Shown piece after piece: positions 1 through 64,000 of a stretch of 64,000 nt of DNA (position 1 is the first letter of the stretch; the number at the start of each line of letters is the position of its first letter). The stretch covers positions 46,520-110,519 of the forward strand of contig JAGYLH010000002.1 of assembly GCA_018400955.1 (NCBI GenBank), written 5' to 3'. The position numbers and the translations under genes are program-made. The notes below the pieces were generated by a model, which saw nothing but the letters and a program-made list of their open reading frames with translations, was not told the DNA's origin and did no database searches. Source of the stretch: Bacteroidales bacterium (GTDB taxonomy: Bacteria > Bacteroidota > Bacteroidia > Bacteroidales > F082).

Positions 1-1
1 T

Positions 2-2650
2 TCAATTGAATCAACCGCACAACGCCCTACTGACTTTTTTAGCACCAGCGCTCAATTCGACAATATGATCAACTTGATCAATTCGCGGCAAACAATTGTC
101 GAAACTTCCATAATGCTCCTTGCCCAAAACCTTTCACTCGAAACTTACAACCAACAATACATCTCCAATGAAAATTATGATAAGCTGCAGAAGTTTATCC
201 CCAAGCATGTCAAAGATATGGTTGTTAAATATGGAAGATCTGGTATTCAACGTGAAAAAGAAGAACAAATCCGCTCGTTGGAACGTGAAATTCGATCTTT
301 AGAGCGCGAAATGAACCGCCGTAAGAATCGGGCGGCACAAGAGCTTAGCGATTTAAATGGAAATGACGAATTCACCCCTGCAACTGGCCTTAGCCGTGAT
401 AACAACTCAATCCAAAATGGCAATCAAGACAATAACACAAGTTTTGCTTATCATGCAGTTCAACCCGGTGAAACGCTTTTCACCATCTCAAAAAGATATG
501 GAGTTAGCATTGCCAAGCTCAGGGAACTAAATAACTTAACCAATCAAAACCTTACTGTAGGGCAACAGCTTATAATTTCTGAAACAACTGCTACTACCTC
601 AAACCAAGGGGGCACTAAAATTGTTAATGAGGACTATGAAGAGTATGAGGATGATGCGTTTATATATGAGCCAGCCAGGCAGGGTGCATTGGGGGAAACC
701 TCCTTTTTTACTGACGATGGTAACTTTAACATTCATATGGAAGGGGGCACCATCGAAAAGGATCCTATCATGCCCCGTGGGGTAAGACAAGAAGACTTCG
801 ACAAAACGATTCAAAACCTGACAAATTATTATAATTCAAGTGATACCAACTTCATATATGGGTTATTACATTGGGGTGCGAACCGGCACTATAGCATTCA
901 GTCAATTCAAAACTCCTTGCAAATATTCAGAATTACCAATAGTGATTTGGTAAGACTGATTTACACCTCTGACGACCCAGGTGTATGCCAACAAACGCTC
1001 AAGATTATTGCCAATGTTTTTGTAAAGAACTATAAGTTGTTGAAAGCAAACCAAACAGACTTGGTTGTTCGCTATTTCAGGGAACAGGTTGATTCGGCTG
1101 ATGTCCGTCTGCAAGCCGCTGAGGACAGGCTGCTTCGTTTCAACAAACGAAACAACATCATCAATTATGCCGAGCAAACCAAATATATTGCTGCGCAAAA
1201 GGAAGACCTTGACCTGTATTACCAGAACGAACAGGTTAGGATGGCTCAATCATCTGCATCGTTGCGCGAGTTGGAAACAAAACTCACCCGACGAGACAGC
1301 ATTTATCTTAAAAGTGACCTGATCAACCAAAGGCGAAAGGAATATGCAGATATTACTGAGCGGATACTTATAAACGAACTGGCAGAGGATTATGACCAGC
1401 GCATTGGTAACGAAATACAAAAGCTTAGGCTGCGAGGTGATCAACTACGTGATGAAATAAAGCTTTATGTTGATCAACTCTATCTATATAGCCACTCCAC
1501 ACAAGGCTTGCCAATTGCAACCTTATTGGAAGAATGGCTTACAAATGCACTCATCTACGAAGAAGCAAAAGCCAGTTTGGTTGTACTATCGCGTCGTAAG
1601 ATGGATTTCGTTAGGACCTATCAACGTTTTGCCCCATTAGGTGCCATGCTTAAAAGGATTGAACGTGAAATAACAGTGGCCGAACAATCATATCTGGAAC
1701 TATTGCGCAGTCTCAACCTGGCTCTAATGCGTCAGCAAAACCTGGCAATGGCAACCAATATAAGAATAATTGATCCGCCATTTTTCCCCTTGTCGGCCAG
1801 ACCTTCCAACGCTAAATTATTGGTTATAGCTGCTTTCTTAATAGGCTTATTTCTGGTAGCCTTTATCATCCTTGTACTGGAGTATTTTGATACATCTATA
1901 AAAAGTCCTGACCGGGTTTCTAATAAGGTGGGCTATAGGCTTGCCGGTGCCTATCCACTGATTGATTCAGCCAATGACCAACGTGATTTGGTCTTTGTAA
2001 GCAATCGCTTGATTGAGCTGATTATACAGAATATTAAACTAAGTATTAACCGTAACACCCTTTATCCAGCCCAAAAACCCTATCTGATTTTATTCTTTAG
2101 CACACAGGATGGCGTCGGTAAAACCTTCCTGGCGCACAAAGTTGCCAATAAACTCAGGACTTATGGAGAGAAAGTACTTCAGCTTAACTACAAATCGGAT
2201 GAAGTAGATAGTGATATTGATGATGACTACAACCTCTCCTACACTTATAAAATCAATGACAACTTTGTAGAGGTTAAAGACCTTCAGGAATTGATGCAAG
2301 GCAATGTTTTACGACGAGAAAATTATAATTACGATTATATATTACTCGAATTACCATCCATCATGTACCACTCATACCCTATGGACCTGATGCAAAATGT
2401 GGACGTAAGCCTATTGCTTATCAAAGCCTCTAGCCAATGGGAAAAAGCTGATGCATCAGCTGTTGAAAGTTTAACTGATGTACTTAGGGAGCCTCCTTTG
2501 GCAATCCTCAATGAAGCAGATGAGTTTGCTATTGATGAAATTGTTTCCGGAATGAAGATCCAGCGGAATAAAAGAACCTGGAAACGTGTCAAGCATGTCA
2601 TAACTTATCCTTCAAGAATCAGGATACAAGTAAAAGACAACCAAGCCTAA
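2..2650 (+). CDS. Polysaccharide co-polymerase (Wzz/Wzc-like) with internal LysM domain and C-terminal P-loop BY-kinase-like domain; 5' end cut by window
   Basis: Frame is open from nt 2 upstream of the listed ATG (SIESTAQRPTDFFSTSAQFDNMINLINSRQ...). LysM at YHAVQPGETLFTISKRYGVSIAKLRELNNLTNQNLTVGQQLIIS; long coiled coil; TM NAKLLVIAAFLIGLFLVAFIILVLEYF; P-loop FFSTQDGVGKTFLA. First gene of an EPS cluster. Confidence 0.85.
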   Translation, partial: SIESTAQRPTDFFSTSAQFDNMINLINSRQTIVETSIMLLAQNLSLETYNQQYISNENYDKLQKFIPKHVKDMVVKYGRSGIQREKEEQIRSLEREIRSLEREMNRRKNRAAQELSDLNGNDEFTPATGLSRDNNSIQNGNQDNNTSFAYHAVQPGETLFTISKRYGVSIAKLRELNNLTNQNLTVGQQLIISETTATTSNQGGTKIVNEDYEEYEDDAFIYEPARQGALGETSFFTDDGNFNIHMEGGTIEKDPIMPRGVRQEDFDKTIQNLTNYYNSSDTNFIYGLLHWGANRHYSIQSIQNSLQIFRITNSDLVRLIYTSDDPGVCQQTLKIIANVFVKNYKLLKANQTDLVVRYFREQVDSADVRLQAAEDRLLRFNKRNNIINYAEQTKYIAAQKEDLDLYYQNEQVRMAQSSASLRELETKLTRRDSIYLKSDLINQRRKEYADITERILINELAEDYDQRIGNEIQKLRLRGDQLRDEIKLYVDQLYLYSHSTQGLPIATLLEEWLTNALIYEEAKASLVVLSRRKMDFVRTYQRFAPLGAMLKRIEREITVAEQSYLELLRSLNLALMRQQNLAMATNIRIIDPPFFPLSARPSNAKLLVIAAFLIGLFLVAFIILVLEYFDTSIKSPDRVSNKVGYRLAGAYPLIDSANDQRDLVFVSNRLIELIIQNIKLSINRNTLYPAQKPYLILFFSTQDGVGKTFLAHKVANKLRTYGEKVLQLNYKSDEVDSDIDDDYNLSYTYKINDNFVEVKDLQELMQGNVLRRENYNYDYILLELPSIMYHSYPMDLMQNVDVSLLLIKASSQWEKADASAVESLTDVLREPPLAILNEADEFAIDEIVSGMKIQRNKRTWKRVKHVITYPSRIRIQVKDNQA

Positions 2651-2653
2651 ACC

Positions 2654-4081
2654 GTGGCCAATTCGATAAACAAAATATTTGGCAGCAATAATTTCCTATC
2701 GCTGGCCAATAATGGACTTGTAGCCGTATTTGGCTTCCTCAGTTTCATTATGCTTGTCAGGCAATTGCCTCAAGATGTGTTTGGCGAATGGATACTCTTT
2801 ATCACCATGGGAAACTTCATTGATATGCTTCGTTTTGGCATAACCCGAACGGCCCTGATTCGGTTTTTATCAGGTGCCAACAAGCTTGAAGCAGAGGAGT
2901 TAATGGGGTCGAACAACACCATTAATCTGGCATCAACGGTGCTTATTTCCGCTATAATCTTAGTGACTTACAATCTATTCTCCGAATCGATTTCTTCTTC
3001 CGGATTCGAAATGTTTTTTATTTGGTATCCACTACTTGCTTTTTTGAACCTTTCTTTTAACAATGCGCAATCTGTTTTGCAAGCAAAAATGCGCTTTGAT
3101 ACCATGCTTTGGCTGAGGTTGATCAATGTAGGGGGATTTATGCTTTTCCTAATCTTAAACCTTTTTACACGCTATGATATCAACACAATTATCTTGGTTT
3201 ATTTGGTAACCAACTTGTTAAGTTCTGTTGTGGCAAGCATTTATAATTGGGATGGCATCAGATATATGGTGAAAACTACTAAACGTTCCATACGTATCAT
3301 ACTGAATTTCGGCAAATACACCACAGGAACGCTTATTGGAAGCAATTTGCTAAAAAGCTCAGATACATTTATTATCGGATTGAGCCCATTTTTAGGAACC
3401 ACAGCTGTTGCCCTCTACAGTATTCCGCTGAAGTTGACAGAAATTATTGAGATTCCACTGCGAAGTTTTGCAGCAACAGCATTTCCGGGTATGTCAAAAG
3501 CAAGCATCGAAAAAAACATTCCGCTGGTAAAGCATATTTTTTATGAAAATGCTGGTGGTATGACATTTCTGTTGATGCCCTTGATGCTGGTATGTTTTAT
3601 TTTTGCCGAACAAATCGTACAAATTCTTGGAGGGCCCGAGTATCTGGAAACAGCAAATATCTTCAGGATTTTCTGTATCTATGGCTTAATTTTACCCATT
3701 GACAGGTTTATAGGGGTAGCACTTGACAGTGTGAACAGGCCCAAACAAAACTTTTTTAAAGTTATCTACATGACTTTATCCAATATCCTGGGGGATCTGC
3801 TGGTTATCTTTGGCATTTCATATGTGATAGCTATTATCTCTGTTACAGTATTTTTTATGAATACGCAGGCTTCTACTGACGGTGTCATCCAAATGGCAAG
3901 TAGCTTTACGATTATTAAAACCCTCGAAATGGTTGCTATAGTGACCATTCTGTTTACAATCATAGGAATACTTGTAGGCTATCATTATCTTAGAAAAGAA
4001 ATGGATTTGCGCATTCGAAGTATATTTGTAGTCGGCTTTGCATCCATAAAGCGAATAACTTTGTCGATAATTAAATTATAA
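2654..4081 (+). CDS. Wzx-like polysaccharide flippase (MATE/MOP superfamily)
   Basis: 475 aa polytopic membrane protein (GTG start) directly after the co-polymerase; Wzx-like N-terminus (NNGLVAVFGFLSFIMLVRQLPQDVFGEW). Confidence 0.85.
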   Translation: MANSINKIFGSNNFLSLANNGLVAVFGFLSFIMLVRQLPQDVFGEWILFITMGNFIDMLRFGITRTALIRFLSGANKLEAEELMGSNNTINLASTVLISAIILVTYNLFSESISSSGFEMFFIWYPLLAFLNLSFNNAQSVLQAKMRFDTMLWLRLINVGGFMLFLILNLFTRYDINTIILVYLVTNLLSSVVASIYNWDGIRYMVKTTKRSIRIILNFGKYTTGTLIGSNLLKSSDTFIIGLSPFLGTTAVALYSIPLKLTEIIEIPLRSFAATAFPGMSKASIEKNIPLVKHIFYENAGGMTFLLMPLMLVCFIFAEQIVQILGGPEYLETANIFRIFCIYGLILPIDRFIGVALDSVNRPKQNFFKVIYMTLSNILGDLLVIFGISYVIAIISVTVFFMNTQASTDGVIQMASSFTIIKTLEMVAIVTILFTIIGILVGYHYLRKEMDLRIRSIFVVGFASIKRITLSIIKL

Positions 4082-4111
4082 TTAATTAATTTTTGCTACT
4101 ATATTTGCACA

Positions 4112-5605
4112 ATGCTATCAACCTTAAAACAGAGAATAGGCTCAGACAAATTAAGGCATCCGCTCATGATAGCCCTTTTGGTGTTTGTGGTCATCGTTTT
4201 GGGCATGATAATCGGAAAGGGCGGGATGATGGAAGCAATTGCATTGCTTGCGCTTTTTCCAATTATAATTTTTTTCAATCGTTTCCTCAACGATCCACGT
4301 GTTGGTGTCTATACAATCATTATTTTAGGATTTATAGCCATCGGACTTACCCGGTATATACGCAATGTGCCATTTGGCCTTTCAGTTGATGGTTTTATTG
4401 TTCTTACATACATAGCCATTTTCTTCCGCTATTTTTATGAAAAAATCAATTGGTCACAGATCAACCGCGACCTTGTTTATTTAGGTTTGATTTGGTTTTT
4501 CTATGCCCTCCTGCAGCTTTTTAACCCAGAAGCTTTGAGCCGTACAGCCTGGTTTTATGCCATGCGCGGTATGGCTCTGTATATGGTGCTGCTCATACCT
4601 ATCGGATTTCTGCTATTTAGCCGGCTCCGCTATTTGTATGTGTTCCTTTATCTATGGGGCATATTTTCTATAATGGGCACACTTAAAGGTCTGCAACAGT
4701 TGTACCTTGGTCCGGATTCAGCTGAGCAGTTCTGGTTGGATACGGTTGGTGGCATCACACATATCCTGTTTGGTGAGTTACGCGTTTTTTCATTTTTCAG
4801 TGATGCCGGCCAGTTTGGTGCAGCACAGGGTGCTGCTGGTGTGGTAGGCATAATTACTGCGATTAATATCAAAGGGTTTCGCAACAAGGTTTTCTTTGGT
4901 ATAATGGGTTTTATGGGTCTTTGGGGTATGATGATATCGGGAACCAGGGGTGCTATGATTGTGCCAATGATCGGTGGCATCACCTATGTTCTTCACCGTA
5001 AAAACATTAGGGTATTGATAGTTGGGGGGTTGTTTTTGTCTCTTGTGTACGCATTTTTTGTCTATACTTATATAGGTCAGGGCAACTCCCAAATTCGGCG
5101 TATGCGTACCGCCTTCCGACCCGAAACAGATGAATCCTACCTTGTGAGGCTTGAAACAAGGCAGATTCTGAATGTTTATCTTGCCAGTAAACCATTTGGC
5201 GGAGGCATTGGCAGTGCAGGAGACTGGGGAAAACGTTTTTCCGCACATGGTTTTTTAGCCCAAATAGCAACTGACAGCTGGTATGTGCAAATTTGGGCTG
5301 AGCAAGGTATTGTGGGTCTTGTGCTACACCTTTTTATCCTTGCATATATTCTGATAAAAGGTTCATATATTGTCATGTTCAGAATTAAAGAGCCAGAGCT
5401 GCGCGGCATTCTTAGCGCCCTGGTTGCCGGTTTTACTGGAATCATGGGTGCTAGTTACGGCAATGGTGTACTTGGTCAAATGCCAACAGGTATCATGATA
5501 TACCTGAGCTGGACATTTGTTTTTTTGGGAACTCAATTAGAAAGAGAATATAAATATCTTAAATCCAATAATTTACCTATATGGTCATATAAAAACAAAA
5601 CCTGA
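4112..5605 (+). CDS. O-antigen ligase/Wzy-like polymerase
   Basis: 497 aa, many TMs, large loop with GGGIGSAGDWGKRFS and DSWYVQIWAEQGIVGL typical of the Wzy_C/O-antigen ligase family. Confidence 0.85.
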   Translation: MLSTLKQRIGSDKLRHPLMIALLVFVVIVLGMIIGKGGMMEAIALLALFPIIIFFNRFLNDPRVGVYTIIILGFIAIGLTRYIRNVPFGLSVDGFIVLTYIAIFFRYFYEKINWSQINRDLVYLGLIWFFYALLQLFNPEALSRTAWFYAMRGMALYMVLLIPIGFLLFSRLRYLYVFLYLWGIFSIMGTLKGLQQLYLGPDSAEQFWLDTVGGITHILFGELRVFSFFSDAGQFGAAQGAAGVVGIITAINIKGFRNKVFFGIMGFMGLWGMMISGTRGAMIVPMIGGITYVLHRKNIRVLIVGGLFLSLVYAFFVYTYIGQGNSQIRRMRTAFRPETDESYLVRLETRQILNVYLASKPFGGGIGSAGDWGKRFSAHGFLAQIATDSWYVQIWAEQGIVGLVLHLFILAYILIKGSYIVMFRIKEPELRGILSALVAGFTGIMGASYGNGVLGQMPTGIMIYLSWTFVFLGTQLEREYKYLKSNNLPIWSYKNKT

Positions 5606-5665
5606 TTGACCTGATTGTATAATTCAATCACATTTTTCCGTATTTTCGGTTTTTATTAATGATCT

Positions 5666-6586
5666 ATGAGAAATAACTTACCCTTGGTTTCTGTTATTAC
5701 GGTAAATTACAACCAATCAGTTGTTACCTGTGAGTTTCTCGCCTCACTACGTAAGGTTACCTACCCAAATCTTGAAATTTTTGTGGTGGACAATGCTTCA
5801 CCCAATGACAGTCCCGAAATTATTAAGGAGGAATATCCAGAAGTAATACTGATCAAAACAGCTAAAAATCTGGGCTTTGCCGGTGGTAATAACGTAGCTG
5901 TAGAAAAAGCAAAAGGTAAGTATCTCCTATTCATCAATAACGATACGGAAGTAGAGCCTGGATTCCTGGAACCCATGGTGAGCCTGCTCGAACAGGATAA
6001 AAGTATCGGTATGGTAAGTCCCAAAATTCATTATTTTCATACGCCAAATACCTTCCAGTATGCTGGTTTTACGCCTATTAACCATATTAGTATAAGAAAC
6101 TTTGCCATTGGTTTTGGAGAAACTGACCAGGGGCAATACGACATAACTTGCGAAACGGGTTCTATTTTTGGTGCAGCAATGCTTGTTCCGCTCAAGGTTG
6201 TTCAGCAAGTTGGCATGATGGCAGATGTGTTTTTTCTGTACTACGAGGAGCATGATTGGGCTGCACATATAAAAAGGGCCGGTTATAAAATTTACTATCA
6301 GGGGAAATCGCTTGTGCTGCATAAAGAGTCTATTTCAACTGTAAAGGATAGCCCTTTCCAAATCTTTTACCTTACACGGGGTCGCGTGCTTTACGCGCGA
6401 CGAAATTCATATGGCATCGCAGGTTTATTGAGTATGTTTTACCTCTACCTGATTGCCTGGCCCAAGCTTACCCTTGGCTTTATTTTGCGCAGACGCTTGG
6501 ACCTCGCCAACGCACTCCGACGGGCAATGGTATGGAATATGCTTAATCACAAAGGAATACACGATACACCCCAACTAAAAAATTGA
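5666..6586 (+). CDS. Family 2 glycosyltransferase (copy 1 of duplicated module, first gene)
   Basis: VSVITVNYNQ, VDNASPNDSPEII, NNDTEVEPGFLEP: rhamnosyltransferase-like GT2. Confidence 0.9.
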   Translation: MRNNLPLVSVITVNYNQSVVTCEFLASLRKVTYPNLEIFVVDNASPNDSPEIIKEEYPEVILIKTAKNLGFAGGNNVAVEKAKGKYLLFINNDTEVEPGFLEPMVSLLEQDKSIGMVSPKIHYFHTPNTFQYAGFTPINHISIRNFAIGFGETDQGQYDITCETGSIFGAAMLVPLKVVQQVGMMADVFFLYYEEHDWAAHIKRAGYKIYYQGKSLVLHKESISTVKDSPFQIFYLTRGRVLYARRNSYGIAGLLSMFYLYLIAWPKLTLGFILRRRLDLANALRRAMVWNMLNHKGIHDTPQLKN

Positions 6587-6589
6587 CAT

Positions 6590-7810
6590 ATGGACTATCT
6601 TCGAATTTTTACTATTATTGTGGAGCTGGTTTTTTATGCTTATTTTACCGTGGCAGTTGTTTACATTTTTGTGTACAGTTTTGCCACGATTTTCTATAGA
6701 AGAAGATCACGCCCAACACCAACAAAAATCCGAAAGATCGCAGTGCTTATACCTGGTTACAAAGAAGATGCAGTAATTGTTGATGTGGCCAAGGATGCAC
6801 TCAAGCAAGATTATCCAAAGGATAAGTTTGAAGTAATAGTGATAGCCGACTCTTTTAAACAGGAAACACTTGACGCCTTGAAGAAATTGCCTATCCGGGT
6901 TGTCGAAGTTGTGTTTGAAATCAGTAAAAAATCCAAAGCACTGAATAAATGTATGGAAACGATTGGCGATGATTATGACATTGCCATGATACTTGATGCT
7001 GATAACCTGATGGCGCGCAATGTTTTGACTATTATGAACCAAACCTTTGAAATGGGTTTTGTTGCTGTGCAGGGTCATCGCACCGCCAAAAATACCAATA
7101 CCGCATTTGCAGTTCTGGATGCTGTAAGTGAAGAAATTAACAACAGTATTTTCCGTAAAGGTCACAGGGCATTGGGGCTGTCATCAGCACTGATTGGTTC
7201 TGGTATGGCTATTGAATATGCCCTCTTTAAAAAAACCATGGCAACAATTGATTCAGTTGGTGAGGACAAAGAAGTTGAATTGAAACTACTGAAACAGGCC
7301 TACACCATTGAATATGCTGATGACGCATGGGTATATGACGAAAAAACATCAAAATCAGATGTTTTCGTTAACCAACGGCGCAGATGGATTGCAGCCCAAT
7401 TGACCTATTTCAAGGATTACTTTTTTAGTGGTGTGTTCCACCTGTTCCGCTACGGCAATATCGATTATTTCGACAAGGTTATGCAAATGGTGCAACCACC
7501 GCGTATCTTGCTTTCAGGAATACTTTTCATCATTACGCTGGGTTCGTTCCTGGCAAATATTTTTTTAACACAGTTCATTGAGCAATTCTTTTTGCTCTCT
7601 TTCTATCACTGGGTCATACTGTTTTTATTTACTGTGTTGGCTATGCTTATGGCAGTGCCAAAGCGGCTTTACACAGCAAAAACTTTTAAAGCCTTGTTAT
7701 CATTACCTTTAGGTTTTTTATTAATGATTATGAGTATTTTAAGAATAAAAGGTGCAAGCAAACGGTTTATTCACACAACGCACTCACATACAGGGGACGT
7801 AGAAAAATAG
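6590..7810 (+). CDS. Membrane GT2 glycosyltransferase, processive-synthase-like (copy 1, second gene)
   Basis: ILDADN and QRRRW motifs, N- and C-terminal TM segments. Confidence 0.88.
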   Translation: MDYLRIFTIIVELVFYAYFTVAVVYIFVYSFATIFYRRRSRPTPTKIRKIAVLIPGYKEDAVIVDVAKDALKQDYPKDKFEVIVIADSFKQETLDALKKLPIRVVEVVFEISKKSKALNKCMETIGDDYDIAMILDADNLMARNVLTIMNQTFEMGFVAVQGHRTAKNTNTAFAVLDAVSEEINNSIFRKGHRALGLSSALIGSGMAIEYALFKKTMATIDSVGEDKEVELKLLKQAYTIEYADDAWVYDEKTSKSDVFVNQRRRWIAAQLTYFKDYFFSGVFHLFRYGNIDYFDKVMQMVQPPRILLSGILFIITLGSFLANIFLTQFIEQFFLLSFYHWVILFLFTVLAMLMAVPKRLYTAKTFKALLSLPLGFLLMIMSILRIKGASKRFIHTTHSHTGDVEK

Positions 7811-7838
7811 TTTATAAGAAAGCAATAAGCACGGATAC

Positions 7839-8768
7839 ATGTCAATAACAAAGAAAAAATATCCACTAGTTTCAATAATTACGGTAAATTACAACCAGGC
7901 AGCAGTTAGTTGTGCCCTCATCGAATCGCTGAATAAGATTACGTATCCCAATTTTGAAATTATTGTTATAGACAATGCCTCACCGGATGACGATGCATCG
8001 ATTATCAAAGCCCGTTACCCAAATATTGTATTCGTGCAAAACCCCATTAATTATGGCTTCGCAGCCGGGAATAACTTTGGACTGATGCGCGCCCGTGGCG
8101 AATACGTGCTTTTGCTCAATAACGACATTGAAGTACCTTCCGGCTTTATGGAACCATTGGTGGATAAACTTGAATCGGACAAAAGCATCGGTGCCGTAAG
8201 CCCACTTATTAAATACTTTTATGCCGCTGACACTGTACAGTATGCAGGCTACACCCCCATCAACTACATCACCATGCGCAATACTGCCATTGGCCATCAA
8301 CAAAAGGACAACGGGCAGTTCAATACAGACAGGGAAACAGCTTATGCCCATGGGGCAGCTATGATGGTGCCTATTGAGGTGGTGAAAAAGGTTGGCCTGA
8401 TGTCATATATATTCTTTTTGTATTATGAAGAAGCAGATTGGTGTGCCCGCATCAAACAAGCAGGTTACAAAATTTTCTTTGTTCACAATTCCTATGTGTT
8501 GCACAAAGAATCAGTTAGCACTGGCAAACTGAGCGCACTCAAAATATATTACTTAAACAGAAATCGTATCGTCTTTATGCGGCGCAATGTTTTTGGTCGC
8601 GATTTCTACGGCGGAATGGCCTATCAATTTTTTATTGCCATTCCTAAAAATGCCTTTAAATGGTTAATTAAAGGAAAAATTAATCTTTTTTTGGCTTATT
8701 ACCAAGCCATTGGCTGGCACCTGACACATTTGTTTGATCGTGAAATCCACGAAAACCCTCAATTGTAA
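7839..8768 (+). CDS. Family 2 glycosyltransferase (copy 2, first gene)
   Basis: Clear paralogue of 5666..6586 (ITVNYNQ, DNASPDD, QYAGYTPIN, FFLYYEEADW, LHKESVST). Confidence 0.9.
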   Translation: MSITKKKYPLVSIITVNYNQAAVSCALIESLNKITYPNFEIIVIDNASPDDDASIIKARYPNIVFVQNPINYGFAAGNNFGLMRARGEYVLLLNNDIEVPSGFMEPLVDKLESDKSIGAVSPLIKYFYAADTVQYAGYTPINYITMRNTAIGHQQKDNGQFNTDRETAYAHGAAMMVPIEVVKKVGLMSYIFFLYYEEADWCARIKQAGYKIFFVHNSYVLHKESVSTGKLSALKIYYLNRNRIVFMRRNVFGRDFYGGMAYQFFIAIPKNAFKWLIKGKINLFLAYYQAIGWHLTHLFDREIHENPQL

Positions 8769-8770
8769 AC

Positions 8771-10036
8771 ATGGAACTAAACTACTCATACCTGCTGAAT
8801 GCACTGCAACTTCTATTGTTGGTTTACCTTGGCTCAACAAGTTTGTACCTGTTTATATTTGCTATTGCCAGCTTATTCCCCTATACAAGAAAGAAGCCCC
8901 GTGATTTTAAGAAAAGACGATTTGCACTCCTCATACCCTGTTATCGTGAAGATGACGTAATTATAGAAGTTAGTAAAAGTGCCCTGGCTCAAAACTATCC
9001 TAAATCGCATTTTGATGTGGTAGTTATTGCTGATAAATTTGATCACAAAACCATCAAAAAACTCAACGACCTGCCAATAATACTTTACAACGAAGATTTT
9101 CCTGTAAGTACCAAAACGCGCGCCTTGAATCATGCCCTTATCAACCTGCCTGAAAACAAATATGATATAGTTTGCATTTTAGATGCTGACAACGTGATGG
9201 AACCTAAATTCCTAGGCAAATTAAATGATGCATTTTCGAATGGTTATATGGCCGTACAAGGCCACAGGGTAGCTAAAAATATGAATACGGATTTCGCGAT
9301 TCTTGATGCCATCAGCGAAGAAATAAACAATAATTTGTTTCGCAAAGGTCATCGTGTTTTGGGCCTTTCATCTGCATTAATTGGATCAGCCATGGCATTT
9401 GACTACAATTTTTTTAAAGATTTAATGCAAGATGTAGAGGTTGTTGGTGGTTTTGATAAGGAAATTGAACTGCGCTTATTGCGTGATGGCTACCTCATTG
9501 AATACTTACCATTTGCCTATGTTTACGATGAAAAAGTACAAAATGCAGCCGTTTTTTCCCGACAAAGACGTCGTTGGCTATCAGCGCAGTTTCATTATTT
9601 CGGCATCCACTTTTATCCGGCACTTAAGTCATTATTTACTACAGGTAATATTGACTATTTCAACAAAGCCTTACAATATCTGCAATTGCCGAGGCTACTT
9701 CTGGCAGGTATTCTTGCTATTATAACTACAACTTCCTGGTTGCTCAATGCAAAAAGCTACTTTACAACTGCCTGGTCTATTAGTTTGTTTTTGGCCATAG
9801 TTACAATCTTGCTAACAATTCCGGCTAAGTTCTATAACTTTACCACCTTAAAGGCAATGGCTGCGCTTCCGATAGGTTTTCTATATATGCTTTTATCGCT
9901 AATCAGAATCAAAGGAGCCAATAAGCATTTTATACACACCAAGCACACATTCAATGCATTCCAGATTAAAAGCAAAAAGAATAAATTAAAAGTCAACGAA
10001 TATGAAAATAGGAATCGAAGGTCAAAGACTTTTTAG
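8771..10036 (+). CDS. Membrane GT2 glycosyltransferase (copy 2, second gene)
   Basis: Clear paralogue of 6590..7810 (AVQGHR.AKN.NT.FA.LDA.SEEINN..FRKGHR.LGLSSALIGS, QRRRW). Confidence 0.88.
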   Translation: MELNYSYLLNALQLLLLVYLGSTSLYLFIFAIASLFPYTRKKPRDFKKRRFALLIPCYREDDVIIEVSKSALAQNYPKSHFDVVVIADKFDHKTIKKLNDLPIILYNEDFPVSTKTRALNHALINLPENKYDIVCILDADNVMEPKFLGKLNDAFSNGYMAVQGHRVAKNMNTDFAILDAISEEINNNLFRKGHRVLGLSSALIGSAMAFDYNFFKDLMQDVEVVGGFDKEIELRLLRDGYLIEYLPFAYVYDEKVQNAAVFSRQRRRWLSAQFHYFGIHFYPALKSLFTTGNIDYFNKALQYLQLPRLLLAGILAIITTTSWLLNAKSYFTTAWSISLFLAIVTILLTIPAKFYNFTTLKAMAALPIGFLYMLLSLIRIKGANKHFIHTKHTFNAFQIKSKKNKLKVNEYENRNRRSKTF

Positions 10037-11141
10037 GCTTAAGAAACATGGCATGGACATGGTTGCGCTCGAACTTATTCGCAACCTGCAGAAAATTGAT
10101 ACCGAAAATGAGTACTATATTTTTGTCAAACCGGATGTGGACTCCGGCTGCCTGAGCCCGAGCGATAATTTTCATATTGTTGAACTTGGCGGTGGCCCCT
10201 ACCCTAGCTGGGAGCAAATTGCCCTGCCAAAAGCAGCTAAAAAATACGGATGCGATGTGTTGCATTGCACAAGCAATACGGCGCCAGTGAACAGCAAAAT
10301 ACCCTTGATCATTACCTTGCACGATATCATTTACCTCGAGAGCATCAGTATTTTCAAAAAAGGTGGCACCTGGTATCAGAAGTTGGGCAATATGTACCGA
10401 CGATGGAATGTGCCCAGGGTGGTCAAAAAAAGTGAGTATATCATCACGGTTTCGCACTTTGAGAAAAACAGGATTAAAAGCTTCTTTGGTTTTCCTGAAG
10501 ATGATAAACGCTTGGTAGCCATTTATAATGGGGTAAGTGAGCATTTTGTTAAAATTACAGACCTTAGTGAATTGAACAGGGTAAAAGAAAAATATCAACT
10601 GCCAGATAATTATGCTTTCTTCCTGGGAAACACCGACCCCAAAAAAAATACCAGGAATGTGCTCAAAGCCTTTTCTGACTACCTGAAAACACCAAACCCA
10701 CCTATGAAGCTGGTAATGCTTGATTATGAGAAATCTGCTCTTGATGCATTGCTTGCCGAAATTGGCGACAAACAATTAATCAACCACATTCACCTTACAG
10801 GTTATGTAGTAAACACTGACCTGCCAGCGATTTATAGCCAATGTAAGCTGTTTTTGTACCCCTCCTTAAGGGAAAGTTTTGGCATTCCCATGCTCGAAGC
10901 CATGCGTTGCGGAAGCCCTGTTATCACCTCAAACACTTCAAGCATGCCTGAAGTATCAGGAGGTGCGGCACTCATAATCGATCCGTACAAAGCGGAAGAA
11001 ATTACCGAGGCGATGATTAAACTAGTTCAGGACGAAAAGCTTCGTGATGATATAATACAAAAAGGTTTTCTGCAAGCTGAAAAATTCTCATGGCAGGCCA
11101 TGGCCAGGGAAGTGCTGAACCTTTATAAGGATATTGCGTAA
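10002..11141 (+). CDS. GT4-family glycosyltransferase
   Basis: PSLRESFGIPMLEAMRCGSPVITSNTSSMPEVSGGAALIIDPY; start overlaps the previous gene by 35 nt. Confidence 0.9.
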   Translation: MKIGIEGQRLFRLKKHGMDMVALELIRNLQKIDTENEYYIFVKPDVDSGCLSPSDNFHIVELGGGPYPSWEQIALPKAAKKYGCDVLHCTSNTAPVNSKIPLIITLHDIIYLESISIFKKGGTWYQKLGNMYRRWNVPRVVKKSEYIITVSHFEKNRIKSFFGFPEDDKRLVAIYNGVSEHFVKITDLSELNRVKEKYQLPDNYAFFLGNTDPKKNTRNVLKAFSDYLKTPNPPMKLVMLDYEKSALDALLAEIGDKQLINHIHLTGYVVNTDLPAIYSQCKLFLYPSLRESFGIPMLEAMRCGSPVITSNTSSMPEVSGGAALIIDPYKAEEITEAMIKLVQDEKLRDDIIQKGFLQAEKFSWQAMAREVLNLYKDIA

Positions 11142-11175
11142 AAAGGAAACCTGATTAAACACCAATTAACTGCAC

Positions 11176-12384
11176 ATGATTACAAACAGAGATTTCATCA
11201 TTGTTGGTTTACAAGCCCTGGATAGCCGTATCGGAAGCAATTGTATCAATATCGCTCATGAAATAGCACGGCACAACAGGGTGCTGTATGTTAATTACCC
11301 GCTTGACAGGCTTACCCGCTTACGCGAAAAAAATGATCCTTTGATTCAAAAACGTCTGAGGATCCTTAAGGGAAAAGAACCTGATCTGGTGCAAATTTCC
11401 GAGAATATGTGGAATTTAAATCCACGTACCATGCTCGAATCCATCAGTCAAATACCTTTCAATGGACTTTTCGATTTCTTCAACAGGATCAATAACAAGC
11501 GGTTTGCAAGGGAAATTAAAAAGGCAATTAACAAGCTGGGCTTTAGTAATTACTTTATTTTTAATGATTCGGATATGTTCCGTAGTTTATATTTGAAGGA
11601 ATTGCTCAACCCAGAACTGTATGTGTATTATACCCGCGATAATCTTATCGCTGTTGATTTCTGGAAAAAACAAGGCATCCGAATCGAAGCGGAATTAATG
11701 GCAAAGGCTGACCTTGTGGTTGGCAATTCAACCTACCTTGCCGATCATGCACGCCAATTCAATCCCCACTCCTATTACGTAGGTCAGGGTTGTGATGTAA
11801 GCCTGTTTGATACTAAGCTTATCAAAAACGTACCCGATGACATCGCGAAAATTAAACGGCCTATCATCGGTTATATTGGGGCTTTATTTTCGCTACGGCT
11901 TGATATTGAAGTGCTTATTTATTTAGCCAAGCAAAGGCCTGATTGGAGTATTGTATTGGTAGGCCCCGAGGATGAAGCTTTTAAAACCAGTGAGTTGCAC
12001 CAAATTGAAAATGTATATTTCCTTGGCAGTAAAAAGATGGAAGAATTACCTGATTATTTGAACCCATTCGATGTGGCACTCAATCCGCAAAAGCTCAACG
12101 AAGTAACAATAGGTAATTATCCACGTAAAATTGATGAATATCTGGCAATGGGCAAGCCAACAGTAGCCACACGTACAAAAGCCATGGAGGTATTCGCCGA
12201 TCATACCTATCTTGCCGATACCAAAGAAGACTATTTAGCATTGGTGGAAAAAGCCCTTTTGGAGAACACCTCCGAGATGGAAAAGGAAAGGGAGGTATTT
12301 GCCAAAAGTCATACATGGGAAAATAACGTGAAGGAGATTTATGATAAAATGCTCCTTTTAATGACCCAACCAAAAGCAATATGA
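11176..12384 (+). CDS. Glycosyltransferase (GT4-like)
   Basis: 402 aa; IGYIGALFSLRLDIEVLIYLAKQRPDWSIVLVGP and YPRKIDEYLAMGKPTVATRTKAMEVF. Confidence 0.85.
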   Translation: MITNRDFIIVGLQALDSRIGSNCINIAHEIARHNRVLYVNYPLDRLTRLREKNDPLIQKRLRILKGKEPDLVQISENMWNLNPRTMLESISQIPFNGLFDFFNRINNKRFAREIKKAINKLGFSNYFIFNDSDMFRSLYLKELLNPELYVYYTRDNLIAVDFWKKQGIRIEAELMAKADLVVGNSTYLADHARQFNPHSYYVGQGCDVSLFDTKLIKNVPDDIAKIKRPIIGYIGALFSLRLDIEVLIYLAKQRPDWSIVLVGPEDEAFKTSELHQIENVYFLGSKKMEELPDYLNPFDVALNPQKLNEVTIGNYPRKIDEYLAMGKPTVATRTKAMEVFADHTYLADTKEDYLALVEKALLENTSEMEKEREVFAKSHTWENNVKEIYDKMLLLMTQPKAI

Positions 12385-12385
12385 T

Positions 12386-13012
12386 ATGGGACTAGTTGAT
12401 AAGATAAAAGCAAACCCACGTTTAAAAAAAATGGCATTGTGGGCTTTGATGCCAAGGAATCAGGCCCGCCCTCGCTTGTGGGTTAAGCTTTTTTTAAACC
12501 CATTGAAACATAAGCACGGCAAAGGCTCATGTATCCGCCGGCGAACACGCATGGATGTTTTGCCTTTCAACTATTTTGAAATTGGTCGCGATTCAACGAT
12601 TGAAGATTTTGCAACAGTCAATAATGGTGTAGGCGATGTTGTGATTGGCGACAGGACCCGCATTGGATTAGGGTGTGTGCTTATTGGCCCTGTAAAAGTT
12701 GGCAACGACATCATGTTTGCACAAAATATTGTTGTTTCAGGCTTGAACCATGGTTATATAGATATTGATGTGCCGCCAAGCCAACAAGAGGTGGAGACCA
12801 AACAAATAATAATTGAAGACGATGTCTGGATTGGTGCTAATGCTGTAATTACTGCCGGAGTAACCATTGGCAAACATTGCGTTATAGCTGCTGGCAGCAT
12901 TGTCACCAAAAGCGTTCCACCCTACTCAGTAGCCGGCGGAAATCCGGCACGCATTTTAAGGCAATATAATCCTGAATCAAAAACTTGGGAAAAGCCTTTG
13001 CAAGCAATCTAA
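12386..13012 (+). CDS. Left-handed beta-helix acyltransferase (WbbJ/maltose O-acetyltransferase-like)
   Basis: Hexapeptide repeats: IEDFATVNNGVGDVVIGDRTRIGLGCVLIGPVKVGN ... IIEDDVWIGANAVITAGVTIGKHCVIAAGSIVTKSVPPYSVAGGNPARI. Confidence 0.9.
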   Translation: MGLVDKIKANPRLKKMALWALMPRNQARPRLWVKLFLNPLKHKHGKGSCIRRRTRMDVLPFNYFEIGRDSTIEDFATVNNGVGDVVIGDRTRIGLGCVLIGPVKVGNDIMFAQNIVVSGLNHGYIDIDVPPSQQEVETKQIIIEDDVWIGANAVITAGVTIGKHCVIAAGSIVTKSVPPYSVAGGNPARILRQYNPESKTWEKPLQAI

Positions 13013-13039
13013 ATTCACTTAATATAATAAAAAAACAAA

Positions 13040-13846
13040 ATGCAAAAAATAAGAACATTTGCCAGATATTTCAAGGATTTTCTTCAATATGGGCAGGTAA
13101 GGCTGGTGCTGGCTTCAATGTTTTACCTGGTGACCAAAAAATCTATCATTGATACGCGAATCTTTAGGGGTAAACTTGGCTATTTTTTGCACCGCAAGGG
13201 ATCCATCGATTTTCAGTTTGGTAATTATGCCTACGAATGGAATGTAAAACGTTTTATGCTGGAACAAGGCAAAAAGCATGATGTTTTTATCGATATTGGA
13301 GCCAATATAGGTGCTTATTCTATTCTTCATGCCAAAAATGGCCTGAAGTGTTTTGCCTTCGAACCTGCCTATGAAAATTATAAAGCATTGTATATTAATT
13401 TAATGCTTAATAATCTTGAAAAAAAAGTTAGCATCTTTAATGTGGGCCTCAATGATCAACCAAGGAAAGCCGAATTTATATTTGACCCCCTCAATACAGG
13501 TGCAACTCACCTAAGCAGCATCCCCGCCGAAGACCCTGAGATTGACAAACGTGGCAAAATTACAGAGGTTGAACTTGTCAGGTTGGATGACTTGATAGAA
13601 AAACTAAATATTTCGGAGGATAAACGGATACTCATGAAAATTGATGTTGAAGGCATGGAAGTAAATGTGCTCCGCGGCGCAAAAAAATTCATTCGGAAAT
13701 ACCCGAATTTAATGATTACCCTTGAAAGCGTGCATTCTGGCGAGCATAATATTAAGGAAATACTTAACAGTATTGCCGAATTTGAGTTTGACATCATTGA
13801 CGACCTGAATATTGCAACCCGTAAAGTTTCGAATAACATAAATTAA
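13040..13846 (+). CDS. FkbM-family SAM-dependent methyltransferase
   Basis: DVFIDIGANIGAYSILHAKNGLKCFAFEPAYENYKALYINLMLN ... LMKIDVEGMEVNVLRGAKKFI. Confidence 0.9.
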   Translation: MQKIRTFARYFKDFLQYGQVRLVLASMFYLVTKKSIIDTRIFRGKLGYFLHRKGSIDFQFGNYAYEWNVKRFMLEQGKKHDVFIDIGANIGAYSILHAKNGLKCFAFEPAYENYKALYINLMLNNLEKKVSIFNVGLNDQPRKAEFIFDPLNTGATHLSSIPAEDPEIDKRGKITEVELVRLDDLIEKLNISEDKRILMKIDVEGMEVNVLRGAKKFIRKYPNLMITLESVHSGEHNIKEILNSIAEFEFDIIDDLNIATRKVSNNIN

Positions 13847-13853
13847 GGTAGCT

Positions 13854-15053
13854 ATGCTTGCTATGGAAATCCTTTTTTGGTTTTTAGTTTTTATCGTCTT
13901 CTATGCCTATATTGGTTACGGAATGCTACTTTTTATTATGGTTCTTATAAAACGGCTTTTTACTGCAAAAGAAAAAAGCACCCTTGATATCATTTACGAG
14001 CCGGAAGTAACGCTGTTTGTTGCCGCCTTCAACGAAAAAGATTATGCCGATGCCAAAGTACAGAATGGTTTCGAGATTGATTACCCCAAACATAAGATAA
14101 GGCAGGTTTGGGTAACAGATGGGTCTGATGATGGCACACCTGAAGTGCTACAGAAGTATAAAGATCAAGGCGTTGAAGTATATCATGAAAACAAAAGGGG
14201 GGGGAAGATTGGTGCCATGAACAGGGGCATGCAGTTTGTTAAAACACCTATTGTTGTCTTTTCGGATGGTAATACCGTATTGGGAAAAGAATCGGTTCAA
14301 CGCATCGTAAACTTATTTAAAGATCCAAAAGTAGGCTGTGTATCAGGCGAGAAACGTATCTATAACAAGGAAAAGGACAACGCAGCCGGTACAGAAGGTA
14401 TCTATTGGAAATACGAATCCACACTGAAAAAATGGGATGCTGAGCTGTATTCCGTTGTTGGCGCTGCCGGTGAACTATTCGCCGTTCGCACCGAATTGTT
14501 CCAAGAAGTGGAAAAAGATACTTTGCTTGACGATTTTATCATTTCGTTGCGCATTGCTATGCAGGGTTTTACCATCCAATACGATCCGGAAGCTTATGCC
14601 ATTGAAACTTCGTCTGCCAACGTGAAGGAAGAACTCAAACGCAAGGTTCGTATCGCTGCTGGTGGCATACAGTCCATCATCAGGCTCAGCCCCTTGCTCA
14701 ATGTTTTTAAACATGGCATGTTGAGCTTTCAATACATTTCGCACCGGGTATTGCGCTGGACACTCGCTCCGTTTTCGCTTCCGTTAATTTTACTTTTAAA
14801 TCTTTGGATAGCTGTGGATTATGGTATTACCAACTTCAACAATCTTTACGTACTTTTGTTCTTCGCACAAATCATCTTCTACACAATGGCCTTGCTGGGT
14901 TGGTATTTGGAAAACAAAGCGATAAAAATTAAACTTCTGTTTATCCCCTACTATTTTTTCATTATGAACCTGGCTGTTTTTCTTGGTATTAAAAGGTATT
15001 TTAAAGGCAGTCAAACAGTAAACTGGGAGCGCGCAAAAAGAGGAACAAAATAA
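13854..15053 (+). CDS. Family 2 glycosyltransferase, membrane-associated
   Basis: VTLFVAAFNEKD, VTDGSDDGTPEVL, LDDFIISLRI, KRKVRIAAGG, C-terminal TMs. Confidence 0.9.
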   Translation: MLAMEILFWFLVFIVFYAYIGYGMLLFIMVLIKRLFTAKEKSTLDIIYEPEVTLFVAAFNEKDYADAKVQNGFEIDYPKHKIRQVWVTDGSDDGTPEVLQKYKDQGVEVYHENKRGGKIGAMNRGMQFVKTPIVVFSDGNTVLGKESVQRIVNLFKDPKVGCVSGEKRIYNKEKDNAAGTEGIYWKYESTLKKWDAELYSVVGAAGELFAVRTELFQEVEKDTLLDDFIISLRIAMQGFTIQYDPEAYAIETSSANVKEELKRKVRIAAGGIQSIIRLSPLLNVFKHGMLSFQYISHRVLRWTLAPFSLPLILLLNLWIAVDYGITNFNNLYVLLFFAQIIFYTMALLGWYLENKAIKIKLLFIPYYFFIMNLAVFLGIKRYFKGSQTVNWERAKRGTK

Positions 15054-16696
15054 TGTGGAACCGGGTAAAAATAGGGCTGCTGATGCCCATACTTTTTTCC
15101 CAATACCTGTTGTTGGGTCAATACAATTGCACCTATTTTGTTGAAACCAACCAAAACGTGGTTGATGGCCAGCAATTTTCGCCTGGCGATGTTATTTGCC
15201 TTTATCCGGGATTGCGGTCGTTTTTACTATTTAACAACCTGCATGGAACTGAAGAACAGCCTATAACAATAGTCAACAACATCGGACAGGTGGTTATCGA
15301 CACCGATCATTTTTACGGTGTTAAATTCAGTAATTGCAGTCATATCCGGTTTACCGGAACAGGCAATAGCGTAATTGAATATGGTATTTATATCCGACGC
15401 GTGGACAATGGCGCAGGCCTAAGTATTGACGATTTGAGTACTGATTTTGAACTGGACCATTTACGCATATCGAATACAGCCCTGGGGGGAATTTATGCCA
15501 AAACCGACCCTGACTGTAGTTTTCAGGCAACCCGTGATAATTTTACATTTACCAATCTCCGTATCCATCACTGTTGGTTGCACGACATTCAGGATGAGGG
15601 CCTTTATATTGGAAGCTCAAAATATACCGGTCAATACCTTCCGGATTGCGATACAACGGTGTTGCCTCACATTTTGACAGGTGTTCATATTCATGACAAC
15701 CTGGTGGAACATACCGGTTGGGATGGCATTCAGGTAAGCTCCTCCCCGATTGATTGCCAGGTTTATAACAATACAATTCTTTATGATTCATGGCGAGAGA
15801 CGCACTTTCAAATGTCGGGCATACTCATTGGAGGTGGTTCTACGTGCAATTGTTACAATAACCATATTGCCAATGGAAAAGGTGATGGAATAGACGTATT
15901 CGGAAGTGGGGAAATGCAGATGTATAACAATTTAATTGTTAACGCCGGCCGGAGTTTTCAGCCCACCGACCCGACACAATCCAAGCATGGCATTTTTGTG
16001 GGAAATGCACCCGATGGCAGCCCTGTAAACATTAAGATGCTTTACAACACCATCGTAAGCCCGAAAAGCACCGGCATAAGATTCTTAAATTCAAATTCTT
16101 CTGAAAATCTTATTGTGAACAATATCATTGTGGATCCGGGCAATTTTGGGCAAAGTGGCCAACAAGCCTTCTTTAACCATGAATTGTCGGCATCTCAGTT
16201 TACCCTGTCGAATAATTTATTTTCTGATAACCTTAATATACCCAAGTTTATTGATGCTATGCATAACTTTGATTTACAGCCCAATTCGCCTGCTGTAAAT
16301 GCTGCAATGGATGCAGGCAGCTACCAACCAAATTTTGATATCCTGATGCGTCCCAGGCCGCACAACGGTGCTTTTGATATTGGTGCTTTCGAGAGCCAGG
16401 ACCCCTATGCAAGCTTGAACGAAAATGTTGCTGTTAAAGGGAAATTAGATATCAGAATTCAAGCAAACCCTGTTTCCGAACTACTTCTGCTTCAGGTGAA
16501 TGCCTGTGAAGATATGCAAATCCACATCAAATTGGTAAAAATTGATGGCGGAATAGTTTACCAATTTCCAAAACAACAAATACCCTCCGGTAAGTCGCAT
16601 TTGCAACTTGATATTGCATATTTCTCAAAAGGGGTTTATTTGTGTACGATTATTACTGATGAACAATCAATTACAAAAAAAGTTGTTCTTTACTAA
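15053..16696 (+). CDS. Secreted right-handed parallel beta-helix protein with T9SS C-terminal sorting domain
   Basis: Signal peptide (LLMPILFSQYLLLGQ), repeated beta-helix rungs (GIQVSSSPIDCQVYNNTILY, GIDVFGSGEMQMYNNLIVNAG), Por-secretion-like tail ending SITKKVVLY; start overlaps the GT2 stop (taATG). Confidence 0.85.
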   Translation: MWNRVKIGLLMPILFSQYLLLGQYNCTYFVETNQNVVDGQQFSPGDVICLYPGLRSFLLFNNLHGTEEQPITIVNNIGQVVIDTDHFYGVKFSNCSHIRFTGTGNSVIEYGIYIRRVDNGAGLSIDDLSTDFELDHLRISNTALGGIYAKTDPDCSFQATRDNFTFTNLRIHHCWLHDIQDEGLYIGSSKYTGQYLPDCDTTVLPHILTGVHIHDNLVEHTGWDGIQVSSSPIDCQVYNNTILYDSWRETHFQMSGILIGGGSTCNCYNNHIANGKGDGIDVFGSGEMQMYNNLIVNAGRSFQPTDPTQSKHGIFVGNAPDGSPVNIKMLYNTIVSPKSTGIRFLNSNSSENLIVNNIIVDPGNFGQSGQQAFFNHELSASQFTLSNNLFSDNLNIPKFIDAMHNFDLQPNSPAVNAAMDAGSYQPNFDILMRPRPHNGAFDIGAFESQDPYASLNENVAVKGKLDIRIQANPVSELLLLQVNACEDMQIHIKLVKIDGGIVYQFPKQQIPSGKSHLQLDIAYFSKGVYLCTIITDEQSITKKVVLY

Positions 16697-16714
16697 TCAT
16701 TAATTTTAAACCCA

Positions 16715-17530
16715 ATGTCAATGACTGGCCTAAAAAAAATAATCCCCAGGCGTTTCGGCTATTATCTGCGTCGATGGCGTTTATATCTGCGTGGTCTGAC
16801 TAACAGGGGAAATGCTTACCATTGCCCCCTTTGCAACCACAGCTACCGCAAAATGTTTGATGGTGGTTTCGACCTGCCGGTTATTAAAAAGATGCAAATT
16901 ATTGGCGCTGGCCGTCGCAAATCCGTTATTTGTCCCGGCTGCAATTCAACTGACCGCGACCGCTTATTGTATGTCTATATAAATCAATGTGTTGATATAA
17001 ATAAAAAGAGCAGAATACTGCATATTGCCCCCGAACCAGCATTGGCTCCTTTTTTGCAAAAGCTTGCCCCGGATAATTATGTAGCAGGTGTAAAATACCA
17101 TGAGGGTTTTTATTATAGCAAAAATGTAAAACTATTTGATATCAAAGCTATTCCATATGACAATGAATCGTTCGACCTCATCCTTTGCAATCATGTGCTG
17201 GAACACATTGATGAGGATGATAAAGCCATGCGGGAACTATACAGGGTTTTGGCTTCCGGTGGAAAAGCTATCCTTCAGGTACCCTGGTCGCCCTTGCTTA
17301 AAACAACAGTGGAAGACCCTTCAGTTACTGATGAGGCCAAAAGGGAAGAATTATTCGGACAGTTTGACCACGTGCGACTTTATGGAAATGACTACCCTCA
17401 ACGTATAGAAAATGCCGGCTTTTTAGTCCACATTATAGACCCGAATTCACTATTTAATGAAAATATTCCGGCTGAACGATTGGCAATTAATCTAAATGAA
17501 GTTATATTTGTCGGTGAAAAACAAACTTAA
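16715..17530 (+). CDS. Class I SAM methyltransferase with N-terminal Zn-ribbon-like CxxC pairs
   Basis: CPLC...CPGC; FDLILCNHVLEHIDEDDKAMRELYRVLASGGKAIL. Confidence 0.85.
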   Translation: MSMTGLKKIIPRRFGYYLRRWRLYLRGLTNRGNAYHCPLCNHSYRKMFDGGFDLPVIKKMQIIGAGRRKSVICPGCNSTDRDRLLYVYINQCVDINKKSRILHIAPEPALAPFLQKLAPDNYVAGVKYHEGFYYSKNVKLFDIKAIPYDNESFDLILCNHVLEHIDEDDKAMRELYRVLASGGKAILQVPWSPLLKTTVEDPSVTDEAKREELFGQFDHVRLYGNDYPQRIENAGFLVHIIDPNSLFNENIPAERLAINLNEVIFVGEKQT

Positions 17531-17531
17531 C

Positions 17532-20012
17532 ATGGCCTTTTACCCCCATTGTAGATGGCTTTCGGGCTATTCCAGAATAATTAAAATTCATTTTTTAAGC
17601 ATCCTAACCCTATTTATTTTTGTTGGTGCGCCATTGCAAGTCAAACCAAATACAACAGATAATCAATCATTTAAGTATTATTTTGAAACGCAGCCCTACC
17701 CCCACTTCAATTCGGATATTAAAAATAATACAGGAGGTGTTTTCAATTTGATTGACATCGGCAGCCTCACACCAGAAAATGCCACTCCGGTGCAGACACT
17801 TGAAATGGCCTTGGAATACAATAAATTGTCAAAGCGATTTTTGGAATTGGGACTTTATACCCTTGCCAATATTTTTGCCTCCGAAGGACTGGTATGGGCA
17901 AAAAAGGCCAATAACCCAGAAATATTATTCAGTGCCCACAACATCAATGCCTTGACCTTTGAACACCTTTATAATACAGCCTCTGCTGTTGAGCATTTAA
18001 AGGTCATGATAAGGCTGAGTGAGACAGCATTTGACAATGAGCATGTGGCCTTTTCGCTTACAAGGCTTTCTGCTTTGTACATCAGGATGCAGGATAGTGC
18101 CCGGGCTGGAATTTACCTGGAGGCAGCACTTACCCTAAAGGAAGCTATTGAGGAAAATGCCGCTTTAAATGCACTGTTTTATCTGGAAAAGCTGAATTAC
18201 ATGTTCATGGTGGGGGAAATTGAAAAAGCTGAAAATATACACTTAAAGATCATTCAAACCGCTGACAAGGATTTTTTAATCAAGGCTTTGGGATTCATTG
18301 GTAATTTTCCACCAGAAAGTATTTACAAGCAAAACAATGAAGAGAAATACCTTTTAACAGCATTGGATTTAGCAGCAGAGAAAGCAAACCTGAGCTATTC
18401 TGTCTGGATAAAGGATTTATTGAGTCATTATTATAAGCAAACAGCTCAGGAAAAGTCATTTTACTATTTGAACGAATCCCTTTACAACCGTCAAACCATC
18501 CATGTCCTAATAGATGAATGGCGAACCCTCGCGTTGCAGGAGATAGCTGAAAAACACAAACTTCAGCAAACTGGAATTGACAAAGCTAAATCCAAAGACT
18601 TAATAATCAACATTATCCTTTTGGTTATTCTCTTTTCGACTATTGTTTTTTTACTATATCGCATTTCTCGATTACGAAAGCAAAATCGAAAAATAAAAGC
18701 TGAACATAGCACGAGCAAAAAGAAAATTAACCTTCTGATAGATGCTGCCGAAAACCATATAGAAGAAAGGATTTCTGAGCGTATTCAGGTGATGGAAGAA
18801 GAGCTCAACGAAAGGAAAAAAGTGGACGTTGAACTCAAAATAGCATTACAGAAGGCAGAGGATGCAAACTACCTGAAAAACGCCTTTCTTGCCAATATAA
18901 GCCATGAAATCAGGACACCCCTGAACGGTATCCTTGGCTTTTCGAACCTATTAGAGGTCGAACTTGCGTTGATTGATAACCCTGAGCTTTTTGAATACGC
19001 CAGTTCCATCCAGCAAAGTGGTGAGCGCTTGCTGCACCTTTTAAACAACATCATCGATATCAGCCGCATTGAGGCCAATGACCTTGAAATGAAGATATTG
19101 CCTCACAACATCAACATCTTGATACGAGAAGCAATTGAATTGTACACTTTCAAGGCCAATGAAAAAGGCCTCAGATTGGTCAATAATTTCAATCATGACC
19201 TATTGGTATCTACCGATCGCGATACACTGACGCGCGTAATTTGCGAAGTGCTTGATAATGCCATTAAATACACAGAAAAAGGATTTATCAGGCTCGATCT
19301 TGTTGATGACAATGCCAAAGGGAAGATGATAATATGTATCAAAGATACCGGTTTAGGTATTGATGAGTCATATCTTCCCCACATATATGAAGCATTCAGA
19401 CAGGAAAGTCTCGGCTACTCCCGGCTATATCAGGGTGCAGGTTTAGGAATCCCATTGGCTTACAGGATGATGGAACTTATGGGTGGAATACTCCGCATTG
19501 AGTCGCAGAAGGCAATTGGGACGACTGTTTTCCTTGAAATTCCTAAAGCAAGCCAGGATATGGAAAGTGTCCCTTCTAAAAATATAATAATTGAGTCCCA
19601 GATCAAGGATGTAGTGCTTAGTGACCTGAATATACTTGTAGTGGAAGATGACAGGGCCAATATGTTATTGGTAAAGAAAATGGTTAAACCTTATGGAATA
19701 ATCCATATTGCAATGGATGGGGAATCTACACTGAATTTATTGCAGAGTCAAACAGATCAGAATGTCCGTATGGATGTGTTTCTGCTCGACATAAATTTGC
19801 CTGCTCCGTGGGATGGCATTAAACTGATGCAAGCCATTAAGCACAGGTATCCGTTTTATGAAAACAGCATTTTTATTGCTGTAACTGCCTATGCCATGTC
19901 AGGTGATAAAGATCGTTTACTTGAAGCCGGATTTAATGATTATATCCCTAAACCCATTGATAAAGAACTTCTTATACAAACTATTAAATTCAATTGGCTT
20001 AAAATTACTTAA
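17532..20012 (+). CDS. Hybrid sensor histidine kinase (TPR-like sensor, HisKA-HATPase, C-terminal receiver)
   Basis: NAFLANISHEIRTPLNGILGFSNLLE; NAIKYTEKG; DTGLGI; GAGLGIPLAYRMMELMGG; receiver ILVVEDD...LLDINLP...VTAYAM...KPID. Likely start 17532 (MAFYPH), inside the listed ORF 17496. Confidence 0.93.
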   Translation: MAFYPHCRWLSGYSRIIKIHFLSILTLFIFVGAPLQVKPNTTDNQSFKYYFETQPYPHFNSDIKNNTGGVFNLIDIGSLTPENATPVQTLEMALEYNKLSKRFLELGLYTLANIFASEGLVWAKKANNPEILFSAHNINALTFEHLYNTASAVEHLKVMIRLSETAFDNEHVAFSLTRLSALYIRMQDSARAGIYLEAALTLKEAIEENAALNALFYLEKLNYMFMVGEIEKAENIHLKIIQTADKDFLIKALGFIGNFPPESIYKQNNEEKYLLTALDLAAEKANLSYSVWIKDLLSHYYKQTAQEKSFYYLNESLYNRQTIHVLIDEWRTLALQEIAEKHKLQQTGIDKAKSKDLIINIILLVILFSTIVFLLYRISRLRKQNRKIKAEHSTSKKKINLLIDAAENHIEERISERIQVMEEELNERKKVDVELKIALQKAEDANYLKNAFLANISHEIRTPLNGILGFSNLLEVELALIDNPELFEYASSIQQSGERLLHLLNNIIDISRIEANDLEMKILPHNINILIREAIELYTFKANEKGLRLVNNFNHDLLVSTDRDTLTRVICEVLDNAIKYTEKGFIRLDLVDDNAKGKMIICIKDTGLGIDESYLPHIYEAFRQESLGYSRLYQGAGLGIPLAYRMMELMGGILRIESQKAIGTTVFLEIPKASQDMESVPSKNIIIESQIKDVVLSDLNILVVEDDRANMLLVKKMVKPYGIIHIAMDGESTLNLLQSQTDQNVRMDVFLLDINLPAPWDGIKLMQAIKHRYPFYENSIFIAVTAYAMSGDKDRLLEAGFNDYIPKPIDKELLIQTIKFNWLKIT

Positions 20013-20235
20013 TTATCTAAACACATATATACCATTTACTTACTTTTGTAAGATAGATTCTTAGCAGGAAACGATGCAAAATTATATTAGATAGGTACAA
20101 AATTTTACAAAACATGAATAAAATGTAATATGTTTATGTGTTTAACTTAAACTAAATCAAACAATTAAATGCCCGGCATTATTCTTGTGACATTGTTATA
20201 AACCCAGAAATTCCGACACACGAAGAACAAATAAA

Positions 20236-20619
20236 ATGTTAAAAGTACTTTTAGTTGAAGACAACGAACTCAACCAGAAGTTCGCCATGGCCGTAGTAAG
20301 AAAACTCGGCCATGAGGTGGATGTGGCTGAAAATGGCCGCATTGGCCTTGATAAATACCTTAGTAAATCTTACGATCTTATTCTAATGGATATTCAAATG
20401 CCCGAAATGAATGGCATTGAGGCTACCAAAGCTATCCGAAAACATGAACAGCAATATGGAGATGGAAAACGTATTCCCATTATCGCCATTACGGCCTTCG
20501 TAATGGAACACGATAAGAAAAACTGTATCGAAGCTGGTATGGATGAATTTTTAGCAAAACCATACAAACCCTTAGAACTACAGCAAAAAGTCAGTGTTTT
20601 CTTCCCTGAAACTGCCTGA
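20236..20619 (+). CDS. Single-domain response regulator (receiver only)
   Basis: LLVEDNELNQKFA, DLILMDIQMPEMNGIEATKAIR, IIAITAF, FLAKPYKP. Confidence 0.93.
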   Translation: MLKVLLVEDNELNQKFAMAVVRKLGHEVDVAENGRIGLDKYLSKSYDLILMDIQMPEMNGIEATKAIRKHEQQYGDGKRIPIIAITAFVMEHDKKNCIEAGMDEFLAKPYKPLELQQKVSVFFPETA

Positions 20620-20650
20620 TCCGACATTCTATTTCAATAAACCTTACCTC

Positions 20651-21982
20651 TTATTTTACCGTAACCAACTCAATGTCAAAAACAAGTGGCGAATAGGGTG
20701 TGATATCATTGCCACGTTTGCTGGCCCCATAGGCCAAATTGCTGGGTATGATCAACCGGGCTTTACCTCCCGCATGCATCAACATAATGCCTTCTTCCCA
20801 GCCGCGAATTACTTGTCCAACACCTACTTGAAACTCAAAAGTTTGCCCCATTTCCTTAGATGATTGCAAAGGAATACCAAATATATTGTATAGGGTGTAA
20901 TGCACTTCAACAGTACTGCCTTCTGTGGGAGTTACTCCGTCACCTGCCTCTTGCTCAATATAATAAAGCCCCGATGCCAATGGCTCAACATCAATTTTTT
21001 GGTCATTAATATAATGCTCAATCAACATAGGCTCATTCATCCGTGCTTGTTCTGCTGCCGCTTCTTCAGCTTTTACTTTTTCAAGACGTTCTTTTTCAAC
21101 TTGTTCAAGTGATAAAATATCCATGAGTTCAAGTTGATAAACCAGTGTTGTAAAAGGCGGTAAAACCTGTGGCACACCTACGCTATCATAGGCCAACTGC
21201 GAGGGAACTATAAGTTTGGTTTTCCCAGCTTTGCGCAAATATCCTATCCCTTCGCTGAATCCTTTTGTTTCAAATTCGCTTCCGTATTCCACATCAATTG
21301 GATCCATACCATAGCTGGTAAACAATTGGGAACCATCCAGCTTTTCAATGGTAAAATGCAATCGCAACATTTCACCTTTTTTGGGTAATCGACCTGTACC
21401 TCGCTTTTCTTCAACAACATACATTCCGGATGTCTTTGGTTCGACAGTAATACTATTAGCAGCCAGATAAACCTCAATCTCACTTCTCTCTTGGGCCCGC
21501 AATTCATTATACAACATTCGTTGTTCCGTAGCTATTTCTTCCGAAGTCTGAATATTTATCAGTTTGACATCAAAAAACATATCGCTTCCCGGCTCGACAA
21601 AATCAGGCAGTTCCGGATAACCGGCAGTTACCATAAAAAATGAATCTGCTGGAAAAACAAATGTAACAGAGTCGCCAATATGAAGAAAACCAAGCCCTGC
21701 ATACAAATCCCCTTGAAAGGTGGGTTCAATCATGGGGAAAACAAGTGCTTCCTCGCCTTCATCCATGCTGTTAAAAAGAACCGTATCCGGCAGGCGGTAA
21801 ACCATTTCAACAGTTACGAACTCGCTCAAAATGGGTTTTTTATCAAGTTCAGATTTTTGATGATATTTAACATAAACACCATCAATCTGTTCAAAACCAG
21901 CATATTTCTGTTTACTGCATGAAATGGTCACAAAAAAAGACACAGAAAACAGTGCAAGTAAAATATTCTTAAAATTCGGCAT
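20651..21982 (-). CDS. Lipoprotein with three FKBP-like PPIase modules
   Basis: Lipobox VTISC; C-terminal module GSTVEVHYTLY...GQVIRGWEEGIMLMHAGGKARLIIPSNLAYGAS; middle FSEGIGYLRKAGKTKLIVPSQLAYDS; N-terminal divergent module. Confidence 0.88.
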   Translation of the reverse strand: MPNFKNILLALFSVSFFVTISCSKQKYAGFEQIDGVYVKYHQKSELDKKPILSEFVTVEMVYRLPDTVLFNSMDEGEEALVFPMIEPTFQGDLYAGLGFLHIGDSVTFVFPADSFFMVTAGYPELPDFVEPGSDMFFDVKLINIQTSEEIATEQRMLYNELRAQERSEIEVYLAANSITVEPKTSGMYVVEEKRGTGRLPKKGEMLRLHFTIEKLDGSQLFTSYGMDPIDVEYGSEFETKGFSEGIGYLRKAGKTKLIVPSQLAYDSVGVPQVLPPFTTLVYQLELMDILSLEQVEKERLEKVKAEEAAAEQARMNEPMLIEHYINDQKIDVEPLASGLYYIEQEAGDGVTPTEGSTVEVHYTLYNIFGIPLQSSKEMGQTFEFQVGVGQVIRGWEEGIMLMHAGGKARLIIPSNLAYGASKRGNDITPYSPLVFDIELVTVK

Positions 21983-21984
21983 CC

Positions 21985-22851
21985 TTATTCTTCAATTGAT
22001 AACAATTCCACATCAAAAACAAGCGGGGAATGTGGGGGGATACTTCCCATATCACGCTCACCATAACCTAGTTGTGATGGAATGATCAGCTTGGCTTTAC
22101 CGCCTACACGCATGAGTGCAATGCCTTCGTCCCAACCGGGAATTACTTGGCCGACACCCAGGGTAAACACAAATGGCTGCCCCCTGTCCAATGAAGAGTC
22201 GAATTTTGTACCGTCTAACAAACTACCGGTATAATGCACCTCTACCCTTTGTCCGGGTGTTGGTTGTTTGCCTTTACCTGCTTCAACTTCAACATAATAC
22301 AAACCACTTTCGGTTGGCACTACAGAAATTCCTTCGGATTCAATAAATGACATAAGATCGTTTTGTGAATCAATACGTTGTGCCTCCATCTCCTGGGTCC
22401 GTTTGGCCATGAATTCTTCTTGTGAAGCAAAATCGATTAGTTTCAAATCAAATCGAATAACATCACCAGGTTTAACAAACGGTGGGATCATGCCTGTATT
22501 AAAAACTTTGAGCATAACGGAGTCAGCAGGCGACCAAAAGCTGGCCGAATCCCCTTTGCGCATCATAGCTATTCCCTCAAAGAAATCACCTTTGAAAGCA
22601 GGCTCCATTAGAGGAAATTGCATGGGGCGCGGCATTTGTCGACTGTCGAACAATACCGAATCATTGATTGAATAAACCATTGATGCAGTAAGGACATCAT
22701 TTACTGCTGGTTGTTCGCCTTCGCTAATATCTGTGTGGAATTGATACTTCAAACCATCGGGCGTTTGCTTAACCCCATTGTTGTTGTTGCAGGAAATGCC
22801 AAGAAAAAGCATTCCGATTATCAAACTAAAAATCACTTGTCGTTGTAACAT
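21985..22851 (-). CDS. Lipoprotein with two FKBP-like PPIase modules
   Basis: Start at 22851 ([23 protein letters not shown]) removes the overlap shown in the ORF track; [65 protein letters not shown]. Confidence 0.9.
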
Positions 22852-22864
22852 ACTTCTATTTATT

Positions 22865-23386
22865 TTATTGTAAATCAAGAACTTCAACATCATACACCAG
22901 GACAGTCCGCGGAGGGATACGCTGATCATCACCCAGCAACCCAAAAGCGAGGTGCGAAGGTAAAATAAATTTTGCCCTATCGCCCTGATGAAGCAATAAA
23001 ATTCCTTCTTCAAGGCCAGTTGGAACACCTCCCCGACCAACAATGAAAGTTAACTGGCCGTCTTCATCTGAACTATAGACCAAATCACCTGTTAAAAAAT
23101 GTATTTCGTAGGCCAGGCTAATTCTTTTTCCTGCAACCACCTTTTGTCCGTTTCCTTCCTTATACAACATGTATCGCAAGCCGGAGCCTGTTTTTTCCAT
23201 ATCCCATCGGTAACGGCGCACAAAATCATTAATATTTTCCTCCTCTTTATTGACCAGCACCCTGTTGGCTATTTCAAGGGATTCCTTTGCCTTTTTTGTA
23301 TCAAATGCCTTGGGCTCTGTGGGCGGTTTTCCATTATCACAAGCAAAAAAGGTGCACATTATCAAGAAAATAGCTACTAAACGCAT
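22865..23386 (-). CDS. Single-module FKBP-type PPIase lipoprotein, GldI-like
   Basis: Lipobox [24 protein letters not shown]...[33 protein letters not shown]; adjacent to a DHH phosphoesterase gene. Confidence 0.82.
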
Positions 23387-23387
23387 A

Positions 23388-24407
23388 TTAGTAATTCAAG
23401 GTTTCTTTAAATTCAGGCAAAACCCCTAATAAACGTGTGATGGTTTCTTTCAGACTTTGGTTGCTGTTGCCGCCAGCTGCATTGTTGTGCCCGCCGCCAT
23501 CAAAATGTTTACGTGCCAGGTCGTTTACCGAAAAATCACCTTTCGATCTGAAAGACAGGCGCACAAGATCTTTCTTTTCGGTAACCAAAACAGATAAATT
23601 GATTTTTTTCATCGACAAAGGATAGTTAACAATGCCCTCTGTATCACCTATTTGAAATCGATATTCAGTAATATCTTCCTTACTCAAATGAATGATAGCC
23701 GTATTGTACTCTTCCAAAACAATCATCCTGTTCGTAATGGCATGGCCAAGCAAGCGCAAGCGATTTTCACTGAAAGTATCGTAAACCTGTCGGTGGATCC
23801 ATTCTGCATCTATGCCAACATCTATCAATTCAGCAACTGTCCTGAAGGTATTCGCATCATTGATGGCATGGCTGAAAGAGCCGGTATCAGTCATAATACC
23901 AACAAAAACACTTTCAGCTATTTCTTTGTTTATAAGTTGTTTATCCCCCAAATCATTGATTAAATTAAAAATCAGTTCAGCTGTTGATGATTTGTTGGTA
24001 TCAAAATAGAAGTAATTGAACTGTTCAGTTTCAGGTGCGGGATGATGGTCAATCAAGGCACGGGGCACATTCGTCTTTTGCAAATCTTCCTGCAGAACGC
24101 CTGAACGGTTAATGGCATTGTAATCAAGACAAAATATAAGCTTGGCCCCTGCTATTTTCTCTTTGGCAAGTGCAGCCTGCCGGTCAAAGATGATTATTTC
24201 ATCTGCACCAGGGCACCACGACAGAAATTCAGGGTACATATTGGGGACAACCACATACACTTCCGATCCTTTTTGCCGCATATAATGCATCAATGCCAGG
24301 GAAGACCCTATGGCATCCCCATCCGGATTGGAGTGTGCCGTAATCAGAAAAGGTCCCCCATTGGCCAGTATATCATCGAATTGCTTTACAAGTGATTTGT
24401 CTTTCAT
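23388..24407 (-). CDS. DHH/DHHA1-family phosphoesterase (NrnA-like oligoribonuclease/PAP phosphatase)
   Basis: SNPDGDAIGSSLAL, LIDHHPAP, FDGGGHNNAAGG; start at 24407 (MKDKSLVKQF) preferred. Confidence 0.9.
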   Translation of the reverse strand: MKDKSLVKQFDDILANGGPFLITAHSNPDGDAIGSSLALMHYMRQKGSEVYVVVPNMYPEFLSWCPGADEIIIFDRQAALAKEKIAGAKLIFCLDYNAINRSGVLQEDLQKTNVPRALIDHHPAPETEQFNYFYFDTNKSSTAELIFNLINDLGDKQLINKEIAESVFVGIMTDTGSFSHAINDANTFRTVAELIDVGIDAEWIHRQVYDTFSENRLRLLGHAITNRMIVLEEYNTAIIHLSKEDITEYRFQIGDTEGIVNYPLSMKKINLSVLVTEKKDLVRLSFRSKGDFSVNDLARKHFDGGGHNNAAGGNSNQSLKETITRLLGVLPEFKETLNY

Positions 24408-24582
24408 GCAGTAAATATTGTAGATTTTATACTTGCAAAAGTAATCAATTCCCAAGCAACCGTAAAACCAATCTGTTAATCAGTACCTCTACGCGTAAAT
24501 GGAATAAAATGTAAACCAAGTCCTTTATTTGATTACAATTTGACCCTATTTAGTCCAAATAAAACAAGTAATTTGCTACTTC

Positions 24583-24614
24583 ATTGGCGGCTTTGTAAAA
24601 ATTGGCTACTTTTG
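24583..24614 (+). promoter_or_regulatory. Bacteroidetes-type promoter upstream of ndk
   Basis: ATTG-N20-TACTTTTG (consensus TTTG-N19/21-TAnnTTTG), 18 nt before the ndk ATG. Confidence 0.55.
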
Positions 24615-24632
24615 CCGCCAAAATAATCATCA

Positions 24633-25052
24633 ATGACAACAACAATTACATTTACAATGATCAAGCCCGGATCAGTAGCAGATGGGCACACAGGAGATAT
24701 CTTAGCCATGATCGGTCAAGGCGGTTTTGAAATTAGGGCCATGAAGAAGGTTCAGTTAAGTAAAAAACAGGCTGAATCTTTTTATGCCGTTCACAGCGAA
24801 CGCCCATTCTTTAGCAGTTTGGTAACTTCTATGAGTGCCGGCCCTGTAGTGGCTGCCATACTTGAAAAGGAAAATGCTGTTGAGGCTTACAGACAATTTA
24901 TAGGTGCCACCAATCCAGCAGATGCAGCCGAAGGAACTATCCGCAAAAAATTTGGTAAATCAATAGAAGCCAATGCTGTACATGGGTCAGATAGTGACGA
25001 AAATGCAAAAATTGAAGCTGATTTCTTTTTCAGCCAATTAGAAAGGTCTTAA
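24633..25052 (+). CDS. ndk: Nucleoside diphosphate kinase
   Basis: [51 protein letters not shown] (active-site His in the NAVHGSDS motif). Confidence 0.97.
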
Positions 25053-25580
25053 TTATTCCACCGGATTATAGGAATCAAATGTTTTATCCTCGTAAAACAC
25101 GATAATCCGGCTGATTTTAGGGTGCTTAGCAACATCAAATCCCCCTTGGGCTTTAGGTTCAGGAGGGATTTTTGTTTGTGGTCCTGCCTGACCTTTCCCT
25201 GATTCAATAGCAGTATTCAAATTGCTGCCTTCATTATTTCCCTGTTTTTTACCATCAAAATCATCAAATTCAGGTTTTGCAACCATATTTTGAGGTAATT
25301 CCGGGTTACTTTCATCTCTTTGTTCAAAAAGTAAATAATCCTTGGGTTTATCTCTGCGTTCATCAGGAGGTGAAAGGGTTACCGGACCTTTCCCCATAAG
25401 CAACCAATCCAAACTAAATTCAGGATATGTCTCTTTTATTTTTACCACAAAATCAAGGCTGGGGTTGTTTCGTCCCGACAGTATATGGGAAATACCCGAA
25501 CGCTGTACATCCAAATCATCCGCAAATTTTGTGGCTGTCAAGTTTTTGGTTTTTAAAATGTGTGCTATTCTATCCTTCAT
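25053..25580 (-). CDS. XRE-family helix-turn-helix regulator
   Basis: N-terminal HTH: NLTATKFADDLDVQRSGISHILSGRNNPSLDFVVKIKETYPEFSLDWLLMGKG. Confidence 0.9.
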   Translation of the reverse strand: MKDRIAHILKTKNLTATKFADDLDVQRSGISHILSGRNNPSLDFVVKIKETYPEFSLDWLLMGKGPVTLSPPDERRDKPKDYLLFEQRDESNPELPQNMVAKPEFDDFDGKKQGNNEGSNLNTAIESGKGQAGPQTKIPPEPKAQGGFDVAKHPKISRIIVFYEDKTFDSYNPVE

Positions 25581-25618
25581 AATCTTTTAAATTACTTTAC
25601 AAAGTTAACAAACATTTG

Positions 25619-25999
25619 GTTACACTGTTAACTTTATATTGTTCACATGTGTAACTTTAAGCAAAACCCTTACATACTTATAGTTTTACTTCTAATGTAT
25701 ATCTCTATATTACTGTTTATATGATATATAAGAAATATTCTTTAAACATGTTTAAAAACGCATAATCTGCTATTTAAATTAAACATATACTTGATATAAT
25801 ATGCTATAATATACAGGTAATGAAGCTTTAAAGTAAAATATTTAGATATAGTTGAAGATTTTGCTTCTGCTAACATGTTTATTAGACGACCAATTTATAG
25901 TTACAGATGTAATCACATCTTTAAAGCACTCTTTTTATGTTATTTATAAAATTAAACGATACATATGTAACCTGTGATATTCTTGTACACATGCGTAAC
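25619..25999. promoter_or_regulatory. Cluster of five related 15-bp imperfect palindromes (core ACATnTGTAAC) upstream of the XRE regulator
   Basis: GTTACACTGTTAAC (25619), GTTCACATGTGTAAC (25641), GTTACAGATGTAATC (25900), TACATATGTAAC (25960), GTACACATGCGTAAC (25985). Confidence 0.5.
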
Positions 26000-26437
26000 A
26001 CTTCAAGAGAATGGTGTAAAAGAAGAATCTTCTCGAAGAATGGTTTTAAAAGGTACCAATCGAAGTAACTGGCATGTTGTATTGATCCCAACTCCTGTAA
26101 TGTAGCATTGATTCATTAGTCAAAACGAAATAATGAAATTTGTTGACGATTTCAGTTCCCGGGCGCAGGACAGTTACATTTGTGTATGTTAAAGCGTCCA
26201 TTATTTAAAGAATGGTTTGTTATAGTTCATTAATCGGGTTTTCGGATTGAAAAGGGAGGACCATTTTATACCCATTATTTTTATGGTGATAATCTCAATA
26301 GGTTTTCTATATTTTTTCAATTAAAGACACAATATCTACCACTTCAATCGTTAATTTTGTAACATTTGATTAAATAGCCATTTTTGGGATTACTTCATCT
26401 TTGAAAACTCTTAAAATTGTAAATTAACCTACACGAT

Positions 26438-27406
26438 ATGAGATATTTGATTTCGTTATTCTTGCTTTTATCAGTTTTTTCGTTTCCAATCATTGCCAAT
26501 ACAGCGGTTGAACCTGATCAGCCAAAAAATGATAGCATTAATTACTGGACACAAAACTTGCGCACTCAGTTTATGATGAACCAACTCAGTTTAAAAAATT
26601 GGTCATCGGGAGGAGAAAGCTCCCTATCTGTAAAAAGTATGTTGAATTACAAGCTAAACTACAAGAAGCAAGGACTTTCATTTCAGTTTGAGCACAAAGC
26701 AGACTTTGGTTTGGTGGGTTTTTCTGATAAAAGAATAGAAAAAACGGATGATCGTATGATCTACAATGTTTCCCTTTCGCACAAAGCTTGGGAGAAATGG
26801 CTTTATACCACCATGTTTACCTTTAGGTCGCAATTTGCCAATGGCTACAAATACCCAAACGACTCAACTTTGATTTCCAGCTTTTTAGCACCTGGATACC
26901 TCACTGCCTCGGTGGGATTTAGATATGAACCTTTTGAATTCGCCAGTTTCTTTATTAGTCCTGCATCTGGCAAATTAACAATTGTACAAAACCAGGATTT
27001 AGCCGATAAAGGTGCTTTTGGTGTGAAAAAGGCAGTCTTGGATACTTTGGGATTGGTCATTGAACACGGTGAAAACACCCTGGCTGAATTTGGCATCAAT
27101 TTGTTGGCAAACTTTTCAAAAGAATTGACTTCCAATGTTGAGCTGGCATCCACCTTAATCTTGTACAACAATTACCTTGATCAAATCCCTTCAAACCGTT
27201 GGAACATTGATGTTGACTGGGAAACTACGGTTAACTTCAACATCAATAAGTATTTCCAAACAGTCCTGTTTCTACACCTCAAATATGACCACAACACAAA
27301 ATTCCCGAATTATGGCGACATTGATGGGCAGGAAGTAGTTATTAGCGAGAGCCCCAAGGTGCAGTTTAAGGAATCGTTTGGAATAGCTGTTTTGTATAAA
27401 ATATAA
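26438..27406 (+). CDS. DUF3078-like outer-membrane beta-barrel protein
   Basis: Signal peptide; NYWTQNLRTQFMMNQLSLKNWSSGGESSLSVKSMLNYKLNYKK; barrel-like alternating strands to the C-terminus. Confidence 0.75.
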   Translation: MRYLISLFLLLSVFSFPIIANTAVEPDQPKNDSINYWTQNLRTQFMMNQLSLKNWSSGGESSLSVKSMLNYKLNYKKQGLSFQFEHKADFGLVGFSDKRIEKTDDRMIYNVSLSHKAWEKWLYTTMFTFRSQFANGYKYPNDSTLISSFLAPGYLTASVGFRYEPFEFASFFISPASGKLTIVQNQDLADKGAFGVKKAVLDTLGLVIEHGENTLAEFGINLLANFSKELTSNVELASTLILYNNYLDQIPSNRWNIDVDWETTVNFNINKYFQTVLFLHLKYDHNTKFPNYGDIDGQEVVISESPKVQFKESFGIAVLYKI

Positions 27407-27540
27407 AATATTATAGTTCAGGTAATTAAAAATTATTATCATTAATATTAATATTTTTTTGTCATTTCTAATATTCAACAAATTTATTTGGTGTAAATTG
27501 CTGCCTGAAAATAAAAACTAACATCAGAAAACTAAATCTT

Positions 27541-28866
27541 ATGAAAATTACAATTGTAGGAACTGGTTATGTAGGACTCGTTACCGGTACTTGTTTTGCC
27601 GAAGTAGGCATCGATGTTCACTGCGTTGATATCGATAAAAAAAAGGTTGATAACCTCAATAATGGTATCATTCCGATTTATGAACCCGGACTGGAAGAAA
27701 TGGTGGCCCGTAATGTTGAAAAGAAAAGACTTTTCTTTACCACCGATTTGCCTTCGACCCTCAAAGGCTGCAAAGTTGTGTTTAGTGCCGTGGGAACACC
27801 CCCTGATGAAGACGGCAGTGCGGATTTAAAATATGTTTTGGATGTTGCCCGTGAGGTGGGACGAAACATGGAGGAATATATCCTGATGGTTACCAAAAGC
27901 ACAGTTCCTGTTGGTACAGCCGAAAAGGTGAGGAAGGCAATGCAGGAAGAGCTCGACAAAAGGGGCGTAAAAATACCTTTTGATGTTGCTTCAAATCCTG
28001 AATTTCTGAAAGAAGGTGCTGCAGTGGACGATTTCCTAAAACCTGACCGTATTGTTGTAGGCCTCGACAGCAAAAAAGCTGAAGAGCTAATGACAAGGCT
28101 TTACAAACCCTTCACCATGAATGGCCATCCTGTTATTTTTATGGATATTGTATCAGCGGAAATGACGAAATACGCTGCCAATTCAATGCTTGCCACTAAG
28201 ATAAGTTTTATGAACGACATCGCCAACCTTTGCGAAATTGTTGGTGCTGACGTAAATATGGTCCGCAAAGGCATAGGTTCTGACAGGCGCATCGGAAAAT
28301 ATTTCATTTATCCCGGTACGGGTTATGGTGGTTCATGTTTCCCCAAAGATGTAAAAGCACTTATCAAAACGGCCAAATCCTACAATTACGACTTACGGGT
28401 TTTGAGGGCTGTAGAAGATGTCAATGAGGATCAAAAATCTGTGTTGTTTAGCAAATTGAATAAATACTACAACAACGACCTTAAAAACAAAACAATCGCT
28501 GTCTGGGGCTTATCTTTCAAACCAAATACAGACGATATGCGCGAAGCTCCCGCCCGTGTTGTAATCGCCAAACTGCTCGAAGCCGGTGCCAAGGTGCAAG
28601 CTTATGATCCGGTTGCTATGGAAGAAGCCGAAAGAATTTTCAATGATAAAATTGAATTCGCTAAGGATCAATATGATGCACTTGTTGATGCTGATGCTTT
28701 GCTGATTATAACGGAATGGTCAGAATTTAAGTTTCCAAACTACAGGGTAATTAAAAAACTACTCAAAAAGCCTGCTATTTTTGACGGTCGGAATATTTAT
28801 GACCCAAAAGAAATGACCGAAGAAGGATTTGACTATTTCTGCATAGGTGTAAGAACAAAATTATAG
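27541..28866 (+). CDS. ugd: UDP-glucose 6-dehydrogenase
   Basis: [79 protein letters not shown]. Confidence 0.97.
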
Positions 28867-28938
28867 AATTAGAAAATTGATAATGTGGTTGTTTCAATGG
28901 TTTGGAACAACCACATTGCTTTTAAAAAAAACAATTGT

Positions 28939-29871
28939 ATGAAAAGAATATTAGTTACCGGTGGCGCAGGTTTTTTAGGCTCCCACTTGTGCGAGCGATT
29001 GCTTTCGGAAGGAAATGACGTAATTTGCCTCGATAACTATTTCACAGGGCAAAAAAAGAATGTTACGCATTTAATTGGGAATCCCTATTTTGAGCTGGTA
29101 AGGCATGATGTAACTACCCCCTATTTTGTTGAAGTTGACGAAATATATAACCTGGCTTGTCCTGCTTCGCCTGTGCACTATCAATACAATCCCATCAAAA
29201 CTGTAAAGACATCTGTTATGGGTGCCATCAATATGCTTGGGCTTGCAAAACGCATAAAAGCCAAGGTGTTACAGGCATCTACAAGCGAAGTATATGGCGA
29301 CCCAGAACAACATCCACAAAAAGAAAGCTATTGGGGCCATGTGAATCCAATCGGTCCTCGGGCCTGTTATGACGAAGGCAAGCGTTGTGCCGAGACCTTG
29401 TTCGTTAATTACCACCAACAGAACAATGTACGCATTAAGATCATACGCATTTTCAACACCTATGGCCCACGCATGCACCCCAATGATGGCCGGGTAGTTT
29501 CCAATTTCATTGTACAGGCTTTGCATGGAAAGGATATTACTATTTATGGTAACGGAATGCAAACACGTAGTTTTCAGTATGTTGATGACCTTGTTGAGGG
29601 TATGCTCAGGATGATGGGATCGAGGGAGGATTTTACCGGGCCTGTCAACCTTGGCAATCCTGGCGAATTCACCATGCTCGAATTGGCCGAAAAAGTCATT
29701 AAGCTGACGAAATCAAACTCAAAACTAATTTTTCAGCCACTCCCCGCCGATGACCCAATGCAAAGAAAACCAGATATTTCGCTGGCAAAAAAGGAGTTGG
29801 ACTGGGAACCTAAAATTAATCTTGAGGAAGGCTTAGGCCGAACAATAGATTATTTTAAAACAATTGTATAA
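28939..29871 (+). CDS. UDP-glucuronate decarboxylase (UDP-xylose synthase, SDR family)
   Basis: [92 protein letters not shown]. Start 28939. Confidence 0.93.
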
Positions 29872-29880
29872 TAAATAGTT

Positions 29881-30750
29881 ATGAATATTTTGGTTACCGG
29901 AAGCCGGGGGCAATTGGGTACTGAGCTGCGTAAAATTTCCACTATTGAGCAAGCCCACAACTGGTTTTTTACAGATGTTGATGAATTGGATATTACCAAG
30001 CCTGAGGCATTGAAAAAATTCTTCACCACAAATGCCATTGAGCTGTGCTTCAATTGTGCAGCCTATACCGCTGTTGATAAAGCTGAGGATGAACACGGAC
30101 TGGCCAACCTCCTAAATGCACAGGCTGTTGAAAATCTGGCTGATGCATGCTTACTTGTACAAGCGTTATTGATACATGTTTCTACAGACTATGTATTTGA
30201 TGGTGAAAACTTTAAGCCTTATAATGAAAGCGATCCCATCAAGCCAGTGTCTGCTTATGCATTAAGCAAAGCCATGGGTGAACAACTTTTGGGCAAGCAT
30301 CAGGCTGATTCAGTTATTGTACGCACCTCGTGGCTGTATGCCGCCAGTGGCAACAACTTTGTAAAAACCATGATGCGGCTTGGTGCTGAGCGTGATGAGT
30401 TAAAAGTAGTCGCCGATCAAATTGGTACACCTACCTGGGCTTCCGACCTGGCCTCAGCTTTATGGGTTGTAGCAAATCAATCGAAAAGGCCTGTTAAAGA
30501 AATTTATCATTTTAGCAATGAGGGAGTTATAAGTTGGTATGATTTTGCAAAAGCAATCATGGAAATTAAAAATCTCGATTGTAAGGTTTTACCAATTGAA
30601 TCAAAAGATTATCCTGTTAAGACCAAAAGGCCATTTTACAGCGTTTTGAACAAGACAAAAATTAAAAATGAATTCCATTTTGAAATCCCTTACTGGCGCG
30701 ACAGCTTAATCAAGTGCATAGCTGAAATTGATGAGCAAAAAAGTGAATAA
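29881..30750 (+). CDS. rfbD: dTDP-4-dehydrorhamnose reductase
   Basis: MNILVTGSRGQLGTELRKIS; NCAAYTAVDKAE; STDYVFDGENFKPYNESDPIKPVSAYALSKAMGEQ; RTSWLY. Confidence 0.93.
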   Translation: MNILVTGSRGQLGTELRKISTIEQAHNWFFTDVDELDITKPEALKKFFTTNAIELCFNCAAYTAVDKAEDEHGLANLLNAQAVENLADACLLVQALLIHVSTDYVFDGENFKPYNESDPIKPVSAYALSKAMGEQLLGKHQADSVIVRTSWLYAASGNNFVKTMMRLGAERDELKVVADQIGTPTWASDLASALWVVANQSKRPVKEIYHFSNEGVISWYDFAKAIMEIKNLDCKVLPIESKDYPVKTKRPFYSVLNKTKIKNEFHFEIPYWRDSLIKCIAEIDEQKSE

Positions 30751-30812
30751 GTCACATATAATCCTTACTGCCATATTGAAAATAGATAAACCAAAAAAAC
30801 ACTTATAGAATT

Positions 30813-32518
30813 ATGAGTACAAGCATTGACCCCCAAGTAATGAAAGCTGCTGAACAATGGCTCAAAGAACCTTATGACACAGCAACACAGAATGAAGTGA
30901 AGAACCTGATAGAAAACAAACCTGCAGATCTGACCGAAAGTTTCTACAGAAACCTAGAGTTTGGAACAGGCGGCTTGCGGGGCATTATGGGTGTTGGTAC
31001 CAACCGAATGAATAAATATACGGTAGCTATGGCAACACAAGGCCTGGCCAATTATATGAAAAAAGTATTTGGAAATGAAAACCTGAGCATGGCCATTGCC
31101 CACGATTGCCGCCACAACAGTCCTTATTTTACTGATATTACGGCACAAGTGATGACAGCCAATGGAATCAGGGTGTATGTGTTTGACAATCTTCGCCCAA
31201 CACCAGAGTTGTCATTTGCTATCAGGCATTTTGGCTGCCAGAGTGGCGTGGTCATAACAGCTTCGCACAATCCAAAGGAATACAATGGGTATAAAGCATA
31301 TTGGAATGATGGTGGTCAACTGATCAGTCCCCACGACAAAAATGTAATTAAGGAAGTTGAGAAAATTGCCGGCCCGGCAGATGTAAAATTTGAAGGCAAT
31401 CCTGCCCTGATCACTAAGCTGGGTGTTGAGTTTGATGATATTTATATCAAGCGCATCAAGCAACTTAGCCTTTCGCCCGAAATCATCCAAAAGCACAAGA
31501 ATTATGGTATAGTTTTCACGCCCATTCATGGGACTGCCGTTGAGATGGTACCCAAAACACTCAGAGCATTCGGTTTTGAAGCAGTCCATAATGTACCTGA
31601 ACAAGATGTAGTTGACGGAAATTTTCCAACAGTGCATTCACCAAACCCCGAGGAGCCTGCAGCTTTGAGCATGGCCATTGAAAAAGCCTCAGCGAGATGC
31701 ACAATTGGTACGGCCACTGATTCCGATGGCGACCGCGTTGGTATTGCTGTCCGAAATGAAAAGAATGTGAGTTTATACTGCTAAATGGAAACCTGCGCGA
31801 GCCAGCCTGATGATTTATTACCTCCTCACAAAATGGCATGAAACGGCAGCTTACTGAAAAGAATATCGTTAAAACGATTGTTACCATGAGTTGCTATTTG
31901 ATATAGCAGATGCTTTAAGGTTGAAAATATGATGTTCTCACCGCTTTAAATACATTGCTGATATCATCAAACGCTTTGAGGGCACAAAACCTTATTGGTG
32001 GTGGTGAAGAGTTATGGCTATCTCACGGTGATTTTGTTCATGAAAAGATTTATTATTGCCTGTGCATTACTGGCTGAAACTGCTGTGTGGGCTAAAGACC
32101 AAGGCAAATCCATGTTGGAAATGTTAAAGAAATCTATGTTCGTTTCTGGTTTCCACAAGGAAAACTACTGGTAACTAAAAGGCAAAGCGATGCAGAAGAG
32201 ATAAAAGCACTCATGGAACGCTACAGAAACAATCCACCCAAAAAGCTGGGTGACAACAATTTGGTTTGTGTTAAAGATTATATGACCAGTGGGCAAAGAC
32301 CTTGAAGAAAAATACCAAAGGAACAGATAGATTTGCCCAAATCAGATGTGCTTCAGTTTACAGATGACGGTAGCAAAATCAGCATCAGCTGGGCACCGAG
32401 CCTAAGATAAAATTCTATTTTGGTGTGAAAGGAAAAACTGAACCATATTGATGAATATGAAAGTGGATCAACTATTGGAGGAAAGATCACAAAATCATTG
32501 AATCATTGAAAATATAAG
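30813..32518 (+). pseudogene. Phosphoglucomutase/phosphomannomutase; 5' half intact (to 31784), 3' half carries multiple frameshifts
   Basis: ASHNPKEYNGYKAYWNDGGQL and TDSDGDRVGIA in the intact half. Then fragments in several frames: SLMIYYLLTKWHET, IADIIKRFEGTKP, IGGGEE, IACALLAETAVWAKDQGKSMLEML, DAEEIKALMERYRNNPPKKLGDNNLV, GTEPKIKFYFGVK. Confidence 0.85.
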
Positions 32519-32549
32519 TTTTCAGAAGATATCTTCTCTCTGTTACCAT

Positions 32550-33008
32550 TTAGATGATTTCGAGTATCTTGTATTTGTTGGTATTGAATTCGAAATACTC
32601 CCCTACCCGCTTCTCTTTCATACTGTGAAAGATAGGCACCAGCATGGAAATGACGGCCACATCCTGGTTTTGAAATGATACCAAACCCATACCCACAACC
32701 ACAAAAAAAGTGGTGGAATCGGTGATGACAAGGCTGCCAAAATCTACTTGCGTATGCTTTTTTTCAAGGTCAACACGCTTGAGCAGGTCAATATTTAGCA
32801 TGGCTTGATCCACCTGCTTTACATAAAGGTCGCGCCGGCGCATCTGCTGATTTCTGAATCCATCATAGCGGTCCTTGGGGGCACCATAGGCATTGGCTTC
32901 TTCCTGAGCTTCATCCATGGTGTTCCGGGCATTGGCCAATGCTTTTTCCTGTGCAGCCAAACAATGGTTTAATAAATTGATTTTGTATGCCTTATCCTTC
33001 ATGATCAA
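32550..33008 (-). CDS. Small protein with GreA/GreB C-terminal-like region (hypothetical)
   Basis: 152 aa; helical N-terminus, then GSLVITDSTTFFVVVGMGLVSFQNQDVAVISMLVPIFHSMKEKRVGEYFEFNTNKYKILEI, resembling the Gre C-terminal fold. Family assignment is tentative. Confidence 0.6.
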   Translation of the reverse strand: MIMKDKAYKINLLNHCLAAQEKALANARNTMDEAQEEANAYGAPKDRYDGFRNQQMRRRDLYVKQVDQAMLNIDLLKRVDLEKKHTQVDFGSLVITDSTTFFVVVGMGLVSFQNQDVAVISMLVPIFHSMKEKRVGEYFEFNTNKYKILEII

Positions 33009-33095
33009 GCTTTTATTTTCGTTTTTTGGTTCAAAGTGCTATGGACAAATGTAAGGCTAATTGCTTACTTTTGCAAGCCAAATCAAAAAGCTACC

Positions 33096-33635
33096 ATGTC
33101 AAACAATGACCCCACCCTCTTGCGTCCAATAGTAGAACTGGCTGCAATTGCATCGGAATACTGTACCTTGATCGAAAATGTAAAAACAGGCGATCAAGAG
33201 GCTTTCATGAAATCAATGAAAGGTTTTATTCCTTTGCTTTACTTGCGTGGCTCACTGCTTACGGCTACCGAACCTGAATTCCCCGAAGCTAATGAACGCT
33301 ATGTAACTGAAGAACAATGGGAAGTAGTGTTTTTAAATTTGCGCAGTCTTTTTGGCGAAAAGGATGAATTTTGGTTGGTGGACTATAACGAAACAAGCCA
33401 TTACGACCCTGTTAAGGCAAGCATCTCGGAATGCCTTACTGATATATATCAGGACTTGAAGGACTTTGTGCTTCTCTATAAAAAAAGCAGCCTCGCATCG
33501 CGCGAGAATGCCATTTTCAGCTGCCAAATTCTTTTCCATGATCGATGGGGACAGCGATTGGCTCAGCTACTCCCCTATTTGCATAGAATTGGTTTCGAGG
33601 CTGACAAACAAAACGACATGGGTTTTTTGATTTAA
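33096..33635 (+). CDS. DUF5063-like protein
   Basis: Start 33096 (MSNNDPTLLRP) after a TACTTTTG element; conserved-looking 179 aa protein ending FHDRWGQRLAQLLPYLHRIGF. Confidence 0.7.
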   Translation: MSNNDPTLLRPIVELAAIASEYCTLIENVKTGDQEAFMKSMKGFIPLLYLRGSLLTATEPEFPEANERYVTEEQWEVVFLNLRSLFGEKDEFWLVDYNETSHYDPVKASISECLTDIYQDLKDFVLLYKKSSLASRENAIFSCQILFHDRWGQRLAQLLPYLHRIGFEADKQNDMGFLI

Positions 33636-33713
33636 ATGTGTGATTATGAATACTGGGGAAAGCACCCTGTATGCATCTTAAAGCCTATTTCAAATGATTT
33701 TAAAACTACGGGT

Positions 33714-33733
33714 AATACCTAATAATAGGTATT
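33714..33733. promoter_or_regulatory. Perfect inverted repeat AATACCTA-ATAA-TAGGTATT upstream of feoAB (candidate operator)
   Basis: 8-4-8 perfect palindrome 52 nt upstream of the ATG at 33786, overlapping a plausible -33 region. Confidence 0.6.
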
Positions 33734-33785
33734 GTTGCGCAAGCAATTTTAAACTTCCTTTGCATGAAGCACAAAAAATAGCTTT

Positions 33786-36317
33786 ATGATGACCACATTG
33801 GCAGATTTGAAAGAAGGGGAAAAAGGCATTATCACCAAGGTAAAAGGCAGGGGTGCATTTCGCAAGCGCATTATAGAAATGGGCTTTGTTGTTGGTAAAC
33901 AGGTCATTGTGGTCAAAAACGCACCACTTATGGATCCCATCGAATACAATATCATGGGCTATGAAGTGTCGTTGAGAAGAAGCGAGGCACGCTTAATAGA
34001 AGTTTATTCGGGAATTGACCCCATGCTGATCAATACAGCAGCGTTTTATGGGGTTCAGGAACTTGAACAATCGCTGCGGTTGCGCAATGGAATCCGTTCA
34101 AAAGAAATAAATATCGCCCTTGTTGGAAACCCCAACTCCGGTAAAACAACACTTTTTAACCATGCGTCCAAATCGCGCGAGCGCACTGCCAATTACAGCG
34201 GTGTAACAGTTGAAGCCAAAACTGCTGAGTTCAAAATTGAAAACACTGATTTTAAACTGGTTGACCTTCCCGGCACTTATTCTATAACTTGCTATACGCC
34301 AGAAGAATTGTATGTGCGCAATTATATTTTCGAGCAAATACCAGATATTGTTATCAATGTGGTGGATGCATCCAATCTGGAACGCAACCTATACCTGACC
34401 ACCCAGCTCATTGATATGGACATTAAGGTGGTGATTGCCTTAAATATGTATGATGAATTTGCCGCGAAAGGCGATCAGTTTGATTATGAAAGCCTTGGTA
34501 AAATGATTGGTGTCCCTATCGTGCCAACTGTAAGTTCGAAAGGTACAGGTATTAAAGAGTTGTTTGAACGAGCCAAACAAGCTTATGAAGACAATGATCC
34601 TGATATCAGACATATACATATAAATTATGGCCATGAAATAGAAGCTGCGATACGTAAAATACAACCCTTACTCGCCATTGAAGCCAACAAGCACATAATC
34701 AATGTAATATCACCCAGATATTTGACCATTAAACTGCTTGAAGCGGATACTGAAGAATGGAAACGCATAGAACGCTGTACCAATTATACTGATATTAAGA
34801 CTGTTGTTGAAAAGGAAACGGAAAGGATTGAGACCCTATACAACGACAATCTGGAAACCATTATTACAGATGCGAAATATGGTTTTATTGAAGGTGCCCT
34901 GCGCGAAACCTACAAACCAGCCGAACAACCCAAAACGACAAAAAGTCGTTTGATCGACCGGATACTTACCAACAGGCTTTTCAGTTATCCTATCTTCGTT
35001 TTGATGATGTGGTTTGTTTTTCAAGCTACTTTTATTCTGGGCGATTACCCCATGCAATGGATTGAAAGCTTAATAGGCTGGTTGGGCAGTCTGGCATACC
35101 AATTTTTACCCGATGGCATGTTTCGGGATATGCTAATTGACGGCATTTTGGGAGGCGTAGGGGGTGTTATTGTTTTTCTCCCTAACATATTGATCTTGTT
35201 TTTCTTTATTTCCCTAATGGAAACCACAGGCTATATGGCACGGGTAGCTTTTATTATTGATAAGCTGATGCATAAAGTTGGCTTACACGGCAGATCGTTT
35301 ATCCCTCTGCTTATGGGCTTCGGATGCAATGTGCCAGCCATCATGGCAACACGCACCATCGAAAACAGAAGCGACAGGCTCGTTACGATGATGATACTCC
35401 CCTTTATGTCGTGTAGTGCAAGATACCCTGTTTACATCTTAATTATCAGTGCATTTTTTACGGCTTACAGAGGCACAATGCTTTTCGGTATTTACATCAT
35501 AGGCATAATTATTGCGGCTATAATGGCGGTTGTTTTACGCAAAGTATTTTTCCGAAAAGAGGAAATGCCATTTGTTATGGAGTTGCCACCTTACAGAATG
35601 CCTACGCCGCAGGCCATTTTTAAGCATACCTGGTTTAAAGGCCTGCAATATCTCAAAAAAATGGGCAGCATCATTCTGGTTGCTTCCTTAATAATTTGGG
35701 CCTTGGGTTATTTCCCAAAAGGGCAGCACATTGACGCTCAGTACGATTCAAAAATTGAATTGCTGACTGCCGAGATGATGGAACGCAAAACAGAGTTGCC
35801 CCTAAACAGTACAGAAGAACGTGATTTCCTCCAACAAGAATATGACGAAATCATCACCCAATTGGCCAATGAACGCATGAGCTTAAAACAGGAAAACTCA
35901 ATTATTGGTCGAATTGGTCATTTTATGGAGCCCGCAATCAGGCCATTGGGATTTGATTGGAAGATGGGCGTAAGTTTACTTGCCGGATCGGCTGCAAAGG
36001 AAATTGTGATTTCCACCATGGGCGTGCTCTACCAAACTGGCCCTGACGATGAGGTAACTGAAGGCTTGGTAACAAAATTGCGCGAACAGAAACACGAAAC
36101 CGGGGCAAGAGCAGGTGAACCTGTCATGCGCCCGCTAACAGCACTTTCATTTGTGATTTTTATCCTCATCTATTTCCCTTGCATTGCAGTGTTTGCAGCC
36201 ATCAAAAAGGAATCAGGTCAATGGAAATGGGCTGCGTTTACAGCAATTTACACCACATTGATTGCCTATTTATCCTCTTTGGCCATATATCAGATTGGTA
36301 GCTTACTAGGTTATTAA
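33786..36317 (+). CDS. feoB: FeoA-FeoB fusion ferrous iron transporter
   Basis: FeoA/SH3-like N-terminus (LADLKEGEKGIITKVKGRGAFRKRIIEMGFVVGKQV), then FeoB GTPase (ALVGNPNSGKTTLFN, VDLPGTYSI, ALNMYDE) and Gate domains (FIPLLMGFGCNVPAIMATRTIE). Confidence 0.96.
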   Translation: MMTTLADLKEGEKGIITKVKGRGAFRKRIIEMGFVVGKQVIVVKNAPLMDPIEYNIMGYEVSLRRSEARLIEVYSGIDPMLINTAAFYGVQELEQSLRLRNGIRSKEINIALVGNPNSGKTTLFNHASKSRERTANYSGVTVEAKTAEFKIENTDFKLVDLPGTYSITCYTPEELYVRNYIFEQIPDIVINVVDASNLERNLYLTTQLIDMDIKVVIALNMYDEFAAKGDQFDYESLGKMIGVPIVPTVSSKGTGIKELFERAKQAYEDNDPDIRHIHINYGHEIEAAIRKIQPLLAIEANKHIINVISPRYLTIKLLEADTEEWKRIERCTNYTDIKTVVEKETERIETLYNDNLETIITDAKYGFIEGALRETYKPAEQPKTTKSRLIDRILTNRLFSYPIFVLMMWFVFQATFILGDYPMQWIESLIGWLGSLAYQFLPDGMFRDMLIDGILGGVGGVIVFLPNILILFFFISLMETTGYMARVAFIIDKLMHKVGLHGRSFIPLLMGFGCNVPAIMATRTIENRSDRLVTMMILPFMSCSARYPVYILIISAFFTAYRGTMLFGIYIIGIIIAAIMAVVLRKVFFRKEEMPFVMELPPYRMPTPQAIFKHTWFKGLQYLKKMGSIILVASLIIWALGYFPKGQHIDAQYDSKIELLTAEMMERKTELPLNSTEERDFLQQEYDEIITQLANERMSLKQENSIIGRIGHFMEPAIRPLGFDWKMGVSLLAGSAAKEIVISTMGVLYQTGPDDEVTEGLVTKLREQKHETGARAGEPVMRPLTALSFVIFILIYFPCIAVFAAIKKESGQWKWAAFTAIYTTLIAYLSSLAIYQIGSLLGY

Positions 36318-36426
36318 ACAGGTTGGTAATACATTTATAAAATTCCTGTTTATAAAAAGAAAGTTTTTACTGGCAATTAGATTCAAGTTTTTATATATTT
36401 GTGTCGAAAACAAACACGAAACAAGT

Positions 36427-36825
36427 ATGAGAATCTTGATTGCGGAAGACAACCCGCTGAATCAAAAAATCATTATGGCTTACCTCAAAAGCGATGAGCA
36501 CGAAATTGTGCTTGCTGTCAATGGGAAGATTGCCTTTGAGCAATTTCAGGTAGATAGTTTTGACTGTATCTTAATGGACCTGCATATGCCTGGCATGGAC
36601 GGTTTTGAAGCTACAAAAGCCATCAGGGAAACTGAAAAAGGGGCAACAATTCCCATTATTGCAGTTACCGCAAGTGCCCCATACGAGGACAAGCAGAAAT
36701 GCTTTGATGCCGGCATGAATGATTTTTTGCAAAAACCCATCAGGCACAGCGACCTGAAGCATATAGTAAGTAATGTGGAATCAGGGGAATACAGAAACAG
36801 CATGAACCATGAAAGTAATAAATAA
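36427..36825 (+). CDS. Single-domain response regulator
   Basis: MRILIAEDNPLNQKIIMAYL; DCILMDLHMPGMDGFEATKAIRE; AVTASAP; FLQKPI. Confidence 0.93.
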   Translation: MRILIAEDNPLNQKIIMAYLKSDEHEIVLAVNGKIAFEQFQVDSFDCILMDLHMPGMDGFEATKAIRETEKGATIPIIAVTASAPYEDKQKCFDAGMNDFLQKPIRHSDLKHIVSNVESGEYRNSMNHESNK

Positions 36826-37159
36826 AGAATCACTTTTAGAGACTTTTCAATATTTTGACAAGCCAATTGTGGTAGAAATTATAGATATTTTTATCAATGA
36901 GCAGCCAAAGCGGATGGAAACAATTGAAAAGGCCATTCGAAACAAGGATTTTGAAACAATAAAATTTGAAGCCCACAGCCTGAAAGGGGTTATTGCCAAC
37001 TTTGTGGCTGACCTACCTCACAGTCAGGCCCGAGACCTCGAAATAAAATGCAAAGAGGAAGATTCAAGCGGGCTTGAAGAACTATTGGAAGCACTTAAGA
37101 TATCAACATCGGATTTGGTTGACGACCTGAATGCGCTCAGGCCAGATTTTGTTGAATAA
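36809..37159 (+). CDS. Histidine phosphotransfer (HPt) domain protein
   Basis: KFEAHSLKGVIANFVADLPHSQARDLE with HPt-type AHSLKG; start overlaps the RR by 17 nt. Confidence 0.88.
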   Translation: MKVINKESLLETFQYFDKPIVVEIIDIFINEQPKRMETIEKAIRNKDFETIKFEAHSLKGVIANFVADLPHSQARDLEIKCKEEDSSGLEELLEALKISTSDLVDDLNALRPDFVE

Positions 37160-37190
37160 GCAAAATCACAATACTTCTGATTATTATAAA

Positions 37191-38216
37191 TCAACGTTTC
37201 CCATCTATTCGGTTGAGGGCTTGAATAGCCAATGGGAAATTATTTCTTTTATTGAGCACCTTGCGATAAACTTCCCGGGCAGCCATCACACGTCCTAACT
37301 CCTCAAGCGCTAATCCTTTATTAAAAAGCGCTTCCACATAATTGGGATCTACTAACAAAGCCTCATCAAAATACTCTATTGCCTTTTCATACTTTAGGAA
37401 ATAAACCAAATTTAAGTAACCCAGATTGAACAAAACATGCTTATTGCCTGGCTGGCGCAACAAGATAGTATCATAATGCAAAACAGCTTCATCCAAAAAG
37501 GCATTTTCCTGATAGTACAACGCAAGCTGGTACCTTGCCTGCAACGACTGGGGATAGAGCTGGATCGCTTTGTTTAAATATTGTTCTGCCAATTCGTTGT
37601 GTCTGGCGGTATAAATTGTGCCCAATTGGATAAGAGGCTCATAGAAACCTTCACGTTGGTTGAGCGCAAGTTGAAAATTACGAATAGCCTGTAAGGTATC
37701 TTTCCGGCTCATATACAGCATCGCCCGCACATAATAAGCTTCCGGGTTGTAGGAAGAAAGGGCCAAAGCCTGATCAATATATCCCATCGCAAGGGAATGA
37801 TTTTGCAAAAGCAGATTGAGTTCTGCCATTTTAATATGAGTGCGAGTATCCTCCTTATCCACTTCCAGTGCACGGAGCAGTGCTGTATTGCAATTTTCAG
37901 GCATGCCCATGGCAAAATAAATATCGGCCAGTATCAGAAAAACATCCACATTATCCTCATTGATATCCATGGACTTGTTAATATCCTGCAAGGCGTTGTT
38001 GATTTGCCCCGACTCAAGGTGCATTTTGGCCCTTTTCAGAAGTGCCTCATAATTTAGACTATCTTTTTCGATCTCTCGATTGAGTTCATTCATTTCTCCG
38101 TTACCCAAGAACAACTCTTCGCTGGCCCCTTCCCTGCTTTGGTTGGAACCACAACCAACAAAAAGGGTTAAAATGAATACAAAAAATATCGATGTCAAAA
38201 TTTTCATTAGGATCAA
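37191..38216 (-). CDS. TPR-repeat lipoprotein
   Basis: Lipobox TLFVGCGS; consecutive TPR units (ALQDINKSMDINEDNVDVFLILADIYFAMG etc.). Confidence 0.88.
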   Translation of the reverse strand: MILMKILTSIFFVFILTLFVGCGSNQSREGASEELFLGNGEMNELNREIEKDSLNYEALLKRAKMHLESGQINNALQDINKSMDINEDNVDVFLILADIYFAMGMPENCNTALLRALEVDKEDTRTHIKMAELNLLLQNHSLAMGYIDQALALSSYNPEAYYVRAMLYMSRKDTLQAIRNFQLALNQREGFYEPLIQLGTIYTARHNELAEQYLNKAIQLYPQSLQARYQLALYYQENAFLDEAVLHYDTILLRQPGNKHVLFNLGYLNLVYFLKYEKAIEYFDEALLVDPNYVEALFNKGLALEELGRVMAAREVYRKVLNKRNNFPLAIQALNRIDGKR

Positions 38217-38300
38217 TTTTCTTTCTTTCAGTTGCTTGAAAAATAATTAAACTTCAAACACTGAGTCGTTAAAAATACCAATAAGCAAAGCGGGAATTTA

Positions 38301-39329
38301 TTAACCGTTTGCCAAGAGTGCTTTCCTGATTTTAATTTCCAATTCGTCCGCCAGTTCCGGGTTTTCTGCCAATAGGGTTTTTACTGAATCCCGGCCCTGT
38401 CCAAGCCTGGTTTCTCCATAGCTAAACCACGAACCACTTTTCTTAATAATATTATGCTCAACGCCTAAATCAATGATTTCGCCAATGCGGGAGATACCTT
38501 CGCCATAAACAATATCAAACTCTGCTTTTCTGAATGGCGGCGCTACTTTATTTTTAACCACTTTAACTTTGGCCCGGTTGCCCAAAATATTCTCACCATC
38601 CTTAATCTGGCTTACTTTACGTATATCGAGCCGCACTGAGCTGTAAAACTTGAGGGCATTGCCACCTGTGGTGGTTTCAGGATTGCCAAACATTACGCCA
38701 ATTTTTTCGCGCAACTGATTGATAAATATGCAAATACTTCCGGTTTTACTGATGGTTGCCGTTAGCTTGCGCAATGCCTGCGACATTAAACGCGCCTGCA
38801 ACCCCATTTTGGAGTCACCCATTTCGCCTTCAATTTCGCTTCTTGGCGTAAGAGCTGCTACTGAGTCAATTACGATTACATCAATCGCTGCCGATCGGAT
38901 AAGGCTTTCAGTTATTTCCAGGGCTTGTTCGCCATGGTCAGGTTGGGAAATGAGTAGGTTTTGCACATCTACACCCAGTTTTTGGGCATAAAAACGGTCA
39001 AATGCATGCTCAGCGTCAATAAATGCAGCAATACCACCTAATTTCTGGGCTTCTGCAATCACGTGCAAAGCGAGTGTAGTTTTACCGGAGCTTTCAGGAC
39101 CGTATATTTCAACCACACGACCTTTAGGCAAGCCACCCACACCCAGAGCATGGTCAAGCGAAATGGAACCTGTGGAAATAGATTCTACCTTTTCAATGGC
39201 ATTGTCACCCAGTTTCATGATGCTGCCCTTGCCATAGGCTTTTTCGATATTGCCCAGAGTAGCTTCAAGGGCTTTCAGTTTATCCTGCTTTAGTTTATCA
39301 GCAGCTTCCTTTGCTTTTTCAGTTGTCAT
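38301..39329 (-). CDS. recA: Recombinase A
   Basis: [114 protein letters not shown]. Confidence 0.99.
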
Positions 39330-39476
39330 AAATGTTGGTATTGAGGTCTTTGGTAATTATAATAAGCAGATTTACAATCATTTGTATTTACATACTTTGC
39401 AAAGATAATAAAGTCTTAAATACAAATATCATCGATTATTACGGAATCGAAAAAGCAGTGAATGCCGGGCTTTGTA

Positions 39477-39932
39477 TTACTCATACAAGGCAAAAATTTG
39501 TTCTGCATGTGTATCTGTTTTCACCTTGGCTATCACTTCTTCAATAAAACCGTCCTGGTCAATAATAAAAGTTGATCGCAATAAACCTTCGTATGTTTTG
39601 CCATACATTTTTTTCTCGCCCCAAGCACCATAAGCCTTGACAATTTTGAGCTCAGGATCGGCCAGTAAGGGAAAAGGTAAATTAAACTTGGCCGCAAATT
39701 TCTTATGCGACTCTACCGTATCTGGGCTTACGCCCAACACCACAAACCCCTTCGAAATCATGGCTTCGTAGTTATCGCGCAAACTGCAGGCTTCTTTGGT
39801 GCAACCCGGTGTGTCGTCTTTGGGATAGAAGTATAAAACAACTTTCCTGCCTTTGAACTGCGATAGGCTTATCGTATTGTCATTTTGGTCGTTTGCACTG
39901 AATTCAGGTGCTTTTTCTCCTTTTTGCAACAT
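39477..39932 (-). CDS. bcp: Thioredoxin-dependent peroxiredoxin (Bcp/PrxQ)
   Basis: FSANDQNDNTISLSQFKGRKVVLYFYPKDDTPGCTKEACSLRDNYE. Confidence 0.96.
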   Translation of the reverse strand: MLQKGEKAPEFSANDQNDNTISLSQFKGRKVVLYFYPKDDTPGCTKEACSLRDNYEAMISKGFVVLGVSPDTVESHKKFAAKFNLPFPLLADPELKIVKAYGAWGEKKMYGKTYEGLLRSTFIIDQDGFIEEVIAKVKTDTHAEQIFALYE

Positions 39933-40027
39933 AGTTTGAAAAGTTTTAATGAGTCGGACAAAAATAGGTGAAATTTACCTATACAGCAGAGAAGCCTTCA
40001 GTTCGCTTTCTTAAAATTGGTTAAATT

Positions 40028-40690
40028 TCAAAGGTTTTTCTGCTCCTTTTGATACCATTTGCAAATTGAGGTTAACCCGCATGATCCGCAAAGTGGTTTA
40101 CGGGCCTTGCAAACATAACGGCCATGCAGGATAAGCCAATGGTGGGCTTTTGGTATAGTGGCTTCCGGCAGGTATTTTACCAATTGAAGCTCAGCTTGGA
40201 GGGGATTTTTTGCTCCAACGGTTAAACCGATGCGCGCAGCTACCCTGAAAACATGCGTATCAACCGCCATAGTCGGCTTGTTAAAAACGACCGAGGCAAT
40301 TACATTGGCAGTTTTACGTCCAACTCCGGGGAGTTTTTGAAGATCGTCAATGGTAGAGGGCACTTCTTCATTAAACTCATTTACAAGCATTTTAGCCATA
40401 TTCAACAAATTCTTCGCCTTGTTGTTGGGATAGGAGCACGATTTTATCAAACTGTAGATGGCATCCTGATTAGAGCTTGCCAGTGCTGATGCCGTCGGAT
40501 AGGTTTCGAAGAATGGTGGTGTGATGATGTTAACGCGTTTGTCGGTGCATTGGGCTGAAAGTATTACTGCAACCAACAATTCATAAGGTGAGTTGTAGTG
40601 CAGCTCTGTCTCAGCAACAGGCATTTCCTTGCTGAAATACGCAATCAGGAAATCATACTTTTCATTTCTTTTCACTTTTGGCACATTCAA
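40028..40690 (-). CDS. nth: Endonuclease III
   Basis: LVAVILSAQCTDKRVN; LPGVGRKTANVIASVVFNKPTMAVDTHVFRVAARIGL; Fe-S motif CKARKPLCGSCGLTSIC. Confidence 0.97.
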   Translation of the reverse strand: MNVPKVKRNEKYDFLIAYFSKEMPVAETELHYNSPYELLVAVILSAQCTDKRVNIITPPFFETYPTASALASSNQDAIYSLIKSCSYPNNKAKNLLNMAKMLVNEFNEEVPSTIDDLQKLPGVGRKTANVIASVVFNKPTMAVDTHVFRVAARIGLTVGAKNPLQAELQLVKYLPEATIPKAHHWLILHGRYVCKARKPLCGSCGLTSICKWYQKEQKNL

Positions 40691-40703
40691 AAAATAGTAA
40701 AAC

Positions 40704-40732
40704 CAAAAAAGCGGACACGAATGGTGACCGCT
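40704..40732 (-). terminator. Terminator for the small minus-strand ORF 40758..40967
   Basis: Minus strand reads AGCGGTCAC-cattc-GTGTCCGCT followed by TTTTT. Confidence 0.75.
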
Positions 40733-40757
40733 AAATAACTACTTCAAACAATCAGTT

Positions 40758-40967
40758 TCAATTGATTATTACCTGATGTGATCCATGGTTGATGGACGGA
40801 ATCACCTCAAATGCACTGGCAAAACCAAGTACATTTCGTAAGGCCTGTTTGCCAGGTCTGGCCTTTTCGTAAACGTCTCTGAAAACATTTCCGATGTCAG
40901 TTTGCATTTCGCTGTGAAACTGGTTGGTAAGTTGTATGGAATGGATAGGAGTAAAGCTTTTGTTCAT
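40758..40967 (-). CDS. Small conserved-looking protein of unknown function (~69 aa)
   Basis: Intact ORF from MNKSFTPIHSIQ; followed on the minus strand by a hairpin plus T-run (40704..40732). Confidence 0.5.
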   Translation of the reverse strand: MNKSFTPIHSIQLTNQFHSEMQTDIGNVFRDVYEKARPGKQALRNVLGFASAFEVIPSINHGSHQVIIN

Positions 40968-41186
40968 AAGCAATATATGTTTGGTTAGAGATTACTATCA
41001 TGCAAACGACACAAAGCACAGCCTTAGTATTTTTGTTGACACTATTTTTACAAAAATCACTACTTGTTTATATTTTAGACTGTTTATCAGTCTTTTATGA
41101 GGTCTAAGATTAGCTGTTAGGCAGTTTCTAAGATTGAGCTAAATGACAGTTTGAAGTATTTTTTTAAAATACGAATGTAAAGTAGG

Positions 41187-41987
41187 TCAACCGCCAATAT
41201 TACTAAACTGATTGGACTGATTGATGGAACCACATGCGGGTTTGTTGGCAATGGCTGAGCGGTAGGCTTTTTCAATTCCCATATCGCGGATGTTGTAGTG
41301 CAGGTCGGTGAATAAGCATGGTTTGAGGTCGCCATTTGCGGTTAAGCGCATGCGGTTGCAGCTGGCGCAATGGCCACCATCGCCCCCATCAACGACTGAA
41401 AACTGACCTTTTTCCAGGTTCATTTCGGTAATAAATCGCGGAATTAAGCCATTGGCTTCACAAAAGGCTTTTACTTGTTTTGCATCAGCTTCATGGGCAT
41501 TTTCCTTCACCACACAATTTATTTTGATCGGTTCCAGTCCGGCATTTTTGGCACTTTCAATCCCCCTGAACACAGCCTCGATATCCCCTCCCCTGGTGAT
41601 CAGGTTGTATTTGCCGGGATCAACGGTATCCAGACTGATGTTCACGCGTTGCAGTCCTGCTGCAGCCAATTCAGGAGCAAAACGCTCCAGCAAAGTGGCA
41701 TTGGTTGTCATAGCAAGTTCCAGGATTCCATCAATGGATGCAATTTCACTTACAAGTGTAGTGATATCGCGCCTAACCAAAGGCTCCCCTCCGGTAATTC
41801 GCACCTTATTCACCCCGGTTGATGCAGCATATTTTACTACTTCCACAATTTCTTCAAAAGAGAGAATATCTTTGTGTGGAAGGGTTTTAATACCACATGC
41901 AGGCATGCAATAAGTGCAGCGCAGATTGCAGCGATCAGTTACTGAAACACGCAGGTAATTGATGTGCCGGTTAAATGAGTCGTACAT
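41187..41987 (-). CDS. moaA: GTP 3',8-cyclase (short MoaA form)
   Basis: LRVSVTDRCNLRCTYCMP radical-SAM motif; C-terminal cluster CASCNRMRLTANGDLKPC (Cx2Cx13C); terminal GG. Confidence 0.92.
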   Translation of the reverse strand: MYDSFNRHINYLRVSVTDRCNLRCTYCMPACGIKTLPHKDILSFEEIVEVVKYAASTGVNKVRITGGEPLVRRDITTLVSEIASIDGILELAMTTNATLLERFAPELAAAGLQRVNISLDTVDPGKYNLITRGGDIEAVFRGIESAKNAGLEPIKINCVVKENAHEADAKQVKAFCEANGLIPRFITEMNLEKGQFSVVDGGDGGHCASCNRMRLTANGDLKPCLFTDLHYNIRDMGIEKAYRSAIANKPACGSINQSNQFSNIGG

Positions 41988-43146
41988 CTACCAATTCCCC
42001 TTTATTTATTGTTGACACATTTAGTGGGATACTGGCCAAAGCGGTTGCCCACACAAGGGCATTGATATGGGCCGATCCGTGATAGCTTATCAGTTTTACA
42101 GTTCCTTTGTCTGTTATGCTTGCCGGCACAAAACCGTGCCTGGCCGCATTGCGCCTGCTATAATCAGCTTCCAAAGGCAAAAGCAATCGCGGTGGCTGAT
42201 AGTTGTGCCCCATCAGCTTGTAAAGAAAGGGTTTAGCCAACAACTCAAAAATATTAAAGGATGAAACGGGATTGCCCGGCAAGGCAAAAACAAATTTATT
42301 GCCTGAACTGGCAAAAACACTGGGACGACCGGGCTGCACAGCAATGGATTTAAAGTGTATCTTCAGTCCCAACTCCTTAAGGATGGCAGGAACATAGTCA
42401 AAATCGCCCATTGAAATACCACCCGACAATATCACAACCTGATTTTTGGCAACTGCTTCGCCTATTAAGCTGCGGCAAGCCTCCTCGCTATCGGCAACGA
42501 TGCCTCCGTAATTGGCTTCAACACCCATTCGCCGGGCTTGCATAAGCAACTGCATGGCATTGCTGTTTCGAATTTGTCCCGGCCCGGGTACTATCTCGGG
42601 TTCAACCAATTCGTCACCTGTCGATAAAACGCAAAGTTTTACTTTTTCATAAACAGGCACGCTAACGGCACCCACCGATGCCAATACAGCAATGTGCTGG
42701 GGTTGTAATAAAATCCCTTCCCGGATTACGGTGTTTCCCTTTTGAATATCTTCCCCTTTTAAGGCAATATTATTTTTTGTTTTTGTATCCTTAATATCAA
42801 TGGTCAGTTCGTCAGTAGTTTCTGTTTGTTCCACCATCACTACACAATCGGCACCCTCAGGCACCGGAGCCCCTGTCATTATTTTTGAACAATGTCCGGC
42901 TGTAATTTTGTGCCTGGGTTGTTGACCAGCAGCAATTACTTCAAGCAATTGCAATGGTTGTGTCAAATCCTCCCTCCGGCATGCATAGCCATCAACTGCG
43001 GCCTTATTAAAAGGCGGCATATCCATATCGCTTTGTATATCAGCAGCCAAAACCCTGCCCTGGGTTTCAGCAAGATGAACATTTTCAACTGGGTTAAGTG
43101 GCAAATCATGGCACATCAACTCGTGTGCTTCATCGAATGTAATCAT
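41971..43146 (-). CDS. moeA: Molybdopterin molybdotransferase MoeA
   Basis: MPPFNKAAVDGYACR; IMTGAPVPEGADCVVMVEQT; LSTGDELVEP; SGGISMGDFDYVP; ALPGNPVSSF. Confidence 0.95.
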   Translation of the reverse strand: MITFDEAHELMCHDLPLNPVENVHLAETQGRVLAADIQSDMDMPPFNKAAVDGYACRREDLTQPLQLLEVIAAGQQPRHKITAGHCSKIMTGAPVPEGADCVVMVEQTETTDELTIDIKDTKTKNNIALKGEDIQKGNTVIREGILLQPQHIAVLASVGAVSVPVYEKVKLCVLSTGDELVEPEIVPGPGQIRNSNAMQLLMQARRMGVEANYGGIVADSEEACRSLIGEAVAKNQVVILSGGISMGDFDYVPAILKELGLKIHFKSIAVQPGRPSVFASSGNKFVFALPGNPVSSFNIFELLAKPFLYKLMGHNYQPPRLLLPLEADYSRRNAARHGFVPASITDKGTVKLISYHGSAHINALVWATALASIPLNVSTINKGELVDVRLI

Positions 43147-43263
43147 ACCTAAACTTTTGGCAAAAGTACGATTTATTCAGGTGTTTTCAGGGTAAGACCA
43201 ATCCAAGGTAATGGAAATAATCAAGGTTTATTCTGAGAAATGCCAAAGAATTAAACAAGCCAA

Positions 43264-45333
43264 TCAGGCACCATTTAATTTTTTGAGGTACTCATATGTG
43301 GCGAATTGGGATCGAATCTCCTCCTTACCATTTGCTTTGCGGTACTCATTCTCAATCGCACCATTCAATTTTCTCGCCTTGGTATTATCAGACAGTTGAA
43401 TACTCAACATCGTCATCACCTCATTTTTCAAGTTAGAATCAGTTATCTGAATACAAACTTCAAAACGATGATCAAGGTTGCGAATCATCCAGTCGGCCGA
43501 ACCAATATAAATGGCCGGCTTGTTGTCGTTTGCGAAAACTATTATTCGGCTGTGCTCCAGAAATTTATCTACAATACCAATTACTTCAATATTTTCGCTC
43601 AAGCCTGGAATACCGGGCACAAGCACACAAATACCGCGACAGATAATTTTGATTTTTACACCTGCATTACTGGCCTGAAAAAGCTTTTCGATAAGTTTTT
43701 CATCCACCAGACTATTCAACTTGATAATGGCCCATGCATCCTTACCAGTTTTGGCATTGCGAATTTCCTTGTTCAACATGGCCAGGAAGTGCTTTCTGGT
43801 CTGGTAGGGGGAAACGATGAGTTTTTTAAATTCAGGCGGACTGTATGGGGCTTCGAACAGTTTAAACATCTGACTAACTTCAATTCCGATGGCTTCGTTG
43901 GCAGTCATCAGGCTATCATCGGCATAGATGCGGGCAGTGGCTTCGTTAAAGTTACCCGTACTGATATTGGAATAATAAACGTTTTTACCTTCTTCTTTTC
44001 GTCTGATTAACAATAATTTACTGTGAACCTTGAAACCCGGGATGGTTTTGATGATTTTAACACCTTCCTCCTGAAGTTTCTCCGACCAGGCAATATTTGC
44101 TTTTTCATCAAAACGGGCCTGTAGCTCAAGAAAAACGGTTACCGACTTGCCATTACGTGCTGCATTGATCAGCGCATTGATCACACTCGAATCGCGGGCA
44201 GCACGGTATAGTGTCATTTTGATGGAGCGCACCTTTGGATCAATGGAAGCTTCGCGCAACAAATCAATAATATGGTGAAAACTCTGATAAGGAAAATGAA
44301 GCATCACATCATGCTCCTTGATTACTTTAAAAATACTTTTGTGGGGCGGAAATGCTTTATGCCTGATGGGCGGTAGCTTTGGGTAATAAAGTGAAACATC
44401 CCCTATTTGTGGAAAATCCATTAAATCGCGGAAATTGTGATAACGTGCACCTCCGCGTAAGAGATCGTTTTTTGTGATTTTAAATTTTTTAAGTAATTTA
44501 TCCAACAGATATTCTGGCATACTTTTATCATAAACAAAGCGCACTGTTGCCCCTTTTTTTCGTTGCTTCAGACTTTCGACCATAATCTCCAGAAAACTCT
44601 TGGAAATATCATTGTCAATATCCAACTCGGCATCGCGGGTAAATTTCATGGCATAAGCCTCAAAACTATTATAGCCAAAGGGGAGAAAAATCTCTCCCAG
44701 GTTATACCTGATGATATCATCTAAAAAAATGATGCGATAATCACCATCCTGACGTGGTAAAATATAAAAGCGCTGCAATCGGCTTGTTGGCACCTTTACC
44801 AAGGCATAATTTTCCTCTACGATTCCTGTAATATCCTTTAAAATAACGGCCAGATAGATGGAATTATCTTTCAGGCTAAATGGATCTTTCAGGCTGCTAA
44901 GCATGATGGGAAACAAATCAGGGCGCACGTGGTTGCGGAAATAATCGGTAATATGTTTCCCTTCGTCGGCACTTAAGTCACTTTCATTGATAATATTTAT
45001 TTGGTGGTTACGCAGGTTTTCAACAATGGTGTCATAGGCTTCCCTAAATTGATTTTCCTGCACCTCGGTAATGTCGCGTATTTCTTTCAGTATCTTGCCG
45101 GCATCGTAACTGAACGACTCGGGCTTTTCCTTCTGCAACAGCTTGATACGTCTTAATGTAGCTACACGCACACGAAAAAACTCATCGCGGTTGTTCGAGA
45201 ATATCCCTAAAAAACGCAAACGCTCAAGTAATGGGTTGGCTATATCGCTTGCCTCCTGTAAAACACGTGCATTAAAATGCAACCAGCTGATTTCCCGATT
45301 TATAATCTTTTCGTTTTTCGCTTTCATTTGCAA
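43264..45333 (-). CDS. ppk1: Polyphosphate kinase 1
   Basis: NREISWLHFNARVLQEA; FPIMLSSLKDPFSLKDNSIYLAV; MTLYRAARDSSVINALINAARNGKSVTVFLELQARFDE; KVHSKLLLI; YIGSADWMIRNLDHRFEV. Confidence 0.97.
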   Translation of the reverse strand: MQMKAKNEKIINREISWLHFNARVLQEASDIANPLLERLRFLGIFSNNRDEFFRVRVATLRRIKLLQKEKPESFSYDAGKILKEIRDITEVQENQFREAYDTIVENLRNHQINIINESDLSADEGKHITDYFRNHVRPDLFPIMLSSLKDPFSLKDNSIYLAVILKDITGIVEENYALVKVPTSRLQRFYILPRQDGDYRIIFLDDIIRYNLGEIFLPFGYNSFEAYAMKFTRDAELDIDNDISKSFLEIMVESLKQRKKGATVRFVYDKSMPEYLLDKLLKKFKITKNDLLRGGARYHNFRDLMDFPQIGDVSLYYPKLPPIRHKAFPPHKSIFKVIKEHDVMLHFPYQSFHHIIDLLREASIDPKVRSIKMTLYRAARDSSVINALINAARNGKSVTVFLELQARFDEKANIAWSEKLQEEGVKIIKTIPGFKVHSKLLLIRRKEEGKNVYYSNISTGNFNEATARIYADDSLMTANEAIGIEVSQMFKLFEAPYSPPEFKKLIVSPYQTRKHFLAMLNKEIRNAKTGKDAWAIIKLNSLVDEKLIEKLFQASNAGVKIKIICRGICVLVPGIPGLSENIEVIGIVDKFLEHSRIIVFANDNKPAIYIGSADWMIRNLDHRFEVCIQITDSNLKNEVMTMLSIQLSDNTKARKLNGAIENEYRKANGKEEIRSQFATYEYLKKLNGA

Positions 45334-45358
45334 ACTTTCTCTTAATTCATCCCGCAGT

Positions 45359-45850
45359 TTATAGTAGTTTTGGAAAAATCACAAATTCAACTTCGAATTT
45401 TGATTCCCTGATTTCCTCCCACTTATTGGTTTTAAATTGTATGCTGATAACCCCCGATGTAGGGAGCCAATCGATGGGTGGTTGGATAAAACAATTCACA
45501 AAATTAGTGAAAGCGGGGTTATGTCCAACGATCATCACTTTGGAATAAGCATCATTGAGGTCGCTGAACTGCATAAAAATATCTTCGGCACTGGCATAGT
45601 AAATGGCCGGATCTGTTTTTATTTCGCTAGCTGGATAGTTGAGGCCTTTAGCAAAATACAAGGCTGTTTCAGATGCTCGCACGGCTGAACTGCTGATAAT
45701 AAAATCTACTGTCACCCCCTCCTCCTTAAGGAAATTAATGATTTTTCTTGTTCGTTTTTTTCCTTTTTCGAGCAAGGGGCGGTCATGGTCAGGCAAGTCG
45801 GGATGACTCCAGGAGGATTTAGCGTGGCGGACAACATATAGCGTTTTCAT
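45359..45850 (-). CDS. sixA: SixA-like histidine phosphatase
   Basis: MKTLYVVRHAKSSWSHPDLPDHDRPLLEKGKKRT (RHA/RHG motif); SSAVRASETA; IVGHNPAF. Confidence 0.88.
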   Translation of the reverse strand: MKTLYVVRHAKSSWSHPDLPDHDRPLLEKGKKRTRKIINFLKEEGVTVDFIISSSAVRASETALYFAKGLNYPASEIKTDPAIYYASAEDIFMQFSDLNDAYSKVMIVGHNPAFTNFVNCFIQPPIDWLPTSGVISIQFKTNKWEEIRESKFEVEFVIFPKLL

Positions 45851-46003
45851 AATGTAGAAAGCATTAAGGTTCAATTGACAAAGATATAGTTCAGTACTGA
45901 ACTAAACCATTTGACGCTTTATAATTAACTGAAAGTTAATAAACTGTTTACAATTAATTTTCATAAATTAGTTTGAGAAAAAAGAAACAAGCCATGCCTT
46001 TAT

Positions 46004-46819
46004 TTAATAAACTTCCGGAACAAAAGTTTGGTCATCAAAAGGTGTGCGTACATAGCCTTTACCTTCAGTCCTTTCGGGAAGGCTTGTAATCTGCGGGGGC
46101 AATTCTTTGTACGGAATCATGCTGAGTAAGTGGTGAATGGTATTGAGGCGGGCACGTCGCTTGTCATCTGCATTCACAACCCACCAGGGCGATTGTTTTG
46201 AGTCGGTATAGGAAAACATTTCGTCTTTGGCTTTTGAATATTCAACCCATTTGGATCGCGATTCAATGTCCATTGGGCTGAGTTTCCAGATTTTTGTCGG
46301 GTCGTTCAATCTCTTTTGAAAACGGTTTTCCTGTTCATCATCATTCACTGAAAACCAGTACTTTATCAATATGATTCCTGAACGGATCAGCATGCGTTCA
46401 AAATTGGGGCACGATCGGAGGAATTCCCAATATTCATCGTCTGAACAGAAACCCATCACACGCTCAACACCGGCGCGGTTGTACCAACTTCGGTCGAATA
46501 GAACCATCTCGCCGGCAGCCGGCAACTGAGCAACATAGCGTTGGAAATACCATTGTGTTTTTTCTTTTTCGGTAGGGACACCTAAAGCTACCACACGACA
46601 AATGCGGGGATTGAGGGGCTGCGTGATTCGGGCAATAACACCACCTTTGCCAGCAGCATCGCGGCCTTCGAAAATAACGATCACTTTCAAACCTTGTTTT
46701 TTTACCCAATCCTGAAGCCTTACAAGTTCAATCTGTAGGCGCCCAAGCTCCTCTTTGTAAAACTTACGGTCCAGTTTTTCGGTTTTCTTTTCGTCGTTCT
46801 TGTCACCGGTGTTTTCCAT
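46004..46819 (-). CDS. ppk2: Polyphosphate kinase 2
   Basis: VIFEGRDAAGKGGVIARITQPLNPR; GEMVLFDRSWYNRAGVERVMGFC; IKYWFSVNDDEQENRFQKR. Confidence 0.96.
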   Translation of the reverse strand: MENTGDKNDEKKTEKLDRKFYKEELGRLQIELVRLQDWVKKQGLKVIVIFEGRDAAGKGGVIARITQPLNPRICRVVALGVPTEKEKTQWYFQRYVAQLPAAGEMVLFDRSWYNRAGVERVMGFCSDDEYWEFLRSCPNFERMLIRSGIILIKYWFSVNDDEQENRFQKRLNDPTKIWKLSPMDIESRSKWVEYSKAKDEMFSYTDSKQSPWWVVNADDKRRARLNTIHHLLSMIPYKELPPQITSLPERTEGKGYVRTPFDDQTFVPEVY

Positions 46820-47182
46820 TGTGCAGGGTTAAAGTTTTAGGAATTATTAAACGGGGCTTCTGATGATTTTCGACATTTATATCAAGCCTTTAACATACAA
46901 ATATAATAAAACAAGGCTAATTGCACACAATCGGTGGCCCGCAAAATCAGGACGAAAATTCTAAACCGACATTATTTAATCCATCCTGTTATTAATCAAT
47001 TAATTACATAATTATTGCCATCATTCTCCTTTTAAGTGAAAACCTCAACGAAGCTGCATTTTAGTTAAACCAAGTTAAATTCCTTTAGTATCTTGCCACA
47101 CAACAGGCCTGCAAGGCACTACCTTGATTTATCTTTATACTTTTGCAAGCATACTTGCGTTTTTACTTTTCAAAAGCTTTTT

Positions 47183-47680
47183 ATGGAAAACAATCAATTA
47201 TCGCATACTGACGAGCAAGGCAAAGCCCGCATGGTGGATGTTGGCGACAAGCCAGCTATGATCCGCGTAGCCACAGCTGAAGGTTTTATTAGCTTACAAG
47301 CTGAAACAGTGAACTTAATCCGTCAAAACGAGATGAAAAAGGGGGACGTGCTTACTGTGGCAGAAATTGCCGGAATACAAGCAGCTAAGCAAACACACCA
47401 GCTGATTCCTCTTTGCCATTCCTTACAACTGAATATGGTAAAGGTAACTACTGACTTGCAGGAGAATGGCGTAAAAGTTCGTTCCGAAGTGCGCTGCACG
47501 GGCAATACCGGTGTTGAAATGGAAGCACTCACAGCCGTAAACATCGCCTTGCTAACAATTTACGATATGTGTAAGGCCGTTGATAAGCAAATGCAAATGG
47601 AAGGCATCAGGCTGCTCAGCAAAAGTAAAACCACTCCTAAACAGATCTCCGCATTGGAGGAGTCTGCTGCTGAATTATAA
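47183..47680 (+). CDS. moaC: Cyclic pyranopterin monophosphate synthase MoaC
   Basis: ARMVDVGDKPAMIRVATAEGFI; LIPLCHSLQLNMVKV; NTGVEMEALTAVNIALLTIYDMCKAVDK. Start 47183 (MENNQLSH). Confidence 0.96.
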   Translation: MENNQLSHTDEQGKARMVDVGDKPAMIRVATAEGFISLQAETVNLIRQNEMKKGDVLTVAEIAGIQAAKQTHQLIPLCHSLQLNMVKVTTDLQENGVKVRSEVRCTGNTGVEMEALTAVNIALLTIYDMCKAVDKQMQMEGIRLLSKSKTTPKQISALEESAAEL

Positions 47681-47850
47681 ACAAGACTGCTCAGTAAAAG
47701 TAAAAAATGATTGCATCCGCAAAACCCTCACAAAACCAAGCAATTGCTTTCCAATAGAAATATCAGGTTTTACTACTTACACTGCTGTTTGCCAACACAT
47801 TAACAGCACAAGTAAACCACAGGCATTTTATACTTTCCGGCCGTATTCAT

Positions 47851-49746
47851 TTGTCAGAGGAACGCTTTGTTGAAGCCATTCATCATTTCAACACCGCCAT
47901 CCGAACACGCCCGGATAATTTCGAAGCCTATTTTCTGCGTGGAGTAGCCAAATTCAACCTGAGTGATTACGGTGGTGCTGTGGATGATTTTACAGCAACC
48001 ATCGACAGACATCCGCTTTATACGCGCGCTTACCATTACCGCGGCATTGCCCACGACAGATTGCAGAATTTCTACAATGCCCAGGCTGATTTCAACCGGG
48101 CTTTAGAAATTGACCCTTTCAATCCTGATTTACACGTGGCAAGTGGTGCAACAAAGATGCGACTTAACAACTATGAAGGAGCCATCAAGGATTATGATAT
48201 GGCCTTATTGATCAATCCCCATCTATCGAATGCGTTTTTAAATCGTGGCATTGCCAAGCGCTTTTTAAATCTGCATGAAGAAGCCCTGGCAGACATGAAC
48301 GAAGCGGTGTATAATGATCATTTTGAAGTGGATGCGTGGTTGAGACGGGGTATGTTGCAGGCCGAAATGGAACAGTATGAGGAAGCTTTGTCTGATTTTG
48401 AACAGGCTGAATTGCTGGACGACAAAAACCCGTTTATTTTTTTTCAACGTGCAATTGTGCATCTCAAAACAGGAGACACCACCGCTGCACTTGCTGATTA
48501 TGAGCGCGTAAATATGATAGATACACGCAATGCACTTACGTATTACAACCGGGCCATATTGTACGCTGCAAAAGGTGACTACGAGGCTGCCAAAGTGCTT
48601 TTTGATGAGGTGGTCCGCATCAATCCACAGAATATTTACGGACATTTCAACCGGGGTATCGTCCATTTTGAAATGAAGCAGTGGGAGGAGGCAATTTTTG
48701 ATTTTTCATCGGCCATTGAGTTGCTGCCCGACTTTGTAGGCGCCTGGATCAACCGGTCAATTACGCGAAAAGCCTTAAAAGATGAAAAAGGTGCTCAAGC
48801 TGATTATCAGAAGGCTATGCAGATAATCGCTGCTATGAACCCCGAAACCGGAAATCCTGATTCGCTTTATCAACAATATGCTGATTCAAGCTGGTTTAGC
48901 AAGATTATTGAGTTGGAGTCGGATTTTGTTAGTGGTAACAGGCAGCAAATGCGTCCGCAATTTCAACAAATCGATATTGTCCCATTTGGTCATTTTATGC
49001 TTGAGTATTTAGTGAAACCCGATAATAAAACCCTGATTGAGAGCAACAACTATATGTATTCGAATGTTGAACTGGCTTCGATAAATACCGAAAATATTGG
49101 ATTGCTTCGTCTGGGGTTACTAACAGGATGGCCAAATAACACCTACCCGCTACCCTATCAGGCAGATGAAGCTATAAAAGATTTTGAACTGGCCATGACA
49201 TCACCGGCACTTGATGTATTGCTTGAGGCCATCAGGCAACACCGATTGCAAAATTATAATCAGGCATTGTCAGACTACAACAGGGTGTTGCATATCGATC
49301 CCAAATCGGTCTATGCCTTACTCAACAGGGGCAGTTTAAAATTTGAAATGGAAGCGCTCAGGCATGCTGACGAGCAATATGCAACTGCGATTATTATCAG
49401 TCGCAGTAAAGATCAGTTATACCAACGTGCAGCTGGCAGTAGCCAAGCTGATTATAGTGCAGCCATGGCCGATTACGATCTGGCTGTTAACCTACATCCT
49501 GATTTTGCCTTTGCCTGGTTTAATCGTGCAAACCTAATGCTTCACCTGCGCGAATTTCATCGTGCCATCGACGACTATTCCGAAGCCATTAGGCTGGAAA
49601 CCAATATGGGGGAAGCCTATTACAACCGTGCGCTCACATTACTATACCTGGGAGAGATCAAACTCGCATGCTTCGACTTGAGTAAAGCCGGCGAATTGGG
49701 CATTGCAGAGGCTTACGCTGTAATCAGGCGGTATTGCGGGAAATAA
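47851..49746 (+). CDS. TPR-repeat protein, probably secreted; annotated start (TTG) probably too far downstream
   Basis: Many TPR units (e.g. AYHYRGIAHDRLQNFYNAQADFNRALEIDPFNPDLHVASG). Signal-peptide-like residues are encoded in-frame upstream but lack a start codon. Confidence 0.85.
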   Translation: MSEERFVEAIHHFNTAIRTRPDNFEAYFLRGVAKFNLSDYGGAVDDFTATIDRHPLYTRAYHYRGIAHDRLQNFYNAQADFNRALEIDPFNPDLHVASGATKMRLNNYEGAIKDYDMALLINPHLSNAFLNRGIAKRFLNLHEEALADMNEAVYNDHFEVDAWLRRGMLQAEMEQYEEALSDFEQAELLDDKNPFIFFQRAIVHLKTGDTTAALADYERVNMIDTRNALTYYNRAILYAAKGDYEAAKVLFDEVVRINPQNIYGHFNRGIVHFEMKQWEEAIFDFSSAIELLPDFVGAWINRSITRKALKDEKGAQADYQKAMQIIAAMNPETGNPDSLYQQYADSSWFSKIIELESDFVSGNRQQMRPQFQQIDIVPFGHFMLEYLVKPDNKTLIESNNYMYSNVELASINTENIGLLRLGLLTGWPNNTYPLPYQADEAIKDFELAMTSPALDVLLEAIRQHRLQNYNQALSDYNRVLHIDPKSVYALLNRGSLKFEMEALRHADEQYATAIIISRSKDQLYQRAAGSSQADYSAAMADYDLAVNLHPDFAFAWFNRANLMLHLREFHRAIDDYSEAIRLETNMGEAYYNRALTLLYLGEIKLACFDLSKAGELGIAEAYAVIRRYCGK

Positions 49747-49946
49747 TCACCCATCCAAAAAGCCAAATCTAATAGGGTTATTATCTGATCCTGTTGGGAT
49801 AATTGATGAAGAATCCGCAATAACTCTTCTTAAAATTTCGAAAATAATTTTTTGTTTTTTAAATTTCACCCCTTATATTTGTGGCAAATATATTCTACTT
49901 CACCTGCAGCAGGTGCGATGAATATGTTCCCTAATAGCAATCTCAA

Positions 49947-51689
49947 ATGCATAATAAAGCGAGAATAAGTAAGTTTTTGGGATTTGATTCAAATGTTGGA
50001 TCAGCGCAATTGCGTTTGGGATTGATTGCAGCCTTTTTTCTATACGGTGTTTTTGGCTTTCTGGATGTGTTTATGCTTTCAGAAAACTATAAATCTGCCT
50101 GGTTTATAAGGTATGCTTTGATCACCCCATTTCTGATAATCACATTCATTCTTTCATACACGAATATTTTCCGAAAAATAGAGCGCCCATTTTTGGTTTT
50201 TTTGGTTGTTCTTGGCCAGATAGGCATTCTGGCAATGATCGTTATTGCTGAACCTACTGAATATGCTTTTTTCGGATATTATGCCGGGCTATTACTCGTC
50301 ATCTTATGGGCCAGTTTTGTGTTTCATTTTACGGTAAAAGAAACACTTTTTATAATTGCATCTGCCGTATTATTCTACAACATTGTAGCCATAATGCATC
50401 AGGGGTTACTTTCGAAAGGTATTCACTCCAAAGAATTTGCCTGGTTACTTGGAAATAATTTTTTCACCATCGGCACTGGTGTAATGGCTTTGATTGGTTC
50501 GTATCATTTAAAAAAATCGCATCAGGCATTGCAGGAAGAGAACGTTAAATTTAAAGAAGCTAAAGAAAAAGCCGAGCAGAGTGACCGCTTAAAAACCTCA
50601 TTTTTGCAAAATATCAGCCACGAAATCCGAACCCCGATGAACAGCATTCTGGGGTTTATCAACCTGTTGCAAGAGCCAGATTTATCCGATGATGAAAAGC
50701 AGGAATACTACGACATCATCAAAACGAGCAGCGACCGTATGCTCAATACCATGCACAATATAATTGAGGTGGCAAAGTTCGAAAGCCGCATAATTGAGAC
50801 TGAGTTAATAAATTTTGATGTAAACGCTGAAATAAATCAACTTATCGAATTGATTGAGCCCCAAGCCCGCAGCAAACATTTATCCATTCATACTGAAATA
50901 GCTGATATACATAACAAAATTTTCATTCATTCGGACAAGAACAAACTTCGAATTATACTTTTTAACCTATTGGATAATGCCATTAAATTCACCGCTTCAG
51001 GCTCTATAACAATAGGATACGTTCGGGAGGCTGAGACACTGCATTTTTTCGTTAAAGATACAGGCATAGGAATTGAGATTGATAAGCAGCAGGCTGTTTT
51101 TGAGCGGTTTATGCAGGCAGATAGTTCCACAACACGACGATATGAAGGTACAGGTTTGGGCCTCACGCTAGCCAAAGCCTATACGGAATTGCTTGGAGGC
51201 TCCATTGCACTTGAATCAAAACCGGAAAAGGGCTCAATCTTTACGGTTGTTCTTCCTTGTGGGCCCATTTCAGATGCTGAAAAGGTTGTAAGCCCCTTTA
51301 ATTTTGATGCTTTGCCGGAAACTGAAAAACAACACCTTGTATTGATTGTAGAAGATGACGATGCCAATGCTTTTTTTCTCAGGTCGGCTCTTCGGATTTC
51401 CGGGATGGAAGTTCTTGAGGCATCGAATGGGAAAGAGGCTGTGGAAATTTGCAAAAAAACACCTTCCATAAAACTCATTTTGATGGACCTGAAAATGCCT
51501 GTAATGGATGGATTTGCAGCAACAAGACACATCAGGCTATTTAATAAGGATGTAATAATCATTGCGCAAACAGCCTATGCTTTTTCTGACGACAGGCAAA
51601 AGGCCCTGCAGGCTGGCTGCAATGATTATATGGCCAAGCCAACGCCAGGAAAGCAACTGCTGAAAATGGTAAAAGACTACTTGGATTGA
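49947..51689 (+). CDS. Hybrid sensor histidine kinase with multi-TM N-terminus and C-terminal receiver
   Basis: TSFLQNISHEIRTPMNSILGFINLLQ; NAIKFTASG; DTGIGI; GTGLGLTLAKAYTELLGG; receiver VLIVEDD...ILMDLKMPVMDGFAATRHIR. Confidence 0.94.
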   Translation: MHNKARISKFLGFDSNVGSAQLRLGLIAAFFLYGVFGFLDVFMLSENYKSAWFIRYALITPFLIITFILSYTNIFRKIERPFLVFLVVLGQIGILAMIVIAEPTEYAFFGYYAGLLLVILWASFVFHFTVKETLFIIASAVLFYNIVAIMHQGLLSKGIHSKEFAWLLGNNFFTIGTGVMALIGSYHLKKSHQALQEENVKFKEAKEKAEQSDRLKTSFLQNISHEIRTPMNSILGFINLLQEPDLSDDEKQEYYDIIKTSSDRMLNTMHNIIEVAKFESRIIETELINFDVNAEINQLIELIEPQARSKHLSIHTEIADIHNKIFIHSDKNKLRIILFNLLDNAIKFTASGSITIGYVREAETLHFFVKDTGIGIEIDKQQAVFERFMQADSSTTRRYEGTGLGLTLAKAYTELLGGSIALESKPEKGSIFTVVLPCGPISDAEKVVSPFNFDALPETEKQHLVLIVEDDDANAFFLRSALRISGMEVLEASNGKEAVEICKKTPSIKLILMDLKMPVMDGFAATRHIRLFNKDVIIIAQTAYAFSDDRQKALQAGCNDYMAKPTPGKQLLKMVKDYLD

Positions 51690-51711
51690 TTAAAGTGAAT
51701 TTTCCAAAAAA

Positions 51712-51748
51712 AAACAAGCCGGAGATGTTTAACATGTCCGGCCTGTTT
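51712..51748. terminator. Bidirectional terminator-like hairpin between hybrid kinase and OmpP1-like gene
   Basis: AAACAAGCCGGAGATGTTTAACATGTCCGGCCTGTTT between convergent genes, flanked by an A-run and T-rich tail. Confidence 0.75.
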
Positions 51749-51767
51749 ATTTAATTCAATTTGATTC

Positions 51768-53357
51768 TTAGAAACTTAAATCCAAACCAACTGCAAACAC
51801 AGTGGCCTTTCGGGCATAAGTTTCGCCATATGTACCAAAGCTTTTAACATCAGGCCTGTAAAAAGTACGCATGGCACCAAGGTTTACACCTATATTTTCT
51901 GTTGCTTTGAAGAGTATGCCTCCGCCCAAGCTCCAAGTTGACAAGCTGTGGCTTAAATCACTTTGATAATCAGGTTTAACACCTGTTTCAGTAAACAAAT
52001 AGCCAAAACTAAACTCCCACTTCTCGAGAGGACGGTAATCCATACCTACGGCAAACTCCCACAAGTTTTTATCCATCAACTGGTCATTTTTTACATATTG
52101 GCCATTCAGGATTTTTCCATATTCGGCACCTTTATCAAAATAGGTATGATAACCAGTACTTAAGCTAACCCTTTCGGAAAAATCAAAATTGGCACCGATT
52201 GACAGCATGGCCGGCATATCGCTGGGCACTTCCACACCGTCAGGATAGAGGCCTACATTGTCAATTTTTGTATCGTTTTTCACTTTCATGCTAGCCTTGT
52301 GCTCGTATTTGATGCCGATATTGAACCAATCAAAAGTCAGGTTGATGCCAACGATAGGTACGATACCTGTGCCGCTTTGAGTGGCATCAACTTCCATATC
52401 GCCCGAAGCTGCTGCATTTTGCGTCATGGCTCCCTGCTGGGCCACAAAGCTAGGTGTAGCCAGGGCATAAGCTCCCTGAATTTGACCAATATTCAGCTGC
52501 ATAGGATCAATGGCCGGGTTGATCAGGGCAAAACCTCCGGCAATGCCAGCAACCTGCTCAGCCGAAAGCAATCCTGCTCCCTGGGCCTGCGCCAAGGTTA
52601 GACTGGCCAGATTGTTATCAATAAGGGGCTGCAAAGAGCCGGCAACACCAGCAAGGTTTCCAAACAAGCCTGCCATCGAGTTAAAGAAATCAGGCGCTTT
52701 TACCATTCCACCCGAATTGCCAAGCGGCGGGAATACCGGATTGATCATAATGTTGCGCACATAACCCTGATAACTGTTGTTGATCATCACATAGCGGGCA
52801 CCCAGGCTAACTGATACCACCTCGCTCAGTTGATAGCTTACATTTCCCTGTATCCCATAAAAAACGGAGTTGCCTTCGAAAAAAGTTTCGTAGCTATAGC
52901 CTGTAGTTGGTATTCCTCCGGCAGAAAGGGAGCCAGGGATGGAGGCCACCATCATTTCAAAAGAAGGCAACCCATCTTCATAAGTAGCACTTCCGCCGCC
53001 ACCAATTGGATTAAAACCAAACGAAACAGCCAGTTTATTCTTTTTGTAAGCCACATAAGCTGAAGGAAACAAAGGTGCCGAAACACTGCCTTCGAACGTA
53101 TTCCTGTTCAAACCTGGATAAGTAGTTGAAACAGTGCGCATTTGACTGATAAATTGGTTATTCAGCGAAATATGAAATCCATCCCGCATTTGGGTCAATC
53201 CAGCAGGGTTAAAATAGGTTGCATCAATTCCGAGAGAGGCATCCCTGGCAGGATTTCGGATAAAAGAAGCACTTTGGTTGGTGTTTGTCACAATGCCACC
53301 AGCCATCAATGCCATAGCTAAAAAGCTGAATGATAAAGTAAAAAGTGTTTTTCTCAT
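51768..53357 (-). CDS. OmpP1/FadL/TodX-like outer-membrane transport protein
   Basis: Signal peptide; SFIRNPARDASLGIDATYFNPAGLTQMRDGFHISLNNQF; long barrel ending KATVFAVGLDLSF. Confidence 0.88.
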   Translation of the reverse strand: MRKTLFTLSFSFLAMALMAGGIVTNTNQSASFIRNPARDASLGIDATYFNPAGLTQMRDGFHISLNNQFISQMRTVSTTYPGLNRNTFEGSVSAPLFPSAYVAYKKNKLAVSFGFNPIGGGGSATYEDGLPSFEMMVASIPGSLSAGGIPTTGYSYETFFEGNSVFYGIQGNVSYQLSEVVSVSLGARYVMINNSYQGYVRNIMINPVFPPLGNSGGMVKAPDFFNSMAGLFGNLAGVAGSLQPLIDNNLASLTLAQAQGAGLLSAEQVAGIAGGFALINPAIDPMQLNIGQIQGAYALATPSFVAQQGAMTQNAAASGDMEVDATQSGTGIVPIVGINLTFDWFNIGIKYEHKASMKVKNDTKIDNVGLYPDGVEVPSDMPAMLSIGANFDFSERVSLSTGYHTYFDKGAEYGKILNGQYVKNDQLMDKNLWEFAVGMDYRPLEKWEFSFGYLFTETGVKPDYQSDLSHSLSTWSLGGGILFKATENIGVNLGAMRTFYRPDVKSFGTYGETYARKATVFAVGLDLSF

Positions 53358-53558
53358 AGCAATTTTTTATTGGTTAAGTCCGGCTAAAATATGGTAAGTT
53401 TTCGATATACAGAAATTCTACTGTTTTTTTTTCACAGCAGATGATATTACATACCGAGGTATGATGCATGAAAACAATAAAAATAACTTTACTTTTTTTT
53501 GAACACTCGATGATAACCAAAATGGCTATCACAGCATGAAAAAGTCAAAAATACAACT

Positions 53559-54107
53559 CTATTCAATAGGTTGAATGGAAGGCTTACTGCTTTTATCAGC
53601 CTGAAATGCTAAAATTCGATTTGCCAGATCATTCACGTCAATCGACTCTCCTTTTATTATAATGTCAGCCTGACTGTACCATATATTGCGATTCCGCAGA
53701 TGGTTGTGCACATATTCAAGGAGCTGATCAGCAGATGATTTGCCACGCATAAGCGGTCGCTTTCGCTTTGATGCCTGAATCCTGTTTACAAGCGACTTGG
53801 GATTCATTTCAAGGTAAATGGTTATGCCAAACTGCTTCATCCACTCCATATTGTTATAAAAACACGGGGTGCCTCCTCCAGTAGCGATTACAACATTATT
53901 TAATAAGATTGTTTCTTTAAGCAAACGGCTTTCGAGCTTACGAAAAAGTGTTTCATCATATTTTTCAAAAAAACGGTTTATATCAATCCTAAATCGTTGC
54001 TCAAACAATTCATCCAGGTCGAAACGCAGCAACTCCAGTTTTTTAGCCAATTTCTCCGAAACCGTGCTTTTGCCTGAGCCCATATACCCGATGATGTAGA
54101 TCCGCAT
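53559..54107 (-). CDS. aroK: Shikimate kinase
   Basis: IYIIGYMGSGKSTVSEKLAKKL; FRKLESRLLKE; VIATGGGTPCF; KRPLM. Confidence 0.92.
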   Translation of the reverse strand: MRIYIIGYMGSGKSTVSEKLAKKLELLRFDLDELFEQRFRIDINRFFEKYDETLFRKLESRLLKETILLNNVVIATGGGTPCFYNNMEWMKQFGITIYLEMNPKSLVNRIQASKRKRPLMRGKSSADQLLEYVHNHLRNRNIWYSQADIIIKGESIDVNDLANRILAFQADKSSKPSIQPIE

Positions 54108-54125
54108 GCTGTCAGCCTTTTGTAA

Positions 54126-55088
54126 TTATTTACGGGCAATAACTTTTTGTACAGCCTCTGCAATATGATCTGCATCAAGCCCATAGGCCTCCATCAGCTG
54201 ATCTGGTGTCCCACTTTGCCCAAAACGATCGTTCACAGCAACCATCTCCATTGGCAACGGCAGTTGGCGAGCCAACAGGCCGGCTATGCTTTCACCCAAT
54301 CCGCCATATTGCTGATGCTCTTCGGCTGTAACAACACATCGGGTTTTAGCTACTGACGCCAATACTGCTTCTTCGTCCAGGGGTTTGATCGTATGCAGGT
54401 TAATCAACTCCGCATCGATACCCTTTTCCTTTAGAATCGTAAGTGCCTCTATGGCTTTCCAAACCAAATGGCCGGTTGCAATAATGGTTACATCCCTTCC
54501 AGGTTTCAGGGTGATGGCCTTGCCAATCTCAAATTGTTGATCTGCCGGTGTAAAATTGGGCACTTTGGGCCGGCCAAATCGCAAATAAACAGGCCCTGTG
54601 TGCTCAGCGATGGCTATGGTAGCGGCTTTGGTTTGGTTGTAGTCGCAGGGCACAATTACCGTCATACCCGGCAACATCTTCATCAAACCAATGTCTTCCA
54701 GTATTTGGTGTGTAGCACCATCTTCCCCCAAGGTAATACCGGCATGTGAAGCACAAATTTTAACGTTTTTACCTGAATAAGCTATGGATTGCCTGATTTG
54801 ATCATACACCCTGCCTGTCGAAAAATTGGCAAAAGTACCCGTGAAGGGAATAAAGCCTCCAATTGTCAGTCCAGCTGCCATACCCATCATATTGGCCTCA
54901 GAAATACCGGTTTGAAAAAAGCGATCCGGGAATTCGTTGGCAAAGGCACCCATTTTCAGCGAGCCGATTAAGTCGGCACACAGGCCAACAATGCGTGGGT
55001 TGGTTTTGCCAAGTTCATATAAACCATCACCAAAACCTGATCGTGTATCCTGGTGATTTTGAATTTTAAAATCCATTTTGTTCAACAT
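54126..55088 (-). CDS. Transketolase, C-terminal subunit
   Basis: TRSGFGDGLYELGKTNPRIVGLCADLIGSLKM; FFQTGISEANMMGMAAGLTIGGFIPFTGTFANFS; GEDGATHQILEDIGLMKMLPGMTVIVPCD. Confidence 0.94.
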   Translation of the reverse strand: MLNKMDFKIQNHQDTRSGFGDGLYELGKTNPRIVGLCADLIGSLKMGAFANEFPDRFFQTGISEANMMGMAAGLTIGGFIPFTGTFANFSTGRVYDQIRQSIAYSGKNVKICASHAGITLGEDGATHQILEDIGLMKMLPGMTVIVPCDYNQTKAATIAIAEHTGPVYLRFGRPKVPNFTPADQQFEIGKAITLKPGRDVTIIATGHLVWKAIEALTILKEKGIDAELINLHTIKPLDEEAVLASVAKTRCVVTAEEHQQYGGLGESIAGLLARQLPLPMEMVAVNDRFGQSGTPDQLMEAYGLDADHIAEAVQKVIARK

Positions 55089-55109
55089 TTTAATAAATCA
55101 AGCTTTGTT

Positions 55110-55955
55110 TTAATAGTCTCCCAGTGTTTCCTCTAATTGAGAGAGGGCATCGGCCAATTGCTCATCATTGGGCGGAATGCCGTGCCATTTGTGGCTTCCC
55201 ATCATAAAATCAACTCCCTGGCCCATTTCGGTTTTCATGAGGAGCAGTTGGGGTACACCTTTATTGGCTCCCTGACGGGCCATTTTCAATTCCTTGATAA
55301 GCTGCTGCATATCATTTCCATTAATTGGGATCACCTTCCAGCCAAAGCTTTCGTATTTGCCTTTTAAATCGCCTAAAGGCATCACATCGTCAACCGCCCC
55401 GTCGATTTGCTGTCCGTTATAGTCAATAATGGCAATTAAGTTGTCAATTTTGCGTGAGCCGGCATGCAAAGCAGCTTCCCAAATCTGCCCTTCTTGCTGC
55501 TCACCATCGCCCATCAAAACAAAAACCAGGGAAGGATCATTGTTGAGCCGTTTGGCCAATGCAGCACCAATGGCTACCGACAAGCCCTGCCCCAGCGATC
55601 CGCTTGCCACGCGCACTCCCGGTAATTCTTCCAAAGTAGCCGGATGGCCTTGTAAACGCGAATGAATTTTGCGGAAGCTTGCCAGTTCGCTCACCGGGAA
55701 ATAGCCACTACGGGCCAGGGCACTATAGAATACCGGGCTTATGTGGCCATTGGAAAGGAAAAACAAATCCTCCCCTTCCCCATCCATAGTAAAATGATCA
55801 GGTCTATGGTTTAGTTCGCTAAAATACAGGGCGGTAAATAGATCTGCACAACCGAGTGATCCGCCCGGATGGCCCGATTGGCAAGCATGCACCATGCGCA
55901 CAATATCGCGTCGGATTTGGGTGGCAATACGCTGAAATTTAGTAATATCTGACAT
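55110..55955 (-). CDS. Transketolase, N-terminal (ThDP-binding) subunit
   Basis: IRRDIVRMVHACQSGHPGGSLGCADLFTALYF; GSLGQGLSVAIGAALAKR; MGDGEQQEGQIWEAALHAGSRKIDNLIAIIDYNGQQIDG. Confidence 0.94.
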   Translation of the reverse strand: MSDITKFQRIATQIRRDIVRMVHACQSGHPGGSLGCADLFTALYFSELNHRPDHFTMDGEGEDLFFLSNGHISPVFYSALARSGYFPVSELASFRKIHSRLQGHPATLEELPGVRVASGSLGQGLSVAIGAALAKRLNNDPSLVFVLMGDGEQQEGQIWEAALHAGSRKIDNLIAIIDYNGQQIDGAVDDVMPLGDLKGKYESFGWKVIPINGNDMQQLIKELKMARQGANKGVPQLLLMKTEMGQGVDFMMGSHKWHGIPPNDEQLADALSQLEETLGDY

Positions 55956-56183
55956 ATAAATTGAATCGTTTATACAAAATCAAAATAACCTATAGCAAGT
56001 TCTGACGAAGGTGCAAAAGTAAGGATTATCGACCAGTAATTTTGATGCGTATTGTTTACCGAATAAATTATTCTTGAATTGTATTGGGGAACTGTTTCAT
56101 GTTAACCGAAAGCACAATAAACCGTATATTCGCGGTTCCTTTGATTCTTTACATTATTAATAATACAAATTAAACTTTCAAAC

Positions 56184-57491
56184 ATGAACCAAACCCTTTT
56201 GCGCATTTGTCTGGCTTGCATAGCTTGTATGGCTTTAATACCTGTTGGAATTGTTGCGCAATCAAACTTTGAAAATGGCTTCATTATCCATAGAGGTGGT
56301 GATACTATTTCTGGATTAATCGATAACAGGCAATGGGATGTACATCCTGAAAGGATTGCATTCAAGGCAAATAGCCAATCAGCTATTGATTGGTTTACAG
56401 CCACCGAAATTAAAGGCTTTGGGGTGGGCGATTTGGTTTTTATCAGTGCCGTGGTTGAAGTTGATGTAAGTTCACACAATTTGGATGATCTTGGAACTGA
56501 CTCGCAGTTTATTTTGGAAAATTATGAAGCTTTTTTGCAAGTCATCGTGCGCGGCGATAAAAGCTTGTTTTTTCATAAAGACAAAAATGGCAAAGAGTAT
56601 TTCTTCATCGAAAGGGAGGGAAGTATTGAATGGCTTTTTCATAAAAATTATTACCACAAGAAAACAAGTGGTAGTAAAGCAGGCAGTTATAAACAAACCA
56701 ATAGCCGCTATGTAGGTCAACTAAGCCTTTATTTTGCAGACTGTCCTGAAATTTCGGGTAACATTCAAGGTGCCGGTTATAACCTTTCAAGCTTATTTAA
56801 GCTTTTTAAGCAATTTTATAAAAAATGTGGAGGATACTATTCTATTATGCCTGACCTGGTTGGGGCTAAGTCAATAAAGCGGCTCGATCTGGTCGCAAGC
56901 TTTACACACACTAAAATGAGTTTTAATGGCACCCGACCTTGGTTAGCCAATGCTGATTTTCCAGCAAACATTGGTATTACAGGAGGTTTGGGTTTTGAGA
57001 TAATTTTTCCACGTTCAAATTATGCATCCGCATTTTATTTTGAAATAGTTACTAATAGAATTAAAACTAAAGCCTCGTATTTATATTATGACATGGGTGG
57101 ATTTCAAACCTATAAGCATACTTCTTTTGATATGCAGTATCTGAAGTTAAAAACCTTGTACCAATATAATTATACTCTATTAAACACCAGGCTGTTTGCC
57201 AATGCAGGTTTAGGTTTTGGGCTCATTGTAAATCGAGACAATGTATTAATAACTGAAAGAATTACCCCCAGCCAAACAACAGAATCTCCCAGCTTACCAC
57301 TCAGCAATGATTTTGGCAATGAAATGATCAGAACATTTGATCCTTCGATAATTATTGGAGTGGGTGCCAATTACAATCGCATCACATTAAGGGCGCAATA
57401 TGAATGGCATATGGGTCCTTCTGAAATGTTTGGTCTTGGTGCACCAGTTAAACGTATTTACCTTAGCCTTGGCTATGCAATTTTAGAATAG
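56184..57491 (+). CDS. Secreted/outer-membrane protein of unknown function
   Basis: Signal peptide MNQTLLRICLACIACMALIPVGIVAQS; C-terminal barrel-like strands ending VKRIYLSLGYAILE. Confidence 0.7.
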   Translation: MNQTLLRICLACIACMALIPVGIVAQSNFENGFIIHRGGDTISGLIDNRQWDVHPERIAFKANSQSAIDWFTATEIKGFGVGDLVFISAVVEVDVSSHNLDDLGTDSQFILENYEAFLQVIVRGDKSLFFHKDKNGKEYFFIEREGSIEWLFHKNYYHKKTSGSKAGSYKQTNSRYVGQLSLYFADCPEISGNIQGAGYNLSSLFKLFKQFYKKCGGYYSIMPDLVGAKSIKRLDLVASFTHTKMSFNGTRPWLANADFPANIGITGGLGFEIIFPRSNYASAFYFEIVTNRIKTKASYLYYDMGGFQTYKHTSFDMQYLKLKTLYQYNYTLLNTRLFANAGLGFGLIVNRDNVLITERITPSQTTESPSLPLSNDFGNEMIRTFDPSIIIGVGANYNRITLRAQYEWHMGPSEMFGLGAPVKRIYLSLGYAILE

Positions 57492-57509
57492 TTTTGTAAA
57501 AACAAAAAT

Positions 57510-58466
57510 ATGCCTGTACCCTTCTTGTATTCGGATTGCACTAATGCAAAAGGTTTTGAGCAACTAAAAATTGCCCAGCCCGATGATTATGAAGGCAAGG
57601 TTGTTTGCACACTATTGCGAAGCAAAACCAATCCATCAGGCCATAAAGCCATACTTTATTTGCATGGCTTCAACGATTACTTTTTTAACAACTGGTTGGG
57701 CAATCAGTTAGCTGACCAAGCTTATCATTTTTATGCCCTCGATTTGCGAAAAAGCGGTCGCTCGTGGCTGCCGCATCAAAAGTTCAACAATTTGCGCCAT
57801 ATCAGCGAGTATATGGAAGATATAGATGCCGCTCTCGCCCAATTGGCCAGTGAAGGCATCGAAATGGTTTTACTTTACGGGCATTCTATGGGTGGCTTAA
57901 TGGCGGCATATTACGCCAGCAAACATCCACACCACAACATGATTAGGGCCGTTGTACTTAATAGCCCATTTTTCGAAATGAACGAAGATTGGCTCACGCG
58001 CAAGCTGCTGCTACACCTTACTGCATTTCTGGCCAGCTGGTTTCCGGATGCACTTGTCCCCGGTGGTTTTTCAAAGTTCTATGGACCCAGCCTGCACCAA
58101 AGTGCTTATGGCGAATGGGATTATAAGCTCGAATGGAAGCCCCACATCATGCCAAAAGTAAATATGGGCTGGACAAAGGCTATATTTCGTTGTCAACAAG
58201 AGGCGCAAAAAGGGCTTGAGATCAAACAGCCTGTATTGGTTTTGCATCCTGAAAAATCAGTTTACGGCCACAAATGGAAAAAGGAATTTTCCACAGCTGA
58301 CGCCGTCCTGCGCGTTTCGAGTATCAGAAAATTCAGCCAGAAAATAAAGGGTGATTGCACCATCTTAGCTATTGAAAATGCGGTACATGATGTGATGCTT
58401 TCGCAAAAGCCGGTTCGAGAAATGGCCTTTGCACAACTGATTAATTGGGCTAAAAAATATGTTTAG
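57510..58466 (+). CDS. Alpha/beta hydrolase (serine aminopeptidase S33/lysophospholipase-like)
   Basis: AILYLHGFNDYFFNNWLGNQLADQAYHFYALDLRKSGRS; nucleophile elbow LLYGHSMGGLMAAYYAS; terminal His in AIENAVHDVMLS. Confidence 0.9.
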   Translation: MPVPFLYSDCTNAKGFEQLKIAQPDDYEGKVVCTLLRSKTNPSGHKAILYLHGFNDYFFNNWLGNQLADQAYHFYALDLRKSGRSWLPHQKFNNLRHISEYMEDIDAALAQLASEGIEMVLLYGHSMGGLMAAYYASKHPHHNMIRAVVLNSPFFEMNEDWLTRKLLLHLTAFLASWFPDALVPGGFSKFYGPSLHQSAYGEWDYKLEWKPHIMPKVNMGWTKAIFRCQQEAQKGLEIKQPVLVLHPEKSVYGHKWKKEFSTADAVLRVSSIRKFSQKIKGDCTILAIENAVHDVMLSQKPVREMAFAQLINWAKKYV

Positions 58467-58559
58467 GGTTCGTGATCAATTCGAGTAATAAAATGCTTAT
58501 CTTTGCACTCCTTTTTGGCACACTTATGTGTTATATAAAGGAGGCATACCCAATTTCAT

Positions 58560-58957
58560 GGGGCTGACTGGTTTTGACAGCAAGATGAATGGTTATGTAA
58601 GCATGCCGAGCCTTGCGATGACGCTCGTAAATCTTGATCGCACAACAACAACTGGCGACAATAACTACGCTCTCGCTGCTTAAACTGAAGTTCAGTAAGT
58701 TATAGCTTCATCTCGTTACTAGGTGACGAGACGAGACATCCCGCAGGTGGAAATTCCTGATACCGGCCTGACCACGGGGTGCTAATCAATTTCGGGATAG
58801 CCTTGCAAGCACTTCGATTGCCGGGCGAAATTCAGAAGATAAGACTTGGTTTAGGGTGACTGTTTCCTTGCCAGGTACGAAAATCAAGAACAGGATAAGC
58901 ATGTAGAAAGCCTAATGGTTCCTTGTTTGGACCCGGGTTCGATTCCCGGCAGCTCCA
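58560..58957 (+). ncRNA. ssrA: tmRNA
   Basis: 5' GGGGCTGA...GGTTTTGACAGC and 3' GGGTTCGATTCCCGGCAGCTCCA pair as the tRNA-like acceptor/T arm (GGGGCTG/CAGCTCC); tag ORF 58654..58683 encodes GDNNYALAA-stop; CCA not encoded. Confidence 0.96.
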
Positions 58958-58981
58958 CTTTCATAGAAAGTCATACCGCGT

Positions 58982-59009
58982 AAAAGCTATCAAATGGTAG
59001 CTTTTTTTT
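58982..59009 (+). terminator. Rho-independent terminator downstream of tmRNA
   Basis: AAAAGCTATC-aaat-GGTAGCTTTT followed by a T run. Confidence 0.85.
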
Positions 59010-59029
59010 GTTGATATCTTATACCGTGA

Positions 59030-60094
59030 CTACTCTTTCATAATTTTCCAACTCATCCCCTTCTTTCCACGTTGGAGTTGTACCAAATAAAGCCCGGCAG
59101 GCAAAGCAGATACATCCAGTGCATCTTCAGTGGCATTGCCCTCAAGCAAGAGCATGCCCGAAAGATCAAAAATTCGGTAATGATAACTTTCAGAATTTTT
59201 GAAATATAATTGATTTCCAATTAATTGAACAGATGGTTTGTGTGCAGGGAAGAATTGATTGAGCCCCACCGGGTCCCATTCATAATAGTAAGATTCGGAG
59301 ATAGATGTGCAGCCGTTCCCATCTGAAAAACGGAAACTATAATAACCGCTGTTTTCAGGGATCAGGAATTCGCCGGTGGCTCCAGGTATGGGCAACAATC
59401 CGGCATACCATTGACCGGGAAATACTGAGGTAAACAGGGTGTCATCCTTCTGGGACAATTCAGGTATTGGCGGCACATGCAGGACCACAGGCAAACCAAT
59501 GCTGTACTGCACATAATCGGGGCAAATGGATGGAGACCCCCGTACTGTATAAACGCCAGATTGATCCACCTGATAGATGGGGTTGTTTGCACCTTCGATG
59601 GGGTTTCCATTGCGGAACCACTGCACATTGTTGGTGTAAGGGCTCATTACTTCAAAAAATAACTCATCGTCGGAGCACATTTCCCAGCCATCGCCTGTGT
59701 ACCAATAACCATTTCCGTAACTGGAAACAACAAGGGGAATAAACACATAGCCATCTACCAATACGGATGGCGACAAACCTGATTCGTCGCCCTGGGTAAC
59801 ATAAACGCTGAAGTTGGCCCCAACATCCGCCGAATAGCTGACTGTATGGTTTTGAGCCGTCGCCCCGCTGACAGGGTTGCCATTTTTATACCATTGGTAA
59901 GTATCATATGCCTGCGTTGACAGGGTTTCGCTGCCACCCGGACAAAGGATTACATCCCCGTTGATAATGGTAGGGTTTAGTGATTGTGCACCAACTATAC
60001 CACAACTAAAAAATAAGGTTAAAAACAGGCCGACACGGAAAAACGCTCTGAATCTGTTGTCTTTTTGCATGATTTTAAGTTGTTTCATTTTCAA
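59030..60094 (-). CDS. Secreted protein with Ig-like segments and T9SS C-terminal sorting domain
   Basis: Signal peptide FLTLFFSCGIVGAQS; repeated YQWYKNGNPVSGAT / VQWFRNGNPIEGAN units; tail YHYRIFDLSGMLLLEGNATEDALDVSALPAGLYLVQLQRGKKGMSWKIMKE. Confidence 0.88.
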   Translation of the reverse strand: MKMKQLKIMQKDNRFRAFFRVGLFLTLFFSCGIVGAQSLNPTIINGDVILCPGGSETLSTQAYDTYQWYKNGNPVSGATAQNHTVSYSADVGANFSVYVTQGDESGLSPSVLVDGYVFIPLVVSSYGNGYWYTGDGWEMCSDDELFFEVMSPYTNNVQWFRNGNPIEGANNPIYQVDQSGVYTVRGSPSICPDYVQYSIGLPVVLHVPPIPELSQKDDTLFTSVFPGQWYAGLLPIPGATGEFLIPENSGYYSFRFSDGNGCTSISESYYYEWDPVGLNQFFPAHKPSVQLIGNQLYFKNSESYHYRIFDLSGMLLLEGNATEDALDVSALPAGLYLVQLQRGKKGMSWKIMKE

Positions 60095-60202
60095 AACTTA
60101 TGTTTGAATTCATTGGTCCTGGTTTGTTGCTACAATGTTACAAAATATGTTGGCACCTCACTGAACATGAAAGGCATTTTATGTAATTTTGCAAACCATT
60201 CC

Positions 60203-60275
60203 GGCTCCGTAGTTCAATGGATAGAATAGCAGATTCCGGTTCTGTCGGTTGGGGGTTCGAGTCCCCCCGGAGTCA
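60203..60275 (+). tRNA. tRNA-Arg(CCG)
   Basis: Acceptor GGCTCCG/CGGAGTC, D arm GTTC/GAAT, anticodon arm GCAGA-TTCCGGT-TCTGT (anticodon CCG), T arm GGGGG-TTCGAGT-CCCCC, discriminator A. Confidence 0.95.
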
Positions 60276-60280
60276 CACCT

Positions 60281-60313
60281 AAATGAGAATGCATTTTGCG
60301 TTCTCATTTTTTT
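60281..60313 (+). terminator. Rho-independent terminator downstream of tRNA-Arg
   Basis: AAATGAGAATGC-atttt-GCGTTCTCATTT + T run. Confidence 0.85.
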
Positions 60314-60675
60314 ATCCTCAAATAGATTGTTATATTATTATATATGTGATACTTACGAATTTGTTTTACTAGTTTGGTTAAAAAAAATCGTTAATGATTT
60401 GTTTTTGAAAAAAGAAAAATATTATACTTGCACTCTGTATTTAAACCGAAACATATCAGTAAGTTATAGAACCATTGCCACCATAAAGCGACCTACAAGA
60501 ATGAATACCGCTTCAAATTTCAGCCATCTGGCTGGTTTCACTACAAATCCCCTTTCGCTGAATGAGCATTACTAATGCGCTTAAATCCACAATTTGGCTT
60601 CTAAACAAAGATTTTTGTCCATATTCAAATTAATTTCTCATACAAAATCAAACAAAAACTGTAAACCTGTATCCA

Positions 60676-60876
60676 ATGAAAACGGAAAAGAAAAAATCAC
60701 GCAATGACTACCATTCCGAGGATGAATTCGTGAAAAAACCTGTTAAAAAAATCGAGTCCAAGCGCGACAAAAAACCCAGGATTTATGACCTGGATGATGA
60801 TGAAGAATTACCCGATTTCGACACCCTGCTTGATGACGGACTTGACTTTGATAATGACGAAGATGATGATTATTAG
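60676..60876 (+). CDS. Small bipolar-charge protein (Lys-rich N-terminus, Asp/Glu-rich C-terminus)
   Basis: MKTEKKKSRNDYHSEDEFVKKPVKKIESKRDKKPRIYDLDDDEELPDFDTLLDDGLDFDNDEDDDY; flanked downstream by a hairpin. Confidence 0.7.
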   Translation: MKTEKKKSRNDYHSEDEFVKKPVKKIESKRDKKPRIYDLDDDEELPDFDTLLDDGLDFDNDEDDDY

Positions 60877-60897
60877 CGCAATAAGCCATTAGATATA

Positions 60898-60928
60898 GAA
60901 TAAAAGCTGGTTTTGCTGGCTTTTATTC
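60898..60928. terminator. Bidirectional terminator-like hairpin between convergent genes
   Basis: AATAAAAGC...GCTTTTATT with A/T flanks, between the 60876 (+) stop and 60956 (-) stop. Confidence 0.75.
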
Positions 60929-60955
60929 ATATCCGGCTTTTCTCTGGGGAACTAA

Positions 60956-63900
60956 TTAATTCTGTTTTACCAATCTAATAGTAACAGTTTCACTATGAGA
61001 AACGAATTGGGCCATATACACACCGGCTGGTAAGTTTTTTCCTTGTTTGTTTTGACCATTCCATAAATACTCAATATGCCCGTCAGCATTCGGCAGTTGG
61101 GCTACTGATTGCCAGCACAGCTCCCCCAATTGATTCATGATGCGTAAATGAACCAGTTCTTGATTGGGCCATTTAGCACTTAGGTTAACCGCAGTTGAAA
61201 AGGGATTCGGAACTGCACTTGCCTGCATAAAATGAGCATCTTTGATATGTTCAGGCACATCAATATACAGCAAGTGTTCCATGTCGAAAAACCTAAGCAA
61301 GCGCAACATAAATTCTTTGCGTAGTTCAAAATCTGTTTCGGAACCAAAGCTCCCAAATTCAAACAAGGAGCCAACTGTTTTATAGAGCCCTCCGCTGTAT
61401 GCTATCATCGTATAGTCTTCAACCCCCTCGTCAACATGCATAATTGGTATAGCTGTTTGCAGTGGGACCAACTTCCAAAACAATAAAGGATATCCACCAA
61501 CAAATTCAAAATTAAGCCCTTCAGCAAATCCATCCTCTAATGCTTTTAAAGAGGAAAACTCCTGTGGAGGTGAAACAGTTTGTTTACTTATCCTGAATTT
61601 GCCATGAACCGGTGTAGGCTCGTCAAGGTGCCAGGTTTGCGTCCCTTCCATATAAAGCCGCCCTCCCCGGTCGAGGAAGTCAACCAATATATTTCCTTCG
61701 GACGGGCTCAGGCTTGTATTGCTATAGTATGTTCCAAGGCAAACAATGGCCGCACGGTAAATATCCATTTCCTCGGGAAGGGTATCTAACTGCACATATT
61801 CCAGGTTCAAGCTATCCAGCACAGTCCTAAATGCACTTACTGAACTGTCATTTTTTGCCTTGTTAAACAGCAGGAATGGATATTGCCCCACGCGGACTGA
61901 AAATTGGTGTTGCTGTATCTTGTGGGAATCATCTGTAAATGACAGCACAAACACCACCTGATGTTCTATGGGGCATTCAGCAGCTACGCTAACCTCAAAA
62001 AAGGCCTCCCCTGTCTGGCCGGGCATAATATCACTAAGACTTATTGTGTCCATCTGGTTTATAGTAACAAAAGGGTCCTCAGTTGATAAAAAAGTCTTTA
62101 CATCAAGAGCTACTATGCTTCCCTGGTTGCGCAATTGAATCATGAGTGGGGCAGTTTCGCCCTGATCAAGCTGGTAATTGTCAGCATCATCTACCATCCA
62201 TTTGCTAAAAATCATTTGGGATGCCATCACCGGTTCACTGACCAAACCTGTTTTGCTTCCGCCCTCGAAATCAAATTGAAGGTCAATTAATAAATTATGC
62301 TGGTCAGGGCACTCGTTACTTACAGTAAATGAAAAAGCTGGCAGGCTTACCGAGGCATTTGCCCCTAAATGACCCACATAAACTTCCCCATTATCAATCT
62401 GTAAATAAGGATCCTCCGAACTTAGTGATGCCATTAACCCTTCCACACTTTCAGTACTGATATTGTGTATTTGCAAGTCCATCTGCACCTGACTTCCACT
62501 GTGCAACGGCCTTCCACTGCTTTCTGTCATTGTATAATCAAATCGCAGTTTATCGGCTAATTGCAGTACTTTTTGATGCTTGCTGTACAAATCATCTTTT
62601 ACCCTGACAGTCAGATTGTTGATGCGGTCAGGTGTTGCAGAAATACCCGATAGAAATCCCTCTTCACTGATGGAAATTCCGTCAGGAACAGGTTCAGGCA
62701 CAAATCTATAGCTGGCATGTATGGGTTTTAAGGCAGTGTTGCTGCCGCTAATTAATTGGTAGTCAACATCATTTCCGGCTGATACCCCGCCATACCATAC
62801 TATGGGCTCATCTTCATCAATATCCTTGTAATGGAATTCAATGTTCCCGTCAGGATAGAGCACCAATGCGAACTCAGCATAGCCTATGGTTTCATCACCA
62901 TACAGCATCGGCTGTTTCCAGCGAAAAGCAGCCTGGGTTTCATCGCCTGCATACCAGATACCCTCATCTGCCGATCTGCCTTCATAATATTTAATGGGCT
63001 TGAAAAGAAAGGCTGAAATATTCCGCATTGCCTTGAAAAGCAAATAGCTATCTTTGTAATAAGGCCAGGGAAAAATATCGGGCGAAAAGAGCAGATAGCC
63101 ATCTTTATGCACAAATAGTTCATTGTAGCTATCCCCATAAAATGGAAAATCGAATTCAATTTGTTGTCGGCCATATTTAAAATTGGGGCCTTCCAGCTCA
63201 ATCTGCTGCTGATCAACATTTGGAAAATCAGCCTCAATAAACTGCTGGTGATAGGGGGTTATCAAATCCCAGCGATAGGGCTGACTCCCGCCTGTTGCTT
63301 CAACCTGGAAACCTGCATCGAACAAAGGGATTTCGTCTGTTGTGATTTCAACCTTATCAAAATCAAGCTGATGCCTGATAGTCAAACTGGTTAAATCATT
63401 GTGTTTTAGCATGACATCCTGCTGATGGTGGGCTATTTCCAATACGTCTTGTCCGGTATAATCGTTAAGGGCATAACGTACAATTTTGCCGGAACCAATA
63501 TTGAGGGGGTCGTTCTCATAAACTTCAAGGTAGAAATCCGCTAGTTGTCCCGGTTCAATATAGCTAAGCAATGGACTGATATCCAATCCGATTTCAATAG
63601 TTTTAAAGGCTTCGTCAGTGTTGTAGCCTTGCATATAGTTGGGACCTCCCTGAAAATTAAATGCCGGGAAATGCAGCCTGTGTTGAGGCAAATTGTTGAT
63701 GGTATCGCCCGAAACACCAGCCACAATCCTGATTTGTTCGCGGCTGTTGTGTTTCAATTCCAACTTGATGGTCAGCTGGGGCTCATAGTTTTCATGTACA
63801 TCAATTACATGCACCATATGGTTCCAGATACCGCCGTCATACACATCTTCGGCCAGTGTTTTATACATCAAATAGGCAAATCCTTCGTTGGCCCAATCGT

Positions 63901-64000
63901 CGCCATAAGAATTGGCATATTTCAACGCACCAATTTCCCAGTCGCGCATATCAATAATTCCATCATTATTGATATCCAGGTGGTTGGTGTATTGCCCATC
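60956..64000 (-). CDS. Large secreted T9SS cargo protein, truncated by the window edge; EF-hand/dockerin-like motif at the upstream end
   Basis: Frame remains open from the listed Met (63949) to the window edge, encoding DGQYTNHLDINNDGIIDMRDWEIGALKYANSYGDD; C-terminal sorting domain NPFSTAVNLS...LPAGVYMAQFVSHSETVTIRLVKQN. Confidence 0.88.
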   Translation of the reverse strand, partial: DGQYTNHLDINNDGIIDMRDWEIGALKYANSYGDDWANEGFAYLMYKTLAEDVYDGGIWNHMVHVIDVHENYEPQLTIKLELKHNSREQIRIVAGVSGDTINNLPQHRLHFPAFNFQGGPNYMQGYNTDEAFKTIEIGLDISPLLSYIEPGQLADFYLEVYENDPLNIGSGKIVRYALNDYTGQDVLEIAHHQQDVMLKHNDLTSLTIRHQLDFDKVEITTDEIPLFDAGFQVEATGGSQPYRWDLITPYHQQFIEADFPNVDQQQIELEGPNFKYGRQQIEFDFPFYGDSYNELFVHKDGYLLFSPDIFPWPYYKDSYLLFKAMRNISAFLFKPIKYYEGRSADEGIWYAGDETQAAFRWKQPMLYGDETIGYAEFALVLYPDGNIEFHYKDIDEDEPIVWYGGVSAGNDVDYQLISGSNTALKPIHASYRFVPEPVPDGISISEEGFLSGISATPDRINNLTVRVKDDLYSKHQKVLQLADKLRFDYTMTESSGRPLHSGSQVQMDLQIHNISTESVEGLMASLSSEDPYLQIDNGEVYVGHLGANASVSLPAFSFTVSNECPDQHNLLIDLQFDFEGGSKTGLVSEPVMASQMIFSKWMVDDADNYQLDQGETAPLMIQLRNQGSIVALDVKTFLSTEDPFVTINQMDTISLSDIMPGQTGEAFFEVSVAAECPIEHQVVFVLSFTDDSHKIQQHQFSVRVGQYPFLLFNKAKNDSSVSAFRTVLDSLNLEYVQLDTLPEEMDIYRAAIVCLGTYYSNTSLSPSEGNILVDFLDRGGRLYMEGTQTWHLDEPTPVHGKFRISKQTVSPPQEFSSLKALEDGFAEGLNFEFVGGYPLLFWKLVPLQTAIPIMHVDEGVEDYTMIAYSGGLYKTVGSLFEFGSFGSETDFELRKEFMLRLLRFFDMEHLLYIDVPEHIKDAHFMQASAVPNPFSTAVNLSAKWPNQELVHLRIMNQLGELCWQSVAQLPNADGHIEYLWNGQNKQGKNLPAGVYMAQFVSHSETVTIRLVKQN

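Follow-up and report, generated by a model that had tools for sequence, protein, structure and literature searches.

Wzc of E. coli (PCP-2a; PDB 7nhr and the 9r62 series) has two TM helices, a Wzz-like base, helical arms and a P-loop domain and belongs to a Wzx/Wzy operon, and the co-polymerase described here resembles it in all of these. The jelly roll of E. coli Wzc (motif 2) comprises residues 110-206 (PMC8285477); binding of glycans that contain GlcNAc/Gal is reported for it, and very little capsule is left when it is deleted (PMC12881504). The text of the latter paper, which describes the Wza-Wzc structure, does not mention peptidoglycan. Our protein differs from Wzc in having a LysM insertion where Wzc has the jelly roll, in its P-loop domain (no acidic Walker A' residue, Glu for the Walker B Asp, no Tyr-rich tail) and in its partner gene, which is of the OEP (TolC-like) type instead of Wza. 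With Wzz (PCP-1) it shares the TM-base-helices-TM plan and a weak Pfam Wzz match, but it has in addition a cytoplasmic P-loop domain, the LysM insertion (∼190 aa) and an operon that includes an outer-membrane gene.

Several other trans-envelope machines are known to carry modules that bind the wall and are less conserved than the machine itself, for example TsaP, GspA/GspB (OutB) and the AMIN domain of PilQ in pilus and type 2 secretion systems (PMC9239104). Those modules belong to other machines and proteins, whereas the module reported here is built into the co-polymerase itself. FimV/HubP also combines a periplasmic LysM-like domain with a TM helix and a cytoplasmic part, but it is a polar organiser and has no co-polymerase part (PMC12918733). 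The earlier note did not know the architecture as a described PCP subtype; likewise, a non-exhaustive search of the open-access literature found no description of it, and no paper with a LysM-bearing co-polymerase as the subject of its title or abstract. The architecture bears on the question of how rings for polysaccharide export are positioned in the peptidoglycan layer and get across it.

Architecture of the co-polymerase

The window (the whole stretch of 64,000 nucleotides that was analysed, G000:C112:46520-110519) starts inside the co-polymerase gene: the ORF at 2-2650 (+) is open at its 5' end, as the earlier note had stated, and 5'-upstream DNA fetched to read the true gene start places it 159 bases before window base 2. 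The full-length protein has 935 aa (L002:9843-12650). The window holds residues 54-935, and the preceding 53 aa, with the first TM helix (TM1), are encoded upstream, from G000:C112:46362. The features of the gene, in window coordinates, are:

2..2650, + strand, LysM-bearing polysaccharide co-polymerase (residues 54-935 of 935)
44..133, + strand, Wzz-like base, first half: the helices that follow strand beta1 (residues 68-97)
230..340, + strand, charged coiled-coil helix opening the insertion (residues 130-166; helix 134-169 in homologue L034)
341..448, + strand, acidic disordered N-linker (residues 167-202, pI about 4.1)
449..580, + strand, LysM domain (residues 203-246, pI about 9.7)
581..787, + strand, acidic disordered C-linker (residues 247-315, pI 4.1)
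788..1804, + strand, base, second half, together with the long helical arms (residues 316-654)
1805..1888, + strand, second TM helix, TM2 (about residues 655-682; TM helix 658-689 in the L034 model, offset 4)
2078..2542, + strand, cytoplasmic P-loop domain lacking the catalytic motifs of BY-kinases (Walker A, GVGKT, at 757-761; the position of the Walker B Asp is taken by Glu836)

Judged from its sequence and from a homologue's predicted structure, the protein is a Wzc/Wzz-type co-polymerase with two TM helices, a Wzz-like base, helical arms and a cytoplasmic P-loop domain. Topology, fold, profile and operon all agree with the earlier reading of a Wzz/Wzc-like co-polymerase in which a TM helix and a P-loop follow the LysM. 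The Pfam Wzz match (residues 1-87) scores 16.7 bits against a cut-off of 25.5 and the GNVR match (residues 603-678) 23.9 bits against 27.7; neither reaches its curated threshold, both are recognisable nonetheless (the Wzz score of the window locus in the genome search was 22.4), and we judge these sub-threshold scores to be outweighed by the fold and profile matches to Wzc. A frameshift or fusion artefact is ruled out, as its homologues in other assemblies are co-linear with it from end to end (49-69% identity).

The structure used is an AlphaFold2 model of the 936-aa homologue L034, which is of low overall confidence (pLDDT 60.5, pTM 0.38). It contains two TM helices (14-33 and 658-689) and long helical arms, and a Foldseek comparison with the PDB gave ten matches at E ≤ 0.001, all of them to Wzc, with low global TM-scores. 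The LysM beta-alpha-alpha-beta fold is predicted at 208-252 (strand 208-211, helices 218-225 and 229-236, strand 248-252; pLDDT about 70), with disorder on either side of it (170-206 and 254-311). The whole-protein model is too weak for the position of the LysM relative to the ring to be read from it.

The LysM insertion

Pfam assigns residues 205-245 to LysM with an E-value of 8.8e-15 (54.8 bits, cut-off 20.9). The earlier note had proposed a canonical LysM at about nt 449-580 from the letters alone; the string it quoted lies at exactly these positions, and the domain search, in which a missing LysM would have spoken against it, returned this highly significant match. A chance match is ruled out by this E-value and by the dozens of homologues that carry the domain in the corresponding position. 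The LysM lies between the only two TM helices of the protein, which by topology puts it on the periplasmic side and rules out a cytoplasmic LysM.

The domain is housed in a periplasmic insertion of ∼190 aa, which starts with a coiled coil; the LysM follows, flanked on both sides by long, fast-changing acidic linkers. The whole insertion is absent from the LysM-less homologues in the alignment, whose sequence runs from '...LVV' straight to a 'D..ATIENL...NFIYELLNY'-like stretch; the compared interval spans 32 residues in these homologues and about 130-280 in the LysM forms. In the window protein the LysM is basic (pI 9.7) and both flanking linkers are acidic (pI 4.1). Pairwise identity is 0.59-0.60 for the LysM and 0.19-0.26 for the linkers, which argues that the domain itself, and not just the insertion, is under selection. 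Pfam finds LysM in 70 of the 72 inserts scanned (one or two copies), and every complete Lentimicrobiaceae-type member that was aligned has retained it. For the LysM segment, the closest matches among curated models and solved chains are mostly peptidoglycan hydrolases (MltD, Iap/p60, DipM, LytE). Three homologues (L090, L099 and L158) have a short insert without LysM at the same place, possibly the remnant of a lost LysM insertion.

Where the insertion falls relative to Wzc was assessed with a profile of the LysM-less members, which matches the canonical Wzc of the window genome with 98% probability (E 1.3e-13). In this pairing TM1/beta1 (weakly) and the strand after the insertion match their Wzc counterparts, and the canonical Wzc of the window genome in turn aligns with E. 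coli Wzc. Because these flanking anchors pair with Wzc, the LysM is placed in the interval of the chain that holds the jelly roll in Wzc; this is a mapping of anchors and not a residue alignment of the inserts. No jelly roll or other strand-rich domain is found between the two halves of the base in the L034 model, where the interval consists of helices, linkers and the LysM.

The P-loop domain

The cytoplasmic domain has kept Walker A (GVGKT at 757-761; G759 and K760 in 70 of 70 LysM members that have the region). The acidic residue of Walker A' is missing (VLQLNYKSDE, compared with VLLGFDLRKP in the canonical Wzc at G000:C24). The Walker B Asp (IIIDTPP) is replaced by Glu836, which is a Glu in 70 of 70 LysM members that have the region and in 54 of the 61 others, and there is no Tyr-rich C-terminal tail (0-3 Tyr in the last 25 residues across the co-polymerase family). 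With three of the four motifs failing we reject a BY-kinase identity, so that the tyrosine-kinase (BYK) label given in the earlier note has to be dropped. The domain may still bind nucleotide, but a tyrosine-kinase function is unlikely. The canonical Wzc of the window genome (G000:C24:1243-3777; L183) ends in a long Gly-Tyr repeat (GYGYGY...), and a Wza gene lies just upstream of it.

Operon and outer-membrane partner

By its gene content the co-polymerase locus is a Wzx/Wzy operon. Upstream of the co-polymerase are a response-regulator-like gene, a sugar transferase (Bac_transf, 5.9e-54) and a gene for a 255-aa OEP protein; downstream are:

2654..4081, + strand, Wzx-type flippase (Polysacc_synt_3, Pfam)
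4112..5605, + strand, Wzy-type polymerase (Wzy_C, Pfam)
5666..12384, + strand, six glycosyltransferase genes (same order in close relatives)

The order Bac_transf, OEP, co-polymerase, Wzx, Wzy and glycosyltransferases is conserved, and its core recurs with and without LysM. In 79 loci, again with or without LysM, the distance from the OEP stop codon to the start of the co-polymerase open frame is between -64 and +34 bases.

The OEP gene (L002:9065-9829) is a half-size TolC-like gene with one OEP repeat, found where Wza would be expected. No Wza was found near the co-polymerase when its loci were searched with phmmer, the Wza from C24 being the sole query. In the window genome Wza adjoins other co-polymerase genes, at C24 and C146, which makes the LysM system an additional one in this genome. 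TolC is about twice as large as the OEP product. In the model of an OEP homologue (pLDDT 76) there are a single beta hairpin, whose two strands have 16 residues each, a helix of 72 residues and some shorter helices, which corresponds to one predicted TolC repeat; the 30 matches of the model in the PDB at E ≤ 0.001 are to channels of the TolC family or to complexes of these. By analogy with TolC, a hexamer would be needed to make a 12-stranded pore from such a half-size protein. No paper on a TolC with Wzx and a tyrosine kinase in Bacteroidetes was found in the open-access literature. What these loci document is a broad Bacteroidota group of co-polymerases with a P-loop domain that lacks the BY-kinase signature and with a TolC-like gene replacing Wza.

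Distribution and evolution

Full-length or nearly full-length relatives, with about 52-69% identity, are found in 23 of the 37 searched genomes of the window's family (its own included), and LysM forms likewise in 23 of the 37. In genome_contigs, 25 loci encode relatives at 49-68% identity, all in Bacteroidetes/Bacteroidales/Lentimicrobiaceae MAGs. The order sample comprised 393 genomes, 69 of which carry this type of co-polymerase: 32 have LysM (one LysM in 18, two in 14), two have a LysM-free insert and 35 have no insert. Four further LysM members, with two LysMs each, come from a single family outside the order in the class sample. In the phylum sample this co-polymerase also occurs in other classes, but no LysM was found in any of those members, so all LysM forms found are from within the class. 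With these searches the architectures, for which the earlier note had suggested a census, were sampled at the levels of family, order, class and phylum, and the LysM form is conserved over many genomes; the LysM-bearing architecture is real and conserved in a group of Bacteroidales. The earlier note was right about a LysM in a co-polymerase, and the wall anchoring or sensing that it suggested is plausible; what it overlooked is that the insertion is removable, that many relatives have two LysMs and that a TolC-like gene replaces Wza.

LysM presence requires seven changes on a tree made by a quick method without bootstrap, with the insertion columns excluded, a count that gives no direction of change. 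The one-LysM clade of the window sits among two-LysM proteins. In one genome (G058) we observed a 419-aa relative (L132:3992-5248, - strand) in which the whole co-polymerase base and the arms have been lost, while TM1, TM2, the P-loop and a LysM-like stretch remain. Its LysM is weak (not listed by Pfam at E ≤ 0.01 for the whole protein), and the gene is not located in or beside a Wzx/Wzy operon.

Possible roles of the LysM domain

LysM is a wall-binding family, and LysMs bind GlcNAc polymers. We think it probable that the LysM is a peptidoglycan tether for the export machine: wall binding is suggested by the family, by nearest relatives that are mostly wall hydrolases, by the presence of peptidoglycan in the same compartment and by linkers that allow reach, and a tether is plausible since other trans-envelope machines carry wall-binding modules as a less conserved part. 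The co-polymerase is, by homology and model, the inner-membrane component of a Wzx/Wzy polysaccharide export machine; its LysM would bind the glycan strands of peptidoglycan and tether the co-polymerase ring to the wall, and the tethered ring would be held in a position from which its helical arms could reach the TolC-like outer-membrane partner, whose gene lies directly upstream. If the ring is octameric like that of Wzc, 8-16 LysMs would bind with avidity. About half of the co-polymerase family is without LysM in otherwise alike operons, so that such a tether would not be essential to the basic machine; with 0, 1 or 2 LysMs in similar operons, these natural co-polymerases make a wall-tethering role testable by domain removal or swap.

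The location of the LysM in the slot of a glycan-binding jelly roll counts against the tether and for binding of the polymer, its strongest rival, because the Wzc jelly roll is reported both to bind glycans and to be needed for capsule (PMC12881504). The LysM could have taken over from the jelly roll as the site that receives the repeat unit or the nascent polymer (a GlcNAc-containing one, for instance), and could guide it from flippase to polymerase or gauge its length. The anchors on either side of the LysM are those that flank the jelly roll in Wzc, no jelly roll is predicted here, and GlcNAc polymers are established LysM ligands. However, disordered linkers of such length (37 and about 60 residues) are better suited to reaching out on a tether than to a docked site at the membrane, the slot is empty of any domain in the LysM-less members, so that a glycan receptor there is not obligatory, and the nearest LysM relatives are mostly wall hydrolases; we regard the receptor role as unlikely. 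A related arrangement, in which 8-16 tethered LysMs hold the growing polymer in a machine that has no tyrosine kinase and exports through a half-size TolC-like pore in place of Wza, would be a new way to steer or measure a polymer chain and seems to us rather unlikely as well.

Two further explanations appear improbable to us. The LysM might sense the state of the wall (exposed glycan or lipid II) and signal via TM2 to the P-loop, gating polymerisation: LysM, TM2 and P-loop are joined in one chain, and the 419-aa relative keeps these parts and TM1 without base and arms. But linkers that are disordered and variable in length are poor for rigid signal transfer, the kinase motifs are absent, and the short relative comes from a single genome and has a LysM that Pfam does not list in the whole protein at E ≤ 0.01. 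It is similarly improbable that the insertion is a tolerated passenger, with a LysM acquired by domain shuffling and lost or doubled without much effect. The roughly seven changes of presence on the tree and the short LysM-free inserts kept in some lineages (L090, L099 and L158) would fit a passenger; the conservation of the LysM far above that of its linkers, and its retention in every complete Lentimicrobiaceae-type member aligned, would not.

Other genes of the cluster and genome

Inside the polysaccharide cluster (window 15053-16696) lies a gene for a beta-helix protein whose C-terminal sorting domain is of the type IX secretion kind, and this gene is adjoined by one for a PgaC/NodC-like glycosyltransferase (below the curated cut-off). 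At the cluster end is a hybrid histidine kinase gene (window 17496-20012); histidine-kinase-like ORFs are also found upstream of the operon in several relatives. Elsewhere in the window genome (G000:C1:87138-88510), two Wzz-type proteins (L061 and L062; open frames of 346 and 374 aa), neither with a kinase domain, are encoded in tandem and are followed by a membrane protein.
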